Below are positions 1 to 46,435 of a DNA stretch of 46,435 bases, piece by piece. This DNA comes from a virus. A program made the translations under genes and the position numbers. Location of the stretch: IMG/VR virus record IMGVR_UViG_3300031951_000300, positions 1 to 46,435 of that record; one strand, 5' to 3'. The notes under the pieces are model-generated. The model had not been told where the DNA came from, ran no database searches, and saw nothing but the letters and a program-made list of their open reading frames with translations. The first letter of the stretch is position 1. The number at the start of each line of letters is the position of its first letter.

Positions 1-771
1 TATATGATTGTCTCTACTGCGGTGAACCACAACTGGAGGTGGATTATATACTCAGCAGAGAACCGCACCGCTGCGGTGAAGATGAAGCTCATCCAGTTTG
101 CTGCAAATATGCAGGTTAAAGAGATGAATGGATACGACCTTAAGAGGTCGTACCAATGGGTCAATGACCACTTCACAATCATTAGCAACAAGAGCATCTA
201 CTCCTACAGCGACCTGCTGGTGTTCGGAGAGAAGCTGATACGTCAGGGCGACTACGATGGCTACTTCATTGATCCGTACAACAGCCTAAAGATTCAGATG
301 TCTTCTGGCTCTTCACTCACCACCCACGACTACCACTACGAGGCTGCCTCTGAGTTCCTTTCCTTTACCCAGTCCCACAATATGGGCCTGTGGCTTTCGA
401 CCCACGCCATCACCGAAGCGCAGAGGCGTAAGGGAGAGGACGGACTACCTAAGGCTCCCTATGCTGAGGACACCGAAGGTGGCGGTAAATTTGTAAATAA
501 GTCTGATAATTTCTTAACATTCCACAGAAAAATTCAGCATCCAGAGTACGATATGAGGCGCACCGTTGAGGTCCACGTAAGAAAGATTAGGGAGGTCGAG
601 TCCGGTGGGGAACCCACAAGCCTCGACTATCCTGTTCTGTTTGAGATGAATGGGCTCAGCTCTGGCTTCGTAAATAAGTTTACCGGAAAGCCATTATTTA
701 AGTCTATACTTGCCGATGTACCACCACCAAAGATTAACTTCGAAGGTGTTGTGTATGACGATGCTTTCTAG
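1..771 (+). CDS. Replicative helicase, RecA-like C-terminal part (partial, 5' end outside window)
   Basis: The frame is open from the first base, so the N-terminus, including the Walker A loop, lies upstream of the window. The visible ~256 residues look like the RecA-fold motor of a DnaB/Twinkle/T7-gp4-type helicase. Counting from the Met at base 4, a Walker-B-like strand reads GYFIDPYNSL (about residues 86-95), followed by LWLSTHAITEAQRR (129-142). After that GGGKFVNKSDNFLTFHR has the form of the family's arginine-finger/motif-4 segment. Family knowledge: such proteins unwind the replication fork, often fused to a primase. The position at the head of a replication and nucleotide-metabolism operon fits. 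A RecA/AAA_25-type recombination ATPase is the main alternative. Bases 772-779, straight after the stop, form a -7 box for the next gene. Confidence 0.75.
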   Translation, partial: YMIVSTAVNHNWRWIIYSAENRTAAVKMKLIQFAANMQVKEMNGYDLKRSYQWVNDHFTIISNKSIYSYSDLLVFGEKLIRQGDYDGYFIDPYNSLKIQMSSGSSLTTHDYHYEAASEFLSFTQSHNMGLWLSTHAITEAQRRKGEDGLPKAPYAEDTEGGGKFVNKSDNFLTFHRKIQHPEYDMRRTVEVHVRKIREVESGGEPTSLDYPVLFEMNGLSSGFVNKFTGKPLFKSILADVPPPKINFEGVVYDDAF

Positions 772-779
772 TATCTTTG
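749..779 (+). promoter_or_regulatory. Bacteroidota-type promoter, TTG-N20-TATCTTTG
   Basis: TTG at 749-751 is followed after exactly 20 bases by TATCTTTG at 772-779. This fits the Bacteroidota sigma consensus (TTG, 17-23 bases, TAnnTTTG). The -33 element lies in the end of the helicase gene. The -7 box ends four bases before the GTG at 784, so the transcript would be leaderless or nearly so. Confidence 0.7.
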
Positions 780-783
780 ACTA

Positions 784-1314
784 GTGATAAATAATTATAA
801 TGAAATTGAGATATCAATACCAAAACCTCCGTCACTTAATCAGCTCTACGCTGGCAAGTTTTGGACATTCCGCCACAGGGAAAAAGAAAAGTATTTTAAT
901 GGCCTTTCCACTGCGCTTGAAGGACACGATAAATGGTCTACAGACCGCTTCGCTATCCACCTACGCTATAATTCTAAATTTGACGTTGACAATTCTGTTG
1001 TTGCTGTTAAGTTTCTTGCAGATTATCTACGCTATAATGGATACGTTATCGATGATACTCCTAAACATTTCTTGGAGCTTAGAATCACGTTTGATGCGGA
1101 ACTCAAAAAGGATCAATACATCGCTAAAATAATCTGTTATAACTATAATTTAATTCAAAACAATAACGATAATGACACTAGAGCAACTAAGCCGGGTGTA
1201 CTTCATAGCGACCTCGAGGATATCAGCGGGGAGCGCGGAACTGTACGAAGACCTACACGACCAAAAAGGAAGCCCGCTGCTAGACCCAAAGCAGGTAAGC
1301 GAGATAACAAATAA
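784..1314 (+). CDS. RusA-like Holliday-junction resolvase with basic C-terminal tail
   Basis: The first ~120 residues match the RusA family: an N-terminal SIPKPPSLNQLY strand (11-22), then FDVDN with acidic residues D67 and D69, K76, and a VIDDT motif with D90/D91. This is the pattern of the metal-binding aspartates of E. coli RusA. The enzyme would cleave four-way junctions or branched DNA during phage recombination or before packaging. RusA proteins are usually about 120-140 aa. Here the frame stays open to 176 aa, and the extra tail is rich in Arg, Pro and Lys. The tail overlaps the next gene by 143 bases in another frame, so it may be a by-product of that gene's composition or a real DNA-binding extension. 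The start is GTG at 784, directly behind a -7 box. Confidence 0.8.
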   Translation: MINNYNEIEISIPKPPSLNQLYAGKFWTFRHREKEKYFNGLSTALEGHDKWSTDRFAIHLRYNSKFDVDNSVVAVKFLADYLRYNGYVIDDTPKHFLELRITFDAELKKDQYIAKIICYNYNLIQNNNDNDTRATKPGVLHSDLEDISGERGTVRRPTRPKRKPAARPKAGKRDNK

Positions 1315-1390
1315 GTACTCCAGATCATTTCGTCTTGAGCTTGATATGATTCGCTCCGCACTCACGGAGTACGCAGAACAGCAGCGATGA
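1172..1390 (+). CDS. Small phage protein of unknown function, overlapping rusA-like gene
   Basis: This is a 72-aa protein starting at ATG 1172, inside the RusA-like gene in another frame, and ending with an ATGA overlap into the glycosyltransferase gene. It looks like a helical protein: LYEDL, then LLDPKQVSEITNKYSRSF, then LELDMIRSALTEYAEQ. I recall similar small phage proteins with a 'DPKQAxEIxN...xxLExxR' pattern but no known function. The sensible amino-acid composition and the coupled stop/start favour a real gene. The long overlap with the upstream frame is unusual. Confidence 0.6.
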   Translation: MTLEQLSRVYFIATSRISAGSAELYEDLHDQKGSPLLDPKQVSEITNKYSRSFRLELDMIRSALTEYAEQQR

Positions 1391-2349
1391 TAACCTTGGT
1401 GCACATCGATGGGCTTAGTGGGATTAACTACCACAGGCTCATCGTTCCACTTAGACGCCTTATTAATCAAGGCGTCAACATACATTGGATACAATCACTG
1501 AATGAGCTGAAAGACATCAATCTAGATGTTGTAACAAGCTTAATTGTGTCACGCAAGGCTTCCGTTACTAATCACAAAAAGTTCAGTCAAATGCTTAAGA
1601 GCCACGGAGTTAAGTTGATACTTGACAACGATGACTACTGGGACCTGAACAACGGAAACCCTGCAAAGGGGCTTTACGAAATCTACTACGGCCCAGACAT
1701 TAAGAAGACCATAAGGATTGCCGACGTCATATGGACGCCGTCTCACTACCTAGCCAAACAGATGAAGGCAGTAAACCCTAATGCTATTATTGAGTTTGTA
1801 AACAACTCCATAGACGACGAAGAGGACCAGTGGAAGAATATCCGTAAGTACAGCTCTAGCGATCTTCGCTTCGGTTATGCCGGAGCACTTGGTCACCTAA
1901 GCGACATAAAGGAGATGAAGTACGACTTCTCTAAGGTCTACACCTTTGGCGTGAAGGGTATGGACTACGACGAAATCCTAAAGTTCGACAAGTTGTCTGA
2001 GCCTAGAGACATCTGGAACTATGGAAAGCTCTACAAGAACTTTGATGTAAGCCTTGTTCCTCTTTCAAGGAACAGATTTAATTGGTGCAAGAGCGACCTT
2101 AAAATTGTCGAAGCGGCCTGGACTAGGACAGCGGTCATAGCGTCCAACACAAAGCCTTATAATGGCATTATACGCCACGGAGAGACTGGTCTTCTATGCT
2201 CCACGCCACAGGAGTGGCAGGAGGCTATCGAATCGATGGATAAGAAGACAGCAAAGAAGATGGCAGGCAATCTCTTTGAGGATATCAAGGACCACGAGGA
2301 CTACAACCTCGACAAGATAAACCTCAAGCGATTGAAGCACCTTGTATGA
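1387..2349 (+). CDS. GT-B fold glycosyltransferase (family 4-like)
   Basis: The 320-aa protein has a C-terminal half typical of GT-B glycosyltransferases. DVSLVPLSRNRFNWCKSDLK is followed by IVEAAWTRTAVIAS and then NGIIRHGETGLLC, the donor-nucleotide pocket with the E...G.P/TGLLV-type signature of GT4 enzymes. FGYAGALGHLSDI (about 162-174) resembles the interdomain GxxG strand. It would transfer a sugar from an NDP-sugar to an unknown acceptor. Its place is unusual: inside the replication operon between a resolvase and a nuclease, with ATGA overlaps on both sides. DNA-base glycosylation, modification of a host surface glycan, or glycosylation of a virion protein are all possible. Nothing in the sequence decides between them. 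Confidence 0.75.
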   Translation: MITLVHIDGLSGINYHRLIVPLRRLINQGVNIHWIQSLNELKDINLDVVTSLIVSRKASVTNHKKFSQMLKSHGVKLILDNDDYWDLNNGNPAKGLYEIYYGPDIKKTIRIADVIWTPSHYLAKQMKAVNPNAIIEFVNNSIDDEEDQWKNIRKYSSSDLRFGYAGALGHLSDIKEMKYDFSKVYTFGVKGMDYDEILKFDKLSEPRDIWNYGKLYKNFDVSLVPLSRNRFNWCKSDLKIVEAAWTRTAVIASNTKPYNGIIRHGETGLLCSTPQEWQEAIESMDKKTAKKMAGNLFEDIKDHEDYNLDKINLKRLKHLV

Positions 2350-2759
2350 TCAAGTACGAGAGGGAGCTCTTCAACCTCATAAAGGAGAGAATTGCCGATG
2401 ACCTCAAGGTCAGCGAGCATAAGATGTCTAAGTACGACTGCTACTCTCTTGTCCACAATTCTGACATAGAGCTCAAGTGCCGTAACCTTCACTACGATGA
2501 CCTACTCATTGAGAAGGCAAAGTACGACGCCCTTATCGAAAGGGCGGCAATGTTTGGGACGCTACCTGTCTACATCAACTCAACCCCTAATGGTGTATGG
2601 TCGTTCCGCTTGAGCGAACTCCCAGAACCTAAGTGGGAGGAGAGAAGGATGCCGAAGACTACGCATTTCACCAATAACAATATGATTGTCAAGATGGTGG
2701 GATACTACAATATTTCTTTAGGAAAAGACATCACAGAGTTGCTAGGATTGAGCAAGTAG
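2346..2759 (+). CDS. Predicted PD-(D/E)XK-type nuclease
   Basis: The 137-aa protein carries SDIELKCRN, in which D40, E42 and K44 form the D...ExK core of PD-(D/E)XK nucleases. It is followed by a helix rich in charged residues (YDDLLIEKAKYDALIER) and a strand TLPVYINSTPNGVWSF, consistent with the fold. Such small phage nucleases act in DNA recombination, host DNA breakdown or junction processing. The gene starts in an ATGA overlap with the glycosyltransferase and is followed by a promoter and a terminator hairpin, so it closes this operon. The nuclease assignment is motif-based. The substrate is unknown. Confidence 0.6.
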   Translation: MIKYERELFNLIKERIADDLKVSEHKMSKYDCYSLVHNSDIELKCRNLHYDDLLIEKAKYDALIERAAMFGTLPVYINSTPNGVWSFRLSELPEPKWEERRMPKTTHFTNNNMIVKMVGYYNISLGKDITELLGLSK

Positions 2760-2770
2760 CACTATCTTCG
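2739..2770 (+). promoter_or_regulatory. Promoter, TTG-N21-TATCTTCG, upstream of the nrd genes
   Basis: TTG at 2739-2741 and TATCTTCG at 2763-2770 are separated by 21 bases, a Bacteroidota-type promoter with one mismatch in the -7 box (TTcG for TTTG). It overlaps the end of the nuclease gene. The predicted start near 2777 lies just before a terminator-like hairpin, so the nrd mRNA would have a strong hairpin at its 5' end or be subject to attenuation. Confidence 0.5.
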
Positions 2771-2781
2771 CAATCCGTTTT

Positions 2782-2810
2782 GGGCCACCTAGTGTGGCCC
2801 TTTCTTTTCT
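2782..2810 (+). terminator. Intrinsic terminator or 5'-leader attenuator
   Basis: GGGCCAC (2782-2788) pairs perfectly with GTGGCCC (2794-2800) around a 5-base loop and is followed by TTTCTTTTCT. It ends the replication operon. Because a promoter sits just upstream, it could also act as an attenuator for nrdB. Confidence 0.75.
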
Positions 2811-2828
2811 AACCTTAACAATAATCCT

Positions 2829-3821
2829 ATGGCACTATTTGACGAACGTATCCCGTACAAACCTTTCGAATATCCGATATACTATACTGAAGGGTGGCTC
2901 AAGCAGGCTCAGGCTTTCTGGCTGCACACAGAGATATCTATGCAGAACGACGTCAAGGACTTTAGGGAGAACCTAAGCCCAAGCGAGAAGAACCTCGTGG
3001 GTAACATCCTCCTAGGCTTCGCGCAGACAGAGACAGCTGTTGCCGACTACTGGACCGGTATGGTTACCAAGTGGTTCCCTAAGCACGAAATCAAGCAGAT
3101 GGCTATGATGTTCGGCTCACAGGAGACCATCCACGCCACCGCCTACAGCTACCTCAACGAGACGCTAGGGCTTGAGGACTTTGAGGCCTTCCTTCAGGAG
3201 CCTGCAACCGTTGCTAGGTTTGAGAACCTAGTAGACACCAAGGCCGAGTACAGCCATACAATACTTAAGATAGACCCCAAGGCACGTCAGGACGTAGCCC
3301 GCTCTATAGCAGTCTTCTCTGCCTTCGCTGAGGGTATGGCCCTCTACTCCTCCTTTGCTGTTCTTTACTCCTTCCAGATGCGTAATCTACTGAAGGGAAT
3401 CGGTCAACAGATGAAGTGGTCCGTGAGGGATGAGTCCCTCCACTCCAAGATGGGCTGCATCCTATTCAACCATATGTGCGAGGAAGATTCGTATATCCGC
3501 GCAGGCGTCAAGGATAAGATTGAGGAGGCTGCTAGAGTAGCTGTTGATATGGAGCTAAACTTTATCGACAAGATGTTTGAGATGGGAGACCTCGAAAACC
3601 TAAAAGCTTCGGACCTAAAAGAGTTTATTAAAAAAAGAGGCAATGAAAAGTTGCGGGAGTTAGGCTACGATGGTATCTTTGAGTATGACGAGTCGAAGGC
3701 TTCACAGCTTGATTGGTTCTACCACTTAACTGGTGGCCACACTCATACTGACTTTTTCTCTATCCGTCCTACTGATTACTCAAAGGCCAACGAGGGAGAA
3801 GACTTTGAGAATATCTGGTAA
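2829..3821 (+). CDS. nrdB: Ribonucleotide reductase class I, small (radical) subunit
   Basis: The 330-aa length is normal for NrdB. The di-metal site is visible: E68 (AQTETAV), E99 and H102 (QETIH), E168 (FAEGM), E202 and H205 (DESLH). The spacings 31, 3, 34 and 3 equal those of E. coli D84, E115, H118, E204, E238, H241. Y106 lies four residues after H102, where the radical tyrosine (Y122) is expected. The first ligand is Glu rather than the usual Asp, as in chlamydial class Ic enzymes, yet the tyrosine is kept. The protein makes the radical used by NrdA to turn ribonucleotides into deoxyribonucleotides for phage DNA synthesis. It is followed 11 bases later by the DnaA-like gene and then nrdA. 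Confidence 0.95.
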   Translation: MALFDERIPYKPFEYPIYYTEGWLKQAQAFWLHTEISMQNDVKDFRENLSPSEKNLVGNILLGFAQTETAVADYWTGMVTKWFPKHEIKQMAMMFGSQETIHATAYSYLNETLGLEDFEAFLQEPATVARFENLVDTKAEYSHTILKIDPKARQDVARSIAVFSAFAEGMALYSSFAVLYSFQMRNLLKGIGQQMKWSVRDESLHSKMGCILFNHMCEEDSYIRAGVKDKIEEAARVAVDMELNFIDKMFEMGDLENLKASDLKEFIKKRGNEKLRELGYDGIFEYDESKASQLDWFYHLTGGHTHTDFFSIRPTDYSKANEGEDFENIW

Positions 3822-3832
3822 GAATTAAATTT

Positions 3833-4141
3833 ATGAACAACAATACAATCGCATCCATTATTTTTCACGAGATCAGAAACGAGTATGGCCTCAGCATTTC
3901 TCATATACGTAACAAGACTCGTATATCTTATGTGCGTGAGGCACGCCAGGTGTTTACTCAGCTTATGCGAGAGCACTCATCAATGACCACTACGGAGATT
4001 GGTAGGCTGGTAAACAGAGACCACTCTACGGTGGTCGCCACCACAAAGGCGGTAGGGCGTGAACTAGATACAAACAAAGTATATCGAAATCGTTATAATA
4101 AGATGAAGTTTAATATAGAATCAAAAATCAACAATGTCTAA
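3833..4141 (+). CDS. Stand-alone DnaA domain-IV-like DNA-binding protein
   Basis: The 102-aa protein matches the C-terminal DNA-binding domain of DnaA (Bac_DnaA_C) over about residues 30-75. YVREARQVFTQLMRE is followed by MTTTEIGRLVNRDHSTVVAT, with the (G)RDHSTV signature that contacts DnaA boxes. The ATPase domain is absent. It sits between nrdB and nrdA and overlaps the nrdA start by 8 bases. Known precedent: small DnaA-box-binding proteins can compete with host DnaA, and DnaA boxes control nrd genes in several bacteria. A role in phage origin recognition or nrd control is an inference. Confidence 0.8.
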   Translation: MNNNTIASIIFHEIRNEYGLSISHIRNKTRISYVREARQVFTQLMREHSSMTTTEIGRLVNRDHSTVVATTKAVGRELDTNKVYRNRYNKMKFNIESKINNV

Positions 4142-5912
4142 GAATTTTGCAGAGAGCCTAGGGTGGGAAGTCGGAGTTGACTTCCCCGAGTGGGGAAACA
4201 CAGAGGAGTACGTGAAGACCATATCGCGTGGCTACCTTATCAACGACGAAAAGCCTAAGGATGCGTACCTACGGGTCGCTAAGGCGGCGGCACACCGCCT
4301 AAATCGACCCGAGCTTGCCAGCAAGTTCTACGGCTACATATGGAACAACTGGCTTGGCCTTGCCACACCAGTGCTTGCCAATATGGGAACAGATCGTGGG
4401 CTTCCAATCTCCTGCTTCGGCGTTGACATTGGCGACAGCATCCACGACATCGGGATGAAGAACCTCGAGACTATGCTGCTGGCCAAGCACGGCGGTGGTG
4501 TAGGCATCGGACTTAATATGCTCCGTCCTGCAGGATCACCTATCTCCAACAGCAATGGGACTACCGATGGTGTGGTCCCCTTCTGTAAGATATACGACTC
4601 AACGATACTCGCCACCTCACAGGGCAATGTGCGCAGGGGTGCTGCATCGGTGAACCTAAGCATAGAGCACGGAGACTTTTGGGAGTGGATTGAAATCCGC
4701 GAGCCAAAGGGCGACGTCAACCGCCAATGTCTCAACCTAAACCAGTCGGTCATTGTCTCCGATAAGTTTATGCGGAAGCTAGAGGACGGCGATGATGAGT
4801 CACGCCGTCGCTGGTCTAAGGTGCTTCAGAAGCGCAAGGCTACAGGTCAGCCGTACATTATGTACCGCGGCAACGTCAACAAGCAGAACCCAGAGATGTA
4901 CAAGCACAACGGGCTGAAGGTCTTTATGACCAACATCTGCTCAGAGATTACCCTTTACACCGACGAGTCCCACAGCTTTGTTTGCTGTTTATCCTCACTG
5001 AACCTTGCCAAGTATGACGAGTGGAAGGACACAGACGTTGTATACTACTCCACGTTCTTTTTGGACGGCGTGTTGGAGGAGTTCATCCAGAAAGCCAAGA
5101 ATATGAGGGGCTTCGAAAATTCGGTTCGTTCTGCTGAAAAGGGACGGGCACTTGGACTGGGCGTACTCGGATGGCACACCTACCTACAGCAACGTGGAGC
5201 CCCATTTGAGGGGCTACAGGCGCAGATTGAGACGCGCCGTATCTTCTCCCACATCAAGATGGAATCAGAGCGTGCTAGCCGTGATATGGCTAAGATGTTC
5301 GGAGAACCTCTATGGTGTCGTGGCTTCGGTGTTCGTAATACCCACCTGCGTGCTATAGCTCCTACGGTGTCCAACTCTAAGCTCAGTGGTAACGTAAGCG
5401 CAGGCATCGAGCCTTGGGCAGCCAACGTATTCACCGAGCAGTCCGCTAAGGGTACGTTCATACGCAAGAACCCAACCTTAGAGAGGGTTCTGCGTAAGAT
5501 AGGCATCAACAACAAGGAGACCTGGGACCAGATACTCGCTGACGAAGGATCTGTTCAGAACATAGGTGAGCTTGATGGTTGGATTTACCAGAAGGGAAAG
5601 CTGATGCAGAGCAATGAGGCTGACCCTATGATGGATGTAGTTCCAGTAAAGGAGGTCTACAAGACCTTTAAGGAAATTAATCAGCTGGACCTAATCTACC
5701 AAGCAGGGATCCGACAGCAGTACATAGACCAGTCTGTATCGTTGAACCTTGCGTTCCCTACTGAGGCAACCCCTAAGTGGATTAATCAGGTACATATGGA
5801 GGCGTGGAACCAAGGAATCAAGACGCTGTACTATATGAGAACAGAGTCTGTGCTTCGTGGTGATATAGCCGTAAAGGCTATGAGCCCCGACTGTCTTTCC
5901 TGTGATGGCTAG
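4134..5912 (+). CDS. nrdA: Ribonucleotide reductase class I, large (catalytic) subunit
   Basis: The 592-aa protein has the catalytic residues of class I RNR: C94 (PISCF), N267-C269-E271 in TNICSEI (the thiyl-radical cysteine with its flanking Asn and Glu), C284/C285 (VCCLSS) as candidate partner of C94, the tyrosine pair in LYYMRTES near the C-terminus, and a C-terminal CLSC (587-590) that shuttles reducing power. It is shorter than E. coli NrdA (761 aa) and begins close to the catalytic barrel, so the N-terminal ATP-cone that senses dATP is missing. This is common in phage enzymes and makes them insensitive to dATP inhibition. It works with NrdB and ends 5 bases before a convergent - strand gene. 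Confidence 0.95.
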   Translation: MSKNFAESLGWEVGVDFPEWGNTEEYVKTISRGYLINDEKPKDAYLRVAKAAAHRLNRPELASKFYGYIWNNWLGLATPVLANMGTDRGLPISCFGVDIGDSIHDIGMKNLETMLLAKHGGGVGIGLNMLRPAGSPISNSNGTTDGVVPFCKIYDSTILATSQGNVRRGAASVNLSIEHGDFWEWIEIREPKGDVNRQCLNLNQSVIVSDKFMRKLEDGDDESRRRWSKVLQKRKATGQPYIMYRGNVNKQNPEMYKHNGLKVFMTNICSEITLYTDESHSFVCCLSSLNLAKYDEWKDTDVVYYSTFFLDGVLEEFIQKAKNMRGFENSVRSAEKGRALGLGVLGWHTYLQQRGAPFEGLQAQIETRRIFSHIKMESERASRDMAKMFGEPLWCRGFGVRNTHLRAIAPTVSNSKLSGNVSAGIEPWAANVFTEQSAKGTFIRKNPTLERVLRKIGINNKETWDQILADEGSVQNIGELDGWIYQKGKLMQSNEADPMMDVVPVKEVYKTFKEINQLDLIYQAGIRQQYIDQSVSLNLAFPTEATPKWINQVHMEAWNQGIKTLYYMRTESVLRGDIAVKAMSPDCLSCDG

Positions 5913-5917
5913 AGGTT

Positions 5918-6052
5918 TTACTTCTTGCTGCTACAGGAAGCGTGGGGGCAGTTTCCGTCACAGGCTACTGGCCTTGTGACGCACCATCCAACTACTGCTG
6001 GATCGAGGGGCCTGCCTTCGTAAGACGGGTCTTTTTCTTTAGCCCTGGCCAC
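5918..6052 (-). CDS. Cysteine-rich mini-protein (44 aa), GTG start
   Basis: A GTG at 6052 opens a 44-codon frame ending in TAA at 5918, overlapping the preceding small gene by 14 bases. The C-terminal half holds four cysteines in GWCVTRPVACDGNCPHASC, a possible metal-binding or disulfide knuckle. The N-terminal part is charged (ARAKEKDPSYEGRP). I do not recognise a family. It is the last gene of the late block and meets nrdA head-on. The lack of an ATG and the small size keep confidence moderate. Confidence 0.45.
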   Translation of the reverse strand: MARAKEKDPSYEGRPLDPAVVGWCVTRPVACDGNCPHASCSSKK

Positions 6053-6179
6053 GGTAGGACTTAGAGTACAGCTTAGAGGTCTTGAGCTTACTGCTCTTGG
6101 TCTTGGAATGTACGCCTGGCCTGCTTACTTTAGGCTTTGCTTTGAAGGTTGATGCTGTTTGTGCTTTGGTCTTCGCCAT
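6039..6179 (-). CDS. Small basic phage protein (46 aa), RPGVH/YRGQG type
   Basis: ATG at 6179 overlaps the stop of the lipoprotein gene (TAATG), indicating coupled translation. The 46-aa product is very rich in Lys, Ser and Thr. It contains KPKVSRPGVHSKTKSSK and ends in SYRGQG. I recall similar short basic proteins in many Bacteroidota phages, always without a known role. Its charge suggests nucleic-acid binding, perhaps packaging with the genome. This is inference. Confidence 0.7.
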   Translation of the reverse strand: MAKTKAQTASTFKAKPKVSRPGVHSKTKSSKLKTSKLYSKSYRGQG

Positions 6180-6592
6180 TATCTGAATCGGTATAAAAAC
6201 ATCATAACGACAAGTGCTGCCGCTAAGAACAAAAGTAGGTAATCTTTTACCTTACCCGTTTTGCTTTCAGGCTGAACTAATTGCGGTGGACACTCGGCTT
6301 GTACGCTTACCGCGTAGGGAACTTCCTTAATCTGAGTCTTCACTATCATCTTATCTTGATACTTTGTGATGACAATGCGCACTGTGTCGTTGTCAATCAC
6401 CGAGGAATCGCCTTCAGCGATGACCCCGATTGTGTCAACCATATACACTGGTGGAGTGATGATGGTATCCCAAACCGTAACAATGGTTGGCTTCAGTATC
6501 GAAGGGTCCTTCTTTACTGCTTTGTTGAGATGATAGGTGGCGCTGCATCCTGAAAGAAGTGCAGCGACCACTAGGGCCGATAGGTATTTCAT
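6179..6592 (-). CDS. Lipoprotein with C-terminal membrane helix, u-spanin candidate
   Basis: The 137-aa protein begins with a lipoprotein signal peptide (MKYLSALVVAALLSGC, lipobox LSGC with C16). Its middle is periplasmic and beta-rich, and it ends in a hydrophobic helix (YLLLFLAAALVVMMFLY) capped by RFR. A lipid anchor in the outer membrane plus a C-terminal inner-membrane helix in one chain is the layout of a unimolecular spanin such as phage T1 gp11. Such proteins fuse the two membranes in the last step of lysis. The start overlaps the stop of the giant protein gene (ATGA). The topology is seen in the sequence. The spanin role is inferred. Confidence 0.6.
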   Translation of the reverse strand: MKYLSALVVAALLSGCSATYHLNKAVKKDPSILKPTIVTVWDTIITPPVYMVDTIGVIAEGDSSVIDNDTVRIVITKYQDKMIVKTQIKEVPYAVSVQAECPPQLVQPESKTGKVKDYLLLFLAAALVVMMFLYRFR

Positions 6593-9500
6593 TTTTTCTC
6601 TGGTATTTCGTATCCGTATAGCACATAAGCTTCTTCAGCTGGTTTTAGTGCTCGTTTAATGTTCTTGTTGGCATCAGCAATCATCTTGTAGTTTCCTTTC
6701 TTGATGCCAATGTTTGTTATTGACTTGTACATCTTCTTGATTTCATCAAGCTCTGCAAGCCTATTGTCTCTAGATGCTCCAGTTAAGTCGCTGTACTGCT
6801 CCTTCTTTGTGCGGAACTGATCCGTGAAGTAGTAGAACTGAACTGGGATGTTGTACTCGTAGTCACGGATAACTGCACGAGAAGCAACTCGTCCAACAGC
6901 ATCAAGTGGACTGTACTTATCAGCCTCAGCCTCAAGACGTTTTTGCTCATCGCGGTACGATGATGCAATGAACGGAGGAATGATCAATGACTTTAATGTG
7001 TGACCACCATACTTGTAGCCCTTAGTTAGGGGATCGTCATAGCTGTTGGTGATATCCCTTCCGTAAAAGTCCTTGTTTTCCGCAAGATTAGTTAAGAACG
7101 AGATACCCATATTAGGCTGAAGTAGGTCAACAATATACGATGGGAAAGATAATGGGTCTGTAGTTAAATCAAAGAAGCTTCCATATGGATCTTCCATAGA
7201 GTAGTCATAGACTGTTGCAATACCTTCCTTACTAACCTTAGTAGGTATAATGCTGTGGCCCTCCATCCAGTTTGGGCGGTTATTCTTGATGTCCTCCTCG
7301 AGCTCATCATCATCTCCAAGTGCAAGAGATGCTAAGATGGAGGTTATCGCTAAACGAGCTCCAAGAATTGCAGCAGACCCAGCAAGGCGACGAGATCCAG
7401 CTTTAATGTACTCAGCCTTTTGTTCTGGAGTCAAAGTCTTATCGGTCATACCCTTCATAAGGTCCTTCCGTCCGTTGAGTATATTGGTGCCAAAACTACG
7501 AAGAGATTCAAACTCAAAAGATAGGAAGTCTCCTGCTGGAAGCTTTGCAAGTGAGGCATACCACTTTGGAAGTCTTGAGAACGTTGGCGTGTTCTGCTTC
7601 ACGAACTCAGCTGCCTCAGAGTGGACCTTATTCTTTTGAGCCTCAGTAAGTGAGTCGTATGGCTTCCCGTACATCTTCTTTGCAAATGATTGAATCTCAG
7701 AGCGGAAGATTACTAGCTTAGTGTAGTCGTCAATGGCTGCATACTTCTGACCTATTACAGAGTCAAAGTTTTTAATTAGATTTCTTGCCCTGTCAACATA
7801 GCCATTGTAGTCCTTATCGTTTCCAGTTAAAGTTCTAGAGTAGATAGCGTTTGTGAATCCCAAAAGATTGGCGTTAACGTCCTGAGCAAGCAAACCATTA
7901 TTAGCCATAATCTTGCGCAAATCTTCTGTTTCCTGGTCCGTCTCTCCTGTTGCAAATAACTCAGCACGACGCTTAATATCCCTTACGAGACTAGGGTTAA
8001 TCACTCCGTTTGCTGCCATAGTATACCAGCCACCAGTAAGGTTTTTACGCCAAGAAGGAAGGTTATATATAACCTTAGACTTACGAGCAAGTTGAAGGGT
8101 TGTTAGGTATCCACTCATCCATATATTATCGGATTCATAGATGTTCTGATTTGTTATTGCCTCGTACACATCACGGTGAACGAATCGCCCATTAAGGGGC
8201 GAGAACTTATCCTTTACCTCTTTGTATTCACCAGTTGACTTCTCAGCGTCCGTCACCTCGTTCTTGATGAACTGGGTGCCGCCAAGTGATTCGCTTATCG
8301 CGTAGAGCATATGGCCCTTGTACTTGATGTTTGACAGGGCAATAGTGGTGTCAATAAATCGAATGATTGGGTCACGCTCCTTTCCTAGCAAATTTTGAAT
8401 TGTCTCAGGCAATTCCTTGCGACGCAGGAACTGTTCGCTAGGTAGTTTTATTCCAGATGGACTTACAATTCCAAGCTTTTTAAAGTCGCTTCCATTACGA
8501 ATCTTTTCAATGTCGGCAATGTAGTCGTCGATAACTTTTGTTGCTTGAGCAAGTGTTTCATCGTGAAGAAGCTCAAAGAAATCGTCAGCCTCACTCTCGG
8601 TTAGGCCAGATAACTTTGTAAGTTGTCCAATACTCTTTGCGCGTAATATCTCATACTCATAAGCAATAGCGTCACGACGTGCAGCATTTGATGGCTTGAA
8701 GTTCTTATCCTTCCAAAAACGATAACTGCCACGCATATATTGACCAAAGTTCTTAACAATTATGTTAACGGTTTCCTCTGGCATCGCGTGAAACTCTGGG
8801 CTGTTTACGAACTCCTCGGCAAACGAATCAATGTAGTTACGCATTGCATTTGCCTGTCCAAATATCAGACTTCCATTGGGTTTAGACTCTAGTATTGTTT
8901 GATTCTCTGGAGTAAGTTTTTTATCAAAGATGTCACCCACTAGGTCAATAGTCTGAACATCTGCTTTCTTGAGTAGTTTATTCAGACTTTTTGTAAACTT
9001 TGTAATCTGAATACCTTCTTCAGCTATCTGAGAACTCATACGCTCCTTAAATACGCGAATTTGCTTCTGAGTATCGCTCCAAACAAACGTCTTGGCTGTA
9101 TTAACAGCCCGTTGCTTAAATGATAGCTGTTCCTTGTCTAGGATTTCCTCACGTACATCGCGAGAAGATGACTCTTTAATGTCAAGTTCTCCAACTGGCG
9201 CAGTCAGACTTCGACGACCAGCGGCATAGAATGATTGACTTTTCTTAACCTTACCACGAAGATCTGGGAATATTTCAGTGATGTCAATATATGAAGGAGC
9301 AAAGCCATCATTTTTACCAGCCAAGATGTATGGGTAAGATACGTGCGCATCAACTTGATTTCCGATGTACTTAAGTGTGTAAGTAATCTTGTCTGACTTC
9401 TTCTTAACTCCTTCTTTTGGTAGGTCTTTATGAACTGAATCAGTGGTATAGATTACTGGAGTTTTATCCGGGCTTACGAACTTAATCACATCACCAAGCT

Positions 9501-12500
9501 CAGCATTGCTGAATACCTGCTCAGTAATTCCATCTTCAATCTCTTTTACCGTAGGTACTCCATACTTTCCGTGAAGAACCTTGTGTGTTTCACGGGTAGA
9601 CTTAGTAATCTTAGATGGTTTTGCCTGAAGAAGATAAGCGTTAAACAAGCCACGAGTTCCAAAGCTATCCCACTCCCCAAGTAGAATCTTGTCTCTCCAT
9701 TCAGAAAGAGTAGTAATTTCGTCAAGCATTGGACGAATTTTTTGTGCAGCTTTTACTCGGTCCGTAGTAACGGATGTCCCATCTGGTTTCTTCTTTACTT
9801 CTGTCTTTTCAGAAAGTTCTACAACAGATTGCTTAATAGCTCCAAGAATTTCATCTTCAGCATCTTTACGTGCTGCCTCAAATTCTGGTCCTTTTTTCTT
9901 TCCTGTCTGCTGTTCGGCGTACAATGCTGGGGCCGTAGATACAACGCCATTAACATCATCAAACATTTCATACAATACATCAAGATTACCTAGGTGTCCA
10001 GTCTGTGTGTTCTGCATTGCAACAGGAATCAAGTCACCTTCTTTACGTAAGTATTCGCTCAACTTACGCGCAGCCATATCTTCATTGGTAAAGGCTAGTA
10101 CAGATACCTTAACTCCGTCATCTTCAAACTTTACACCTTCAAGTTGCGAATAGCCAAATCCACCCATAAGGTTTCGATTGCTTTCCTTACCAGTAACTTT
10201 GTTACTCAGTGTAGACTTACCAACTCGGGTATTATCGTAGAAAACAGCAAATGGAATCTTGCGTCCAGCAAGAGACTTTAGGTTCGCAATGTTGTTCTTT
10301 AACCAGCTCGGAGCTTTCTCCTCGTCAAATCGAGAAGCTGACTCGCTAAGGTCAGGCATAACAACGGGCTCAGCAGGAGTGTAGCTTCCCTCCTCTGCAA
10401 TCTCCTCAAGAGACTTCTCTGTTGAAGACTCAAACAACGCACCAGAGAATGAGTTCATAAAGTCAATAAACTCACCACGAGTATTAATCTTAACACCTGG
10501 AGCAATCTTAGCAATGAAGTTGTTAAGCCACTGGATCAGCTTGTCCATTGTAGACTTGCTAATCTTATCTCCACTGGTGGATAGGAATCCAGCTGTTTGA
10601 GCTAAGAACTCTTCTGGCGTTTCTTCAGCGGTGTAATACCCTGACTTAGTAAACGATTCAACAGCATCAGCAAGCAGTTGATCCTGCTCGCTTCCGCTAC
10701 GTAAGACCCTAACAATTCCATTGTAGAAGTCAGTAGCTACTTTCTCACGAACCTTTTGTCCGCCCTTGGCAAACCTATTTACAAAGGCTGCGTGGAACAC
10801 CTCGTGGAAGGGAACCTCTGAGGTCATATCCTCGAGGTTCAGATGTATCTCATTAGCAGACGGGATAAACCTACCTGACTCCACACCAGCGTCAACAGAT
10901 CCGCTCTTAGACACCTCGTCCATAGCGTCGTTAAATTCCTTTCTGCTGTTGTGTACTACTATCTTTGTAGGAAGTCCTAATTTTTTTGCTAGCCTTTCAG
11001 CACCAGATACAGCCTCAGTTACCTGCTCGCCACTTAAGCCCTTCTTGTTCTTTATAGGCTCTTGTTCTACAACCTGTTCAGTAATCTCTTCAGCTACTAC
11101 AGCCTCCGTGATTGGGGCTTCGGTTTTAGCTAGAAACTCTTGGTTTCTAGCTATCGCTTGTTCGACTTGCTTATAAAGCTCTGTCCCAGTCTGTCCCTGT
11201 TGTACGAGAGTTTCTTGAATCCTGCTAAAAATTCCCTCCCTTTCTCTCGGTCCGATATATTTTGAGTCGATGGCTCGGATGTCTCTTTTTTCATAACTAA
11301 TGTTTTTTCGTTCTAAAGATTTAGCAAATTTACCAACATTATCCATAAAATCACCATCAGCACCCTTAGAAAAATCTAAAAATGTAATGGTGTTGTTTGA
11401 GTCGTTGATTGTAAAGTCGTAAATATCGTTTTCCTTGAGTGCTTCAATTGCTCCGTCAACATCTGATACACTGATAGTTAACTCATCAATATTGTGGGTT
11501 TCGCTGTCTGGCTCTACATAAGTAGCGGCAATAGTTGCCTCTTGAGTTTCTGGCGATGAAGTGGCTAGAAACGCAGCGTAGTTCTGTACGTCTTCGGGAG
11601 TTCCCTTGACTCGAATGATATTGGATACCTCTACAATTTTATCTCCAGCTTCGTTAACGAATCCTCCAATGGATTCGTCGACCCCATCAATCTCTACGTT
11701 AAATAGTGGGGCAGACAGACGAATAGACTCTATATTTCTTACATATGGATCGCCCTGCCTTATGTCACGAGCCTCCCCAACGTTGTTGACTTTGGTGTCG
11801 TAGAACGGAGCAGCAAATACTGTTGCCTCGATTGGGGCTATTACTTCTGTCTCGGCTGTGGCTTCAGCCCCTTCTTCGATAGGTACTTGAAGAACTCCAC
11901 CTGCTTCAGGCGTTTCTTGGCTTGCTCCTTCGATAGGTTGGACTTCGACAGGGGCTTCCCCTTCGACGACAGGACTTGGTATCCCTGCTTCTTCTTGAGT
12001 ATCATATTTAGTTTTTAGATTGTTTAACTTTTGAATGGCGGCAAGAGATTCTTTTTTGAGTTGCTGTTTACCCTCTTCTGTCTTTACAATAGTATTTTTT
12101 TTCCTGATTGAACTAATTTCGTCTTGAATACCCTTGAGCACCACGCGATCTTCTTCGCTCATACGAGCAACTAAATTATCATCCTTCGCTTTAAAATCAT
12201 TAATCGCCTGACGAGTCTCTTGTTCTTTTCTAGACAGTATTTCTCTTTCTTCCTCGGCAATGTCTGGTCGGCTTTTTGCCTGTTGTGTTTTATTCAAATC
12301 TTTTTTTAAGTCCTGAATCTTAGCTTCATTTTCTGGATCTACAATAGCACCACTGCCGCGACTTAATAAATAAATGCTGCCACCAAGAGTTCCACCATAG
12401 ATTGCACTTTCTGCAATCTCAATAGGGTTGAACTCCTCGCCTGCAATAATCTTTCCAAGGGTCTGCTGGGCTACACTGGTAAGAAGTTCTTCTGTTCCTT

Positions 12501-13602
12501 CTTCCATTACTCCACGCACTCCTTTCGGTAGTGCGCCAAACATCATATCTCCAAGCTCTTTCTTGGTTAGGCTTTCTACGCCTTCTTTACCAAGTGCTTT
12601 CCGCAGCATATTGATATCACCAAGGAACAATCGTTCTGCCATATATTCTGCAGAGCCAATACCAATACCAAGAATCATCTTTTCAGCCTCGGAGAGATCA
12701 GATCTATCTTCGTATAGTGAGTATCCTCCACCTGCTGCAGATATACCCATAAGCGGAAGAGCTATTGGTGCAGCCACTGCTTGAAGTGCATATTGCGGTA
12801 GCTGTTGTACCAATGTAGAACCAAGCATAGCAAGTGAAGCTTTGATGTTTCCATCAAGGGCATTGTTAAGCATACCATTGCCTATCTCTTGTTCGCTAAG
12901 TCCGTAATCAATAAGAGCGTCACGGCTTCTTGTGGCTGCGCCATCTAGAAAGAAATCAGCGAGTTCGCTGTCCTTTCCAGTGATCATTTCGTTGAACTTC
13001 AATATGCCGCCAATAAGAGCGTTTGTTCCTGCAGCCACCTCACTAAGTACAGGTATGGTAATCTTTTCTCCAAGCTTAGCTTTGCGGGCCTCTTCTTGCT
13101 TGATTAGGTCGTTGATGTATTCGGTTGCACCCTTCTTCAGCGTAGGAACAACAGCAAAGTCAATTTGGCCATTTTGAGCTACTGGATTCTGAGGAAGCGA
13201 CGACACCATAGGGTCGTCGGACATAGACCGATACGTGGTGTAGGCATTGGCAAAAGCCTGCTTGTCTTCAATCTTGTTTAGGTCACCACCAGTCTTAGCG
13301 ACAGCAGTGTATACCTGAGCCGCTGCAGCGTCAGAGATAGCCTTTTTCTTCTGCTGTATAGCAGCATCATCAAAGCCTATCTGTACTCGCTCGCTACCTA
13401 ATGATTCCGATACAGATGGTCGTAGATCCAATGGAGAACTTGACTCCCCTAAATCGCTTGGACTTTTTTTTTTAATATAGGAATCTGCGGACATTATTCC
13501 GCCATCATCAAGACCATTCTGCTTTAAGGCTGAAATAATTTGTCCAGGACTACGACCAGCAGCTATTGCGCGATCGATTAAAGATTGTAGCTCTTCGTTC
13601 AT
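6589..13602 (-). CDS. Giant internal virion / polyvalent protein with HExxH metallopeptidase motif
   Basis: At 2337 aa this is the largest gene in the window. N-terminal residues ~1-140 are polar. Hydrophobic stretches occur at ~255-300 (ALQAVAAPIALPLMGISAAGG) and ~395-410. A charged coiled-coil region (~420-540) leads into a Glu/Pro/Ala-rich linker (~540-600). At 933-937 HEVFH sits in VPFHEVFHAAF, with a possible third zinc ligand near residue 995 (TPEEFLAQ), as in phage polyvalent metallopeptidases. The C-terminal third is long and helical and contains RLAGSAAILGARLAITSILA and MGISFLTNLAENKDFYG segments that may enter membranes. Size, position after the tail-hub and internal-protein genes, and composition fit a protein stored in the capsid and ejected with DNA. 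It starts five bases after a TATCTTTG box. Confidence 0.7.
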   Translation of the reverse strand: MNEELQSLIDRAIAAGRSPGQIISALKQNGLDDGGIMSADSYIKKKSPSDLGESSSPLDLRPSVSESLGSERVQIGFDDAAIQQKKKAISDAAAAQVYTAVAKTGGDLNKIEDKQAFANAYTTYRSMSDDPMVSSLPQNPVAQNGQIDFAVVPTLKKGATEYINDLIKQEEARKAKLGEKITIPVLSEVAAGTNALIGGILKFNEMITGKDSELADFFLDGAATRSRDALIDYGLSEQEIGNGMLNNALDGNIKASLAMLGSTLVQQLPQYALQAVAAPIALPLMGISAAGGGYSLYEDRSDLSEAEKMILGIGIGSAEYMAERLFLGDINMLRKALGKEGVESLTKKELGDMMFGALPKGVRGVMEEGTEELLTSVAQQTLGKIIAGEEFNPIEIAESAIYGGTLGGSIYLLSRGSGAIVDPENEAKIQDLKKDLNKTQQAKSRPDIAEEEREILSRKEQETRQAINDFKAKDDNLVARMSEEDRVVLKGIQDEISSIRKKNTIVKTEEGKQQLKKESLAAIQKLNNLKTKYDTQEEAGIPSPVVEGEAPVEVQPIEGASQETPEAGGVLQVPIEEGAEATAETEVIAPIEATVFAAPFYDTKVNNVGEARDIRQGDPYVRNIESIRLSAPLFNVEIDGVDESIGGFVNEAGDKIVEVSNIIRVKGTPEDVQNYAAFLATSSPETQEATIAATYVEPDSETHNIDELTISVSDVDGAIEALKENDIYDFTINDSNNTITFLDFSKGADGDFMDNVGKFAKSLERKNISYEKRDIRAIDSKYIGPREREGIFSRIQETLVQQGQTGTELYKQVEQAIARNQEFLAKTEAPITEAVVAEEITEQVVEQEPIKNKKGLSGEQVTEAVSGAERLAKKLGLPTKIVVHNSRKEFNDAMDEVSKSGSVDAGVESGRFIPSANEIHLNLEDMTSEVPFHEVFHAAFVNRFAKGGQKVREKVATDFYNGIVRVLRSGSEQDQLLADAVESFTKSGYYTAEETPEEFLAQTAGFLSTSGDKISKSTMDKLIQWLNNFIAKIAPGVKINTRGEFIDFMNSFSGALFESSTEKSLEEIAEEGSYTPAEPVVMPDLSESASRFDEEKAPSWLKNNIANLKSLAGRKIPFAVFYDNTRVGKSTLSNKVTGKESNRNLMGGFGYSQLEGVKFEDDGVKVSVLAFTNEDMAARKLSEYLRKEGDLIPVAMQNTQTGHLGNLDVLYEMFDDVNGVVSTAPALYAEQQTGKKKGPEFEAARKDAEDEILGAIKQSVVELSEKTEVKKKPDGTSVTTDRVKAAQKIRPMLDEITTLSEWRDKILLGEWDSFGTRGLFNAYLLQAKPSKITKSTRETHKVLHGKYGVPTVKEIEDGITEQVFSNAELGDVIKFVSPDKTPVIYTTDSVHKDLPKEGVKKKSDKITYTLKYIGNQVDAHVSYPYILAGKNDGFAPSYIDITEIFPDLRGKVKKSQSFYAAGRRSLTAPVGELDIKESSSRDVREEILDKEQLSFKQRAVNTAKTFVWSDTQKQIRVFKERMSSQIAEEGIQITKFTKSLNKLLKKADVQTIDLVGDIFDKKLTPENQTILESKPNGSLIFGQANAMRNYIDSFAEEFVNSPEFHAMPEETVNIIVKNFGQYMRGSYRFWKDKNFKPSNAARRDAIAYEYEILRAKSIGQLTKLSGLTESEADDFFELLHDETLAQATKVIDDYIADIEKIRNGSDFKKLGIVSPSGIKLPSEQFLRRKELPETIQNLLGKERDPIIRFIDTTIALSNIKYKGHMLYAISESLGGTQFIKNEVTDAEKSTGEYKEVKDKFSPLNGRFVHRDVYEAITNQNIYESDNIWMSGYLTTLQLARKSKVIYNLPSWRKNLTGGWYTMAANGVINPSLVRDIKRRAELFATGETDQETEDLRKIMANNGLLAQDVNANLLGFTNAIYSRTLTGNDKDYNGYVDRARNLIKNFDSVIGQKYAAIDDYTKLVIFRSEIQSFAKKMYGKPYDSLTEAQKNKVHSEAAEFVKQNTPTFSRLPKWYASLAKLPAGDFLSFEFESLRSFGTNILNGRKDLMKGMTDKTLTPEQKAEYIKAGSRRLAGSAAILGARLAITSILASLALGDDDELEEDIKNNRPNWMEGHSIIPTKVSKEGIATVYDYSMEDPYGSFFDLTTDPLSFPSYIVDLLQPNMGISFLTNLAENKDFYGRDITNSYDDPLTKGYKYGGHTLKSLIIPPFIASSYRDEQKRLEAEADKYSPLDAVGRVASRAVIRDYEYNIPVQFYYFTDQFRTKKEQYSDLTGASRDNRLAELDEIKKMYKSITNIGIKKGNYKMIADANKNIKRALKPAEEAYVLYGYEIPEKK

Positions 13603-13607
13603 TATGA

Positions 13608-13615
13608 CAAAGATA
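13608..13615 (-). promoter_or_regulatory. -7 box TATCTTTG in front of the giant protein gene
   Basis: The - strand reads TATCTTTG, then five bases, then ATG. It lies in the 17-base gap between two late genes. No TTG is found at the usual 19-21 bases upstream. The surrounding TAATTAGTA(T/C)CTTTGT sequence is repeated before the gene at 16003. Confidence 0.5.
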
Positions 13616-13619
13616 CTAA

Positions 13620-15035
13620 TTACTTTTTGTCAATAATGGTGATACCTGGAATGGTAGGTATTCTAGGTTTAGCGAATTGACTTTCTCCAAACATTTCAGA
13701 AGACCAAACCTCTCCACCTTGTGGTGTCTGTTCTTCTATTATCCCAAGTGATTCCATTGCGCCAGTTACATCAAACTGTCCAGACGCTGCAGATTGTGCA
13801 GAACCCCGTTGTTGAACTTGAGACGAAGGAAGAGCCTTGAAGTAACTATCTGATAGTCCATCGGTAGCAGAACGTAAAAGACTTAAGTCGGATGATGTGG
13901 CTTTACGGCCCTTCTCTTGAAAAGCATCAAACTTATTGCCTTCACCATCAATTCTCTCAACCTTTACGTTTTCAATTACGTATGGTTCACCATTAAGTTT
14001 TCCAAACTTTACAATTTGACCACCCTTTGACCTTACTGGTGCGAAATCAATTGGGACCATAAATCCATTTGCTATATTACTACCTCCAACCTTTTGCACG
14101 TATGGAGCTGGATCAATACCAAAATACTTATTTTTACGCTGATTTTCAGTTGCCTTTTGATTAAGCTTAGCAATCTCAATTGCAATCTTCTGATCATTTA
14201 TAGCCTTATCGTACTCTGAAACTCCACGTTCAGGAATCTTCTTTAAGAAAGCGTTAATGGCTTTGTTGTTATAGTCTACAATCAATCCATCTTTTAGTGG
14301 AGCAAATCCTTCTGAATCGATGATGTCTAAGTCTGCTCGGCTTGTGATTTGACCGTTACGTCCTATCTTGCCCTGAGACACTCCCTCAAATACAACAGCA
14401 TTTTTTAACTGTGCTGGGTCAATGTTTCTAGCAAGAAGATATTCTGATGCCCATTTCCCGGCTTTTGCTTGGTCAATGGTTCCATCACGCTTGATATAAT
14501 CATTCTTATTGCGTTCAAATGTTGCAACCATTTCATCAGCAATTTGATTAGGGCTCTGCATATCGTACTTGTAGCGAGGCAGTAGGGTAAACGGGTTTGA
14601 AGCTAGCGACATAATCTGATTAGCATCACGCTTAGTGGTGCGCTCGGAATCAAATAATTCAATAGCATTTTTTCCGCCCAAGTCAAACTGGTCTGGATTG
14701 GTATTATATGCAGACCACTGCTGTCGGTAGTTGTCAGCAATAAACTGAGCTGTTCCTGCTATCTCATTATACCCAGCATTAGCCTCACGAACCTTACGTC
14801 GTAGGTCTATATTGTCTGGATCTCGAGCAAGCTCTTTAAGTGAGTTCTCTACCGCACCATAGGCTGTCTGAACAGCCTCTCTGTCCCCATCAAGATATGT
14901 TCCTGACTTCTTCGTGAACTGAGAGGACCAATCGTCAAACTGAAGCTGCTTCTGGCGCTCACGCTCATTGAGGTTGTACTGGAGCTCCGCAAAGTTTGGC
15001 AGCTGAATTACGCCACTCGGGATAAGTTTAGCCAT
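13620..15035 (-). CDS. Internal virion (cargo) protein, 471 aa
   Basis: I do not recognise a specific family. The protein is highly charged and helical in its first 200 residues (FAELQYNLNERERQKQLQFD, then NSLKELARDPDNIDLRRKVREA). It has a mixed middle and a Gln/Ser-rich C-terminal part (SSQVQQRGSAQSAASGQ). There is no signal peptide or membrane helix. It is coupled to the gene upstream by a TAATG overlap and followed by the giant ejected protein. It lies in the interval where podoviruses and crAss-like phages encode proteins packed inside the capsid or tail and ejected into the host. Confidence 0.55.
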   Translation of the reverse strand: MAKLIPSGVIQLPNFAELQYNLNERERQKQLQFDDWSSQFTKKSGTYLDGDREAVQTAYGAVENSLKELARDPDNIDLRRKVREANAGYNEIAGTAQFIADNYRQQWSAYNTNPDQFDLGGKNAIELFDSERTTKRDANQIMSLASNPFTLLPRYKYDMQSPNQIADEMVATFERNKNDYIKRDGTIDQAKAGKWASEYLLARNIDPAQLKNAVVFEGVSQGKIGRNGQITSRADLDIIDSEGFAPLKDGLIVDYNNKAINAFLKKIPERGVSEYDKAINDQKIAIEIAKLNQKATENQRKNKYFGIDPAPYVQKVGGSNIANGFMVPIDFAPVRSKGGQIVKFGKLNGEPYVIENVKVERIDGEGNKFDAFQEKGRKATSSDLSLLRSATDGLSDSYFKALPSSQVQQRGSAQSAASGQFDVTGAMESLGIIEEQTPQGGEVWSSEMFGESQFAKPRIPTIPGITIIDKK

Positions 15036-16003
15036 TATTTTTGCTTATTGAATTTCTTTAACAGCTGACGGAAGTAAGCACTTTCTTTGCTGAGCTTTTG
15101 CTGTTGGGCTGGGTTTAGGATAACCTCTCCGCCTGTCATCTCGCCAATCTTCTGACCTTTCTTTACGATGTCAATTGGGTTGGTCTTGTGGTCAAACTTA
15201 CCGCCTGTAACCATACCTCCCTGCTCAAGCTTTCTAGGTCTTTTATTTCCCATAGAAGGCATATATTCGTCCGCTGTTTCAAAAATGCCTCTATCGAATA
15301 AACTTTGTTCTTCATCTAATTGATCTTGTAAATCGGTAATGTTTAGATCAATAAGAGCACGATCACCAACTGTTCCTCTTAAAGAAGCAAGGGTTTCATT
15401 TCTAGCTATGGCCTCAGCGCTAAGTGGAGTTTCAGCAACAGGAGCAATCTTAGCGGGTTTTTTAGACGCTAATTGAGCGCCATATACACCTGCAGAGCCA
15501 ATCTGACCTACACCACCCGCGATGTTCTGGAGGCCGCCCTCAATGGCGGCCTGAGCAGCGCCACGCTCCATCATCTCGCGATTTATCTCACGACCAATCT
15601 CGCGCTCAGCGCCCTGTGCTGCAAAGCCAAGGGCTTCCATAGTCTGGGCTTGACGCTGACCTAAGATATCTAATGCACCAGCATCTGATGCTCTAACCAT
15701 ACCTGGCAACGCTCCGACAACAGCACGACCACCAGCACTTTGAGCGGCAGCGATTCCTGTGGCTATAGAGCGGTTAAGCTCCTCAAGGCGCTTTTGCTCT
15801 AGCTCAGCATTGCGAGCCTGCTTTAGCATATCCGCGTACTCAGAAGGACGAGCTGTTGAAGCCTCTTTAATCCTGCTCGCAGCAGACTGACCAGCCAACA
15901 TTTGTCCTAGCCCTAAAAGGGATTGGCCTGCGCCTAATGCTCCGGATAGAACAAGTCCTCCAGCTACATATTTTTTTGGTTCTTTACTCTTCTTTGATCG
16001 CAT
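15035..16003 (-). CDS. Internal virion protein with hydrophobic N-terminus and GG-motif tail
   Basis: The 322-aa protein starts basic (MRSKKSKEPKK) and continues with a Gly/Ala/Leu-rich stretch (GGLVLSGALGAGQSLLGLG) that could insert into membranes. A long helical Ala/Glu/Arg-rich region follows (about 50-170). The C-terminus contains EQGGMVTGGKFDHKTNPIDI and MTGGEVILNPAQQ, a Gly-Gly motif of the kind seen at the ends of phage tape-measure and ejection proteins. Location after the tail hub and the amphipathic character suggest a DNA-ejection protein. The start is ATG 16003, four bases after a TACCTTTG box. Confidence 0.6.
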   Translation of the reverse strand: MRSKKSKEPKKYVAGGLVLSGALGAGQSLLGLGQMLAGQSAASRIKEASTARPSEYADMLKQARNAELEQKRLEELNRSIATGIAAAQSAGGRAVVGALPGMVRASDAGALDILGQRQAQTMEALGFAAQGAEREIGREINREMMERGAAQAAIEGGLQNIAGGVGQIGSAGVYGAQLASKKPAKIAPVAETPLSAEAIARNETLASLRGTVGDRALIDLNITDLQDQLDEEQSLFDRGIFETADEYMPSMGNKRPRKLEQGGMVTGGKFDHKTNPIDIVKKGQKIGEMTGGEVILNPAQQQKLSKESAYFRQLLKKFNKQK

Positions 16004-16007
16004 ATTA

Positions 16008-16015
16008 CAAAGGTA
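16008..16015 (-). promoter_or_regulatory. -7 box TACCTTTG in front of the internal virion genes
   Basis: TACCTTTG on the - strand ends four bases before the ATG at 16003. No -33 TTG at the normal distance. It has the same layout as the box at 13608-13615. Confidence 0.5.
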
Positions 16016-16019
16016 CTAA

Positions 16020-19000
16020 TTATTGTCCCAGTTGGTTGTGTAGGTTGCTTTTGGCGAACACCGCATTGACAGCATACAATTCAACCTGAGAGGTTGAAGT
16101 GTTGGTTAATTTTATCTTAGCGTAGTAGTCTCGAATCTGATCGCCTTCAATGGCTCCGTTTCCGATGACTACAATCGTGTCTCCGTTATTAACCCCAGTG
16201 ATACTTCCACTTGCCGTAACTTGCTTGTCTCCGCTAATTGATGAAACAGTGCGTGACAAAGAAACAAGCGTTGCTCCGCTTACCTTGTACAAGCTTCCTC
16301 CCATCGGGAAAGGAACATCTCCAACTGGAGTGGTGAACGTGATGGTGGAGCCGCTAACGCCTCCAGTTGCTACGTTGCCCAACACGAACACCTCAGAGCT
16401 TCCGCTGAGGGAAGTGATGGTTGCTGTTCCAGTATTTGCGCTAGAGTCACGTGGCACATAAGCGTAGAAGTTACGCTCTCGCTGGCTAAAGTCAGCAGCA
16501 AGTATAGAGGTAGACTGGTCTGTGTTTGATACCTCAGCAGCCCAAGCGTTAGTTCCTTCTAGGCTGATGGATTCGTAAGACTTAACCATAGACGGGTTCT
16601 GATTGCTAATCACCTCTACAACAGCATTGTATGGATTACCGTAGTATGTGGCTCTGTTTGCAGCATCAGAGTGCTTGTACATAACGCCTGCAAAAAAGGT
16701 AAACAGTGTGTCGTCTACAGAAACAATTGACTCTGGTCGGTATGAGTAGAAGGTGTTCCATACACTATTATTCACATCGTATGAAACAGTAAAGTCGTTA
16801 TCTAGATTGGTAGGAGACCCAATAGATGCGCTATAAGTCTCACAGTCATTGACGAAAGAAAACTCACCAGTGGAAATATTTAAAGAAATGCTAACAAAGA
16901 AGTCGTAGTTTGTATTGGTAGCTACCCCATAAATGGTTCCGCTCTGTCCAATATATTCTTCACCAACGTAAGCAGGCTGCCCGTCAATTATTTTGTCTAG
17001 GAATACAATTGCATTTAAGCTGTCCTCAAACTCATCACAGATGTCTTCAAACTCGCGAATCTCAGTAGAGAACGTGAACAGGTCGTCATCGTCAAATTCA
17101 AGACCAACTATTACTTGGCTTCCCGCTGAGTTGGTCTGGGCGTTATAGACAAAGGTGGTTGCCCCGTTAGTTACTGTTATTTCAGCGTTGTTAATGGCAT
17201 CAACAGAAACAATGTATTCGTCTGCCTCAATGTCAATACCTGCGATGACTTTTTGGCTTGAGGTGTTACTAGTGATAAATCGGAAGTTGTCCTTGAAGAA
17301 CGCATCCATAAACTGCTCACTGATAAGGCTTATGCCGTCTCTAGATATTCTTACAATCTTTCCAGTTCGAACATCAGCAAAGTAGATTCGACCGCGATCT
17401 ACAGCAAGAGACTCTGGGTTGTCGTTGATTCCGTAGTCACCAAGATAGTAGTTAGGTACGCCCACTACGGATCGTGATAATGTTAGGCTTTGGGCGCCAT
17501 CTGTTGACTCAATGATGTTTCGCCCTATTGGTGCCCATCCAGACTTCCTTTCTTGAATGATGTAGACCCTGTCGTCATCTCCAACTAACTGTTTAATCGT
17601 TCCGTGTTGGTAGTCAAAATCGTAGAAGTTAGCGAGTGATGGGTTGAAGCTAGAAAGACCTAAGTACTTGCTGTCAATGGTAAACGGGTCGGAGTATGTT
17701 ACCGACCCTTTACGGAACACAGTCTGAGCGTCTGTCTGCACAGCGTGAGGACGTCCAGCAGATGTAGACTTAGAGGAGAAAAAGTCGCTTACTGAGTAGT
17801 CCTCGATAAATGATATATTAAAGTTGTTAGCGTATGCTTTGGTTCCCACTTTAATTAGTCGTGGACGATAGTAACAGTCACCACTAGAGGACTGAACAAC
17901 AGCATCATTGCTGTTGGTTAGGTTAAGCGTATAGGTTGTTGCAGTAAATGACCCACTTACAGTTGCTGCATAAAATACATAGTTATACGTACTATTTATC
18001 TCAGGATATACATTCTTAACCGATAATACGTTTCCGGAACCATCTGACAATACGTCCCCTTTGTATACTTTAATGTTCGAGTAAACAATGAGATTATTTC
18101 TGTCAGCAATGCTTACAACATTTGCAGACACTGGGCTTACTGTAGTTCTTTGACCAACGTGGATTCCATTTACAACTGGGAAGTTTTCTCCGATTTCATA
18201 AAATATTTCCTGCTGTGATATTTTATTGGGACGATATACCTCAATAATGCATTCGTTACCCCAGTTGTCGCTATCAGTAATAATACTATAATTACTCCAT
18301 TCGTTTAATTTAGAAGACTTTACAGCAATAAATTTACCGGTAGTATTAAAGGTAGATTCGTCGCTTGTTAGGTTCAGGATTGGATTGGTATCGATGTCAT
18401 TGGTAAATTCGAAATAATCAAGAACCTCTAGATTAATCTCTGGCTCATATGATACAAGATCAATACTTATCTTGCGAGTATATGTAACGGTAACTCCGGT
18501 AGTAAAATTAGTTAACACTCCAGAATTATTTGGAACTACAGATCCGCTTAGCAGTATTGCTGTTAGTGTCCCAGAACCAGATATAATATTAACATCAACT
18601 ACCTCAAGCGTAGATACACCTAAGGCATTAAACTGACCGAGGATATCACCAACAGCAACAGAGCCAGTAGTTGCGCTAACATAAAATCGATACTGACCAT
18701 TTTTCTTGTTGTATGATACGATTCTTAGCTTGTCTCCCTGCTGATATGAATACTCTAGATTCGCACCAAGTCCCTCCTTGTAGGAATCACTCTTTCCTTC
18801 GAGCGACCTCATAGAAAGATATGTTACATCTTCGAAACTAGATATACCAGCAAATGGTTTAGCCTGAAGGTTTGTAGCAGTAAATGCGCGTATGACAGAG
18901 TATTGGAATTTCTGGGTAATGCTATTTAGCTTGACGTAAACAGGAGCCCACTTAACGGCCCAAGACGGTGCCTGATGCTTTACTCGAAGCACAGTATCAA

Positions 19001-21173
19001 CTCGTCCATCTAGATTATTTTCATTTACCCTATCGCCATACCAGTCTACATACGAGCTACTTATTGGCTGGACGCCACCATTTCGGTTAAACTTATCATA
19101 ATAAACAAGACCAAATGAGTGAGTGGCTCCCGCTTTAAACGTTTCATATCCGTTAATGTCACCGTCTGTTAATATATTCGCATCAAATTCAACAGCGTTG
19201 TCTAGTGCATCATCACCAAAAAGGAAAACACTATCTGAGGCCTTTAAGTCTGGCGTTGTGGGAGTTGGAGTAAATGCGTCATTAGATATTGTAATTCCTG
19301 TGAAGCTCGAATATTGTGAACCGTCTCCCTGATAAACGACGGATGGTACGTCTATGAATTCTATCTGATTAAATAGACTATTTGTAGCGGGAAATGCTTG
19401 ACCTAAAGATTTACCTCGTGTAAACAGATTATCTAATAGTCCAAGAATTGGAATAAAGTTTGCGGCTGAGTTTAGAATGCTTGCAACATTGAAATTATAT
19501 CCAGCCTTTGCTGAAAGCACAGCTGCATCAATATTGATGGAGAATATGATTTCATTAGAGGTTGTAGAGGTCTCCTGAATTGATATTTGAGATGAACCAG
19601 AAAAGAACATCCATTTGTCTGGCTTTGAGTTTACTACAGCCTCTAACTCGAGTACGTCAGTAATTCTAGTTGCATACTCGAATTTAGTTATGTCTGAGTC
19701 TAATACTGTTGCATAGTTTCCCTCTATAGATTCAATAATTAAATTTACAATGTCAGTCTTAGTAGATCCCGCTAATACCTTAATGTTTTCAGATATTGAC
19801 AGCGGAGACGACTTAACCTTTACTCCATAGTTGTAATCTTCTAGATCAGCAACTGGGTTTGCAGTTGCATCGGCTATAAGTCCAGCATAACTACTTTCCT
19901 CTTGATTAAGCTTATCACGCTGAGCCCACTGCAGGTAGTAACCGCTAAGGTTAAAAGCCATTTGACCAAAATCTAAGGCAAATGATATGTTAACTATAGA
20001 GTCTTGATCTACGGTTGCAGGTAATGACGAGAGGTCAATGGAGAATTGTTTTGTCTGATCTGGTAGTGTTGGCGTAGTTATGTGCGGATATTTTACCGGA
20101 ATCTGATACTGACCAACTTCCGGAAAGTAATTAGTTAAAACAGAAACGTCGGTCCGTATGTTCGGGTAGTCCTCAGTGTATCCACCCATCATAAGACGAT
20201 TACCAGCAATGTCAAGAGCTTCCGCTGTTTGAGGTACGTTGTCGTACAACTTATTGACCTCGTCCTGAGAAATAGCGGAGTAAAGCTTAGAGTTGTCAAA
20301 GGATATTGTCTGTGAGGTCACAGATGGGCTGTTTACAAGTGTGCCAATCTCATAGAATGCACCTGCATTGCCATTGCGGACAAGTACGATAATCTCCTTT
20401 ACGTCAGCAAATGATGTAGGTACGGATACCGTTAAGGTGTTGTTTTCAAGCTTTTGCTCATCAGTGATAATACCGTCAAAGAATTGATTCTGGGCAACAG
20501 CTAATTCAGAGTACTGAGATATTGCGGAACGCTCTCCGTCTTGATAGACATACTGAGCAGCAAACTGAAATGTAGACTCGTATAGATTGTTCTGCTTTAG
20601 GTTTACGTTAGTAGAGAACGCAAACGTAGGAGGCGTCATAGGCGGTTGTTTGGCAACCGCTATATTGATTAGCTTCTCTGCATCAGTACCAGAGGTAAAC
20701 GAGGCGGGATATAGGCCTAGGAGCGCTCGTGTTACGTTTATCTTTTTTGGGTCGGTATTGGCATCCGTGAAGTATAATAATGTCTCTCCGGCCAAGTTTC
20801 GTACAACAGATGCTCGGATATGATAAAAGCTTGAGAAGTCAAGGATACTGTCTCGGTAAACTAACTGAGCCTCATCAGAGGAGGCGGAGTATCGATAGAT
20901 AGAGTGGTTGTTGTTGTTGTTCCAAACAAAAAAGAAAATCTCCCCTCCATCACTGTTGGCGACCGAGCCAATAACCTTGTTAGTTCCTGCTGGTAACTCA
21001 TCGCCAGTGCGAAATGATATAGCGGCATTGCCGTAAGCATTTTTTATTACGCCACCATCACCATCATCATCGGAAGACAAACGGACGTTTAGAGCGTCCG
21101 TCATCTCAACAGACTTTACTAGGCGCTGGTCATCCTCAAGGTTGAGGTATCTTGGTACGAGTTTATCAATCAT
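16020..21173 (-). CDS. Giant tail-hub / muzzle (stabilisation) protein, 1717 aa
   Basis: The N-terminus (MIDKLVPRYLNLEDDQRLVK, then MTDALNVRL) and the beta-rich body, with repeated segments such as TLLYFTDANTDPKKIN and GNRLMMGGYTEDYPNI, look like the large tail hub of short-tailed phages. These are relatives of T7 gp12 or the 'stab'/muzzle protein of crAss-like phages. Later parts read ESTDGAQSLTLSRSVVGVPN and YGINDNPESLAVDRGRIYF, recalling propeller-like blades. There are no membrane segments and no enzymatic motif that I can see. It follows the two ring proteins directly (6-base gap) and precedes the ejection-protein genes, the usual order for the tail tip. Confidence 0.75.
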   Translation of the reverse strand: MIDKLVPRYLNLEDDQRLVKSVEMTDALNVRLSSDDDGDGGVIKNAYGNAAISFRTGDELPAGTNKVIGSVANSDGGEIFFFVWNNNNNHSIYRYSASSDEAQLVYRDSILDFSSFYHIRASVVRNLAGETLLYFTDANTDPKKINVTRALLGLYPASFTSGTDAEKLINIAVAKQPPMTPPTFAFSTNVNLKQNNLYESTFQFAAQYVYQDGERSAISQYSELAVAQNQFFDGIITDEQKLENNTLTVSVPTSFADVKEIIVLVRNGNAGAFYEIGTLVNSPSVTSQTISFDNSKLYSAISQDEVNKLYDNVPQTAEALDIAGNRLMMGGYTEDYPNIRTDVSVLTNYFPEVGQYQIPVKYPHITTPTLPDQTKQFSIDLSSLPATVDQDSIVNISFALDFGQMAFNLSGYYLQWAQRDKLNQEESSYAGLIADATANPVADLEDYNYGVKVKSSPLSISENIKVLAGSTKTDIVNLIIESIEGNYATVLDSDITKFEYATRITDVLELEAVVNSKPDKWMFFSGSSQISIQETSTTSNEIIFSINIDAAVLSAKAGYNFNVASILNSAANFIPILGLLDNLFTRGKSLGQAFPATNSLFNQIEFIDVPSVVYQGDGSQYSSFTGITISNDAFTPTPTTPDLKASDSVFLFGDDALDNAVEFDANILTDGDINGYETFKAGATHSFGLVYYDKFNRNGGVQPISSSYVDWYGDRVNENNLDGRVDTVLRVKHQAPSWAVKWAPVYVKLNSITQKFQYSVIRAFTATNLQAKPFAGISSFEDVTYLSMRSLEGKSDSYKEGLGANLEYSYQQGDKLRIVSYNKKNGQYRFYVSATTGSVAVGDILGQFNALGVSTLEVVDVNIISGSGTLTAILLSGSVVPNNSGVLTNFTTGVTVTYTRKISIDLVSYEPEINLEVLDYFEFTNDIDTNPILNLTSDESTFNTTGKFIAVKSSKLNEWSNYSIITDSDNWGNECIIEVYRPNKISQQEIFYEIGENFPVVNGIHVGQRTTVSPVSANVVSIADRNNLIVYSNIKVYKGDVLSDGSGNVLSVKNVYPEINSTYNYVFYAATVSGSFTATTYTLNLTNSNDAVVQSSSGDCYYRPRLIKVGTKAYANNFNISFIEDYSVSDFFSSKSTSAGRPHAVQTDAQTVFRKGSVTYSDPFTIDSKYLGLSSFNPSLANFYDFDYQHGTIKQLVGDDDRVYIIQERKSGWAPIGRNIIESTDGAQSLTLSRSVVGVPNYYLGDYGINDNPESLAVDRGRIYFADVRTGKIVRISRDGISLISEQFMDAFFKDNFRFITSNTSSQKVIAGIDIEADEYIVSVDAINNAEITVTNGATTFVYNAQTNSAGSQVIVGLEFDDDDLFTFSTEIREFEDICDEFEDSLNAIVFLDKIIDGQPAYVGEEYIGQSGTIYGVATNTNYDFFVSISLNISTGEFSFVNDCETYSASIGSPTNLDNDFTVSYDVNNSVWNTFYSYRPESIVSVDDTLFTFFAGVMYKHSDAANRATYYGNPYNAVVEVISNQNPSMVKSYESISLEGTNAWAAEVSNTDQSTSILAADFSQRERNFYAYVPRDSSANTGTATITSLSGSSEVFVLGNVATGGVSGSTITFTTPVGDVPFPMGGSLYKVSGATLVSLSRTVSSISGDKQVTASGSITGVNNGDTIVVIGNGAIEGDQIRDYYAKIKLTNTSTSQVELYAVNAVFAKSNLHNQLGQ

Positions 21174-21179
21174 AAATGC

Positions 21180-21923
21180 TTAAGCTTTAGGACTTTGCTT
21201 GAAATTCTTTCGAATCGTCTTCAGTGCTTCGTCCTTAGAGAATGCCTTTAGTCGTGAGTTTGCTAGACGGCGCTCGGTGTAGTAGTCCTGACGAGCACGA
21301 GCCTTTTCCCCTAGCGGTACGTTACTCTTACGATCAATGAGGTGGCTGTAGATGTACGCCCTCAAAGCCTGCTCTGCGTAGATGTGGATGGTAGGGCTCG
21401 CTGCACGAGCCTCGTCTGCAATGTACTCTAGGTACACCGTGTCTACGCTGGTGCCAGTGGTGAGCTCTATCCTGTTCTGCTCTGTGTTTATTCTGTACTC
21501 TCCGCTGTAGTGGCCACCACCATAGCCGTATAAGCGGCCATTGGTTGTGGCGTACACATAGTTGCGATAAATAAAGTCGTCAAAGCCAAGAAGGTAATCA
21601 GGAATCTGATAAGGCTGCTGGTTGGCGAGTATGTTTTTGTTTTTGTTCTCTCCGAAGATATATACAAGTCCATCTGCTCCTACTATTCCAATTTTCACTA
21701 AGTCAACATAATCGTTTGGCAATGTCACTGTGTTGGTGCTTAAGTCTATGTTAAGCTCAGTGGCCTTTAAACGCTTCAGGATGTCGAATCCCATCTCTCT
21801 GATACCTCTTAGCGCTAGATTACGAATAAGAGTGTCTGAGGCGGTATTTGCATAGTCATCACTCTCCATCGATATGACGAAGTCCGTAATGACCTGCTCA
21901 AGTGATACGGTATCCTGTGCCAT
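21180..21923 (-). CDS. Tail tubular protein A-like / ring protein (T7 gp11-like)
   Basis: The 247-aa protein resembles the tail-tubular A or ring family. An N-terminal helical part (VSLEQVITDFVISMES, then IRNLALRGIREMGFDIL) is followed by a short beta domain (VTLPNDYVDLVKIGI, YRINTEQNRIELTTG, VYLEYIADEARA) and a C-terminal helical part (AEQALRAYIYSHLIDRKSN). This helix-beta-helix plan with PxDYVxxxKIG is typical of connector rings between portal and tail hub. It is coupled to the upstream ring gene by TAATG and followed by the tail hub. Confidence 0.7.
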   Translation of the reverse strand: MAQDTVSLEQVITDFVISMESDDYANTASDTLIRNLALRGIREMGFDILKRLKATELNIDLSTNTVTLPNDYVDLVKIGIVGADGLVYIFGENKNKNILANQQPYQIPDYLLGFDDFIYRNYVYATTNGRLYGYGGGHYSGEYRINTEQNRIELTTGTSVDTVYLEYIADEARAASPTIHIYAEQALRAYIYSHLIDRKSNVPLGEKARARQDYYTERRLANSRLKAFSKDEALKTIRKNFKQSPKA

Positions 21924-22636
21924 TATTGCTGTTGGGTTTCTTGTTTAGCGTAAGTGTAAACGTCAGTGTCGCGTAGGTTGACCCCTATAAGCTTTGCAAC
22001 CTCAATAACTAGCTCCGCGAAGTAGTGTTCTGGTAGCTCAAAGTCAACGCTGTTGGTCGAATCATAAACCTCCTTGCCTGCAACAACAGTATAGCTAAAC
22101 CTTGGTGATGACGTGGTGCGTGCACCGGAGGACGGAACAAGGCCCTGTGGGATCTTGTAGTAGCGCATAATAACGCTTGCTATACTCGTTGGGTACACAT
22201 ATACGCTGTCTCCCACCATAGCGGCAGGAAACGCCGTTGTAGGGGCACTGAGGGTGGACCTAAGGATGTACTCTAGCTTCTCCTCGTCGTAGATAATCGC
22301 AAGGCTCTTCGCTGGTGAGTCGGTGGATAGTATGGAGATAATCCTTGCAAGGTCGGTTGGCTTTGCGCCAACCCCAGTGGTTAAACTGATGGTTGACTTC
22401 TTAGAGAAGTACGAGAGGTCTTCGTTGCTTTGCTTGACCCTTGACTTGTCTCTTCCTGCGTCGAGCTGCGCCTGACGTAGTCTCTTGTCGAGTGCAGCAT
22501 CGCTAAATAACTTGTTAAACAAGTTCATCTGAGCCACCTGAGCGAAGTTGTTGAAAACAGCAGGCGTAACAAAGCCACGCTGGTCCTTGTTGACCAGATC
22601 TTTCAAGGCTGAATATACGCGGTTTACTGATGCCAT
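21923..22636 (-). CDS. Ring / head-tail connector protein
   Basis: The 237-aa protein has an N-terminal helical region (NRVYSALKDLVNKDQRGF, FNNFAQVAQMNLFNKLF), central strands (IISILSTD, VGDSVYVYPTSIASVIMRYY) and a C-terminal helix (FELPEHYFAELVIEVAKLIG). The last segment matches connector proteins that end in 'LPxxxxxExxxxxAkxxG'. It is the first gene after a terminator and a -7 box and is coupled to the T7-gp11-like gene. A connector-ring role is inferred from position and fold pattern. Confidence 0.65.
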   Translation of the reverse strand: MASVNRVYSALKDLVNKDQRGFVTPAVFNNFAQVAQMNLFNKLFSDAALDKRLRQAQLDAGRDKSRVKQSNEDLSYFSKKSTISLTTGVGAKPTDLARIISILSTDSPAKSLAIIYDEEKLEYILRSTLSAPTTAFPAAMVGDSVYVYPTSIASVIMRYYKIPQGLVPSSGARTTSSPRFSYTVVAGKEVYDSTNSVDFELPEHYFAELVIEVAKLIGVNLRDTDVYTYAKQETQQQ

Positions 22637-22658
22637 ATCTTAATATCTGTAGTTCATA

Positions 22659-22666
22659 CAAAAGTA
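22659..22666 (-). promoter_or_regulatory. -7 box TACTTTTG for the ring-protein operon
   Basis: TACTTTTG on the - strand lies 22 bases before the ATG at 22636 and just after the T-run of the preceding terminator. It would restart transcription for the tail genes. No clear -33 element. Confidence 0.5.
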
Positions 22667-22670
22667 CGAC

Positions 22671-22702
22671 AAAAGAAAAGGGCTCCATTTCTAGAGCCCT
22701 TT
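22671..22702 (-). terminator. Intrinsic terminator upstream of the ring-protein operon
   Basis: AAAGGGCTC (22677-22685) pairs perfectly with GAGCCCTTT (22694-22702) around an 8-base loop. On the - strand the stem is followed by a T-rich tail (TTTTCTTTTG). Confidence 0.8.
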
Positions 22703-22745
22703 CCAACCAATCAACAATTAACCTATGAAACGAGGTTCAGTGTAG
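22671..22745 (-). ncRNA. Candidate short RNA (about 70 nt) between promoter and terminator
   Basis: A complete promoter (22750-22780) would start RNA near 22745, and a strong terminator ends at about 22671. The interval has no ORF of useful length. The RNA would contain a 5-bp hairpin (bases 22733-22737 with 22720-22724) and the terminator stem. It may be a small regulatory RNA or simply a leader read through into the ring-protein operon. Confidence 0.4.
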
Positions 22746-22749
22746 GGTG

Positions 22750-22780
22750 CAAATATACGCTATTGCTCCAACTTCTGCAA
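22750..22780 (-). promoter_or_regulatory. Promoter, TTG-N20-TATATTTG
   Basis: On the - strand TTG (22780-22778) and TATATTTG (22757-22750) are exactly 20 bases apart. The -33 element lies in the last codons of the preceding virion gene. This is one of the best matches to the Bacteroidota consensus in the window, yet a terminator follows only ~50 bases downstream. Confidence 0.65.
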
Positions 22781-23518
22781 CTCTGTCTTTAAAGTTTCGT
22801 AAGCTGTTCCGCCCTTCTCGGTCATACAGAACTGAGTCATAACACTAATGGTGTCCTGACCCACTGGCGTAGCGACAATCAAGCGGTTGCTGTCGAACCA
22901 GTACATACCGTCCTCACGGGCAAGCAGCATCTGGAAGTCAACAGCTTTCTTAACGTTAGCCCTGGTGGTAACTGTTGGGTTATCGAACAGACTGATGAAG
23001 CGCTTAGGGTTCCCCTTAGCCTCTAGGAGTAGCTCACGCTTGATCTCAGCGTTCTTCTGGCCAGTGTCGATACCTAACCATATAGCGACAGGAATAAGCT
23101 CGTCTACGGACTTGCTACGGATCAGGCCGATGGCATCGTGGAGAAGGAACTCTACGTTGATGTCAAGCTCTGCGCTTTGCTCGGTGTTTACCTCCTCGAA
23201 CAAGCCGCCACCGTTTGCGCGGTTGGCGGGGTGAAGCTCTAGGAAGCTAAGCAGGTTAGGCTGGTTAGCTGGAGCGTAGAGTAGTCCACCCTCGAAGATG
23301 ACGTGACGGCGAACAGCTAGGCTGCTCTGCTCGTCGGCAAAGATAGAAGCCTCATTGGGGCAGTAACGTATCTGTCTGTTGGTATTAGTCTCGGCATCAT
23401 AGATGATTGCCTCCGACTTTATTGTGGAAATGATTCCACCACCACTGGGGATGGAGAAAATCTTTCCCTTTCTTTCTTCTGCTTTAGGAGCTGCAGACGC
23501 TCGTGCTGGACGTGCCAT
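22760..23518 (-). CDS. Conserved virion-associated protein downstream of the capsid gene
   Basis: The 252-aa protein starts with an Ala/Arg-rich tail (MARPARASAAPKAEERKGK) and then carries IRYCPNEASIFADEQSS, VIFEGGLLYAPANQPNLL and SFLELHPANRANGGGLFEEV. I recall this pattern in uncharacterised proteins next to phage capsid genes but know no function. The C-terminal half is helical, ending in a YETLKTELQKLEQ helix. There is no signal peptide. It has its own -7 box and follows the capsid terminator. A minor head protein is a plausible guess. Confidence 0.55.
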   Translation of the reverse strand: MARPARASAAPKAEERKGKIFSIPSGGGIISTIKSEAIIYDAETNTNRQIRYCPNEASIFADEQSSLAVRRHVIFEGGLLYAPANQPNLLSFLELHPANRANGGGLFEEVNTEQSAELDINVEFLLHDAIGLIRSKSVDELIPVAIWLGIDTGQKNAEIKRELLLEAKGNPKRFISLFDNPTVTTRANVKKAVDFQMLLAREDGMYWFDSNRLIVATPVGQDTISVMTQFCMTEKGGTAYETLKTELQKLEQ

Positions 23519-23548
23519 AGTTAAATAGAATTATAATTAATAATTATG

Positions 23549-23556
23549 CAAAATTA
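23549..23556 (-). promoter_or_regulatory. -7 box TAATTTTG
   Basis: TAATTTTG on the - strand lies 30 bases before the ATG at 23518, between the capsid terminator and this gene. The surrounding sequence is very A/T-rich. An identical box occurs at 26235-26242 before the scaffold gene. The nearest TTG is 26 bases upstream, beyond the usual range. Confidence 0.4.
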
Positions 23557-23585
23557 CACTTCTATGCAAAGCGAATTTTTGGCAA

Positions 23586-23608
23586 TAAAAAAGGGGGCCT
23601 AAGCCCCC
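23586..23608 (-). terminator. Intrinsic terminator after the major capsid gene
   Basis: GGGGGC (23593-23598) and GCCCCC (23603-23608) form a GC-only stem with a 4-base loop. On the - strand the stem is followed by six T residues. Strong, well placed 23 bases after the capsid stop. Confidence 0.9.
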
Positions 23609-23631
23609 CTCCCTATCAACAAAGCTGTTGA

Positions 23632-25053
23632 TTACTTAGTCAAGAGCACGTGCTGGTTAGCAGCGCGAGTAACTAGTGCGAACTCTGAGCGGTAGTTAAA
23701 CTGCAGAGCGTCCGTGTTGGTGTTGGTAACACCCAAGATAGAACCTGTCATCCAGTGCTCCATTTCGCGGTTGTAACCATTCGTGGCCTTGTAGTTGAGC
23801 TCAAGAGCTGGAGACTTCTCTCCAGTGCGAGGATCAGCAACGTTGGTCAACGGAATCATAACACCTTGGAAGTTGCTAGCGCCCAACAACGTAGGATCGT
23901 TGAGGAGCTTCCAGCTGTGCTTGTGGAAGGTGTAAGAGCCACGCATAAATGAAGAGAAGCCAAGCTTCACCATATCTGCAGCGTTAGCAAACTGTCCGAA
24001 CTGAGTAGCAACACCAGCGGTGATGTTAGCAGCCGTAGACGTACCAGTAGCGATCATATCGTCAATGGCAAGGTCTTGGAGGCGGTTAACGTACATAGCG
24101 TACTCAGGCATAGAGCCTTGCTTGTCAAGAGCGGTGATGAGAACATCAAGCTCGTCAAGCGTAGCAATAGCAGCAGTAGTGGTTGCGCCAGAGTTAACAA
24201 CGATACCACGATCAGAGATAGCAGAGAAGTAACCTTCAGAGCCAGCAATAGATCCCAGTGAGCTTGTTCCAGCTGCGTTAGAAACCTGCTGTCCAAGCAA
24301 CATCATCATCTCACGCTTGTCGAGGAAGCGTTGACGGGTGTCGTTCTCAGACTTGATGAACCAGCGGTAGTCGCCATTTCCTAGGTTTACCCAGCCAATG
24401 TTGGTAGCCTGTGAACCGGTAACCTTGTAGACCTCTTTGATGATCTGGTATGGGTTCGTACGCTTAACAACGTTAGACTCAAGGTAGCCAACGTTTTGAT
24501 CAGTTCCCTGAGCAAACATATTACCTACGATGGGGAAGTTAGCAGAAGCAGCGGCAGCAGATGCGCTAAGACCTGCACTCGATAGAGAAACAGCAGTAGC
24601 GGCAGCAGTAGCTGTCTGAGAGAATTCACCAGAGGTAACAGCAGTGATGATGAAGCGGTCTACACCACCAACCAAAATCACGTCGTTAACACGAAGGTAC
24701 TTCTGAGCAGCAGCCTTAGTGGCTCCAGTAGCAGAAGTAGCGGCAGAGGCTAAGTTCAGCGTCAGGGTAGTTGCAGCGGCAGCAGCAGAAGCGGCTGGAG
24801 TAGCAACCTGAAGCTGGTGCAAGCGAGTCTCCTCCCAGTACTGAACCTCATCGGCAGCACCGTTAGATTTGACAGCTCCTACCATCTGAAGGAAGCCTGT
24901 GATGCCTTGGTTACCGTAGGTCTTAACGAGAAGATCACGGTTGTCGGGCTTGTTTACTTCATCGATGAAATCACCGAGTGAAGTGTATTTGGTCGGGTCT
25001 AACCGACGAAAACTGTTGGGAGAAAAATCCAACGGAGTGTTTGTAGTTGCCAT
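23632..25053 (-). CDS. Major capsid protein
   Basis: The 473-aa length fits an HK97-fold capsid protein. Segments typical of capsids of this group are YWEETRLHQLQ (about 72-82), NPYQIIKEVYKVTGSQATNI, NGDYRWFIKSENDTRQRFLD, KREMMMLLGQQ and a C-terminal QFNYRSEFALVTRAANQHVL. An Ala/Thr/Ser-rich low-complexity insertion (about 83-180) interrupts the N-terminal half and may be a surface or added domain. It follows a scaffold-like gene by 23 bases and is followed by a strong terminator, as expected for a highly expressed gene. The proteins and gene order point to a crAss-like or related podovirus capsid. This placement is inference. Confidence 0.85.
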   Translation of the reverse strand: MATTNTPLDFSPNSFRRLDPTKYTSLGDFIDEVNKPDNRDLLVKTYGNQGITGFLQMVGAVKSNGAADEVQYWEETRLHQLQVATPAASAAAAATTLTLNLASAATSATGATKAAAQKYLRVNDVILVGGVDRFIITAVTSGEFSQTATAAATAVSLSSAGLSASAAAASANFPIVGNMFAQGTDQNVGYLESNVVKRTNPYQIIKEVYKVTGSQATNIGWVNLGNGDYRWFIKSENDTRQRFLDKREMMMLLGQQVSNAAGTSSLGSIAGSEGYFSAISDRGIVVNSGATTTAAIATLDELDVLITALDKQGSMPEYAMYVNRLQDLAIDDMIATGTSTAANITAGVATQFGQFANAADMVKLGFSSFMRGSYTFHKHSWKLLNDPTLLGASNFQGVMIPLTNVADPRTGEKSPALELNYKATNGYNREMEHWMTGSILGVTNTNTDALQFNYRSEFALVTRAANQHVLLTK

Positions 25054-25076
25054 TTTATTTTATGTGTTAGGCGTTT

Positions 25077-26207
25077 TTATATTTTGAGACGAAGACTGTC
25101 GCTATTGCTTAGATAGTTTAGTATCTGAGCAGAGACAGAATCAGCATTCTTTGAATCAGCGGGACGTGGAGATGAGACATCTACATTCGCGGCAGTTTCT
25201 ACGAGTTTGCGCTGGCCATCACTAAGGCCCTGCTTGTAGATAGAATTGACAATTTCATCAATGTTATCTACTAGGGCTCGGTGAGAGTTCAGCAGCTCGA
25301 AGTCCCAGCCTCCGCTGTTATCAACATACTGATCGAAGAACTCATCAAGACGTGCATTCTTATCCTTTAAGCTCGACTTGTACTGGTCGTTAAGCCCGAA
25401 GTTGAACTCTTGGTCGCCAAGCTGGAAACTTAGCGATTCAAGGGCATCAACCTCTTGGCTCATCGTGCGAATCCAGTTCTCGTCAATGGGACTTTGAACT
25501 TCGTTATTTGAGACTTCTTGCTTCACAGGCATACGATAATTGTCGCGCAATTTCTCGATGTCCCGTTTAGCTTTGTCCGCATCAATCTTTAATTGGATAC
25601 TCGACAACCGAATCTCTTCATTACTGTATAGGTCCTCGTCTACTTTGTACTTGGACCTCACCAGTAAATCGATGTCTTCATTAGAGAGATTAGGATAGTC
25701 AACAGCCATCTGCAGTTTCACAGCGCTGAGCTCATCCATTTCAGACGGATTAATTGACTGGTATCTAAACCAGTCAAGTGGATCACGTCCTGTCTCTTCA
25801 ACAAAGTCGGCGATTGCCTTTATTCTCTCGTCAATTGATGGGGCTTTTTGAGCTTCAAGAAGCTGGGTAAGATGTTCGATGCTATCGATAGATACGCCTA
25901 GCTTTTCACTGACGTAGCTTGCGACTGCAGCCTCGAACTCTTGCTCAGACATCTCTGGCTCGGGTTCATTTGTAAAAGAACTTTGAACAGTTTCCTGTTC
26001 TAGTTGCTGTTGGGGTTCGTAGGTCTCCTGCGGTGTAGCCTCTGGTTGCTCGGGTGTAGACTCTGCAACTTGATTGCTAAAGTCTAAAACCTCTGCTCCC
26101 TCAGGTACTGAGAAGGTGGGGGTGTCTAGTGGCGTTCCCTCTGGCACCTCTCCGCTGGTTACCTCGTATCCCATTGCGCTTAGAGCGCTTTCAATGTCAT
26201 TGCTCAT
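25077..26207 (-). CDS. Capsid scaffolding protein
   Basis: The 376-aa protein has a long, acidic, Pro/Gln/Glu-rich and probably disordered N-terminus (about 1-100). Helical charged segments follow, such as SYVSEKLGVSIDSIEHLTQL, IDADKAKRDIEKLRDNYR and YKSSLKDKNARLDEFFDQY. No catalytic motif, signal or membrane segment is seen. Acidic, helix-rich proteins encoded directly upstream of the capsid gene are normally scaffolds that guide procapsid assembly and then leave. A TAATTTTG box lies 27 bases before the start. Confidence 0.75.
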   Translation of the reverse strand: MSNDIESALSAMGYEVTSGEVPEGTPLDTPTFSVPEGAEVLDFSNQVAESTPEQPEATPQETYEPQQQLEQETVQSSFTNEPEPEMSEQEFEAAVASYVSEKLGVSIDSIEHLTQLLEAQKAPSIDERIKAIADFVEETGRDPLDWFRYQSINPSEMDELSAVKLQMAVDYPNLSNEDIDLLVRSKYKVDEDLYSNEEIRLSSIQLKIDADKAKRDIEKLRDNYRMPVKQEVSNNEVQSPIDENWIRTMSQEVDALESLSFQLGDQEFNFGLNDQYKSSLKDKNARLDEFFDQYVDNSGGWDFELLNSHRALVDNIDEIVNSIYKQGLSDGQRKLVETAANVDVSSPRPADSKNADSVSAQILNYLSNSDSLRLKI

Positions 26208-26234
26208 ATAAAATAAATTTTGTTATTAATAACG

Positions 26235-26242
26235 CAAAATTA
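26235..26242 (-). promoter_or_regulatory. -7 box TAATTTTG for the scaffold-capsid operon
   Basis: TAATTTTG on the - strand sits in the 78-base gap before the scaffold gene (ATG at 26207). The same octamer lies upstream of the gene at 23518. A TTG occurs 25 bases upstream, further than the usual 19-21. Confidence 0.45.
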
Positions 26243-26285
26243 GTTCAAATAACTATTGCATATTTTGCAACAGTTTCGTATAGGA

Positions 26286-26663
26286 CTACTTACGGAACCT
26301 AGCGATTTTCTTGGCAATAGCCTTGGGCTGGGCAACAAATTGCTTGCCTTTCTCAGTCCCCTCGCGCTTAGCGCGGGTGGTGGCTGCGTACTCTTTAGAG
26401 CTTAATGATTTGATTGCCTTCTCTGGAAGATAGCGTTCTCCTGTCTCGCCTGACGGCTTGCCGCTCTTGGTGCGCCAGTTCTGCTTGGTCCACTTGCTTA
26501 GGCTTGTCTTTGTCTTTGCACCGGAGTACCCTCCGCCTGCTTTCTTGTAGATAGATACGGCAAGCTGCATAGCTCTGGCTGAGTGCTTCCCGCCCATCTT
26601 AGCCTTAGCTTGCGCCTTTGACTTCTCCCAAAGCTCTGGGTTTGTTTTTTTAGCAACCTTCAT
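26286..26663 (-). CDS. Basic protein, DUF5872-like
   Basis: The 125-aa protein is strongly basic and matches my memory of the DUF5872 family: NPELWEKSKAQAKAKMGGKH, AMQLAVSIYKKAGGGYSG and SLSKWTKQNWRTKSGKPSG, ending in KEYAATTRAKREGTEKGKQF. The function is unknown. The charge suggests DNA binding, perhaps packaging with the genome. It is coupled to the gene upstream by a TAATG overlap and is the last gene of the lysis/basic-protein operon before the scaffold promoter. Confidence 0.7.
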   Translation of the reverse strand: MKVAKKTNPELWEKSKAQAKAKMGGKHSARAMQLAVSIYKKAGGGYSGAKTKTSLSKWTKQNWRTKSGKPSGETGERYLPEKAIKSLSSKEYAATTRAKREGTEKGKQFVAQPKAIAKKIARFRK

Positions 26664-26986
26664 TATAGTCCCCTCGTGTATTTTTGAGACTTGGGAGGCA
26701 TCTTCTTATCTCCTTGAGGACCAGACCAAAACGCTTTGTCCGCCCAGAAGGCGGCGCTCATCTTCCCTTTGGCAATGTTCTTAGCGTGGCGAGCTTTAAA
26801 GCTCTTACGGGCCTCGGGGCTGTAGTTGTGGCCCATCTTCTGGTCTCCGAAGCGGATAAGGCGAACCTTGTCGCCAACCTTTGCTAATACGATTCCCTTC
26901 TTGGTAGGATGGGACGGGGTCTTCTTGGCTTTATTAACGCCAGAGAGCCCGTACTTCTTGAGGATGTTCTTTACTCTTTCTTCCAT
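26663..26986 (-). CDS. Basic conserved phage protein (KARHAKNIAKGKMSA motif)
   Basis: The 107-aa protein starts at ATG 26986, overlapping the upstream stop (TGATG); a GTG one codon earlier is possible. It is Lys-rich and contains GDKVRLIRFGDQKMGHNY, then SPEARKSFKARHAKNIA and KGKMSAAFWADKAFW. I recall this core in many uncharacterised phage proteins. An RNA- or DNA-binding role is suggested only by charge. It is co-translated with the DUF5872-like gene. Confidence 0.7.
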   Translation of the reverse strand: MEERVKNILKKYGLSGVNKAKKTPSHPTKKGIVLAKVGDKVRLIRFGDQKMGHNYSPEARKSFKARHAKNIAKGKMSAAFWADKAFWSGPQGDKKMPPKSQKYTRGL

Positions 26987-27348
26987 CACTGCTCAAATAA
27001 TACGAAGAATACAAATCTTCCCCATAGATACGTAGCTATTCCACCAATCCATTGGTCGTTTGCCCTACTGACCGCAGCCTTAGGCACTAGAAGGGCTTTG
27101 CGTAGGGTCTCTGTGGTTTTGATGTTCTCAGTAGCAAGAGAGTCGGCAACAGACTTCATACCACGATAGTCTACCCCTACAGAGTCAATCTCTTTCTTTA
27201 GCTTGACAAACTTGCTGTTCATAGACGCTGCCTGAGACAGCTTAAGAACGACTACCGTATCACTCCCCTCCACCCGTTGAATCGGGTAGGATTGCGAGTA
27301 CGTTAAATGGCACAGCAGCAGGCTGCTCGCTAATAGCAACGATTTCAT
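26986..27348 (-). CDS. Secreted protein with C-terminal hydrophobic segment, possible o-spanin
   Basis: ATG 27348 begins a signal peptide (MKSLLLASSLLLCHLTYSQS), followed by DTVVVLKLSQAASMNSKFVK and a charged helical region. A hydrophobic C-terminal end follows (WIGGIATYLWGRFVFFVLF). The start lies 88 bases inside the preceding membrane/coiled-coil gene in another frame, as in overlapping Rz/Rz1 spanin pairs. Whether it is secreted, lipid-anchored through C13 (a poor lipobox), or spans both membranes is unclear. A spanin role is inferred from topology and overlap. Confidence 0.55.
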   Translation of the reverse strand: MKSLLLASSLLLCHLTYSQSYPIQRVEGSDTVVVLKLSQAASMNSKFVKLKKEIDSVGVDYRGMKSVADSLATENIKTTETLRKALLVPKAAVSRANDQWIGGIATYLWGRFVFFVLFEQ

Positions 27349-27610
27349 CTTGCATTGTTTTAACTTGTTCAACGAGGGCGACCTTTTCTTCTTCCAAAGT
27401 TGTAATTGTGGCCTTCATTTCTTTTACTTCCGCAACAATTAGATTGTCTGCGCTCTTTGACACGGATGCAGCCTTTTGCATCGTCTTGTTTGAGTTCTCA
27501 AGAATCAAATCAATATCCAATGCCTCTCGCTGCTTTGGCTTTTGTGCGCTGAGGATTCCACCAATGATTAGAAGGATTAACAGAATTACTGCAGCTTGTG
27601 TGGCTTTCAT
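27260..27610 (-). CDS. Membrane-anchored coiled-coil protein, possible i-spanin
   Basis: The 116-aa protein has an N-terminal membrane helix (AAVILLILLIIGGILSA). A long heptad-like periplasmic coiled coil follows (LILENSNKTMQKAASVSKSA, then KEMKATITTLEEEKVALVEQ). This is the plan of an inner-membrane spanin (Rz). It is coupled upstream by ATGA and overlaps the downstream secreted protein by 89 bases. Membrane position and context after a holin-like gene support a lysis role. Not proven. Confidence 0.6.
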   Translation of the reverse strand: MKATQAAVILLILLIIGGILSAQKPKQREALDIDLILENSNKTMQKAASVSKSADNLIVAEVKEMKATITTLEEEKVALVEQVKTMQDEIVAISEQPAAVPFNVLAILPDSTGGGE

Positions 27611-27858
27611 CGTGTTTGAATTAGCATTTCGTTCTTTGCACTTGTATACGCTAAAGCAGAATCCAATTTACGGACGTGCTGGGTGTATTTGTCGACCTTC
27701 TGCTCTAAGTCGAGAACACGAGTTTGGCATCGGTCGTCAACCTTTGCGTTGGTCATCTTCTGGTCTACGTACAGGTAACCGATTGCTACGAGCGCAACAA
27801 AGGCTATAGCAGCGACGGGGTTCTTTTGGAACTGGTCAAAGGATACTGGTAGCTTCAT
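27607..27858 (-). CDS. Small membrane protein with coiled coil
   Basis: The 83-aa protein has one membrane helix (AAIAFVALVAIGYLYVD, about 15-31) and then a short coiled coil (VLDLEQKVDKYTQHVRKLDS). It is ATGA-coupled to the holin-like gene upstream and to the i-spanin-like gene downstream. It may be a holin partner, antiholin or a second spanin-like factor. Function not established. Confidence 0.6.
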   Translation of the reverse strand: MKLPVSFDQFQKNPVAAIAFVALVAIGYLYVDQKMTNAKVDDRCQTRVLDLEQKVDKYTQHVRKLDSALAYTSAKNEMLIQTR

Positions 27859-28109
27859 TTCTTAGCGAACTTTTCTAGTCCTGCGATGCCGAATGAACCT
27901 AGGGTAATGATTACAAAAGAATTATACGTGAACTCGTTGATAACGAGGTCCTTACCCATAACGCCTGAGACAACGTCCGCAACCATTACTATAACCATTA
28001 CAGCAAATGACATAAAACCAATGATGGTTTTCTCATTCCAGTTGTTGTCATCTTTAAAGATAGAGGCAAAGCCCATAAGTTTTTCTTTTATGTAAGTAAA
28101 GAGTTTCAT
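27855..28109 (-). CDS. Holin-like membrane protein
   Basis: The 84-aa protein has two hydrophobic helices (IGFMSFAVMVIVMVADVVSG and FVIITLGSFGIAGLEKF) between charged ends. The N-terminus is MKLFTYIKEKLMGFASIF and the C-terminus is FAKK. Size and two-helix topology fit class II holins or pinholins. It is the first gene of a four-gene membrane cassette and is preceded by a TAACTTTG box. The M15 endolysin is far away at 44863-45330, so lysis genes are split. Confidence 0.6.
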   Translation of the reverse strand: MKLFTYIKEKLMGFASIFKDDNNWNEKTIIGFMSFAVMVIVMVADVVSGVMGKDLVINEFTYNSFVIITLGSFGIAGLEKFAKK

Positions 28110-28138
28110 CTGTTTAAATGAATGGGTTTGAAGTGGTA

Positions 28139-28146
28139 CAAAGTTA
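28139..28146 (-). promoter_or_regulatory. -7 box TAACTTTG for the lysis cassette
   Basis: TAACTTTG on the - strand lies 29 bases before the holin-like start at 28109 and directly after the preceding terminator tail. No -33 TTG at the normal distance. Confidence 0.5.
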
Positions 28147-28176
28147 GAGTAAAAAGAAAAGCCCCTTGAGGGGCTT
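28147..28176 (-). terminator. Intrinsic terminator after the fibre-gene operon
   Basis: AAGCCCC (28159-28165) and GGGGCTT (28170-28176) pair perfectly around loop TTGA. On the - strand they are followed by TTTTCTTTTT. Confidence 0.88.
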
Positions 28177-28197
28177 CAGCTCATTAAATGCTATGCT

Positions 28198-28560
28198 TTA
28201 TTCAACTGGTACTGGAGGTAAACAGTAGGCTGCAGTAGGGTTAGCAACGCAGTACTCGGTAGCGTATGCTGATTCCAATCCCGCGAAAACGTGGATTCCG
28301 CAGGGAGCCGGCCATACCTTAAAGGCAACGAAGTCTACAGGCTCTAGGTCCTGCCATAGGATGTCTACCGCCCACTCTGTAGAGAGGTCGGTACACTCAC
28401 CCGTCTCTGGGTCGGTGGCGAGGCAGATGTTACCAATCTCGTGGACAGCTACTACTTCACTGTTGTAAGAGGTGTTACCCTCTTCGTCTGTGGTGGAGAT
28501 TGTTGCTTTGGCTGATTCCCAAGCTTCTTGAGTGGGGAATTCGTACTTATAAAACTTCAT
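28198..28560 (-). CDS. Uncharacterised phage protein following the fibre genes
   Basis: The 120-aa acidic protein starts MKFYKYEFPTQEAWESAKAT. It contains VVAVHEIGNICLATDPETGE and WAVDILWQDLEPVDFVAFKV, and ends in a Cys/Pro-rich tail (EYCVANPTAAYCLPPVPVE). Five cysteines are spread over the protein. I do not know a function. Small proteins of this type accompany fibre genes in Bacteroidota phages and could be fibre-associated or chaperones. A terminator follows 22 bases after the stop. Confidence 0.6.
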   Translation of the reverse strand: MKFYKYEFPTQEAWESAKATISTTDEEGNTSYNSEVVAVHEIGNICLATDPETGECTDLSTEWAVDILWQDLEPVDFVAFKVWPAPCGIHVFAGLESAYATEYCVANPTAAYCLPPVPVE

Positions 28561-28579
28561 AGCTGTTGTTGTTTATTGA

Positions 28580-30268
28580 TTATAAAGTGGTAAGTTCTGC
28601 CAGTTGGGCGTTGGTTAGACGGGTCTTGAATAGTAGGGCTTGGCTTAACGGCAACTCGGGGTTTAATGTGCCGCCAAAATTAAAATTAAGGTCGGCAAAT
28701 GCACTACCGCTAAAGGCTGAGGTGTTTGTGCTTGACACTTGGGCTCCGTTTAAGAATACGGCAGAATCCCCCGTTTTGTATGCAATAGCAATTTTATTAT
28801 TCCCGTTTATTGGTAATATTGAACTTGCAAATGTCCAAATTGTAGAACCACTTACAATCAAGCGAGCGGTAAAGCTGTTTCCTGCAAGTTCTTTTCTCAA
28901 CCAAAGTTGTGTAGTTCCGCTTATTATTTGTACAATATATTCGTTTGGATAAGAGGCTAAAAGTCGGTTGTTAAAATTAACAAATACAACCCCCTCAGTC
29001 TGGCCAATCAACGAGCTTATGCCCGCCTTTGAGGCAGCGTCTGCCACACGAGTTTGACTCGTTGCAAGCGTGGGGATGTACGAGGTGGCGTAGGCTCCAG
29101 CTTCAAGTTGTGCGCCCCAAAGGTATAGGCCGTCGGTTCCGTTGCCAGCCCAACTAATTACTGGGGTGGCGCTATTGTCATAAATGTAAAAGTTTGGGGG
29201 TGACGAAATGGAAACTGTACAAGTTACCGAAATACGTATCCAGCCGTTGCCGTAGTTTTCAATTTTAAAACCGCTGTTGTTTGTGTTCCTAAATATCGCA
29301 AGGGTATCAAGGTTTACCCCAATGCCACCGCTGTGTCCGTCAAACCAAACCAAAAGGTTTTTATATAATCCTTTTTTAGCAAATACGCTTAAAGTGTGAG
29401 TACCGCTTGATACTGCGGCGCTAGCTAAGCTAGCACTATGTATACCATTTGTAACGCTTGGTATAATAAAATCCGCTGAGGCGTTCCCGTCGGGACTTAC
29501 AATAGAGTTTGACGTTACGCTAACATTCGTTTTTGTATAAGCGGCATTATTAAACTGCTCCGAGAACGTCATTAAGTTTGTCCGCTGTGGCTCCAGCAAA
29601 AGCTTCGGGCAAGTACTGTTTAAATAATCTAATCTTGGTATGTTAGCAACAGGACCAACTGATACTGCTGTAGTGGTAGTTGGGATGTAGTCTGTTGCTA
29701 TGTCTCCCGTTTCTAATTGTACACCCCAAATTACAAAAGATGATGCGGCCGCAACGGCTGAATTTGTAGCTATTACAAGAGAAATACTAGAGGATGCTGC
29801 CGTGAAAGTAATCGAAATTCTCTGCCAAGTGCTTGTCGGGGTGAAACTTAATGTGTTACCCGTTACAATGAAGACTTGCGGTATTTGTGCGGTTCCATCT
29901 GACTTTACGTAAAGTGAGGCAGTGTACTGAGTCCCAGAAACGACCGTTCTAGCTTGTGATATTTGCGGGAAAGCACCGCCCGCCGAAACAAACCTATCGG
30001 CCGTCAATGTCCCGTTTGGCGCAGTATCAAAATTTGCTGTAATTGTAACTAAACTTTTTCCCCAACTTGCGTCGTCAAAGGTTTGGCTCTGCAAAACTTC
30101 GTTAGTACGCACCTTCTCAATAAGGCCGTTGCTTGCCACCCTAGTCGCCTCAGAGGCACGGGTAAAGGTCAGCTGCCCGTCGGTACTGAGGGGCTTTTGT
30201 GAGTATATCTTACCGCTCTTGTACCCACTTGGAATCATTACTAGGCTGGCGTCTTCGTAGAAACTCAT
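28580..30268 (-). CDS. LamG/CBM-like fibre or head-decoration protein, paralogue 1
   Basis: The 562-aa protein begins SFYEDASLVMIPSGYKSGKI and carries two carbohydrate-binding-like beta-sandwich modules (about 80-190 and 235-395) and a C-terminal LamG/concanavalin-like module (about 415-560). The modules are joined by LETGDIATDYIPTTT and LLLEPQRTNLMTFSEQ. It shares both ends and all linkers with the neighbour at 30350-32065, but the sandwich modules are more diverged. Proteins of this type are surface-exposed fibres or head decorations that bind host glycans. It ends in KTRLTNAQLAELTTL. Confidence 0.75.
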   Translation of the reverse strand: MSFYEDASLVMIPSGYKSGKIYSQKPLSTDGQLTFTRASEATRVASNGLIEKVRTNEVLQSQTFDDASWGKSLVTITANFDTAPNGTLTADRFVSAGGAFPQISQARTVVSGTQYTASLYVKSDGTAQIPQVFIVTGNTLSFTPTSTWQRISITFTAASSSISLVIATNSAVAAASSFVIWGVQLETGDIATDYIPTTTTAVSVGPVANIPRLDYLNSTCPKLLLEPQRTNLMTFSEQFNNAAYTKTNVSVTSNSIVSPDGNASADFIIPSVTNGIHSASLASAAVSSGTHTLSVFAKKGLYKNLLVWFDGHSGGIGVNLDTLAIFRNTNNSGFKIENYGNGWIRISVTCTVSISSPPNFYIYDNSATPVISWAGNGTDGLYLWGAQLEAGAYATSYIPTLATSQTRVADAASKAGISSLIGQTEGVVFVNFNNRLLASYPNEYIVQIISGTTQLWLRKELAGNSFTARLIVSGSTIWTFASSILPINGNNKIAIAYKTGDSAVFLNGAQVSSTNTSAFSGSAFADLNFNFGGTLNPELPLSQALLFKTRLTNAQLAELTTL

Positions 30269-30272
30269 ATTA

Positions 30273-30353
30273 TCAATGGTTGTATGTTAATTGTGCAGCT
30301 ACTAGCTTGCGCTGTAGGCCACTGGGGGTAAACTTAAGCTTTAGGAATTTCAT
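30273..30353 (-). CDS. Possible 26-aa linker peptide between two fibre paralogues
   Basis: ATG at 30353 overlaps the fibre stop as ATGA and opens 26 codons (MKFLKLKFTPSGLQRKLVAA plus six more) ending in TGA at 30273, five bases before the next fibre start. It could be a coupling peptide that keeps ribosomes loaded, or a leftover of a recombined gene. Too short to judge on composition. Confidence 0.3.
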   Translation of the reverse strand: MKFLKLKFTPSGLQRKLVAAQLTYNH

Positions 30354-32065
30354 AGCGTAGTGAGCTCCTGAAGAGCGGCGTTGCTTAAACGGGTCTTGAA
30401 TACTAGGGCTTGCTTATAAGGCTTCCAAAGATTATTTGTGGTACCAGCGTTTTCTTGACCTAAATACAAATTGCTTGTGGCTGGCGTAGTATGCGAAGTG
30501 TCGGTACCTACCAAAGAACCATTTACATACATTGCCACGTCATTGTTTTTGTACGCAACCGCAATTTTTACAACGCCTTGAGGCATAGTAGTACCAGTTA
30601 TTTCGCCAGTTTGTGTGCCGCTTGCAACTGAAACAAAGTAAGAAGACCCACCCGTAAGCCTTGCAAGATACATACGATTACTGCTCGTTCCGTCAGATAC
30701 CGATATGATTCTATCAATGGTTGAATTATTATTTCCGTCATTGACAAACTCAACAAACAAAGTCCCCTCCGTCTGGCCAATCAATGAGCTAATGCCCGTC
30801 TTTGAGCAAGCATCCGCAACCCTTGTAACTGAGGCTGCAAGCGTGGGGATGTACGAGGTGGCGTAGGCTACTAAATCCTCAAACTGAAAACCATAAACTT
30901 GGTAAGTCCCTACGTTGTCAAAGAAAAACTGACAAGAGTAAGTCGTGCCAGCAGACGTGTAATTGTGTGTTACCCTATACCACCCGTTGCCGTAGTTAGT
31001 GATGGTTGCCGTGACCCCAGTACCAGTAGAAATTACTGAACCAGTCGCAACATTAAAAGTCGCTCCTTTGTCTACAATTCCATCATAAGTGTTTATTCTA
31101 AACTGCGCTCCCGTTCCAGCCTTTACAAAACACGACAAAGTGCGTGTTCCAGCAGTTAACCCAGTAAACGCTCGCTGAATCCTTGCTGGTGCGGAGGTAA
31201 TAGTTACGAGGTCAGCATTCGTGTAGCCATCTGGCGAAACATTTGTGTTTGCCGTAATCGTAAGCGAACCTATTGCAGACCAGTAGGCGTTGTCTAATTG
31301 CTCGGAAAAATTAAATAAATTGGTACGCTGCGGCTCCAGCAAAAGCTTAGGGCAAGTGCTATTAAGGTAGTCCAAACGGGGTAAACCGCTAACTGGGCCA
31401 ACGCTTACCGCTGCGGTGGTGGTGGGGATGTAGTCTGTTGCTATGTCGCCCGTTTCGAGCTGGGCAAAAGCCAGCAATACATCAGCGCTTGTGTTTGCGG
31501 TAACGCTACCACGAGTTTCAAGTAAAAAATTTATGCTTGTTGAGGTCGAGGTGCCTACGTTTACCACCCTTTGCCAGTCAGCGGTAAGGGTAATTATTAA
31601 CTGAGCTCCAGAAAACTCAGTAATAAAACGGACTTGCTTGCCAACTTCACCAGCGCTGAAGGCTTTAATAAATACTGAAGATGCGTGAGGTGTTGAGTTT
31701 GCGCTCGTTACTCCTTGATTTAGAATAGACCTATCTAAACTTGTTACGCCTACGCAGTTAAATACAACCCGTGATGCAGTATTGGTACCATCTGGTGCCG
31801 TTCCAGCGTTTGCGGTAACCACAGGGGCAAGGCCCAATCCACTACCCGATTTCGCCCAATTAACCGTGCTGAATCCATTTGACTGCAAAACAAGATTAGT
31901 CCGCACCTTTTCAATAAGCCCGTCACTCTGCACACGGGTGGCGCTTGAGGCACGGCTGAATACCAAATCTCCCGACCCATCAGCTGGCTTAGTGCAATAA
32001 ACCTTCTGGTCCTTGTAGCCAGAAGGAATCATTACTAAAGATGCGTCATTGTAGAAACTGCCCAT
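30350..32065 (-). CDS. LamG/CBM-like fibre or head-decoration protein, paralogue 2
   Basis: The 571-aa protein has the same plan as its neighbour: N-terminal SFYNDASLVMIPSGYKDQKV, a first beta-sandwich ending LETGDIATDYIPTTTAAVSV, the linker RLDYLNSTCPKLLLEPQRTN, a second sandwich, YATSYIPTLAASVTRVADAC, and a C-terminal LamG-like domain ending LVFKTRLSNAALQELTTL. DNA of the shared linkers is nearly identical (for example around 31409 and 29663), while the modules between them differ. This suggests duplication followed by module exchange or diversification of ligand-binding domains. Expected on the virion surface. Confidence 0.75.
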   Translation of the reverse strand: MGSFYNDASLVMIPSGYKDQKVYCTKPADGSGDLVFSRASSATRVQSDGLIEKVRTNLVLQSNGFSTVNWAKSGSGLGLAPVVTANAGTAPDGTNTASRVVFNCVGVTSLDRSILNQGVTSANSTPHASSVFIKAFSAGEVGKQVRFITEFSGAQLIITLTADWQRVVNVGTSTSTSINFLLETRGSVTANTSADVLLAFAQLETGDIATDYIPTTTAAVSVGPVSGLPRLDYLNSTCPKLLLEPQRTNLFNFSEQLDNAYWSAIGSLTITANTNVSPDGYTNADLVTITSAPARIQRAFTGLTAGTRTLSCFVKAGTGAQFRINTYDGIVDKGATFNVATGSVISTGTGVTATITNYGNGWYRVTHNYTSAGTTYSCQFFFDNVGTYQVYGFQFEDLVAYATSYIPTLAASVTRVADACSKTGISSLIGQTEGTLFVEFVNDGNNNSTIDRIISVSDGTSSNRMYLARLTGGSSYFVSVASGTQTGEITGTTMPQGVVKIAVAYKNNDVAMYVNGSLVGTDTSHTTPATSNLYLGQENAGTTNNLWKPYKQALVFKTRLSNAALQELTTL

Positions 32066-32100
32066 TGTTTATTGTATCTTATTAAGCCCAGATAAGGTAA

Positions 32101-32268
32101 TTAAATGGTCTCGATTTCATCACCGCCTGCAAACTCAATCGTTGGAAGCTTGTGGAGTTCCTCCAAAGCCTTTACGATGTTGGTGACCTCAACCAAGTTG
32201 AAGCAGCCCTTTGAGATGGCAATGTTTAAAGCCTCTGCGGTGACTTGTAGTGCTACTGAATGTTCCAT
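32101..32268 (-). CDS. Small acidic helical protein (55 aa)
   Basis: ATG at 32268 overlaps the upstream stop (TAATG) and the frame ends with TAA at 32101. The product begins MEHSVALQVTAEALNIAISK, contains VTNIVKALEELHKL and ends AGGDEIETI. It is a plausible small helical protein with normal codon usage and coupled translation. Family unknown. Position between a small DUF-type gene and the fibre paralogues suggests a role in fibre assembly, which is a guess. Confidence 0.65.
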   Translation of the reverse strand: MEHSVALQVTAEALNIAISKGCFNLVEVTNIVKALEELHKLPTIEFAGGDEIETI

Positions 32269-32591
32269 TAGAAAGGTAGTGGGGTAGATACGGGATATAC
32301 GGGGGGCGTGATAAGGGAATCAATTTGTCCTTGAATGCAAGCCTCAAGATTAGCAACGCCATCAACGCCAAGTTCCTCTTGAACCCAACCGATAACGATT
32401 TCGTTGGTAAGGTCAGCGTAAGGGATGAACTCCGATACTGATTCGGTAGAGAATCGTGCGGTGTTAGATAGTGATGCGGTGTACTCGCCATCAACGCCAA
32501 CCACTTCGTAGTTTGCGATTACAACGTAGTCAGATTCGGTGCCGATGGTTTCGGTGTAAAGGGCAGTTACTGCCCAAGTGTAAGTTGTCAT
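32268..32591 (-). CDS. Small phage protein, DUF7936-like
   Basis: The 107-aa protein starts MTTYTWAVTALYTETIGTES. It contains VVIANYEVVGVDGEYTASLS and FIPYADLTNEIVIGWVQEEL, and ends in a Pro-rich tail (TPPVYPVSTPLPF). I recall this as the small phage family DUF7936, found near tail-fibre genes, function unknown. The start at 32591 is fixed by the TAATG overlap with the YadA-like fibre gene. A longer version starting upstream would run into that gene. Confidence 0.65.
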   Translation of the reverse strand: MTTYTWAVTALYTETIGTESDYVVIANYEVVGVDGEYTASLSNTARFSTESVSEFIPYADLTNEIVIGWVQEELGVDGVANLEACIQGQIDSLITPPVYPVSTPLPF

Positions 32592-34135
32592 TATGCTTTT
32601 AGTAAAATTTTGTATGCGGTTCCGTTGATGATAACACTCCAAGACCTATCAGATACAAGTGCTTCCGTTGCGACTGCGCCTGCGTTCGTTCCTGATGAAC
32701 CAAATACGCATTGGTTTGAGGCGGTTGCAGTTGCATCTTTACCAAGAATTACGCTTCCACTAAAATTACCGCTTTGACAATTTTCGCCAATGGCGGTATT
32801 ATTACCTCCTGTTGTATTATTTGATAATGCTTGTCTACCTACTGCTGTATTATCACTGCCTGTAGTGGTTGCACCTAAAGCACTTATACCTATCGCTGTG
32901 TTTTGCCCACCTGTGGTGTTTGCATCCAACGCTTGAAATCCAACTGCGGTATTGTTAGAACCCGTACTCAACTTCAACGCTTGGTATCCAATAGCAGTTA
33001 CTCCCGTGCCACTCGTGTTGGTCTCCGCTGCCTCAAAGCCTACTGCGGTATTGTTAGAGGCGGTGTTTGAAAGTAAAGCCTGTGCACCTATTGCCGTATT
33101 GCTTGAACCCGAAACAACAGCCTGCAAAGCATAATTACCAAAAGCAGCATTGCTTGAACCCGTTGAGGAAAGTTGCATTGTAGTATAACCAAATGCGGTG
33201 TTGTCGTTACCCGTAGTGTTTGCAGGTAAACACAAACCTCCTACGGCATTATTGGTTATGCCCGTAGTATTTGCCTTTAAAGCGCCATTACCTACGGCAG
33301 TATTAAAACTACCCGTGCTTAACCGCAATGCTTGATATCCGATGGCGGTGATTTCCGTACCACTCGTGTTGGTGAATGCTGCTTCAAAGCCTACGGCAGT
33401 ATTATTTGATGCGGTGTTTACTAATAGGCTATCTGTTCCAACAGAGGTATTGTTACTACCCGTTGTGTTTGAGACTAATGCTTGCCTACCAACTGCCACG
33501 TTGCTACTGCCCGTAGTGTTTGCTATCAATGCAGTAGTACCTACGGCAGTATTAAAGTTACCCGTATTAGCCCTCAACGCTTGGTATCCAATAGCGGTTA
33601 TGCTCGCTCCACTCACGTTGCTCAATGCTGCTTCAAAGCCCACTGCCGTATTGTTCGCAGCGGTGTTGTTTTGTAATGCAGCTTTCCCTACTGCCGTGTT
33701 ATTACTGCTCGTGGTGTTTGATAACAAAGCGTCACGACCAAAAGCAGTATTGTTACTGCCCGTAGTGTTTAAGGTTAACGCCTCACCCCCTACTGCGGTA
33801 TTGTTACCTCCCGTAGTATTAGATAGCATTGCACTTCTACCCAAAGCAGTGCCTGCAGAACCCGTAGTATTTGCGGTCAAAGCATTTTGACCTACCGCTA
33901 CGTTATTTGCTCCCGTTGTATTTGAATCCAATGCAGTATCACCAAAAGCGGTGTTAGACGTAATCGCACCCGCACCATAGTTGGTCAAAGCGGTAGTTGA
34001 TACAAGCAAAGGCAAATCGTTGCCCAAGCCATCAGACAAACGCTTGAGTGACCCCGTGATTGGCTCGTTGTCCCCGACCTTGATAAGGCCGTCGTAGGTG
34101 GCCTGGATTCTTTCTCCTGTTAATGTGTTTCCCAT
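32591..34135 (-). CDS. YadA-head-like repeat fibre / adhesin protein
   Basis: The 514-aa protein has an N-terminal virion-attachment part (MGNTLTGERIQATYDGLIKV, then SGSLKRLSDG-like sequence). About twenty tandem repeats of ~17 residues follow, of the type NTTGSNNTAVGxxALxS. This NxAxG(x)xA pattern is that of the left-handed beta-roll head of trimeric autotransporters such as YadA. Three copies of a longer super-repeat (AVGFEAA...TAIGYQALR...TAVG) lie near 33030, 33370 and 33625. The C-terminus (VILGKDATATASNQCVFGSS, VSDRSWSVIINGTAYKILLK) caps the roll. Expected to be a trimeric fibre binding the host surface. Confidence 0.75.
   Translation of the reverse strand: MGNTLTGERIQATYDGLIKVGDNEPITGSLKRLSDGLGNDLPLLVSTTALTNYGAGAITSNTAFGDTALDSNTTGANNVAVGQNALTANTTGSAGTALGRSAMLSNTTGGNNTAVGGEALTLNTTGSNNTAFGRDALLSNTTSSNNTAVGKAALQNNTAANNTAVGFEAALSNVSGASITAIGYQALRANTGNFNTAVGTTALIANTTGSSNVAVGRQALVSNTTGSNNTSVGTDSLLVNTASNNTAVGFEAAFTNTSGTEITAIGYQALRLSTGSFNTAVGNGALKANTTGITNNAVGGLCLPANTTGNDNTAFGYTTMQLSSTGSSNAAFGNYALQAVVSGSSNTAIGAQALLSNTASNNTAVGFEAAETNTSGTGVTAIGYQALKLSTGSNNTAVGFQALDANTTGGQNTAIGISALGATTTGSDNTAVGRQALSNNTTGGNNTAIGENCQSGNFSGSVILGKDATATASNQCVFGSSGTNAGAVATEALVSDRSWSVIINGTAYKILLKA
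32770..34000 (-). repeat. Tandem coding repeats of the YadA-like fibre
   Basis: Roughly 51-base units (17 codons) are repeated about twenty times. Individual units are diverged at third positions, so they are not recent duplications, but a higher-order unit around 'GFEAA' recurs three times at spacings of about 250 and 340 bases. This could support repeat-number changes by recombination. Confidence 0.7.
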
Positions 34136-34145
34136 TTTGTGATAA

Positions 34146-34487
34146 TTATAAGTTCCAAATTTCTGTTGTTGTGCTCCAAACTTCGATGCTGGTGTTCCAA
34201 GCTATCTCAATGTAAGAGTTTAAGTCAAATAAAGCATTAGTGAAGCAGGCCTGACCCTCAATGATTCCTCCGTCAAGGGTCCACCTCTGGAAGATTAAAT
34301 CAATGTAGTCGCCAGTGTTACGGACACCAAGCCTAAACTCAGCACTCTCAACGCAAGACTCAGCCTCTACCGTTCCTCCGTCCGCTGTTACTATAGTAAA
34401 GTAATCATTGAACAGCATCTGCGCTGCACCCCGAAGGTTGCCAGCGCCAGTAGGCGTTAGACTTATGCTGATGCCTAGGCCGAGCAT
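34146..34487 (-). CDS. Small virion-type protein with duplicated DGGxxE motif
   Basis: The 113-aa protein begins MLGLGISISLTPTGAGNLRG. It has two similar halves, TADGGTVEAESCVESAEFRL and TLDGGIIEGQACFTNALFDL, each with DGG, an acidic residue and a cysteine. An internal duplication is likely. Similar 'ADGGTxE' proteins occur before fibre genes in Bacteroidota phages. Function unknown. It starts two bases before the stop of the preceding gene's downstream neighbour and may serve as a fibre or head auxiliary protein. Confidence 0.6.
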   Translation of the reverse strand: MLGLGISISLTPTGAGNLRGAAQMLFNDYFTIVTADGGTVEAESCVESAEFRLGVRNTGDYIDLIFQRWTLDGGIIEGQACFTNALFDLNSYIEIAWNTSIEVWSTTTEIWNL

Positions 34488-34489
34488 TG

Positions 34490-34756
34490 TTAGGCTATGT
34501 AAGCGATTGCTACGCCTGAGGATACCCCCACTGCGCTAAACAATCCGTAGATGGTGGTGCCAGCAAAGACGGGTACCGCTGTAAGGTTGTCCTCCGCTGC
34601 TGATGTGGCGGTAACCACCGCGTCGCTGGTTACCGTAATTGCTCGGTAGAACTCTCCGCTTACGGGAGTAGATGAGGAGGTAAGTACCCTAAAACCTTTC
34701 TGACCGAATGCCTGAAGCTGGTAGTTGGTTGTGTTGGTAATATTTGAATAGCTCAC
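34490..34756 (-). CDS. Small beta-rich virion-type protein, GTG start
   Basis: The 88-aa protein starts at GTG 34756 with MSYSNITNTTNYQLQAFGQK. It continues with alternating strands (FRVLTSSSTPVSGEFYRAIT, TAVPVFAGTTIYGLFSAVGV). No charged helices, signal or enzyme motif. The beta-rich, Ser/Thr/Ala-rich composition and position directly behind the portal suggest a head-decoration or head-fibre base protein. A TATCTTTG box lies 43 bases upstream. Confidence 0.55.
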   Translation of the reverse strand: MSYSNITNTTNYQLQAFGQKGFRVLTSSSTPVSGEFYRAITVTSDAVVTATSAAEDNLTAVPVFAGTTIYGLFSAVGVSSGVAIAYIA

Positions 34757-34799
34757 AATGGTAAAGGTTAGAGGTTAAAGAGAAAACGCTAATTCCTTA

Positions 34800-34807
34800 C
34801 AAAGATA
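34800..34807 (-). promoter_or_regulatory. -7 box TATCTTTG after the portal gene
   Basis: TATCTTTG on the - strand starts two bases after the portal stop codon and 43 bases before the GTG at 34756. It is positioned to drive the small virion and fibre operon. No TTG at 19-21 bases upstream. Confidence 0.45.
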
Positions 34808-34808
34808 G

Positions 34809-37265
34809 CTATTGGTTCAATATGATGTCTACGATATCATCTTGACCCTCGAGGTCCTGCTTCTGCAACTCCGCACGGTCTCCCTTGCGCTGGGCAATCA
34901 GTTTGCTTTGTGCAACTGCTTGCTCCTTAATGCGGTTGTCCTTCCGGTCTTCAGCCTCTTGATCAGCACTCTGGCGTACACCCGATTCAATCTGTTGTTC
35001 TTTGATTCCGTAGTCTCCTTGCAGCTGAGCCAACTGCATCTTAAGTCCGTACTCCACCTGCAGCAGCTGAGCCTTAGCCTCAGCCTCTAGCTGAATCTTC
35101 TGAGCGTCCAACTGAGCCTTCATCTGGTCCTCCTGCATCTTGGCTTGGCTTGTGACCTGAGCGACCTGTGCGTTGGCCTGAGCTTGGAACTGAGAGTTCT
35201 GCTGGGCCATCTCTTGACGGACCTTCATACGCTTCTTACGGCGTACGATAAGCAGCCTCTCGGCTTGGTCGATGTCCCTCAACTGACGGATGGCGATAGC
35301 GTCCTCGATGTCAAGCTCACCCTGGGCAATAGAGGCCTGGATGTTTTGCTCGAGGTACATACGGTCAATCTCGTTCATATCAGCGACAACCCTAACGCCG
35401 AAGTTGTACATAGGAAGGTTAGAGAAGCTAGACAGCACAGCCATATTCTCCCTGCCAATAGCAGTCTCGTAGGCTTTGTAGATGATAGACTTCGGGGGAA
35501 GTATCTGAAGACACTTCACCACGTCCTCACAGATCCTGCGGTACAGCACAATCGCTGCATTGGTGATATCTCCAAGAGCATTGTTGCCTGCCGCCAGTTG
35601 CTGCTGGCGTACGCCAACAAGCTGGTCTCCCTTAGGGCTCGTGCCATCCATAACCTCGTTGATGCCCGTAGCATCACGAATCATACGCAGAGCGTGGTTG
35701 TAGATGGTGATAAGCTCGTTGATGTTCCTGATGCCGTTCTCAAGAGGACGGATCGGTGGGTTCTGGAAGCTGCCGTCAGGATTCTTGCTGCGGTAGTAGA
35801 AGATACCCGTCTGCTCGTAGATGTCTTGAAGGTCCAGAGGCTGAAGTTCTCCGCCACGTCCTAGCTGTACGTTCTCAAGTCCTTCGATGTCGATAATCAA
35901 TCCATCAGGCTTGGCCTTGGCGATAGACTGCTGGAGCTTTAGGTGGGTGATCTGCAGCTGGTCGGCAAAGCCGATGATGCCGCTTACCATAGACTTAGGG
36001 ATAGACTTACGGATGTTGGTGGCCACAATGCTGTAGCTCATCCGGGTGCGGGTGATGTCGTGAACATTTTTAGGAATGTTCTTCTTCAGACCGTAGTCAA
36101 AGATGTAGTCCGTTCCCAAGATGTACTTACCTCCGTACAGCGTCTGGTTCTGCATATAGACAGCCTCCCTATCGTACACACTCTGCTGTGGGGCGGTGTA
36201 CTTGTGGCCCTTGTAGTAGAAACCAACGTTTCCAAAGCGAGACTCCTTCTTCTCGAAGATGATGTTGTCAACACTAACAAACTCAAAGTCAAGTACTTCG
36301 ATGGTGTACTCGTCGTATCCGTAGTAGTAGCGCTCCATACCTGGGTCGTACCCAGATCCCATCAGTCGGCTAGAGTCATTACCAAAGCGGTTCATAACCG
36401 TCCTTGCCATCTTCTCGTACTCGTCCTCGGTGAACTGGTCTCCTGCGATACGCTTGAGCTCTGAGATGCTCATACGCTTTACGTGGCCTGCGTAGGTAAT
36501 GTCCGTAAAGTTGGGGTCAGAGGTAAAGCTGTGGATAAAGAATGCTGGGTCTACATAGTCCTCAACGATTCCGTAGTTGGGGTCGTTGCTGCGCTTGGTG
36601 ACGGCAATACCACAGGTGACGAGGTCTTCGACATTGCGCCTAAAAATGCGCTCGTCGAAGTCATTCCAGCTGAGCGTTAGGTTGATGCCAATCTGGGCAG
36701 CAATCTCCGCAGCGGTCTTGATGTTAGTCTCAAGGAAAATTTCGGTCTCCTCAGCGGTATCGGGAAGAGAATCGGGGTCTACCTCGGTGCGAAGTCCTGA
36801 GTCCTTCGCCTCCTTTAGGATGTCCTTGTTCTCGATGAATATCTTCATCTTGTTCTTCTCGTAGTCCTTCTCACTGCGCGACAAAGGATCAACAGCTTCA
36901 ATGTTTGGGTAAAACTTAGAAGACAGAATCTTGTTGACTACAATCTTTACAAACTTGGGAACTATAGGAACTGGTGTCCAGTCTAGGTTCACCAAAGACC
37001 CATCACCGTTGTTGGGATCAAGAGAGGTAAGTATCTGCTTGTAGATGGATGTATCTTGCGTTCCGTTGGCGTAGTCCCTAGATACTTCAAACTCACGGAA
37101 TCTTTTGCTGTACAGAGAGCCCTCGTACTGGGCGCTTCCCCACTGGCCATATACAGCCTTTGCGTACTGAAGACCGTACCTCTTTCCAACCTTTACATCG
37201 TGCGAGGCAAAAGGGTCTGGAAACGTAGAGTCGTATGAGTTATCTTTTGAAGAGTATTGATCCAT
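34809..37265 (-). CDS. Portal protein
   Basis: The 818-aa protein lies directly downstream of the large terminase gene, as portals do. The N-terminal half (YASDHDVKVGKRYGL-like region, then LDWTPVPIVPKFVKIVVNKI) and the middle (EDYVDPAFFIHSFTSDPNFT, MSYSIVATNIRKSIPKSMVS) match large portals. RDATGINEVMDGTSPKGDQL is the conserved portal core motif. A long Gln/Ala/Lys-rich coiled coil (about 690-810) closes the protein and may form the internal barrel. The length of ~800 aa and the coiled-coil tail are typical of crAss-like portals. It forms the dodecameric DNA gate and docks the terminase. It starts 17 bases after a TACCTTTG box. Confidence 0.85.
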   Translation of the reverse strand: MDQYSSKDNSYDSTFPDPFASHDVKVGKRYGLQYAKAVYGQWGSAQYEGSLYSKRFREFEVSRDYANGTQDTSIYKQILTSLDPNNGDGSLVNLDWTPVPIVPKFVKIVVNKILSSKFYPNIEAVDPLSRSEKDYEKNKMKIFIENKDILKEAKDSGLRTEVDPDSLPDTAEETEIFLETNIKTAAEIAAQIGINLTLSWNDFDERIFRRNVEDLVTCGIAVTKRSNDPNYGIVEDYVDPAFFIHSFTSDPNFTDITYAGHVKRMSISELKRIAGDQFTEDEYEKMARTVMNRFGNDSSRLMGSGYDPGMERYYYGYDEYTIEVLDFEFVSVDNIIFEKKESRFGNVGFYYKGHKYTAPQQSVYDREAVYMQNQTLYGGKYILGTDYIFDYGLKKNIPKNVHDITRTRMSYSIVATNIRKSIPKSMVSGIIGFADQLQITHLKLQQSIAKAKPDGLIIDIEGLENVQLGRGGELQPLDLQDIYEQTGIFYYRSKNPDGSFQNPPIRPLENGIRNINELITIYNHALRMIRDATGINEVMDGTSPKGDQLVGVRQQQLAAGNNALGDITNAAIVLYRRICEDVVKCLQILPPKSIIYKAYETAIGRENMAVLSSFSNLPMYNFGVRVVADMNEIDRMYLEQNIQASIAQGELDIEDAIAIRQLRDIDQAERLLIVRRKKRMKVRQEMAQQNSQFQAQANAQVAQVTSQAKMQEDQMKAQLDAQKIQLEAEAKAQLLQVEYGLKMQLAQLQGDYGIKEQQIESGVRQSADQEAEDRKDNRIKEQAVAQSKLIAQRKGDRAELQKQDLEGQDDIVDIILNQ

Positions 37266-37282
37266 TTATCGGAGTTTATGGA

Positions 37283-37290
37283 CAAAGGTA
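37283..37290 (-). promoter_or_regulatory. -7 box TACCTTTG before the portal gene
   Basis: TACCTTTG on the - strand lies in the 35-base gap between the terminase stop and the portal ATG, 17 bases from the start. No -33 TTG within range. Confidence 0.45.
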
Positions 37291-37300
37291 CGAACTTAAC

Positions 37301-39412
37301 TTATCGCCTAATTTCCTTACCCTTGCGGAAGAAAACACGCTCGTTGAAGTTTGTCTTTTTGACTTCCTTGACCTGCTTCTGGGCGGCAAGAAGTGCCAGC
37401 CCTGAGCTGATTGTTAAGTCAAACTTTGTCCTGTCGTCTATCTTAAAGTTTATCCAGTCCTCAAGTGTCCTGTTTAGATACATCCGTCCGAACTTACCAC
37501 TCTCGTTGTGGAGGCCTACGTGGTCGTGAATGTAGGACTCAATAGCCTGAGCGTGAGCCTGAATGACATCTTGGCTGTTGGATGGTATCCCCTTTGTCTT
37601 TACGTTCATCTTTGAAGAGGTGGACGCTAGATGCGCAGGGCGGTTCATAAGGTACTCGTCGTAGCCCCTTGACTCAAAGTACCTAGCGATGCCGTACTTG
37701 TTGTTCTCTATCAGAACAGGGTACCCGTAGAATACCGCAGCCATAAGGATGTCTTCGTAGAATATCTTGGCAAGCGGAGGCCGTGAGGCGTACTCCGCGA
37801 CAAACATATTGGAGGGGTGCTCCATCGAGAACTTGTTGTATACGTGGCAGGCACCCTTTGAAGACCTGTAGTCAAGGGTGGTGTCAAGGTCGTAGGAGTC
37901 AACACCCATAACCCCGAATGCTCCGTTGGGGGCAACAGCTTTATTGTTCTCAATCTTTCGTTTATTTCGAATATCGGTAGGTGCCAGCCAAGCCACACGC
38001 CACCGCCCATTAGGGTCGGGGGCGAAGATCACCTCGCTGTCCATCTTTCCGTCTTTCCATTGGAAGTTGCCGATGACCACAGGGTTGGGGTACAGCTCCT
38101 CGTTGTGTTGTATCTGCTCGTATATCTTCTGGATATTAAACAGAGAACTCTTGGTCGAGTCGCGGAACGCCTCGTCCTCGGTGAAGGGGAACTGGCGTAT
38201 GATCTCATTGAGCTCGTAGCTGTTGTTCTGCTGGCCCTTCCTCTCGTTCTTTAAGAACGTCCTAGCTCCAATTTCGGTTATAGTTCCGTCTTCGGTAAGC
38301 ATTGGAGTCTCTGGGTCTTCAACAATAGGCAGGCCGTACTGGCTAAAGAATCCCTCCATCGCATCGTATGCCGGGATGAATATCTTATAAAGCCCGCTCT
38401 TGGTCCTTCCGTTCTCGTTGCGGTCGTTAGGGTCGGAGTCGTAGTACAGATTCCTAAACTCCCTGCCGCCCTTGTCTAGAGGGTTTACTGTGGACCCCAC
38501 CATCGCCTTGCCAATCACCCTACGTCCAACGAGCAGACAGGTCCTATGGATCCTCCACACCTCTCTTATGTCGTTAGGATTGAGCCACTTACCAGCCTCA
38601 TCAAGAAACAGCATATGGGTCTTGCTTCCGTCATACGCGTTATTGGTAGTGTTCTTCCAGTTGATTATAGTATCGAGAGCCTCACCTCGTGAGGTCGTCT
38701 TGTTTTTCTTGGTGATCCGCTTCGAGGGCTCGCGGAAGGCGAGCTCCATCCTTGGGTTAGTCGTTCCGTCAATGATAGGAGAAAAGAAGAATGGGTAGCC
38801 CTTGAATATGGGGATGATCTTAGAGCCGAATACCGCCTCTTGGGCGTCTGTTCCTGTCTTGCTCATAATACCCAACAGCTTTTCCTTCACCTGACTGCCC
38901 TCGTCGACAAGCACAGCAGCACTCATATTGGTGTACCCAGAACGCCTGCACTTGGTGTATATCTGACCAAGACACCGAGGGTCTGCCTCGCAGGCCGATA
39001 GGTGGACAAACAGCTTACGCTGAAAGTCTAGGTACGTAGGGTATCCGATGTCTATCGAGCTCCACTGGAGGAACATATAGTGGTGACCCGTGATGTAGGT
39101 CTCCTCACCGTTGTTCATAAACCACAGGCCTTCCTTACGCCTCTTGAACTCCTGCTCGATGTAGGGGCTCCACCTCTGCTGGAACTCTCTGGGGGACTCG
39201 TACCAGTCGTCCATAGAGTTTATCTGCGCAAGCTCCCTAGGGATGTCCTGACGCTTCCACATCTGCTGATGCTTGGGTAGGTCGCTAAAGAGGAAACCCT
39301 CCGGCTTTGGTAACTGGATGCTGAGGGATTCTATCTCAATGATAGGTCCGTCCGAATTGTTCGGACAGATGCTTATCACCTCCTGCTTGTCTATTACCTT
39401 CAGGCCAGCCAT
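37301..39412 (-). CDS. Terminase large subunit
   Basis: The 703-aa packaging motor has an ATPase domain. A non-canonical P-loop, TKCRRSGYT (153-161), replaces GxxxxGKT. A clear Walker B with catalytic Glu (HMLFLDEAG, D271/E272) and a coupling motif GSTVNP (306-311) follow. The C-terminal RNase-H-fold nuclease shows D505 in MGVDSYD, E569 in VLIENNKYG and an Asp in KFDLTISSGLALL near 667. Such altered P-loops with Arg are known in TerL families of crAss-like and other Bacteroidota phages. It cuts and pumps DNA into the procapsid through the portal. The start overlaps the stop of the small upstream gene (TAATG). Confidence 0.92.
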   Translation of the reverse strand: MAGLKVIDKQEVISICPNNSDGPIIEIESLSIQLPKPEGFLFSDLPKHQQMWKRQDIPRELAQINSMDDWYESPREFQQRWSPYIEQEFKRRKEGLWFMNNGEETYITGHHYMFLQWSSIDIGYPTYLDFQRKLFVHLSACEADPRCLGQIYTKCRRSGYTNMSAAVLVDEGSQVKEKLLGIMSKTGTDAQEAVFGSKIIPIFKGYPFFFSPIIDGTTNPRMELAFREPSKRITKKNKTTSRGEALDTIINWKNTTNNAYDGSKTHMLFLDEAGKWLNPNDIREVWRIHRTCLLVGRRVIGKAMVGSTVNPLDKGGREFRNLYYDSDPNDRNENGRTKSGLYKIFIPAYDAMEGFFSQYGLPIVEDPETPMLTEDGTITEIGARTFLKNERKGQQNNSYELNEIIRQFPFTEDEAFRDSTKSSLFNIQKIYEQIQHNEELYPNPVVIGNFQWKDGKMDSEVIFAPDPNGRWRVAWLAPTDIRNKRKIENNKAVAPNGAFGVMGVDSYDLDTTLDYRSSKGACHVYNKFSMEHPSNMFVAEYASRPPLAKIFYEDILMAAVFYGYPVLIENNKYGIARYFESRGYDEYLMNRPAHLASTSSKMNVKTKGIPSNSQDVIQAHAQAIESYIHDHVGLHNESGKFGRMYLNRTLEDWINFKIDDRTKFDLTISSGLALLAAQKQVKEVKKTNFNERVFFRKGKEIRR

Positions 39413-39705
39413 TATCTTGCCATCCTCTCAGCGAAGCCTCCCTTGAAGTCCTTCTCCTTTTCAAAGGATCCGGACTCCTCGATGTCGCCAACAAGCTGCT
39501 CTAGCTTCTGCCTCTCTACGATAAGCTCCTTGCAGGCTAGGGCTGTATCCTTGATCGCTTGCAGCTCTGCCTTGCGGGCGGACCCCGTTAGATCGGGGTC
39601 TACCGGCTTGCGGATCTCCTCGGTCATATTGCCGATAGCAGCCTCCATCGCAGAGATGAGGTTACGCGCAGCAGTAACTGTTGTGAATTTTACAGCTTTT
39701 GACAT
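39412..39705 (-). CDS. Candidate terminase small subunit
   Basis: The 97-aa helical protein is TAATG-coupled to the large terminase gene. It starts MSKAVKFTTVTAARNLISAM, then has VDPDLTGSARKAELQAIKDT and a C-terminal helix VERQKLEQLVGDIEESG. An internal frame open further upstream is ignored because the ATG at 39705 is the first good start after the GroES-like gene, which it overlaps by 16 bases. Small size, helices and position fit a small terminase, but no helix-turn-helix motif can be named. An unrelated helical protein is possible. Confidence 0.5.
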   Translation of the reverse strand: MSKAVKFTTVTAARNLISAMEAAIGNMTEEIRKPVDPDLTGSARKAELQAIKDTALACKELIVERQKLEQLVGDIEESGSFEKEKDFKGGFAERMAR

Positions 39706-40268
39706 ATCAGGTGGTGGATTTGCATACGCCACAACTTGCGGCCATTGATGTCCATCTCGTAGTCTGCGTCCTTGGCGAAGTACACCACGTCGCCCACAGC
39801 GAGACCTTCCTCCTCTAGCCACTGGCTTCCGTAAACGATACGTCCCCAGCGCTTCTCTGGTTCCTTGAGGGTGATGATTTCTATGAAGCTCTTCTCTTTA
39901 TCAGCATCGATATCAAAGGGCTCTAGGAACACCCAGTCAGCAACAGCTATAAGGCTTCCGTCAGGCTTCTCGATAAGGTATGCCTGGTTGCCCTGACCGC
40001 CGAAGGGGTCGTAGTTTACGCGGTATATCTTTTCTTTAGGGTCAACGACTTGGGTGTCGTTGAGTGCAACGTGGTGGTGGTGGAATACGTAGTCTCCTAT
40101 CTCTAGCTCGGACTTGAACTTGGCTGGAATGCCTACAACCTTAGCCTTCATAGTGCGGTGTTGGAACTCGTTGAACTTAGTGTCGAGGTAAAGCTCTGAC
40201 TCTCCCACCTTGATGGTGTCATTTACAGCGCTAGGTATGTGCACTAGGATGTGGTACAATGGTATCAT
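39690..40268 (-). CDS. GroES-like co-chaperonin with two GroES-type segments
   Basis: The 192-aa protein has GroES-like segments in both halves. The N-terminal half reads KVVGIPAKFKSELEIGDYVF and then NQAYLIEKPDGSLIAVADWV. The C-terminal half has GRIVYGSQWLEEEGLAVGDV followed by VYFAKDADYEMDINGRKLW and RMQIHHLIC, the usual GroES end pattern (GDxVxFxK...xxxxGxxxxxLxxxDI). A phage GroES such as T4 gp31 replaces the host protein to fold the capsid. The doubled form and the terminase neighbourhood are noted. The chaperonin role is inferred from pattern. Confidence 0.6.
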   Translation of the reverse strand: MIPLYHILVHIPSAVNDTIKVGESELYLDTKFNEFQHRTMKAKVVGIPAKFKSELEIGDYVFHHHHVALNDTQVVDPKEKIYRVNYDPFGGQGNQAYLIEKPDGSLIAVADWVFLEPFDIDADKEKSFIEIITLKEPEKRWGRIVYGSQWLEEEGLAVGDVVYFAKDADYEMDINGRKLWRMQIHHLICQKL

Positions 40269-40309
40269 ATGTTTAATTGAAATAAATAAAAGTTGTAAGT
40301 CGGTTACAA

Positions 40310-40543
40310 CTAGAAGTTACAGTCGTACTCTACTATAACTGGCATACCCTCGATAGTCTTCCACAGCATAAGCGTGTCTTCCTTCTTTAGGTATATTAGG
40401 TACTTGCGCTCTCCGTGGTAGTGGAGGTGAGAACCGTCGAGAACGATTGAGTCGATCTCTCCGTCCCCCGCCTTCTGGCCTACATAGTAGGCTAAGGCTT
40501 TCAGTGGGTCGGTTCCCGCAATGATTTTTCTGATGAGTTCCAT
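40310..40543 (-). CDS. Small uncharacterised phage protein (77 aa)
   Basis: The protein starts MELIRKIIAGTDPLKALAYY. It contains GEIDSIVLDGSHLHYHGERK and YLIYLKKEDTLMLWKTIEGM. It looks like a compact alpha/beta protein with no signal or membrane part. I know no family. It stands alone between the GroES-like gene and a 97-aa gene, with short AT-rich gaps on both sides. Confidence 0.6.
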   Translation of the reverse strand: MELIRKIIAGTDPLKALAYYVGQKAGDGEIDSIVLDGSHLHYHGERKYLIYLKKEDTLMLWKTIEGMPVIVEYDCNF

Positions 40544-40554
40544 TTCATTTTAAT

Positions 40555-40848
40555 TTAGTTCAAATTTAGCCAATAATCTATATTGGTTGTATCGTCGGCT
40601 TCGTCGTCCTCGCTGTAGGCTCCCATAAGGTATGTTACCAAGGAAATCATCTCCTCCTTGGTGTCTACGTTGATGTTAGACACAGACTCTACAACGCTGT
40701 TTCCGTCTATCTGGTCTACCACAAGCCCTGCTGATGCAATCATCATAAACTCATCGATAAGGCCAAGATCCTCGGCCTTGTTCAATATGTCATCGAAGCT
40801 GTTCTTTGCAAACATAAACAGCTCAATCCTAGCTGCAGCCTTATCCAT
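40555..40848 (-). CDS. Small acidic uncharacterised protein (97 aa)
   Basis: The acidic helical protein starts MDKAAARIELFMFAKNSFDD, has LGLIDEFMMIASAGLVVDQI, and ends in a very acidic tail (AYSEDDEADDTTNIDYWLNLN). It is coupled to the fibre gene upstream by TAATG. Acidic tails occur in chaperones and scaffolds, but the function is unknown. Confidence 0.6.
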   Translation of the reverse strand: MDKAAARIELFMFAKNSFDDILNKAEDLGLIDEFMMIASAGLVVDQIDGNSVVESVSNINVDTKEEMISLVTYLMGAYSEDDEADDTTNIDYWLNLN

Positions 40849-41756
40849 TAAAGCTTGCGGAAGTGAAGGATAGAGTATTGGCTTAGAGTTGCCGTACCAG
40901 CAGTTTCCGTTGCGGTGACAGATATAATATCTCCAGCGTTTAGGTTAGCGAAGGTGGACTGGGTGACAAAGTGGTCGCCAGAAGCCTTAAATTCCGTCTC
41001 TGAAGAGTTGACCATAACTCCGTTTACCATAAAGTCAAACTGGACAGAGGTAGACGTTGCTGCGGTAACAACTGGAGCGCAGAGCGTAATCTGGTAGATT
41101 CCACCATCCTGAAGGAACGTGACTGAGTCGTTTGTTCCCCCGTATACGGTGGTGATGTCGTAGTATGCGCCGCCGTCTCCAACTTTATTAGACTCTGTCG
41201 CAAGGCTTCCTATGGGCTGAAACTCTAGGTATGCTGGAGCTCCTGTAAGCGTAAGCGTCGCTGCCGTGCGAGCAACAAGTTCTGGGGCTGACTGATATCC
41301 TCCGGGGTTTATCAGAGACTTAAGGTTTGAGTAGTCTATCCTCCTCCAAGAGTTGGTAGATACGTCATAAATCAAAAACCTGTCTCCGTTGGCGATGGCA
41401 CCAATGTCAGATATAGACGACGGATTGTCAAGGCGTACCGTTGAGCTGGTGATGGCAAGAGGTAGGGTCGCCGTTGTAACGGCGCCTCCTGAAAAGGCGG
41501 CAGCGTTAAGGGTTCGCTTTACGACTTGGTTGGATGCGTTAAGCAGAAGCGCTGATGTCTCGGTAGACCCAGTAGCTGGAACCGTTGGGAACTCCAAGAT
41601 TCCGTTGACGCCTACTTTGGTGGTAGCAACCTGAAGTGCTGTTGCCACTCCGTCTCCTGACTCTACGTTCTTAAGGGTGGTGGTAGCGGTGTTCGTCGCC
41701 AGCTTTAGCAGCGAAGCAAATGCGTTCTTTACCTTTTGTCCACTAAGTGTTGCCAT
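40848..41756 (-). CDS. Fibre protein with C1q-like C-terminal domain
   Basis: The likely start is ATG 41756 (MATLSGQKVKNAFASLLKLA), a virion-attachment N-terminus familiar from Bacteroidota phage fibres, giving 302 aa. A beta-rich shaft follows (LLLNASNQVVKRTLNAAAFS), with a segment DRFLIYDVSTNSWRRIDYSN typical of fibre linkers. The last ~130 residues have the C1q/TNF-like jelly-roll pattern (GGIYQITLCAPVVTAATSTS, VQFDFMVNGVMVNSSETEFK, LNAGDIISVTATETAGTATL). C1q-like heads form trimers at fibre tips and bind ligands. A TATCTTTG box lies 17 bases upstream. A gene starting further upstream would overlap the divergent promoter. Confidence 0.7.
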   Translation of the reverse strand: MATLSGQKVKNAFASLLKLATNTATTTLKNVESGDGVATALQVATTKVGVNGILEFPTVPATGSTETSALLLNASNQVVKRTLNAAAFSGGAVTTATLPLAITSSTVRLDNPSSISDIGAIANGDRFLIYDVSTNSWRRIDYSNLKSLINPGGYQSAPELVARTAATLTLTGAPAYLEFQPIGSLATESNKVGDGGAYYDITTVYGGTNDSVTFLQDGGIYQITLCAPVVTAATSTSVQFDFMVNGVMVNSSETEFKASGDHFVTQSTFANLNAGDIISVTATETAGTATLSQYSILHFRKL

Positions 41757-41762
41757 ATTTCG

Positions 41763-41770
41763 TACTTTTG
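41763..41770 (+). promoter_or_regulatory. -7 box TACTTTTG for the + strand regulator gene
   Basis: TACTTTTG lies 23 bases before the TTG start at 41794 and only three bases from the opposite-facing box at 41774-41781, so the two promoters compete or are co-regulated. A TTTTG occurs 24 bases upstream, slightly outside the usual spacing. Confidence 0.5.
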
Positions 41771-41773
41771 CTA

Positions 41774-41781
41774 CAAAGATA
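41774..41781 (-). promoter_or_regulatory. -7 box TATCTTTG for the C1q-like fibre operon
   Basis: TATCTTTG on the - strand, 17 bases before the ATG at 41756. It overlaps the leader of the divergent + strand gene. Confidence 0.5.
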
Positions 41782-41793
41782 CAATTTACTTCA

Positions 41794-42423
41794 TTGGCTA
41801 AAAAGTTCAAGAAAAAAGAAGACCTAAAGTTTAGGGACTTCGCATACCGTGATGAACGCGGTCCTACCCTATACAAATTTGTCTGGCACGCCAACAAGTT
41901 TATGAAGCAGGAGTATAAGCTCCTGCCAATACAGGTAGACTTCCTTCTCTTCGCCTACGACCTAGAGTTTTTCACCATCGAGTGGATGGGACAACAGCTG
42001 TCGAAGTCCTACAACCAGACCAAGGACTGGTTAACTGTTAGGATGAAGAAGCGGGAATTGCTGTTCGACTACTTCTCGATGGAGGATATCGACATACACA
42101 AGGACACCTCTATGTGGTTTCGTGATGAAAACAGGTGGAACTACCGAAAAAGATACTCACTAACTCAGCAGGGGCGTATGATTGTGGAAAGGTGGAGGGA
42201 TATAGCCTCTGGAAAGGAGACTGTGGAGCTTCAGTACGACAAAAAAACCGTAAACAAGACCATCCCCAACAGGGCAGAGGGTATTCCTACAGTTCTTTTG
42301 GGCAGAAAGCTAAAAGGACACGAGGATACTCCCCTTGGCAAGAAGATTATCGCTCAGGCTAAGATTGATGGGCGGAGTATAGCCGGAATTTTGCCTCCTT
42401 CGAAGCACCTTCGTGAGGGGTAA
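41794..42423 (+). CDS. Winged-helix-like DNA-binding protein, candidate phage regulator
   Basis: A TTG at 41794 gives a 209-aa protein starting MAKKFKKKEDLKFRDFAYRD; an open frame further upstream runs through the promoter region and is not used. The middle resembles a MarR/replication-relaxase winged helix: LLPIQVDFLLFAYDLEFFTI, MGQQLSKSYNQTKDWLTVRM (recognition region) and RYSLTQQGRMIVERWRDI (the wing-helix 'xxLTxxGrxxvexw' end). The C-terminal tail is basic (RKLKGHEDTPLGKKII). It is the only + strand gene in the 40-kb late block and shares a promoter region with the fibre operon. This suggests a transcriptional regulator. Its 3' end overlaps a - strand mini-gene by 65 bases. Confidence 0.6.
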   Translation: MAKKFKKKEDLKFRDFAYRDERGPTLYKFVWHANKFMKQEYKLLPIQVDFLLFAYDLEFFTIEWMGQQLSKSYNQTKDWLTVRMKKRELLFDYFSMEDIDIHKDTSMWFRDENRWNYRKRYSLTQQGRMIVERWRDIASGKETVELQYDKKTVNKTIPNRAEGIPTVLLGRKLKGHEDTPLGKKIIAQAKIDGRSIAGILPPSKHLREG

Positions 42424-42532
42424 ACTTACCGTCCTTGTCAGCCATCACATAGTAACGACCTTTCTCCATCATCCAGTGGTGGCCCGCTGGTGCTGGAACC
42501 ATTACGTGGCTGTCTTTTTTCTTGGCCTTCAT
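42359..42532 (-). CDS. Small protein (57 aa), MKAK start, overlaps the + strand regulator
   Basis: ATG at 42532 overlaps the lipoprotein stop (TAATG) and the frame runs to TAG at 42359. The product begins MKAKKKDSHVMVPAPAGHHW. It contains EKGRYYVMADKDGKF and ends in EGASKEAKFRLYSAHQS, a sensible composition. It shares the MKAK start with two other small genes at 44058-44240 and 44247-44849. The last 65 bases are antisense to the end of the + strand gene, so both strands are coding there. Function unknown. Confidence 0.6.
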   Translation of the reverse strand: MKAKKKDSHVMVPAPAGHHWMMEKGRYYVMADKDGKFTPHEGASKEAKFRLYSAHQS

Positions 42533-43227
42533 TAGAGTTTTGCTTTTTTCTGTGCTTTCTTGCTCATCTCCATAACTGGAACTGGAGTTCCTACTGGGTA
42601 TGGCTTTCCTGCTATCGCTGCAGTGATTGACTTCATACCAGTCTTTACGTCGATAGCCCTACGCAGAGGAACAGCTGCCTCATTCATAGGTCCGTAGCAT
42701 TTAGCAAGAACGATTCCTGTCTCTGTGGTATCGAAAACCTCACAGGGCATACAGAACATATTGCTCTCGCTTGTTACCGCGTAGTCTGTGTTAACGATAA
42801 ACGAGCGGTTCTTTGGGTGCATCATCTCCCAATCCTGTGTTTTAGGATTGTACTGAGGAATAAAGCTAGATGTGTCAAAGTACCAGTACAGAGACCATAC
42901 TGACTTACCATCCCATACCGTGCTTCCGTCGTTGTTTGGGTACTGAAAGTTTCTATCGGTACTGAATTCAGAACCCCAGCTAAAACTATAGCCTTCCATA
43001 GCTAGGTTAGAGACTGAAGGTCCGTCTAGAACTGGGCAGATAGAACATCCCTCTTCAAATACCTTTCCTTGGACTACGATTTGCCTTCCCGTTAGCTCAG
43101 CACCCGATGCTCCACAGAAGGCATATAGGCCTTCGTGGATCTTAAGGGCCTTAGCGTCTTTTGATTCTTCAGTTGCGCAGCTTAGTAGTGCTGAAGCAGC
43201 AAGCAGTGATAATAATGTATTTTTCAT
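42532..43227 (-). CDS. Phage-encoded lipoprotein with two CxxC motifs
   Basis: The 231-aa protein has a lipoprotein signal (MKNTLLSLLAASALLSC, lipobox LLSC with C17). The mature part has GLYAFCGASGAELTGRQIVV, CSICPVLDG and MFCMPCEVFD, giving two CxxC pairs, and an aromatic-rich centre (VWSLYWYFDTSSFIPQYN). The C-terminus is basic (MEMSKKAQKKAKL). A lipoprotein encoded among late genes could alter the host envelope, for example by superinfection exclusion. The paired CxxC could bind metal or form disulfides. No family recognised. Confidence 0.65.
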   Translation of the reverse strand: MKNTLLSLLAASALLSCATEESKDAKALKIHEGLYAFCGASGAELTGRQIVVQGKVFEEGCSICPVLDGPSVSNLAMEGYSFSWGSEFSTDRNFQYPNNDGSTVWDGKSVWSLYWYFDTSSFIPQYNPKTQDWEMMHPKNRSFIVNTDYAVTSESNMFCMPCEVFDTTETGIVLAKCYGPMNEAAVPLRRAIDVKTGMKSITAAIAGKPYPVGTPVPVMEMSKKAQKKAKL

Positions 43228-43239
43228 ATTGTGGGTTGT

Positions 43240-43458
43240 TTACTTTTTAGATCTGTTCTTTACTGCTGATATAAACCTACGCTCAGTATGGTCGTAGTCT
43301 AGGCCATCTCCGTTTCCGTACTTGCCGGCTTGTCGATTCTTTCTGTTGAGCTCAGCCCGGTACTTCTTACGCTCGTCGGTGGAGTGATACTCTGTATCGT
43401 ACTCCTTCTTCTTTTGGTAAGCCTTGGGGTTGCTGTCGTAGTACTTTTTAGTTTTCAC
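43240..43458 (-). CDS. Small basic protein with HNH-like GDGxDxDH motif
   Basis: The 72-aa protein is Lys/Tyr-rich at the start (MKTKKYYDSNPKAYQKKKEY), then RKKYRAELNRKNRQAGKY. It has GNGDGLDYDHTERRFI near the end, similar to HNH-type small phage proteins in which a KGDGxDxDH segment is the first half of the HNH fold. The second half is too short for a complete nuclease. It may be a degenerate HNH protein or a DNA-binding virion protein. ATGA overlap with the methyltransferase gene upstream. Confidence 0.6.
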   Translation of the reverse strand: MKTKKYYDSNPKAYQKKKEYDTEYHSTDERKKYRAELNRKNRQAGKYGNGDGLDYDHTERRFISAVKNRSKK

Positions 43459-44036
43459 TTCTCTAGCTCAAAAATCAGGTCGTCGCTTCTTAATTTGTTT
43501 TCTCGGAAGTCAAAGGTCCGATATTTTTCGTAACCAAATTTCTTTGCGTGAGACGCTAGTTCCTCAAACCACTCTACGCTCTGGAGGTCTTCGATGATAA
43601 GCTTGCCTCCCTTTTTAACCTTTGGCATCCACAGCTCGATGGCTATCTTCATACTCTCTATGCTATGGGGTCCGTCGTCAATGATGTAGTCATAGCTGTT
43701 GTCTTTGTGGGTGTCTACAACAGCCTTGTCGTACCCATCACCAATGATGATCTCAATCCTTGGGAACTCACGACCAAGTGATGCTTCTTTATAGTTGTTT
43801 AAACACGAATCCATTACATCTATGCCAACAATCTTGGCATTCGTAAACCATTCGTGCCAGAGTATCAGGCTTCCTCCGTTCTGTACACCAATCTCAAGTA
43901 CTGACGTAACCCTGTCTGGGTTAGCAAACTCTTCAGTGTAGTATGCCTCTAGGTAGTCGTGGAACGAACCTTTATCCGTAGTAGGCCATCCGTTGGAGTC
44001 TACACAGTATTCGCTGTAGATATCAATTAGGTTCAT
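43455..44036 (-). CDS. Class I SAM-dependent methyltransferase-like protein
   Basis: The likely start is ATG 44036 (MNLIDIYSEYCVDSNGWPTT), 193 aa. The Rossmann core is visible: motif I VLEIGVQNGGSLILWHEWF (E-x-G-x-x-x-G), motif II KIVGIDVMDSC, a strand IEIIIGDGYD and motif IV YDYIIDDGPHS, then KKGGKLIIEDLQS. This form (DDGPHS, GGKLIIED) is that of TylF/cephalosporin-hydroxylase-like small methyltransferases that modify sugars or small molecules. The substrate in the phage is unknown; glycan or nucleotide-sugar modification is possible alongside the glycosyltransferase at 1387. Confidence 0.75.
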   Translation of the reverse strand: MNLIDIYSEYCVDSNGWPTTDKGSFHDYLEAYYTEEFANPDRVTSVLEIGVQNGGSLILWHEWFTNAKIVGIDVMDSCLNNYKEASLGREFPRIEIIIGDGYDKAVVDTHKDNSYDYIIDDGPHSIESMKIAIELWMPKVKKGGKLIIEDLQSVEWFEELASHAKKFGYEKYRTFDFRENKLRSDDLIFELEK

Positions 44037-44057
44037 AAGCAATTTTGCTTACAATAT

Positions 44058-44240
44058 CTAGTCTTCGTCCTCTTCGTAGAAGCAGGCCTTGAACTTGTAG
44101 TGAGTAGGAGTCTTGCCTGAGGCTTTGACAGCAGCTTCAAGCTGCTTCATACCAGAGGCCATATCCATTGACTTGATTTCAATCTCCTCACTAGACTCCT
44201 CACTCATCTTACCACCGTAGTTGTATTTCTTAGCTTTCAT
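44058..44240 (-). CDS. Small protein with MKAK...GGKM leader
   Basis: The 60-aa protein begins MKAKKYNYGGKMSEESSEEI, has MASGMKQLEAAVKASG in the middle and an acidic end CFYEEDED. The leader resembles that of the neighbour upstream (MKAKMTVYQNGGKM). A real small gene with a close start/stop context. Function unknown. Confidence 0.65.
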   Translation of the reverse strand: MKAKKYNYGGKMSEESSEEIEIKSMDMASGMKQLEAAVKASGKTPTHYKFKACFYEEDED

Positions 44241-44246
44241 AACTGT

Positions 44247-44849
44247 TTACTTTTTCTTTAGCATCTTAAAGTCAATGGCGGAAATCTTTCCGTCCTTGTT
44301 CTTGTCAATCTTTACTTGGCCTCCCATAAGGTACTTCTTCATCTTGCCGCCCATACCGTATTCCATCTTACCGCCGCCCATCATCTTCTTTGCGGGGGCT
44401 GACTCTTTGGCCTTTATTACGCGGTTCTCTACGCGAGCTGCTTTTCCTAGAAGTCGGTCAGCCTTACGCTCCCTACCCTCGTCTACTGCTTTGTTGCCAC
44501 GAGCTACAAGGTTGGCTTCGCGATTCTCAAGTCTTTTGACTTTGTCTTCTACCTTTCCGCCTTTAGCGTATGTCATATCCACCTTGCCGCCACCAGTATA
44601 CTTTTTCATATCCTCACGAATCTTGTCCATCTGAACTTTTACGCCAGAGGCGGTAGTGGGCTCACCCTTCTTGGTCCAGTAGTCGTACTCCTTCTGGAGT
44701 TTATTAATCTTCTCGGCCATCATACCGCGTCGAGCCTCTTCCTTGTTAAACTTAGGAATAGAACCGAACAGCTTTCTAGCAAGCTCTTGCTTCTTATCGT
44801 CCGCAGTCATCTTACCGCCGTTCTGGTAAACAGTCATCTTTGCTTTCAT
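44247..44849 (-). CDS. Lys/Gly-rich protein with repeated GGK motifs and EF-hand-like end
   Basis: The start is ATG 44849, right after a TATCTTTG box, giving 200 aa; an upstream in-frame start would overlap the promoter. The protein starts MKAKMTVYQNGGKMTADDKK. It has a helical basic body (EKINKLQKEYDYWTKKG, KRLENREANLVARGNKAVDE) and several Gly-Gly-Lys/Met units (YTGGGKVDMTYAKGGKV, MMGGGKMEYGMGGKMKKYLM). It ends in DKNKDGKISAIDF, the DxNxDGxIxxxD loop of EF-hand/dockerin calcium sites. Similar GGxM motifs occur in the internal virion protein at 15035. A virion or packaging role is a guess. Confidence 0.65.
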   Translation of the reverse strand: MKAKMTVYQNGGKMTADDKKQELARKLFGSIPKFNKEEARRGMMAEKINKLQKEYDYWTKKGEPTTASGVKVQMDKIREDMKKYTGGGKVDMTYAKGGKVEDKVKRLENREANLVARGNKAVDEGRERKADRLLGKAARVENRVIKAKESAPAKKMMGGGKMEYGMGGKMKKYLMGGQVKIDKNKDGKISAIDFKMLKKK

Positions 44850-44854
44850 AGATA

Positions 44855-44862
44855 CAAAGATA
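44855..44862 (-). promoter_or_regulatory. -7 box TATCTTTG, five bases before an ATG
   Basis: TATCTTTG, five bases, ATG at 44849 on the - strand, overlapping the end of the endolysin gene. Same spacing as the boxes at 13608 and 16008. Suggests a leaderless or near-leaderless transcript. Confidence 0.5.
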
Positions 44863-45330
44863 TTATTTAAACGGCTTGTATTTTGTCTTGCCAGCAGCAT
44901 CTCTATAGGCTACAAGTATCTGTTTCCTGTTGGCTCCCTTGCGGTAACCCACGTGAACCCAGTCAGGGTTCTTAGTTGTCCCGAACTCAAATATGCATTG
45001 ATCGAATTCAAGGTTGTTTACGATGAAGTTAAACACATCCATATTGGTTACCCCATTGCCGTGACCATCTTGGTCAAGGTCAAGAGCACGTCCTAGGTTG
45101 TGGTCAGAGGTAGAGCTGCCACCAATAGCCTTATTCAAGGCAGCAGAGCGGTACCCACTAGAAATATAGATAGGAACACCAAAGTGCTCACGTACCTTAT
45201 CAAAGACTTCGGTACAGATTGTCTTAAGGTTCTCTAGATGCTCTGGGGTGGGCTCGTTACTGATACCCTTTCTTTTAGCAGTATCACTCTTGGTGACCTC
45301 AGCTAACGATACGTAGTTACTTAGTTTCAT
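44863..45330 (-). CDS. Endolysin, M15-family peptidase (D-Ala-D-Ala carboxypeptidase type)
   Basis: The 155-aa protein has the M15 zinc-peptidase signature: ISSGYRSAALNKAIGG, then SDHNLGRALDLDQDG (the SxHxxGxAxD motif, H and D as zinc ligands), and DWVHVGYRKG with the third ligand His. The family cleaves peptidoglycan cross-links and is the standard endolysin of Bacteroidota phages. There is no signal peptide, so release depends on a holin (27855-28109). It is separated from the other lysis genes by about 17 kb. A TATCTTTG box lies 33 bases upstream. Confidence 0.85.
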   Translation of the reverse strand: MKLSNYVSLAEVTKSDTAKRKGISNEPTPEHLENLKTICTEVFDKVREHFGVPIYISSGYRSAALNKAIGGSSTSDHNLGRALDLDQDGHGNGVTNMDVFNFIVNNLEFDQCIFEFGTTKNPDWVHVGYRKGANRKQILVAYRDAAGKTKYKPFK

Positions 45331-45363
45331 AAGAAAACTTGTTTTGCGGTGTTAATCATAGGG

Positions 45364-45371
45364 CAAAGATA
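45364..45371 (-). promoter_or_regulatory. -7 box TATCTTTG for the endolysin gene
   Basis: TATCTTTG on the - strand, between the GIY-YIG terminator and the endolysin ATG (33 bases away). No -33 TTG at normal distance. Confidence 0.5.
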
Positions 45372-45378
45372 GCCACAA

Positions 45379-45399
45379 TAAAAAAGGGCCCGAAGGCCC
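45379..45399 (-). terminator. Intrinsic terminator after the GIY-YIG gene
   Basis: GGGCC (45386-45390) and GGCCC (45395-45399) form a GC stem with loop CGAA. On the - strand it is followed by TTTTTTATT. Confidence 0.85.
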
Positions 45400-45432
45400 T
45401 AATCGCAGAATCTGTCGTCACAACACAATCCA

Positions 45433-45957
45433 CTATGCAAATTTAGGGTTTTGCATCCTAAGCAAAAAATTAGCTGGCAACATAACCCACCTCTTGTATA
45501 TCGATAAATTCTTACTCTTCCTGATAGAGTCAGTAGTTCTAAGCTTTACGTGCTTGTCGTAACCCTTACTCCTTCCATTTCTGTTTACCCATTTAAGAAA
45601 TGTTGATTTACTTACACCAACAGCTAAAGAAGCTGAAATTGCAGATAGGTAAATTAGTTTTGTCTCAATGTCAACATATATGTATGACAATCCTCCGTTA
45701 CCACCACCAGAGATGTTGTAACAGTTCTCTATCCTATAAGCCGATATCCATAGGTTCTCAAGATCATTTAGCTGTTGCATTGTTTCTGCCCAGCATATCA
45801 CCTCTGTATGAAAGTTTTCCTTACCGTAGAGCTCAAATGCATCAATAAGGACCTTTCCGGACCCCTTGTATGACTTACTGAACTTAGAAGACCTATGTTG
45901 TCCTATGTATATCCAGTTGTTTAACTTGTTGGTTGTCTTGTAGATGTATCCTATCAT
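45433..45957 (-). CDS. GIY-YIG homing-type endonuclease
   Basis: The 174-aa protein starts at ATG 45957 with MIGYIYKTTNKLNNWIYIGQ, the GIY...YIG core. It continues with the family pattern SYKGSGKVLIDAFELYGKEN, FHTEVICWAETMQQLNDLEN and an Asn after GGGNGG. The C-terminus has an IENR1/NUMOD-like helix-turn-helix (ISASLAVGVSKSTFLKWVNR) that would give DNA specificity. Such free-standing mobile endonucleases spread between related phages by cutting the homologous locus. It sits beside the noncoding RNA region, so it may have invaded next to it or be linked with an intron-like element. Confidence 0.85.
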   Translation of the reverse strand: MIGYIYKTTNKLNNWIYIGQHRSSKFSKSYKGSGKVLIDAFELYGKENFHTEVICWAETMQQLNDLENLWISAYRIENCYNISGGGNGGLSYIYVDIETKLIYLSAISASLAVGVSKSTFLKWVNRNGRSKGYDKHVKLRTTDSIRKSKNLSIYKRWVMLPANFLLRMQNPKFA

Positions 45958-45981
45958 AGCGTTGTTTGTGTTGTGACAAGA

Positions 45982-45989
45982 CAAATATA
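45982..45989 (-). promoter_or_regulatory. -7 box TATATTTG for the GIY-YIG gene
   Basis: TATATTTG on the - strand, 24 bases before the ATG at 45957 and directly divergent from the promoter of the noncoding RNA. No -33 TTG seen. Confidence 0.5.
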
Positions 45990-45997
45990 CGTAATAT

Positions 45998-46028
45998 TTT
46001 GTGGTTTGGAAAATATTCCGTACCTTCG
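45998..46028 (+). promoter_or_regulatory. Promoter of the noncoding RNA, TTTG-N19-TACCTTCG
   Basis: TTTG at 45998-46001 and TACCTTCG at 46021-46028 are 19 bases apart. Only one base departs from the -7 consensus. No coding frame follows, so it should drive the structured RNA. Confidence 0.65.
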
Positions 46029-46029
46029 C

Positions 46030-46435
46030 ATAGCCTAAGGTTCTATAGCTCTATAGTAAAGCGATCTAAAAGACAATCGCTTTAGCTAACAATAGATAGG
46101 GGGCGTCGCCTAAGCAGAGCCCCCACGTTCATCAGTACCTAAAATGCTCAGGCACCTAGAATAAGCGACAACTATGGTCTGTTCGTTCTAGCCCATTATA
46201 GCTGTTGTTTACTCAGTTTACTTGTTATTTTTAAGCTACTAGTAGGAGGTATACGGGTCCTTAGGGACCCTCCACCTCCCAGACCCACAATCATTGAACA
46301 GCTATTAAGACTTCTATCGTCAATGTTTAAGTTTACCCCTCTAGCTTCTTTTTCAACCTAAGGGTTGAAGTCAGAAGCATCTGAGAGTGAGAAATAAATA
46401 TCCAGGGGATAATATACATATATAAACGTACGCAC
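46030..46435 (+). ncRNA. Candidate structured noncoding RNA (3' end may lie outside the window)
   Basis: This ~400-base stretch has no ORF of useful length on either strand. It holds: a 9-bp stem 46057-46065/46076-46084; a 6-bp GC stem 46099-46104/46119-46124; CTAGAA 46156-46161 with TTCTAG 46186-46191, interleaved with ACAAC 46168-46172 and GTTGT 46204-46208 (possible pseudoknot); a two-part hairpin GGAGGT 46245-46250/ACCTCC 46274-46279 enclosing GGGTCC 46255-46260/GGACCC 46265-46270; and another two-part hairpin GCTTCT 46344-46349/AGAAGC 46373-46378 enclosing TTCAACC 46352-46358/GGTTGAA 46363-46369. It does not match tmRNA, tRNA, RNase P or group I intron signatures known to me. Confidence 0.6.

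Follow-up and report, generated by a model that had tools for sequence, protein, structure and literature searches.

GOLLD and ROOL are large, ornate RNAs encoded by phages and prophages (PMC12286853), and the profiles used for them in that study came from Rfam. A homo-oligomeric cage is among their distinguishing features. Comparatively supported phage RNA families are few, and GOLLD and ROOL themselves are still without a function. The RNA described here resembles them in that it too is phage-encoded, structured, noncoding, of unknown function and found by comparative analysis; it differs in its length of about 280-390 nt (many GOLLD members exceed 800 nt), in having no tRNA beside it (GOLLD and ROOL are often near tRNA islands) and in matching no Rfam model. 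We read it as a new family of phage noncoding RNA, to be placed beside GOLLD and ROOL but smaller and in another genomic setting. The titles and abstracts retrieved from open-licence PMC articles contain no account of it.

The prohead RNA (pRNA) of phi29-like phages keeps its structure while its sequence diverges (PMC12670572); it binds the portal and is required for packaging. The new RNA does likewise, but it has no match in Rfam (whose library we assume to hold a pRNA model) and belongs to a phage with an ordinary large terminase and portal, in which no link to packaging is seen; nothing was found in favor of an earlier suggestion that it might be a packaging RNA. RNA II of ColE1 is the primer transcript at a plasmid replication origin. 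It is like the new RNA in being a structured transcript that runs toward an origin, here a repeat-bearing candidate, but ColE1 is a plasmid system rather than a phage, and the origin in the present case is a candidate from adjacency to the repeats.

The late/early junction and its promoter

The window, by which we mean the whole stretch of DNA analyzed, is a 46,435-base IMG/VR virus record without end repeats, from an uncultured virus whose hosts are of Flavobacteriia type. The nearest counterparts of its terminase and portal are those of MW202828, the Flavobacterium elemo phages (Elemovirus), Maribacter phage Panino and Cellulophaga phi38:1 (Callevirus), at less than 60% identity in every case; judged by sequence, the lineage is related to the Elemovirus and Callevirus phages of Flavobacteriia. 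Genes run rightward from 1 to 5,912 and leftward from about 6,179 to 45,984. Two contigs, L003 and L005, are identical to the window over the shared part and then extend further, and from them the stretch 46030-46435 is seen to be the left half of a gap of about 850 nt between leftward late and rightward early genes; past the end of the window this gap stays gene-free for about 380 nt, up to the first early ORF (starting at L003:4512). A sequence-only reading had taken 46030-46435 as a structured RNA not yet described, with a promoter of its own. The structured region stands, but its right edge is simply the end of the contig, in mid-region, and the last 48 nt or so belong to a separate element. 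Alignments of relatives show no conserved reading frame in the RNA region; a protein-coding reading was rejected, as candidate start codons differ among relatives. The features are as follows.

45998..46028, + strand: Bacteroidetes-type promoter TTTG-N19-TACCTTCG (sequence; strict pattern; equivalents in relatives)
46030..46315, + strand: main structured RNA domain (z of -2.98 folded alone; covariation in alignment A1)
46031..46045, + strand: 5' terminal hairpin of AGCC/GGTT type (read by eye in alignments)
46038..46313, + strand: tentative long-range closing helix P1, 46038-46050 with about 46299-46313 (single-sequence and consensus folds)
46057..46084, + strand: hairpin H2, TAAAGCGAT-CTAAAAGACA-ATCGCTTTA (nearly invariant in close relatives)
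46099..46124, + strand: hairpin H3, covarying stem GGGGGC...GCCCCC with loop GTCGCCTAAGCAGA (distinct versions and pair counts)
46159..46184, + strand: hairpin H4, GAATA...TGTTC with inner GAC-AACTATG-GTC (consensus fold, pair counts)
46245..46279, + strand: two-part hairpin H6, GGAGGT...ACCTCC with inner GGGTCC...GGACCC (inverted repeats, consensus fold)
46344..46378, + strand: two-part hairpin H7, GCTTCT...AGAAGC with inner TTCAACC...GGTTGAA (consensus fold, pair counts)
46388..46435, no strand assigned: first part of a distinct conserved element, with a single repeat copy of about 20 nt plus GGGGATAATATACATAT (continues past the contig)

The promoter that had been proposed ahead of the region is present, with TTTG at 45998-46001, a 19 nt spacer and TACCTTCG at 46021-46028. 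We take this pattern to be the promoter type of the host phylum, by the consensus from work on Flavobacterium and Bacteroides. Strict matches to it are very rare in the window, 45998-46028 being one among them. The loci examined, 28 in all, have an equivalent in the corresponding place; they were picked because the promoter and RNA unit is readable there. The pattern scan detected no promoter match in four loci (L025, L039, L053 and L054). In agreement with the earlier remark that no terminator closes the RNA, no intrinsic terminator was found near it, nor between it and the first early ORF. A second strict Bacteroidetes-type promoter lies at 45437-45466 on the - strand, within the 3' end of the neighboring GIY-YIG gene; it faces the endolysin gene, which may thus have a promoter of its own.

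The GIY-YIG gene itself (45433-45984, - strand, with a match to the SegE family) is flanked by the RNA promoter and the endolysin gene. Relative L010 has in this slot an HNH endonuclease of 271 aa (L010:5167-5982) and an intact RNA, so that two unrelated types of homing endonuclease use one slot by the RNA promoter in different relatives. Relatives with HNH in the slot keep the RNA, which is therefore independent of the GIY-YIG gene, and the proposal of a mobile element made up of the two was dropped. The joint inheritance of a group I intron with its GIY-YIG endonuclease is likewise lacking, and the RNA has no Rfam intron match. The slot looks like a landing place of homing genes and not a part of the RNA; in terms of free-standing homing endonucleases (SegE GIY-YIG, HNH), one adjoins the RNA as a neighbor only.

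Relatives and known families

Relatives were gathered through the neighboring endolysin protein, which gave 80 loci. The noncoding stretch is present in many of these, with identities of about 72-86% for the closer loci; more distant loci keep the same promoter type followed by a different, also structured, sequence. An exact search with 20 nt of H2 across 2.9 million viral contigs found 22 stretches, and all 22 of the contigs bearing them are also among those found through the endolysin. The loci were sorted by eye into group A (the window type) and groups B, C, D and E, and a covariance model, R1, was built from group A, the close relatives. R1 scores 98.1 bits on the window, itself a training sequence. 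In a search of 535 kb it matched, with E-values that are rough for this model, group B in L032 (34.4 bits) and in L110, L049, L026, L036 and L020 (22-24 bits), with E-values from 1e-6 to 0.003 for these six and 0.04 for L030. The group B matches lie behind the promoter, in the syntenic place and in the same direction. Groups A and B, in which R1 finds H3 and its flanks behind the promoter, make up the new family.

Outside it, neither the promoter pattern nor R1 showed the promoter and RNA unit in what was read of the cultured relatives MW202828, phi38:1, elemoE and Panino, and the RNA region has no DNA match in GenBank phages. The covariance-model check that had been proposed for the RNA gave no Rfam 15 family at the gathering threshold for the window and eleven relatives of other subgroups. 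At E-value thresholds no family fitted either, a lone sub-threshold match on L003 being due to chance. An Rfam scan of phi38:1 returned essentially tRNA matches; in the window and the relatives scanned there is no tRNA and no tmRNA.

Fold and paired changes

The inverted repeats that had drawn attention to the region are real, at 46057-46084 and 46099-46124 and in the two-part hairpins at 46245-46279 and 46344-46378. The compensatory changes that had been suggested as a check were found both in H3 and in the alignment of group A. Alignment A3 of H3 comprises eleven versions, drawn from groups A and B. Of its cells 93.9% are paired, where shuffles give 79.7 +/- 2.2, but this percentage is inflated because the H3 sequences came from a search that required pairing. 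The covariation score is 0.356, against 0.100 in shuffles and at most 0.106 in slid controls, and five pairs have two-sided changes. Those at inner pairs (G-C, U-A, A-U) are a stronger point for H3 than the percentage paired. The stem is thus rewritten by paired changes around a loop, GTCGCCTAAGCAGA, that stays nearly constant.

The whole alignment of group A has two-sided changes at 10 of 58 pairs; shuffles give 2.5 +/- 0.9 such pairs and slid controls no more than 3. The count of 10 leans partly on the partly misaligned L024, without which there are only 3 such pairs in the + strand consensus. Controls with shuffled columns likewise favor structure in groups A, C and D. As relatives keep the stems while the letters change, the fold itself appears, from these comparisons, to be under selection, and the idea of an undescribed structured RNA gains support from this covariation together with the want of an Rfam match.

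In helix P1 one pair is exchanged from U-A to C-G, in four sequences, and in L024 three of its ten pairs are broken or without letters; the 5' terminal hairpin, an alternative to part of P1, differs in its letters among relatives. A helix of 46198-46206 with 46297-46305 was set aside in preference to P1 because in L047, L023 and L009 it is either disrupted or deleted. The sequence ATAGCTGTT occurs seven times in the window (at 7039, 9123, 28559, 39942, 43692, 46198 and 46297), against 0.52 expected by chance. A recurring AACTAT hairpin was sought in the early genes and not found.

Proposed role of the RNA

We favor a dedicated phage gene for a noncoding RNA that is made early by the host and acts in trans as a stable protein-binding RNA, and give this reading a probability of about 0.5; a transcript linked to an origin is its main rival. 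The data in support of it are a host-type promoter followed by stems kept by paired changes, at the point where late and early genes diverge. Because the promoter is of the host-phylum type, host RNA polymerase probably makes the RNA; transcription would run rightward soon after DNA entry, so that the RNA would be a first transcript on the early side, and it would fold into a compact domain. Nearly invariant loops on rewritten stems suggest, from the alignments, a partner that recognizes the loops and is most simply a protein, of host or phage, which the stable RNA would bind in trans. The RNA is seen beside the repeat element only, which would equally suit a role in cis.

In readable relatives the RNA runs straight into that element, whose tandem repeat of about 20 nt reaches 4.5 copies in L012 (L012:4845-4932) and L049 (L049:5495-5585) and whose conserved noncoding core (L003:4765-4943, mostly past the end of the window) is kept more widely than the RNA. 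The element could be an origin or control region. Both its wider conservation and its repeats would suit an RNA that is transcribed toward a neighboring origin and, like RNA II of ColE1, primes that origin or opens it, with the repeats serving as initiator sites. We consider this unlikely, in view of the single repeat copy in the window (46388-46407) and the distance of about 11 kb to the primase/helicase in L135. GC skew, which has no clear switch, is uninformative on the point, as is a search without a positive control that found no relative of the Panino replication initiation protein in eight contigs.

That the RNA has the direction of the early genes, with no terminator found before the first of them, would be expected also of a long structured 5' leader that controls read-through or antitermination into the early operon. 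The RNA need not be such a leader, because the early genes have a conserved promoter-like sequence of their own directly upstream, a few hundred nt past the RNA domain; the intervening sequence is, in addition, not unusually folded in most relatives, and we regard a leader as improbable. A further alternative turns on the strand: the structure would work on the opposite one, either in late transcripts that run leftward, as their leader, or at the DNA level as hairpins. Fold statistics give no preference for the + strand: against dinucleotide shuffles the region has a folding z of -2.9 on + and -4.2 on -, the consensus fold of the - strand equals or surpasses that of the + strand, with two-sided changes at 15 pairs rather than 10, and G-U counts do not clearly prefer either strand. 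On the other side, no leftward host-type promoter reads across the structured region in the loci scanned, the structured stretch begins directly behind the rightward promoter in each subgroup, and from promoter to core in the 28 loci runs of six or more U outnumber such runs of A by 15 to 3 on the + strand. On the basis of promoter and U-tracts the + strand is likely the RNA strand, and action on the other strand appears improbable.

A fixed genomic place, a promoter that reads as host-type and many natural variants make expression, action in trans or cis, and protein partners directly testable once a member is cultured. The RNA also suggests that small early RNAs of Bacteroidetes phages are missing from current catalogues. 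In groups C, D and E, R1 finds no match behind the promoter; these sequences may be too diverged, or may be unrelated RNAs in the same slot, and a function shared across these subgroups is assumed while their sequence is not recognized by R1. It is conceivable, though doubtful, that one slot behind one host-type promoter at the late/early junction is filled in different subgroups by structured RNAs of unlike sequence. If so, this early phage RNA would be evolving fast, exchanging one sequence for another yet retaining its role in host takeover or in the start of replication. In the early region of L030 and L049, CAGGCGCACT of the group B RNA, or a near-copy, precedes an early gene behind another TAACTTCGC promoter. 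In L051, of group C, the noncoding region behind the promoter contains ACGATCTAAAAATCGT, which is like H2 of the window but stands at another position, a possible case of module exchange.
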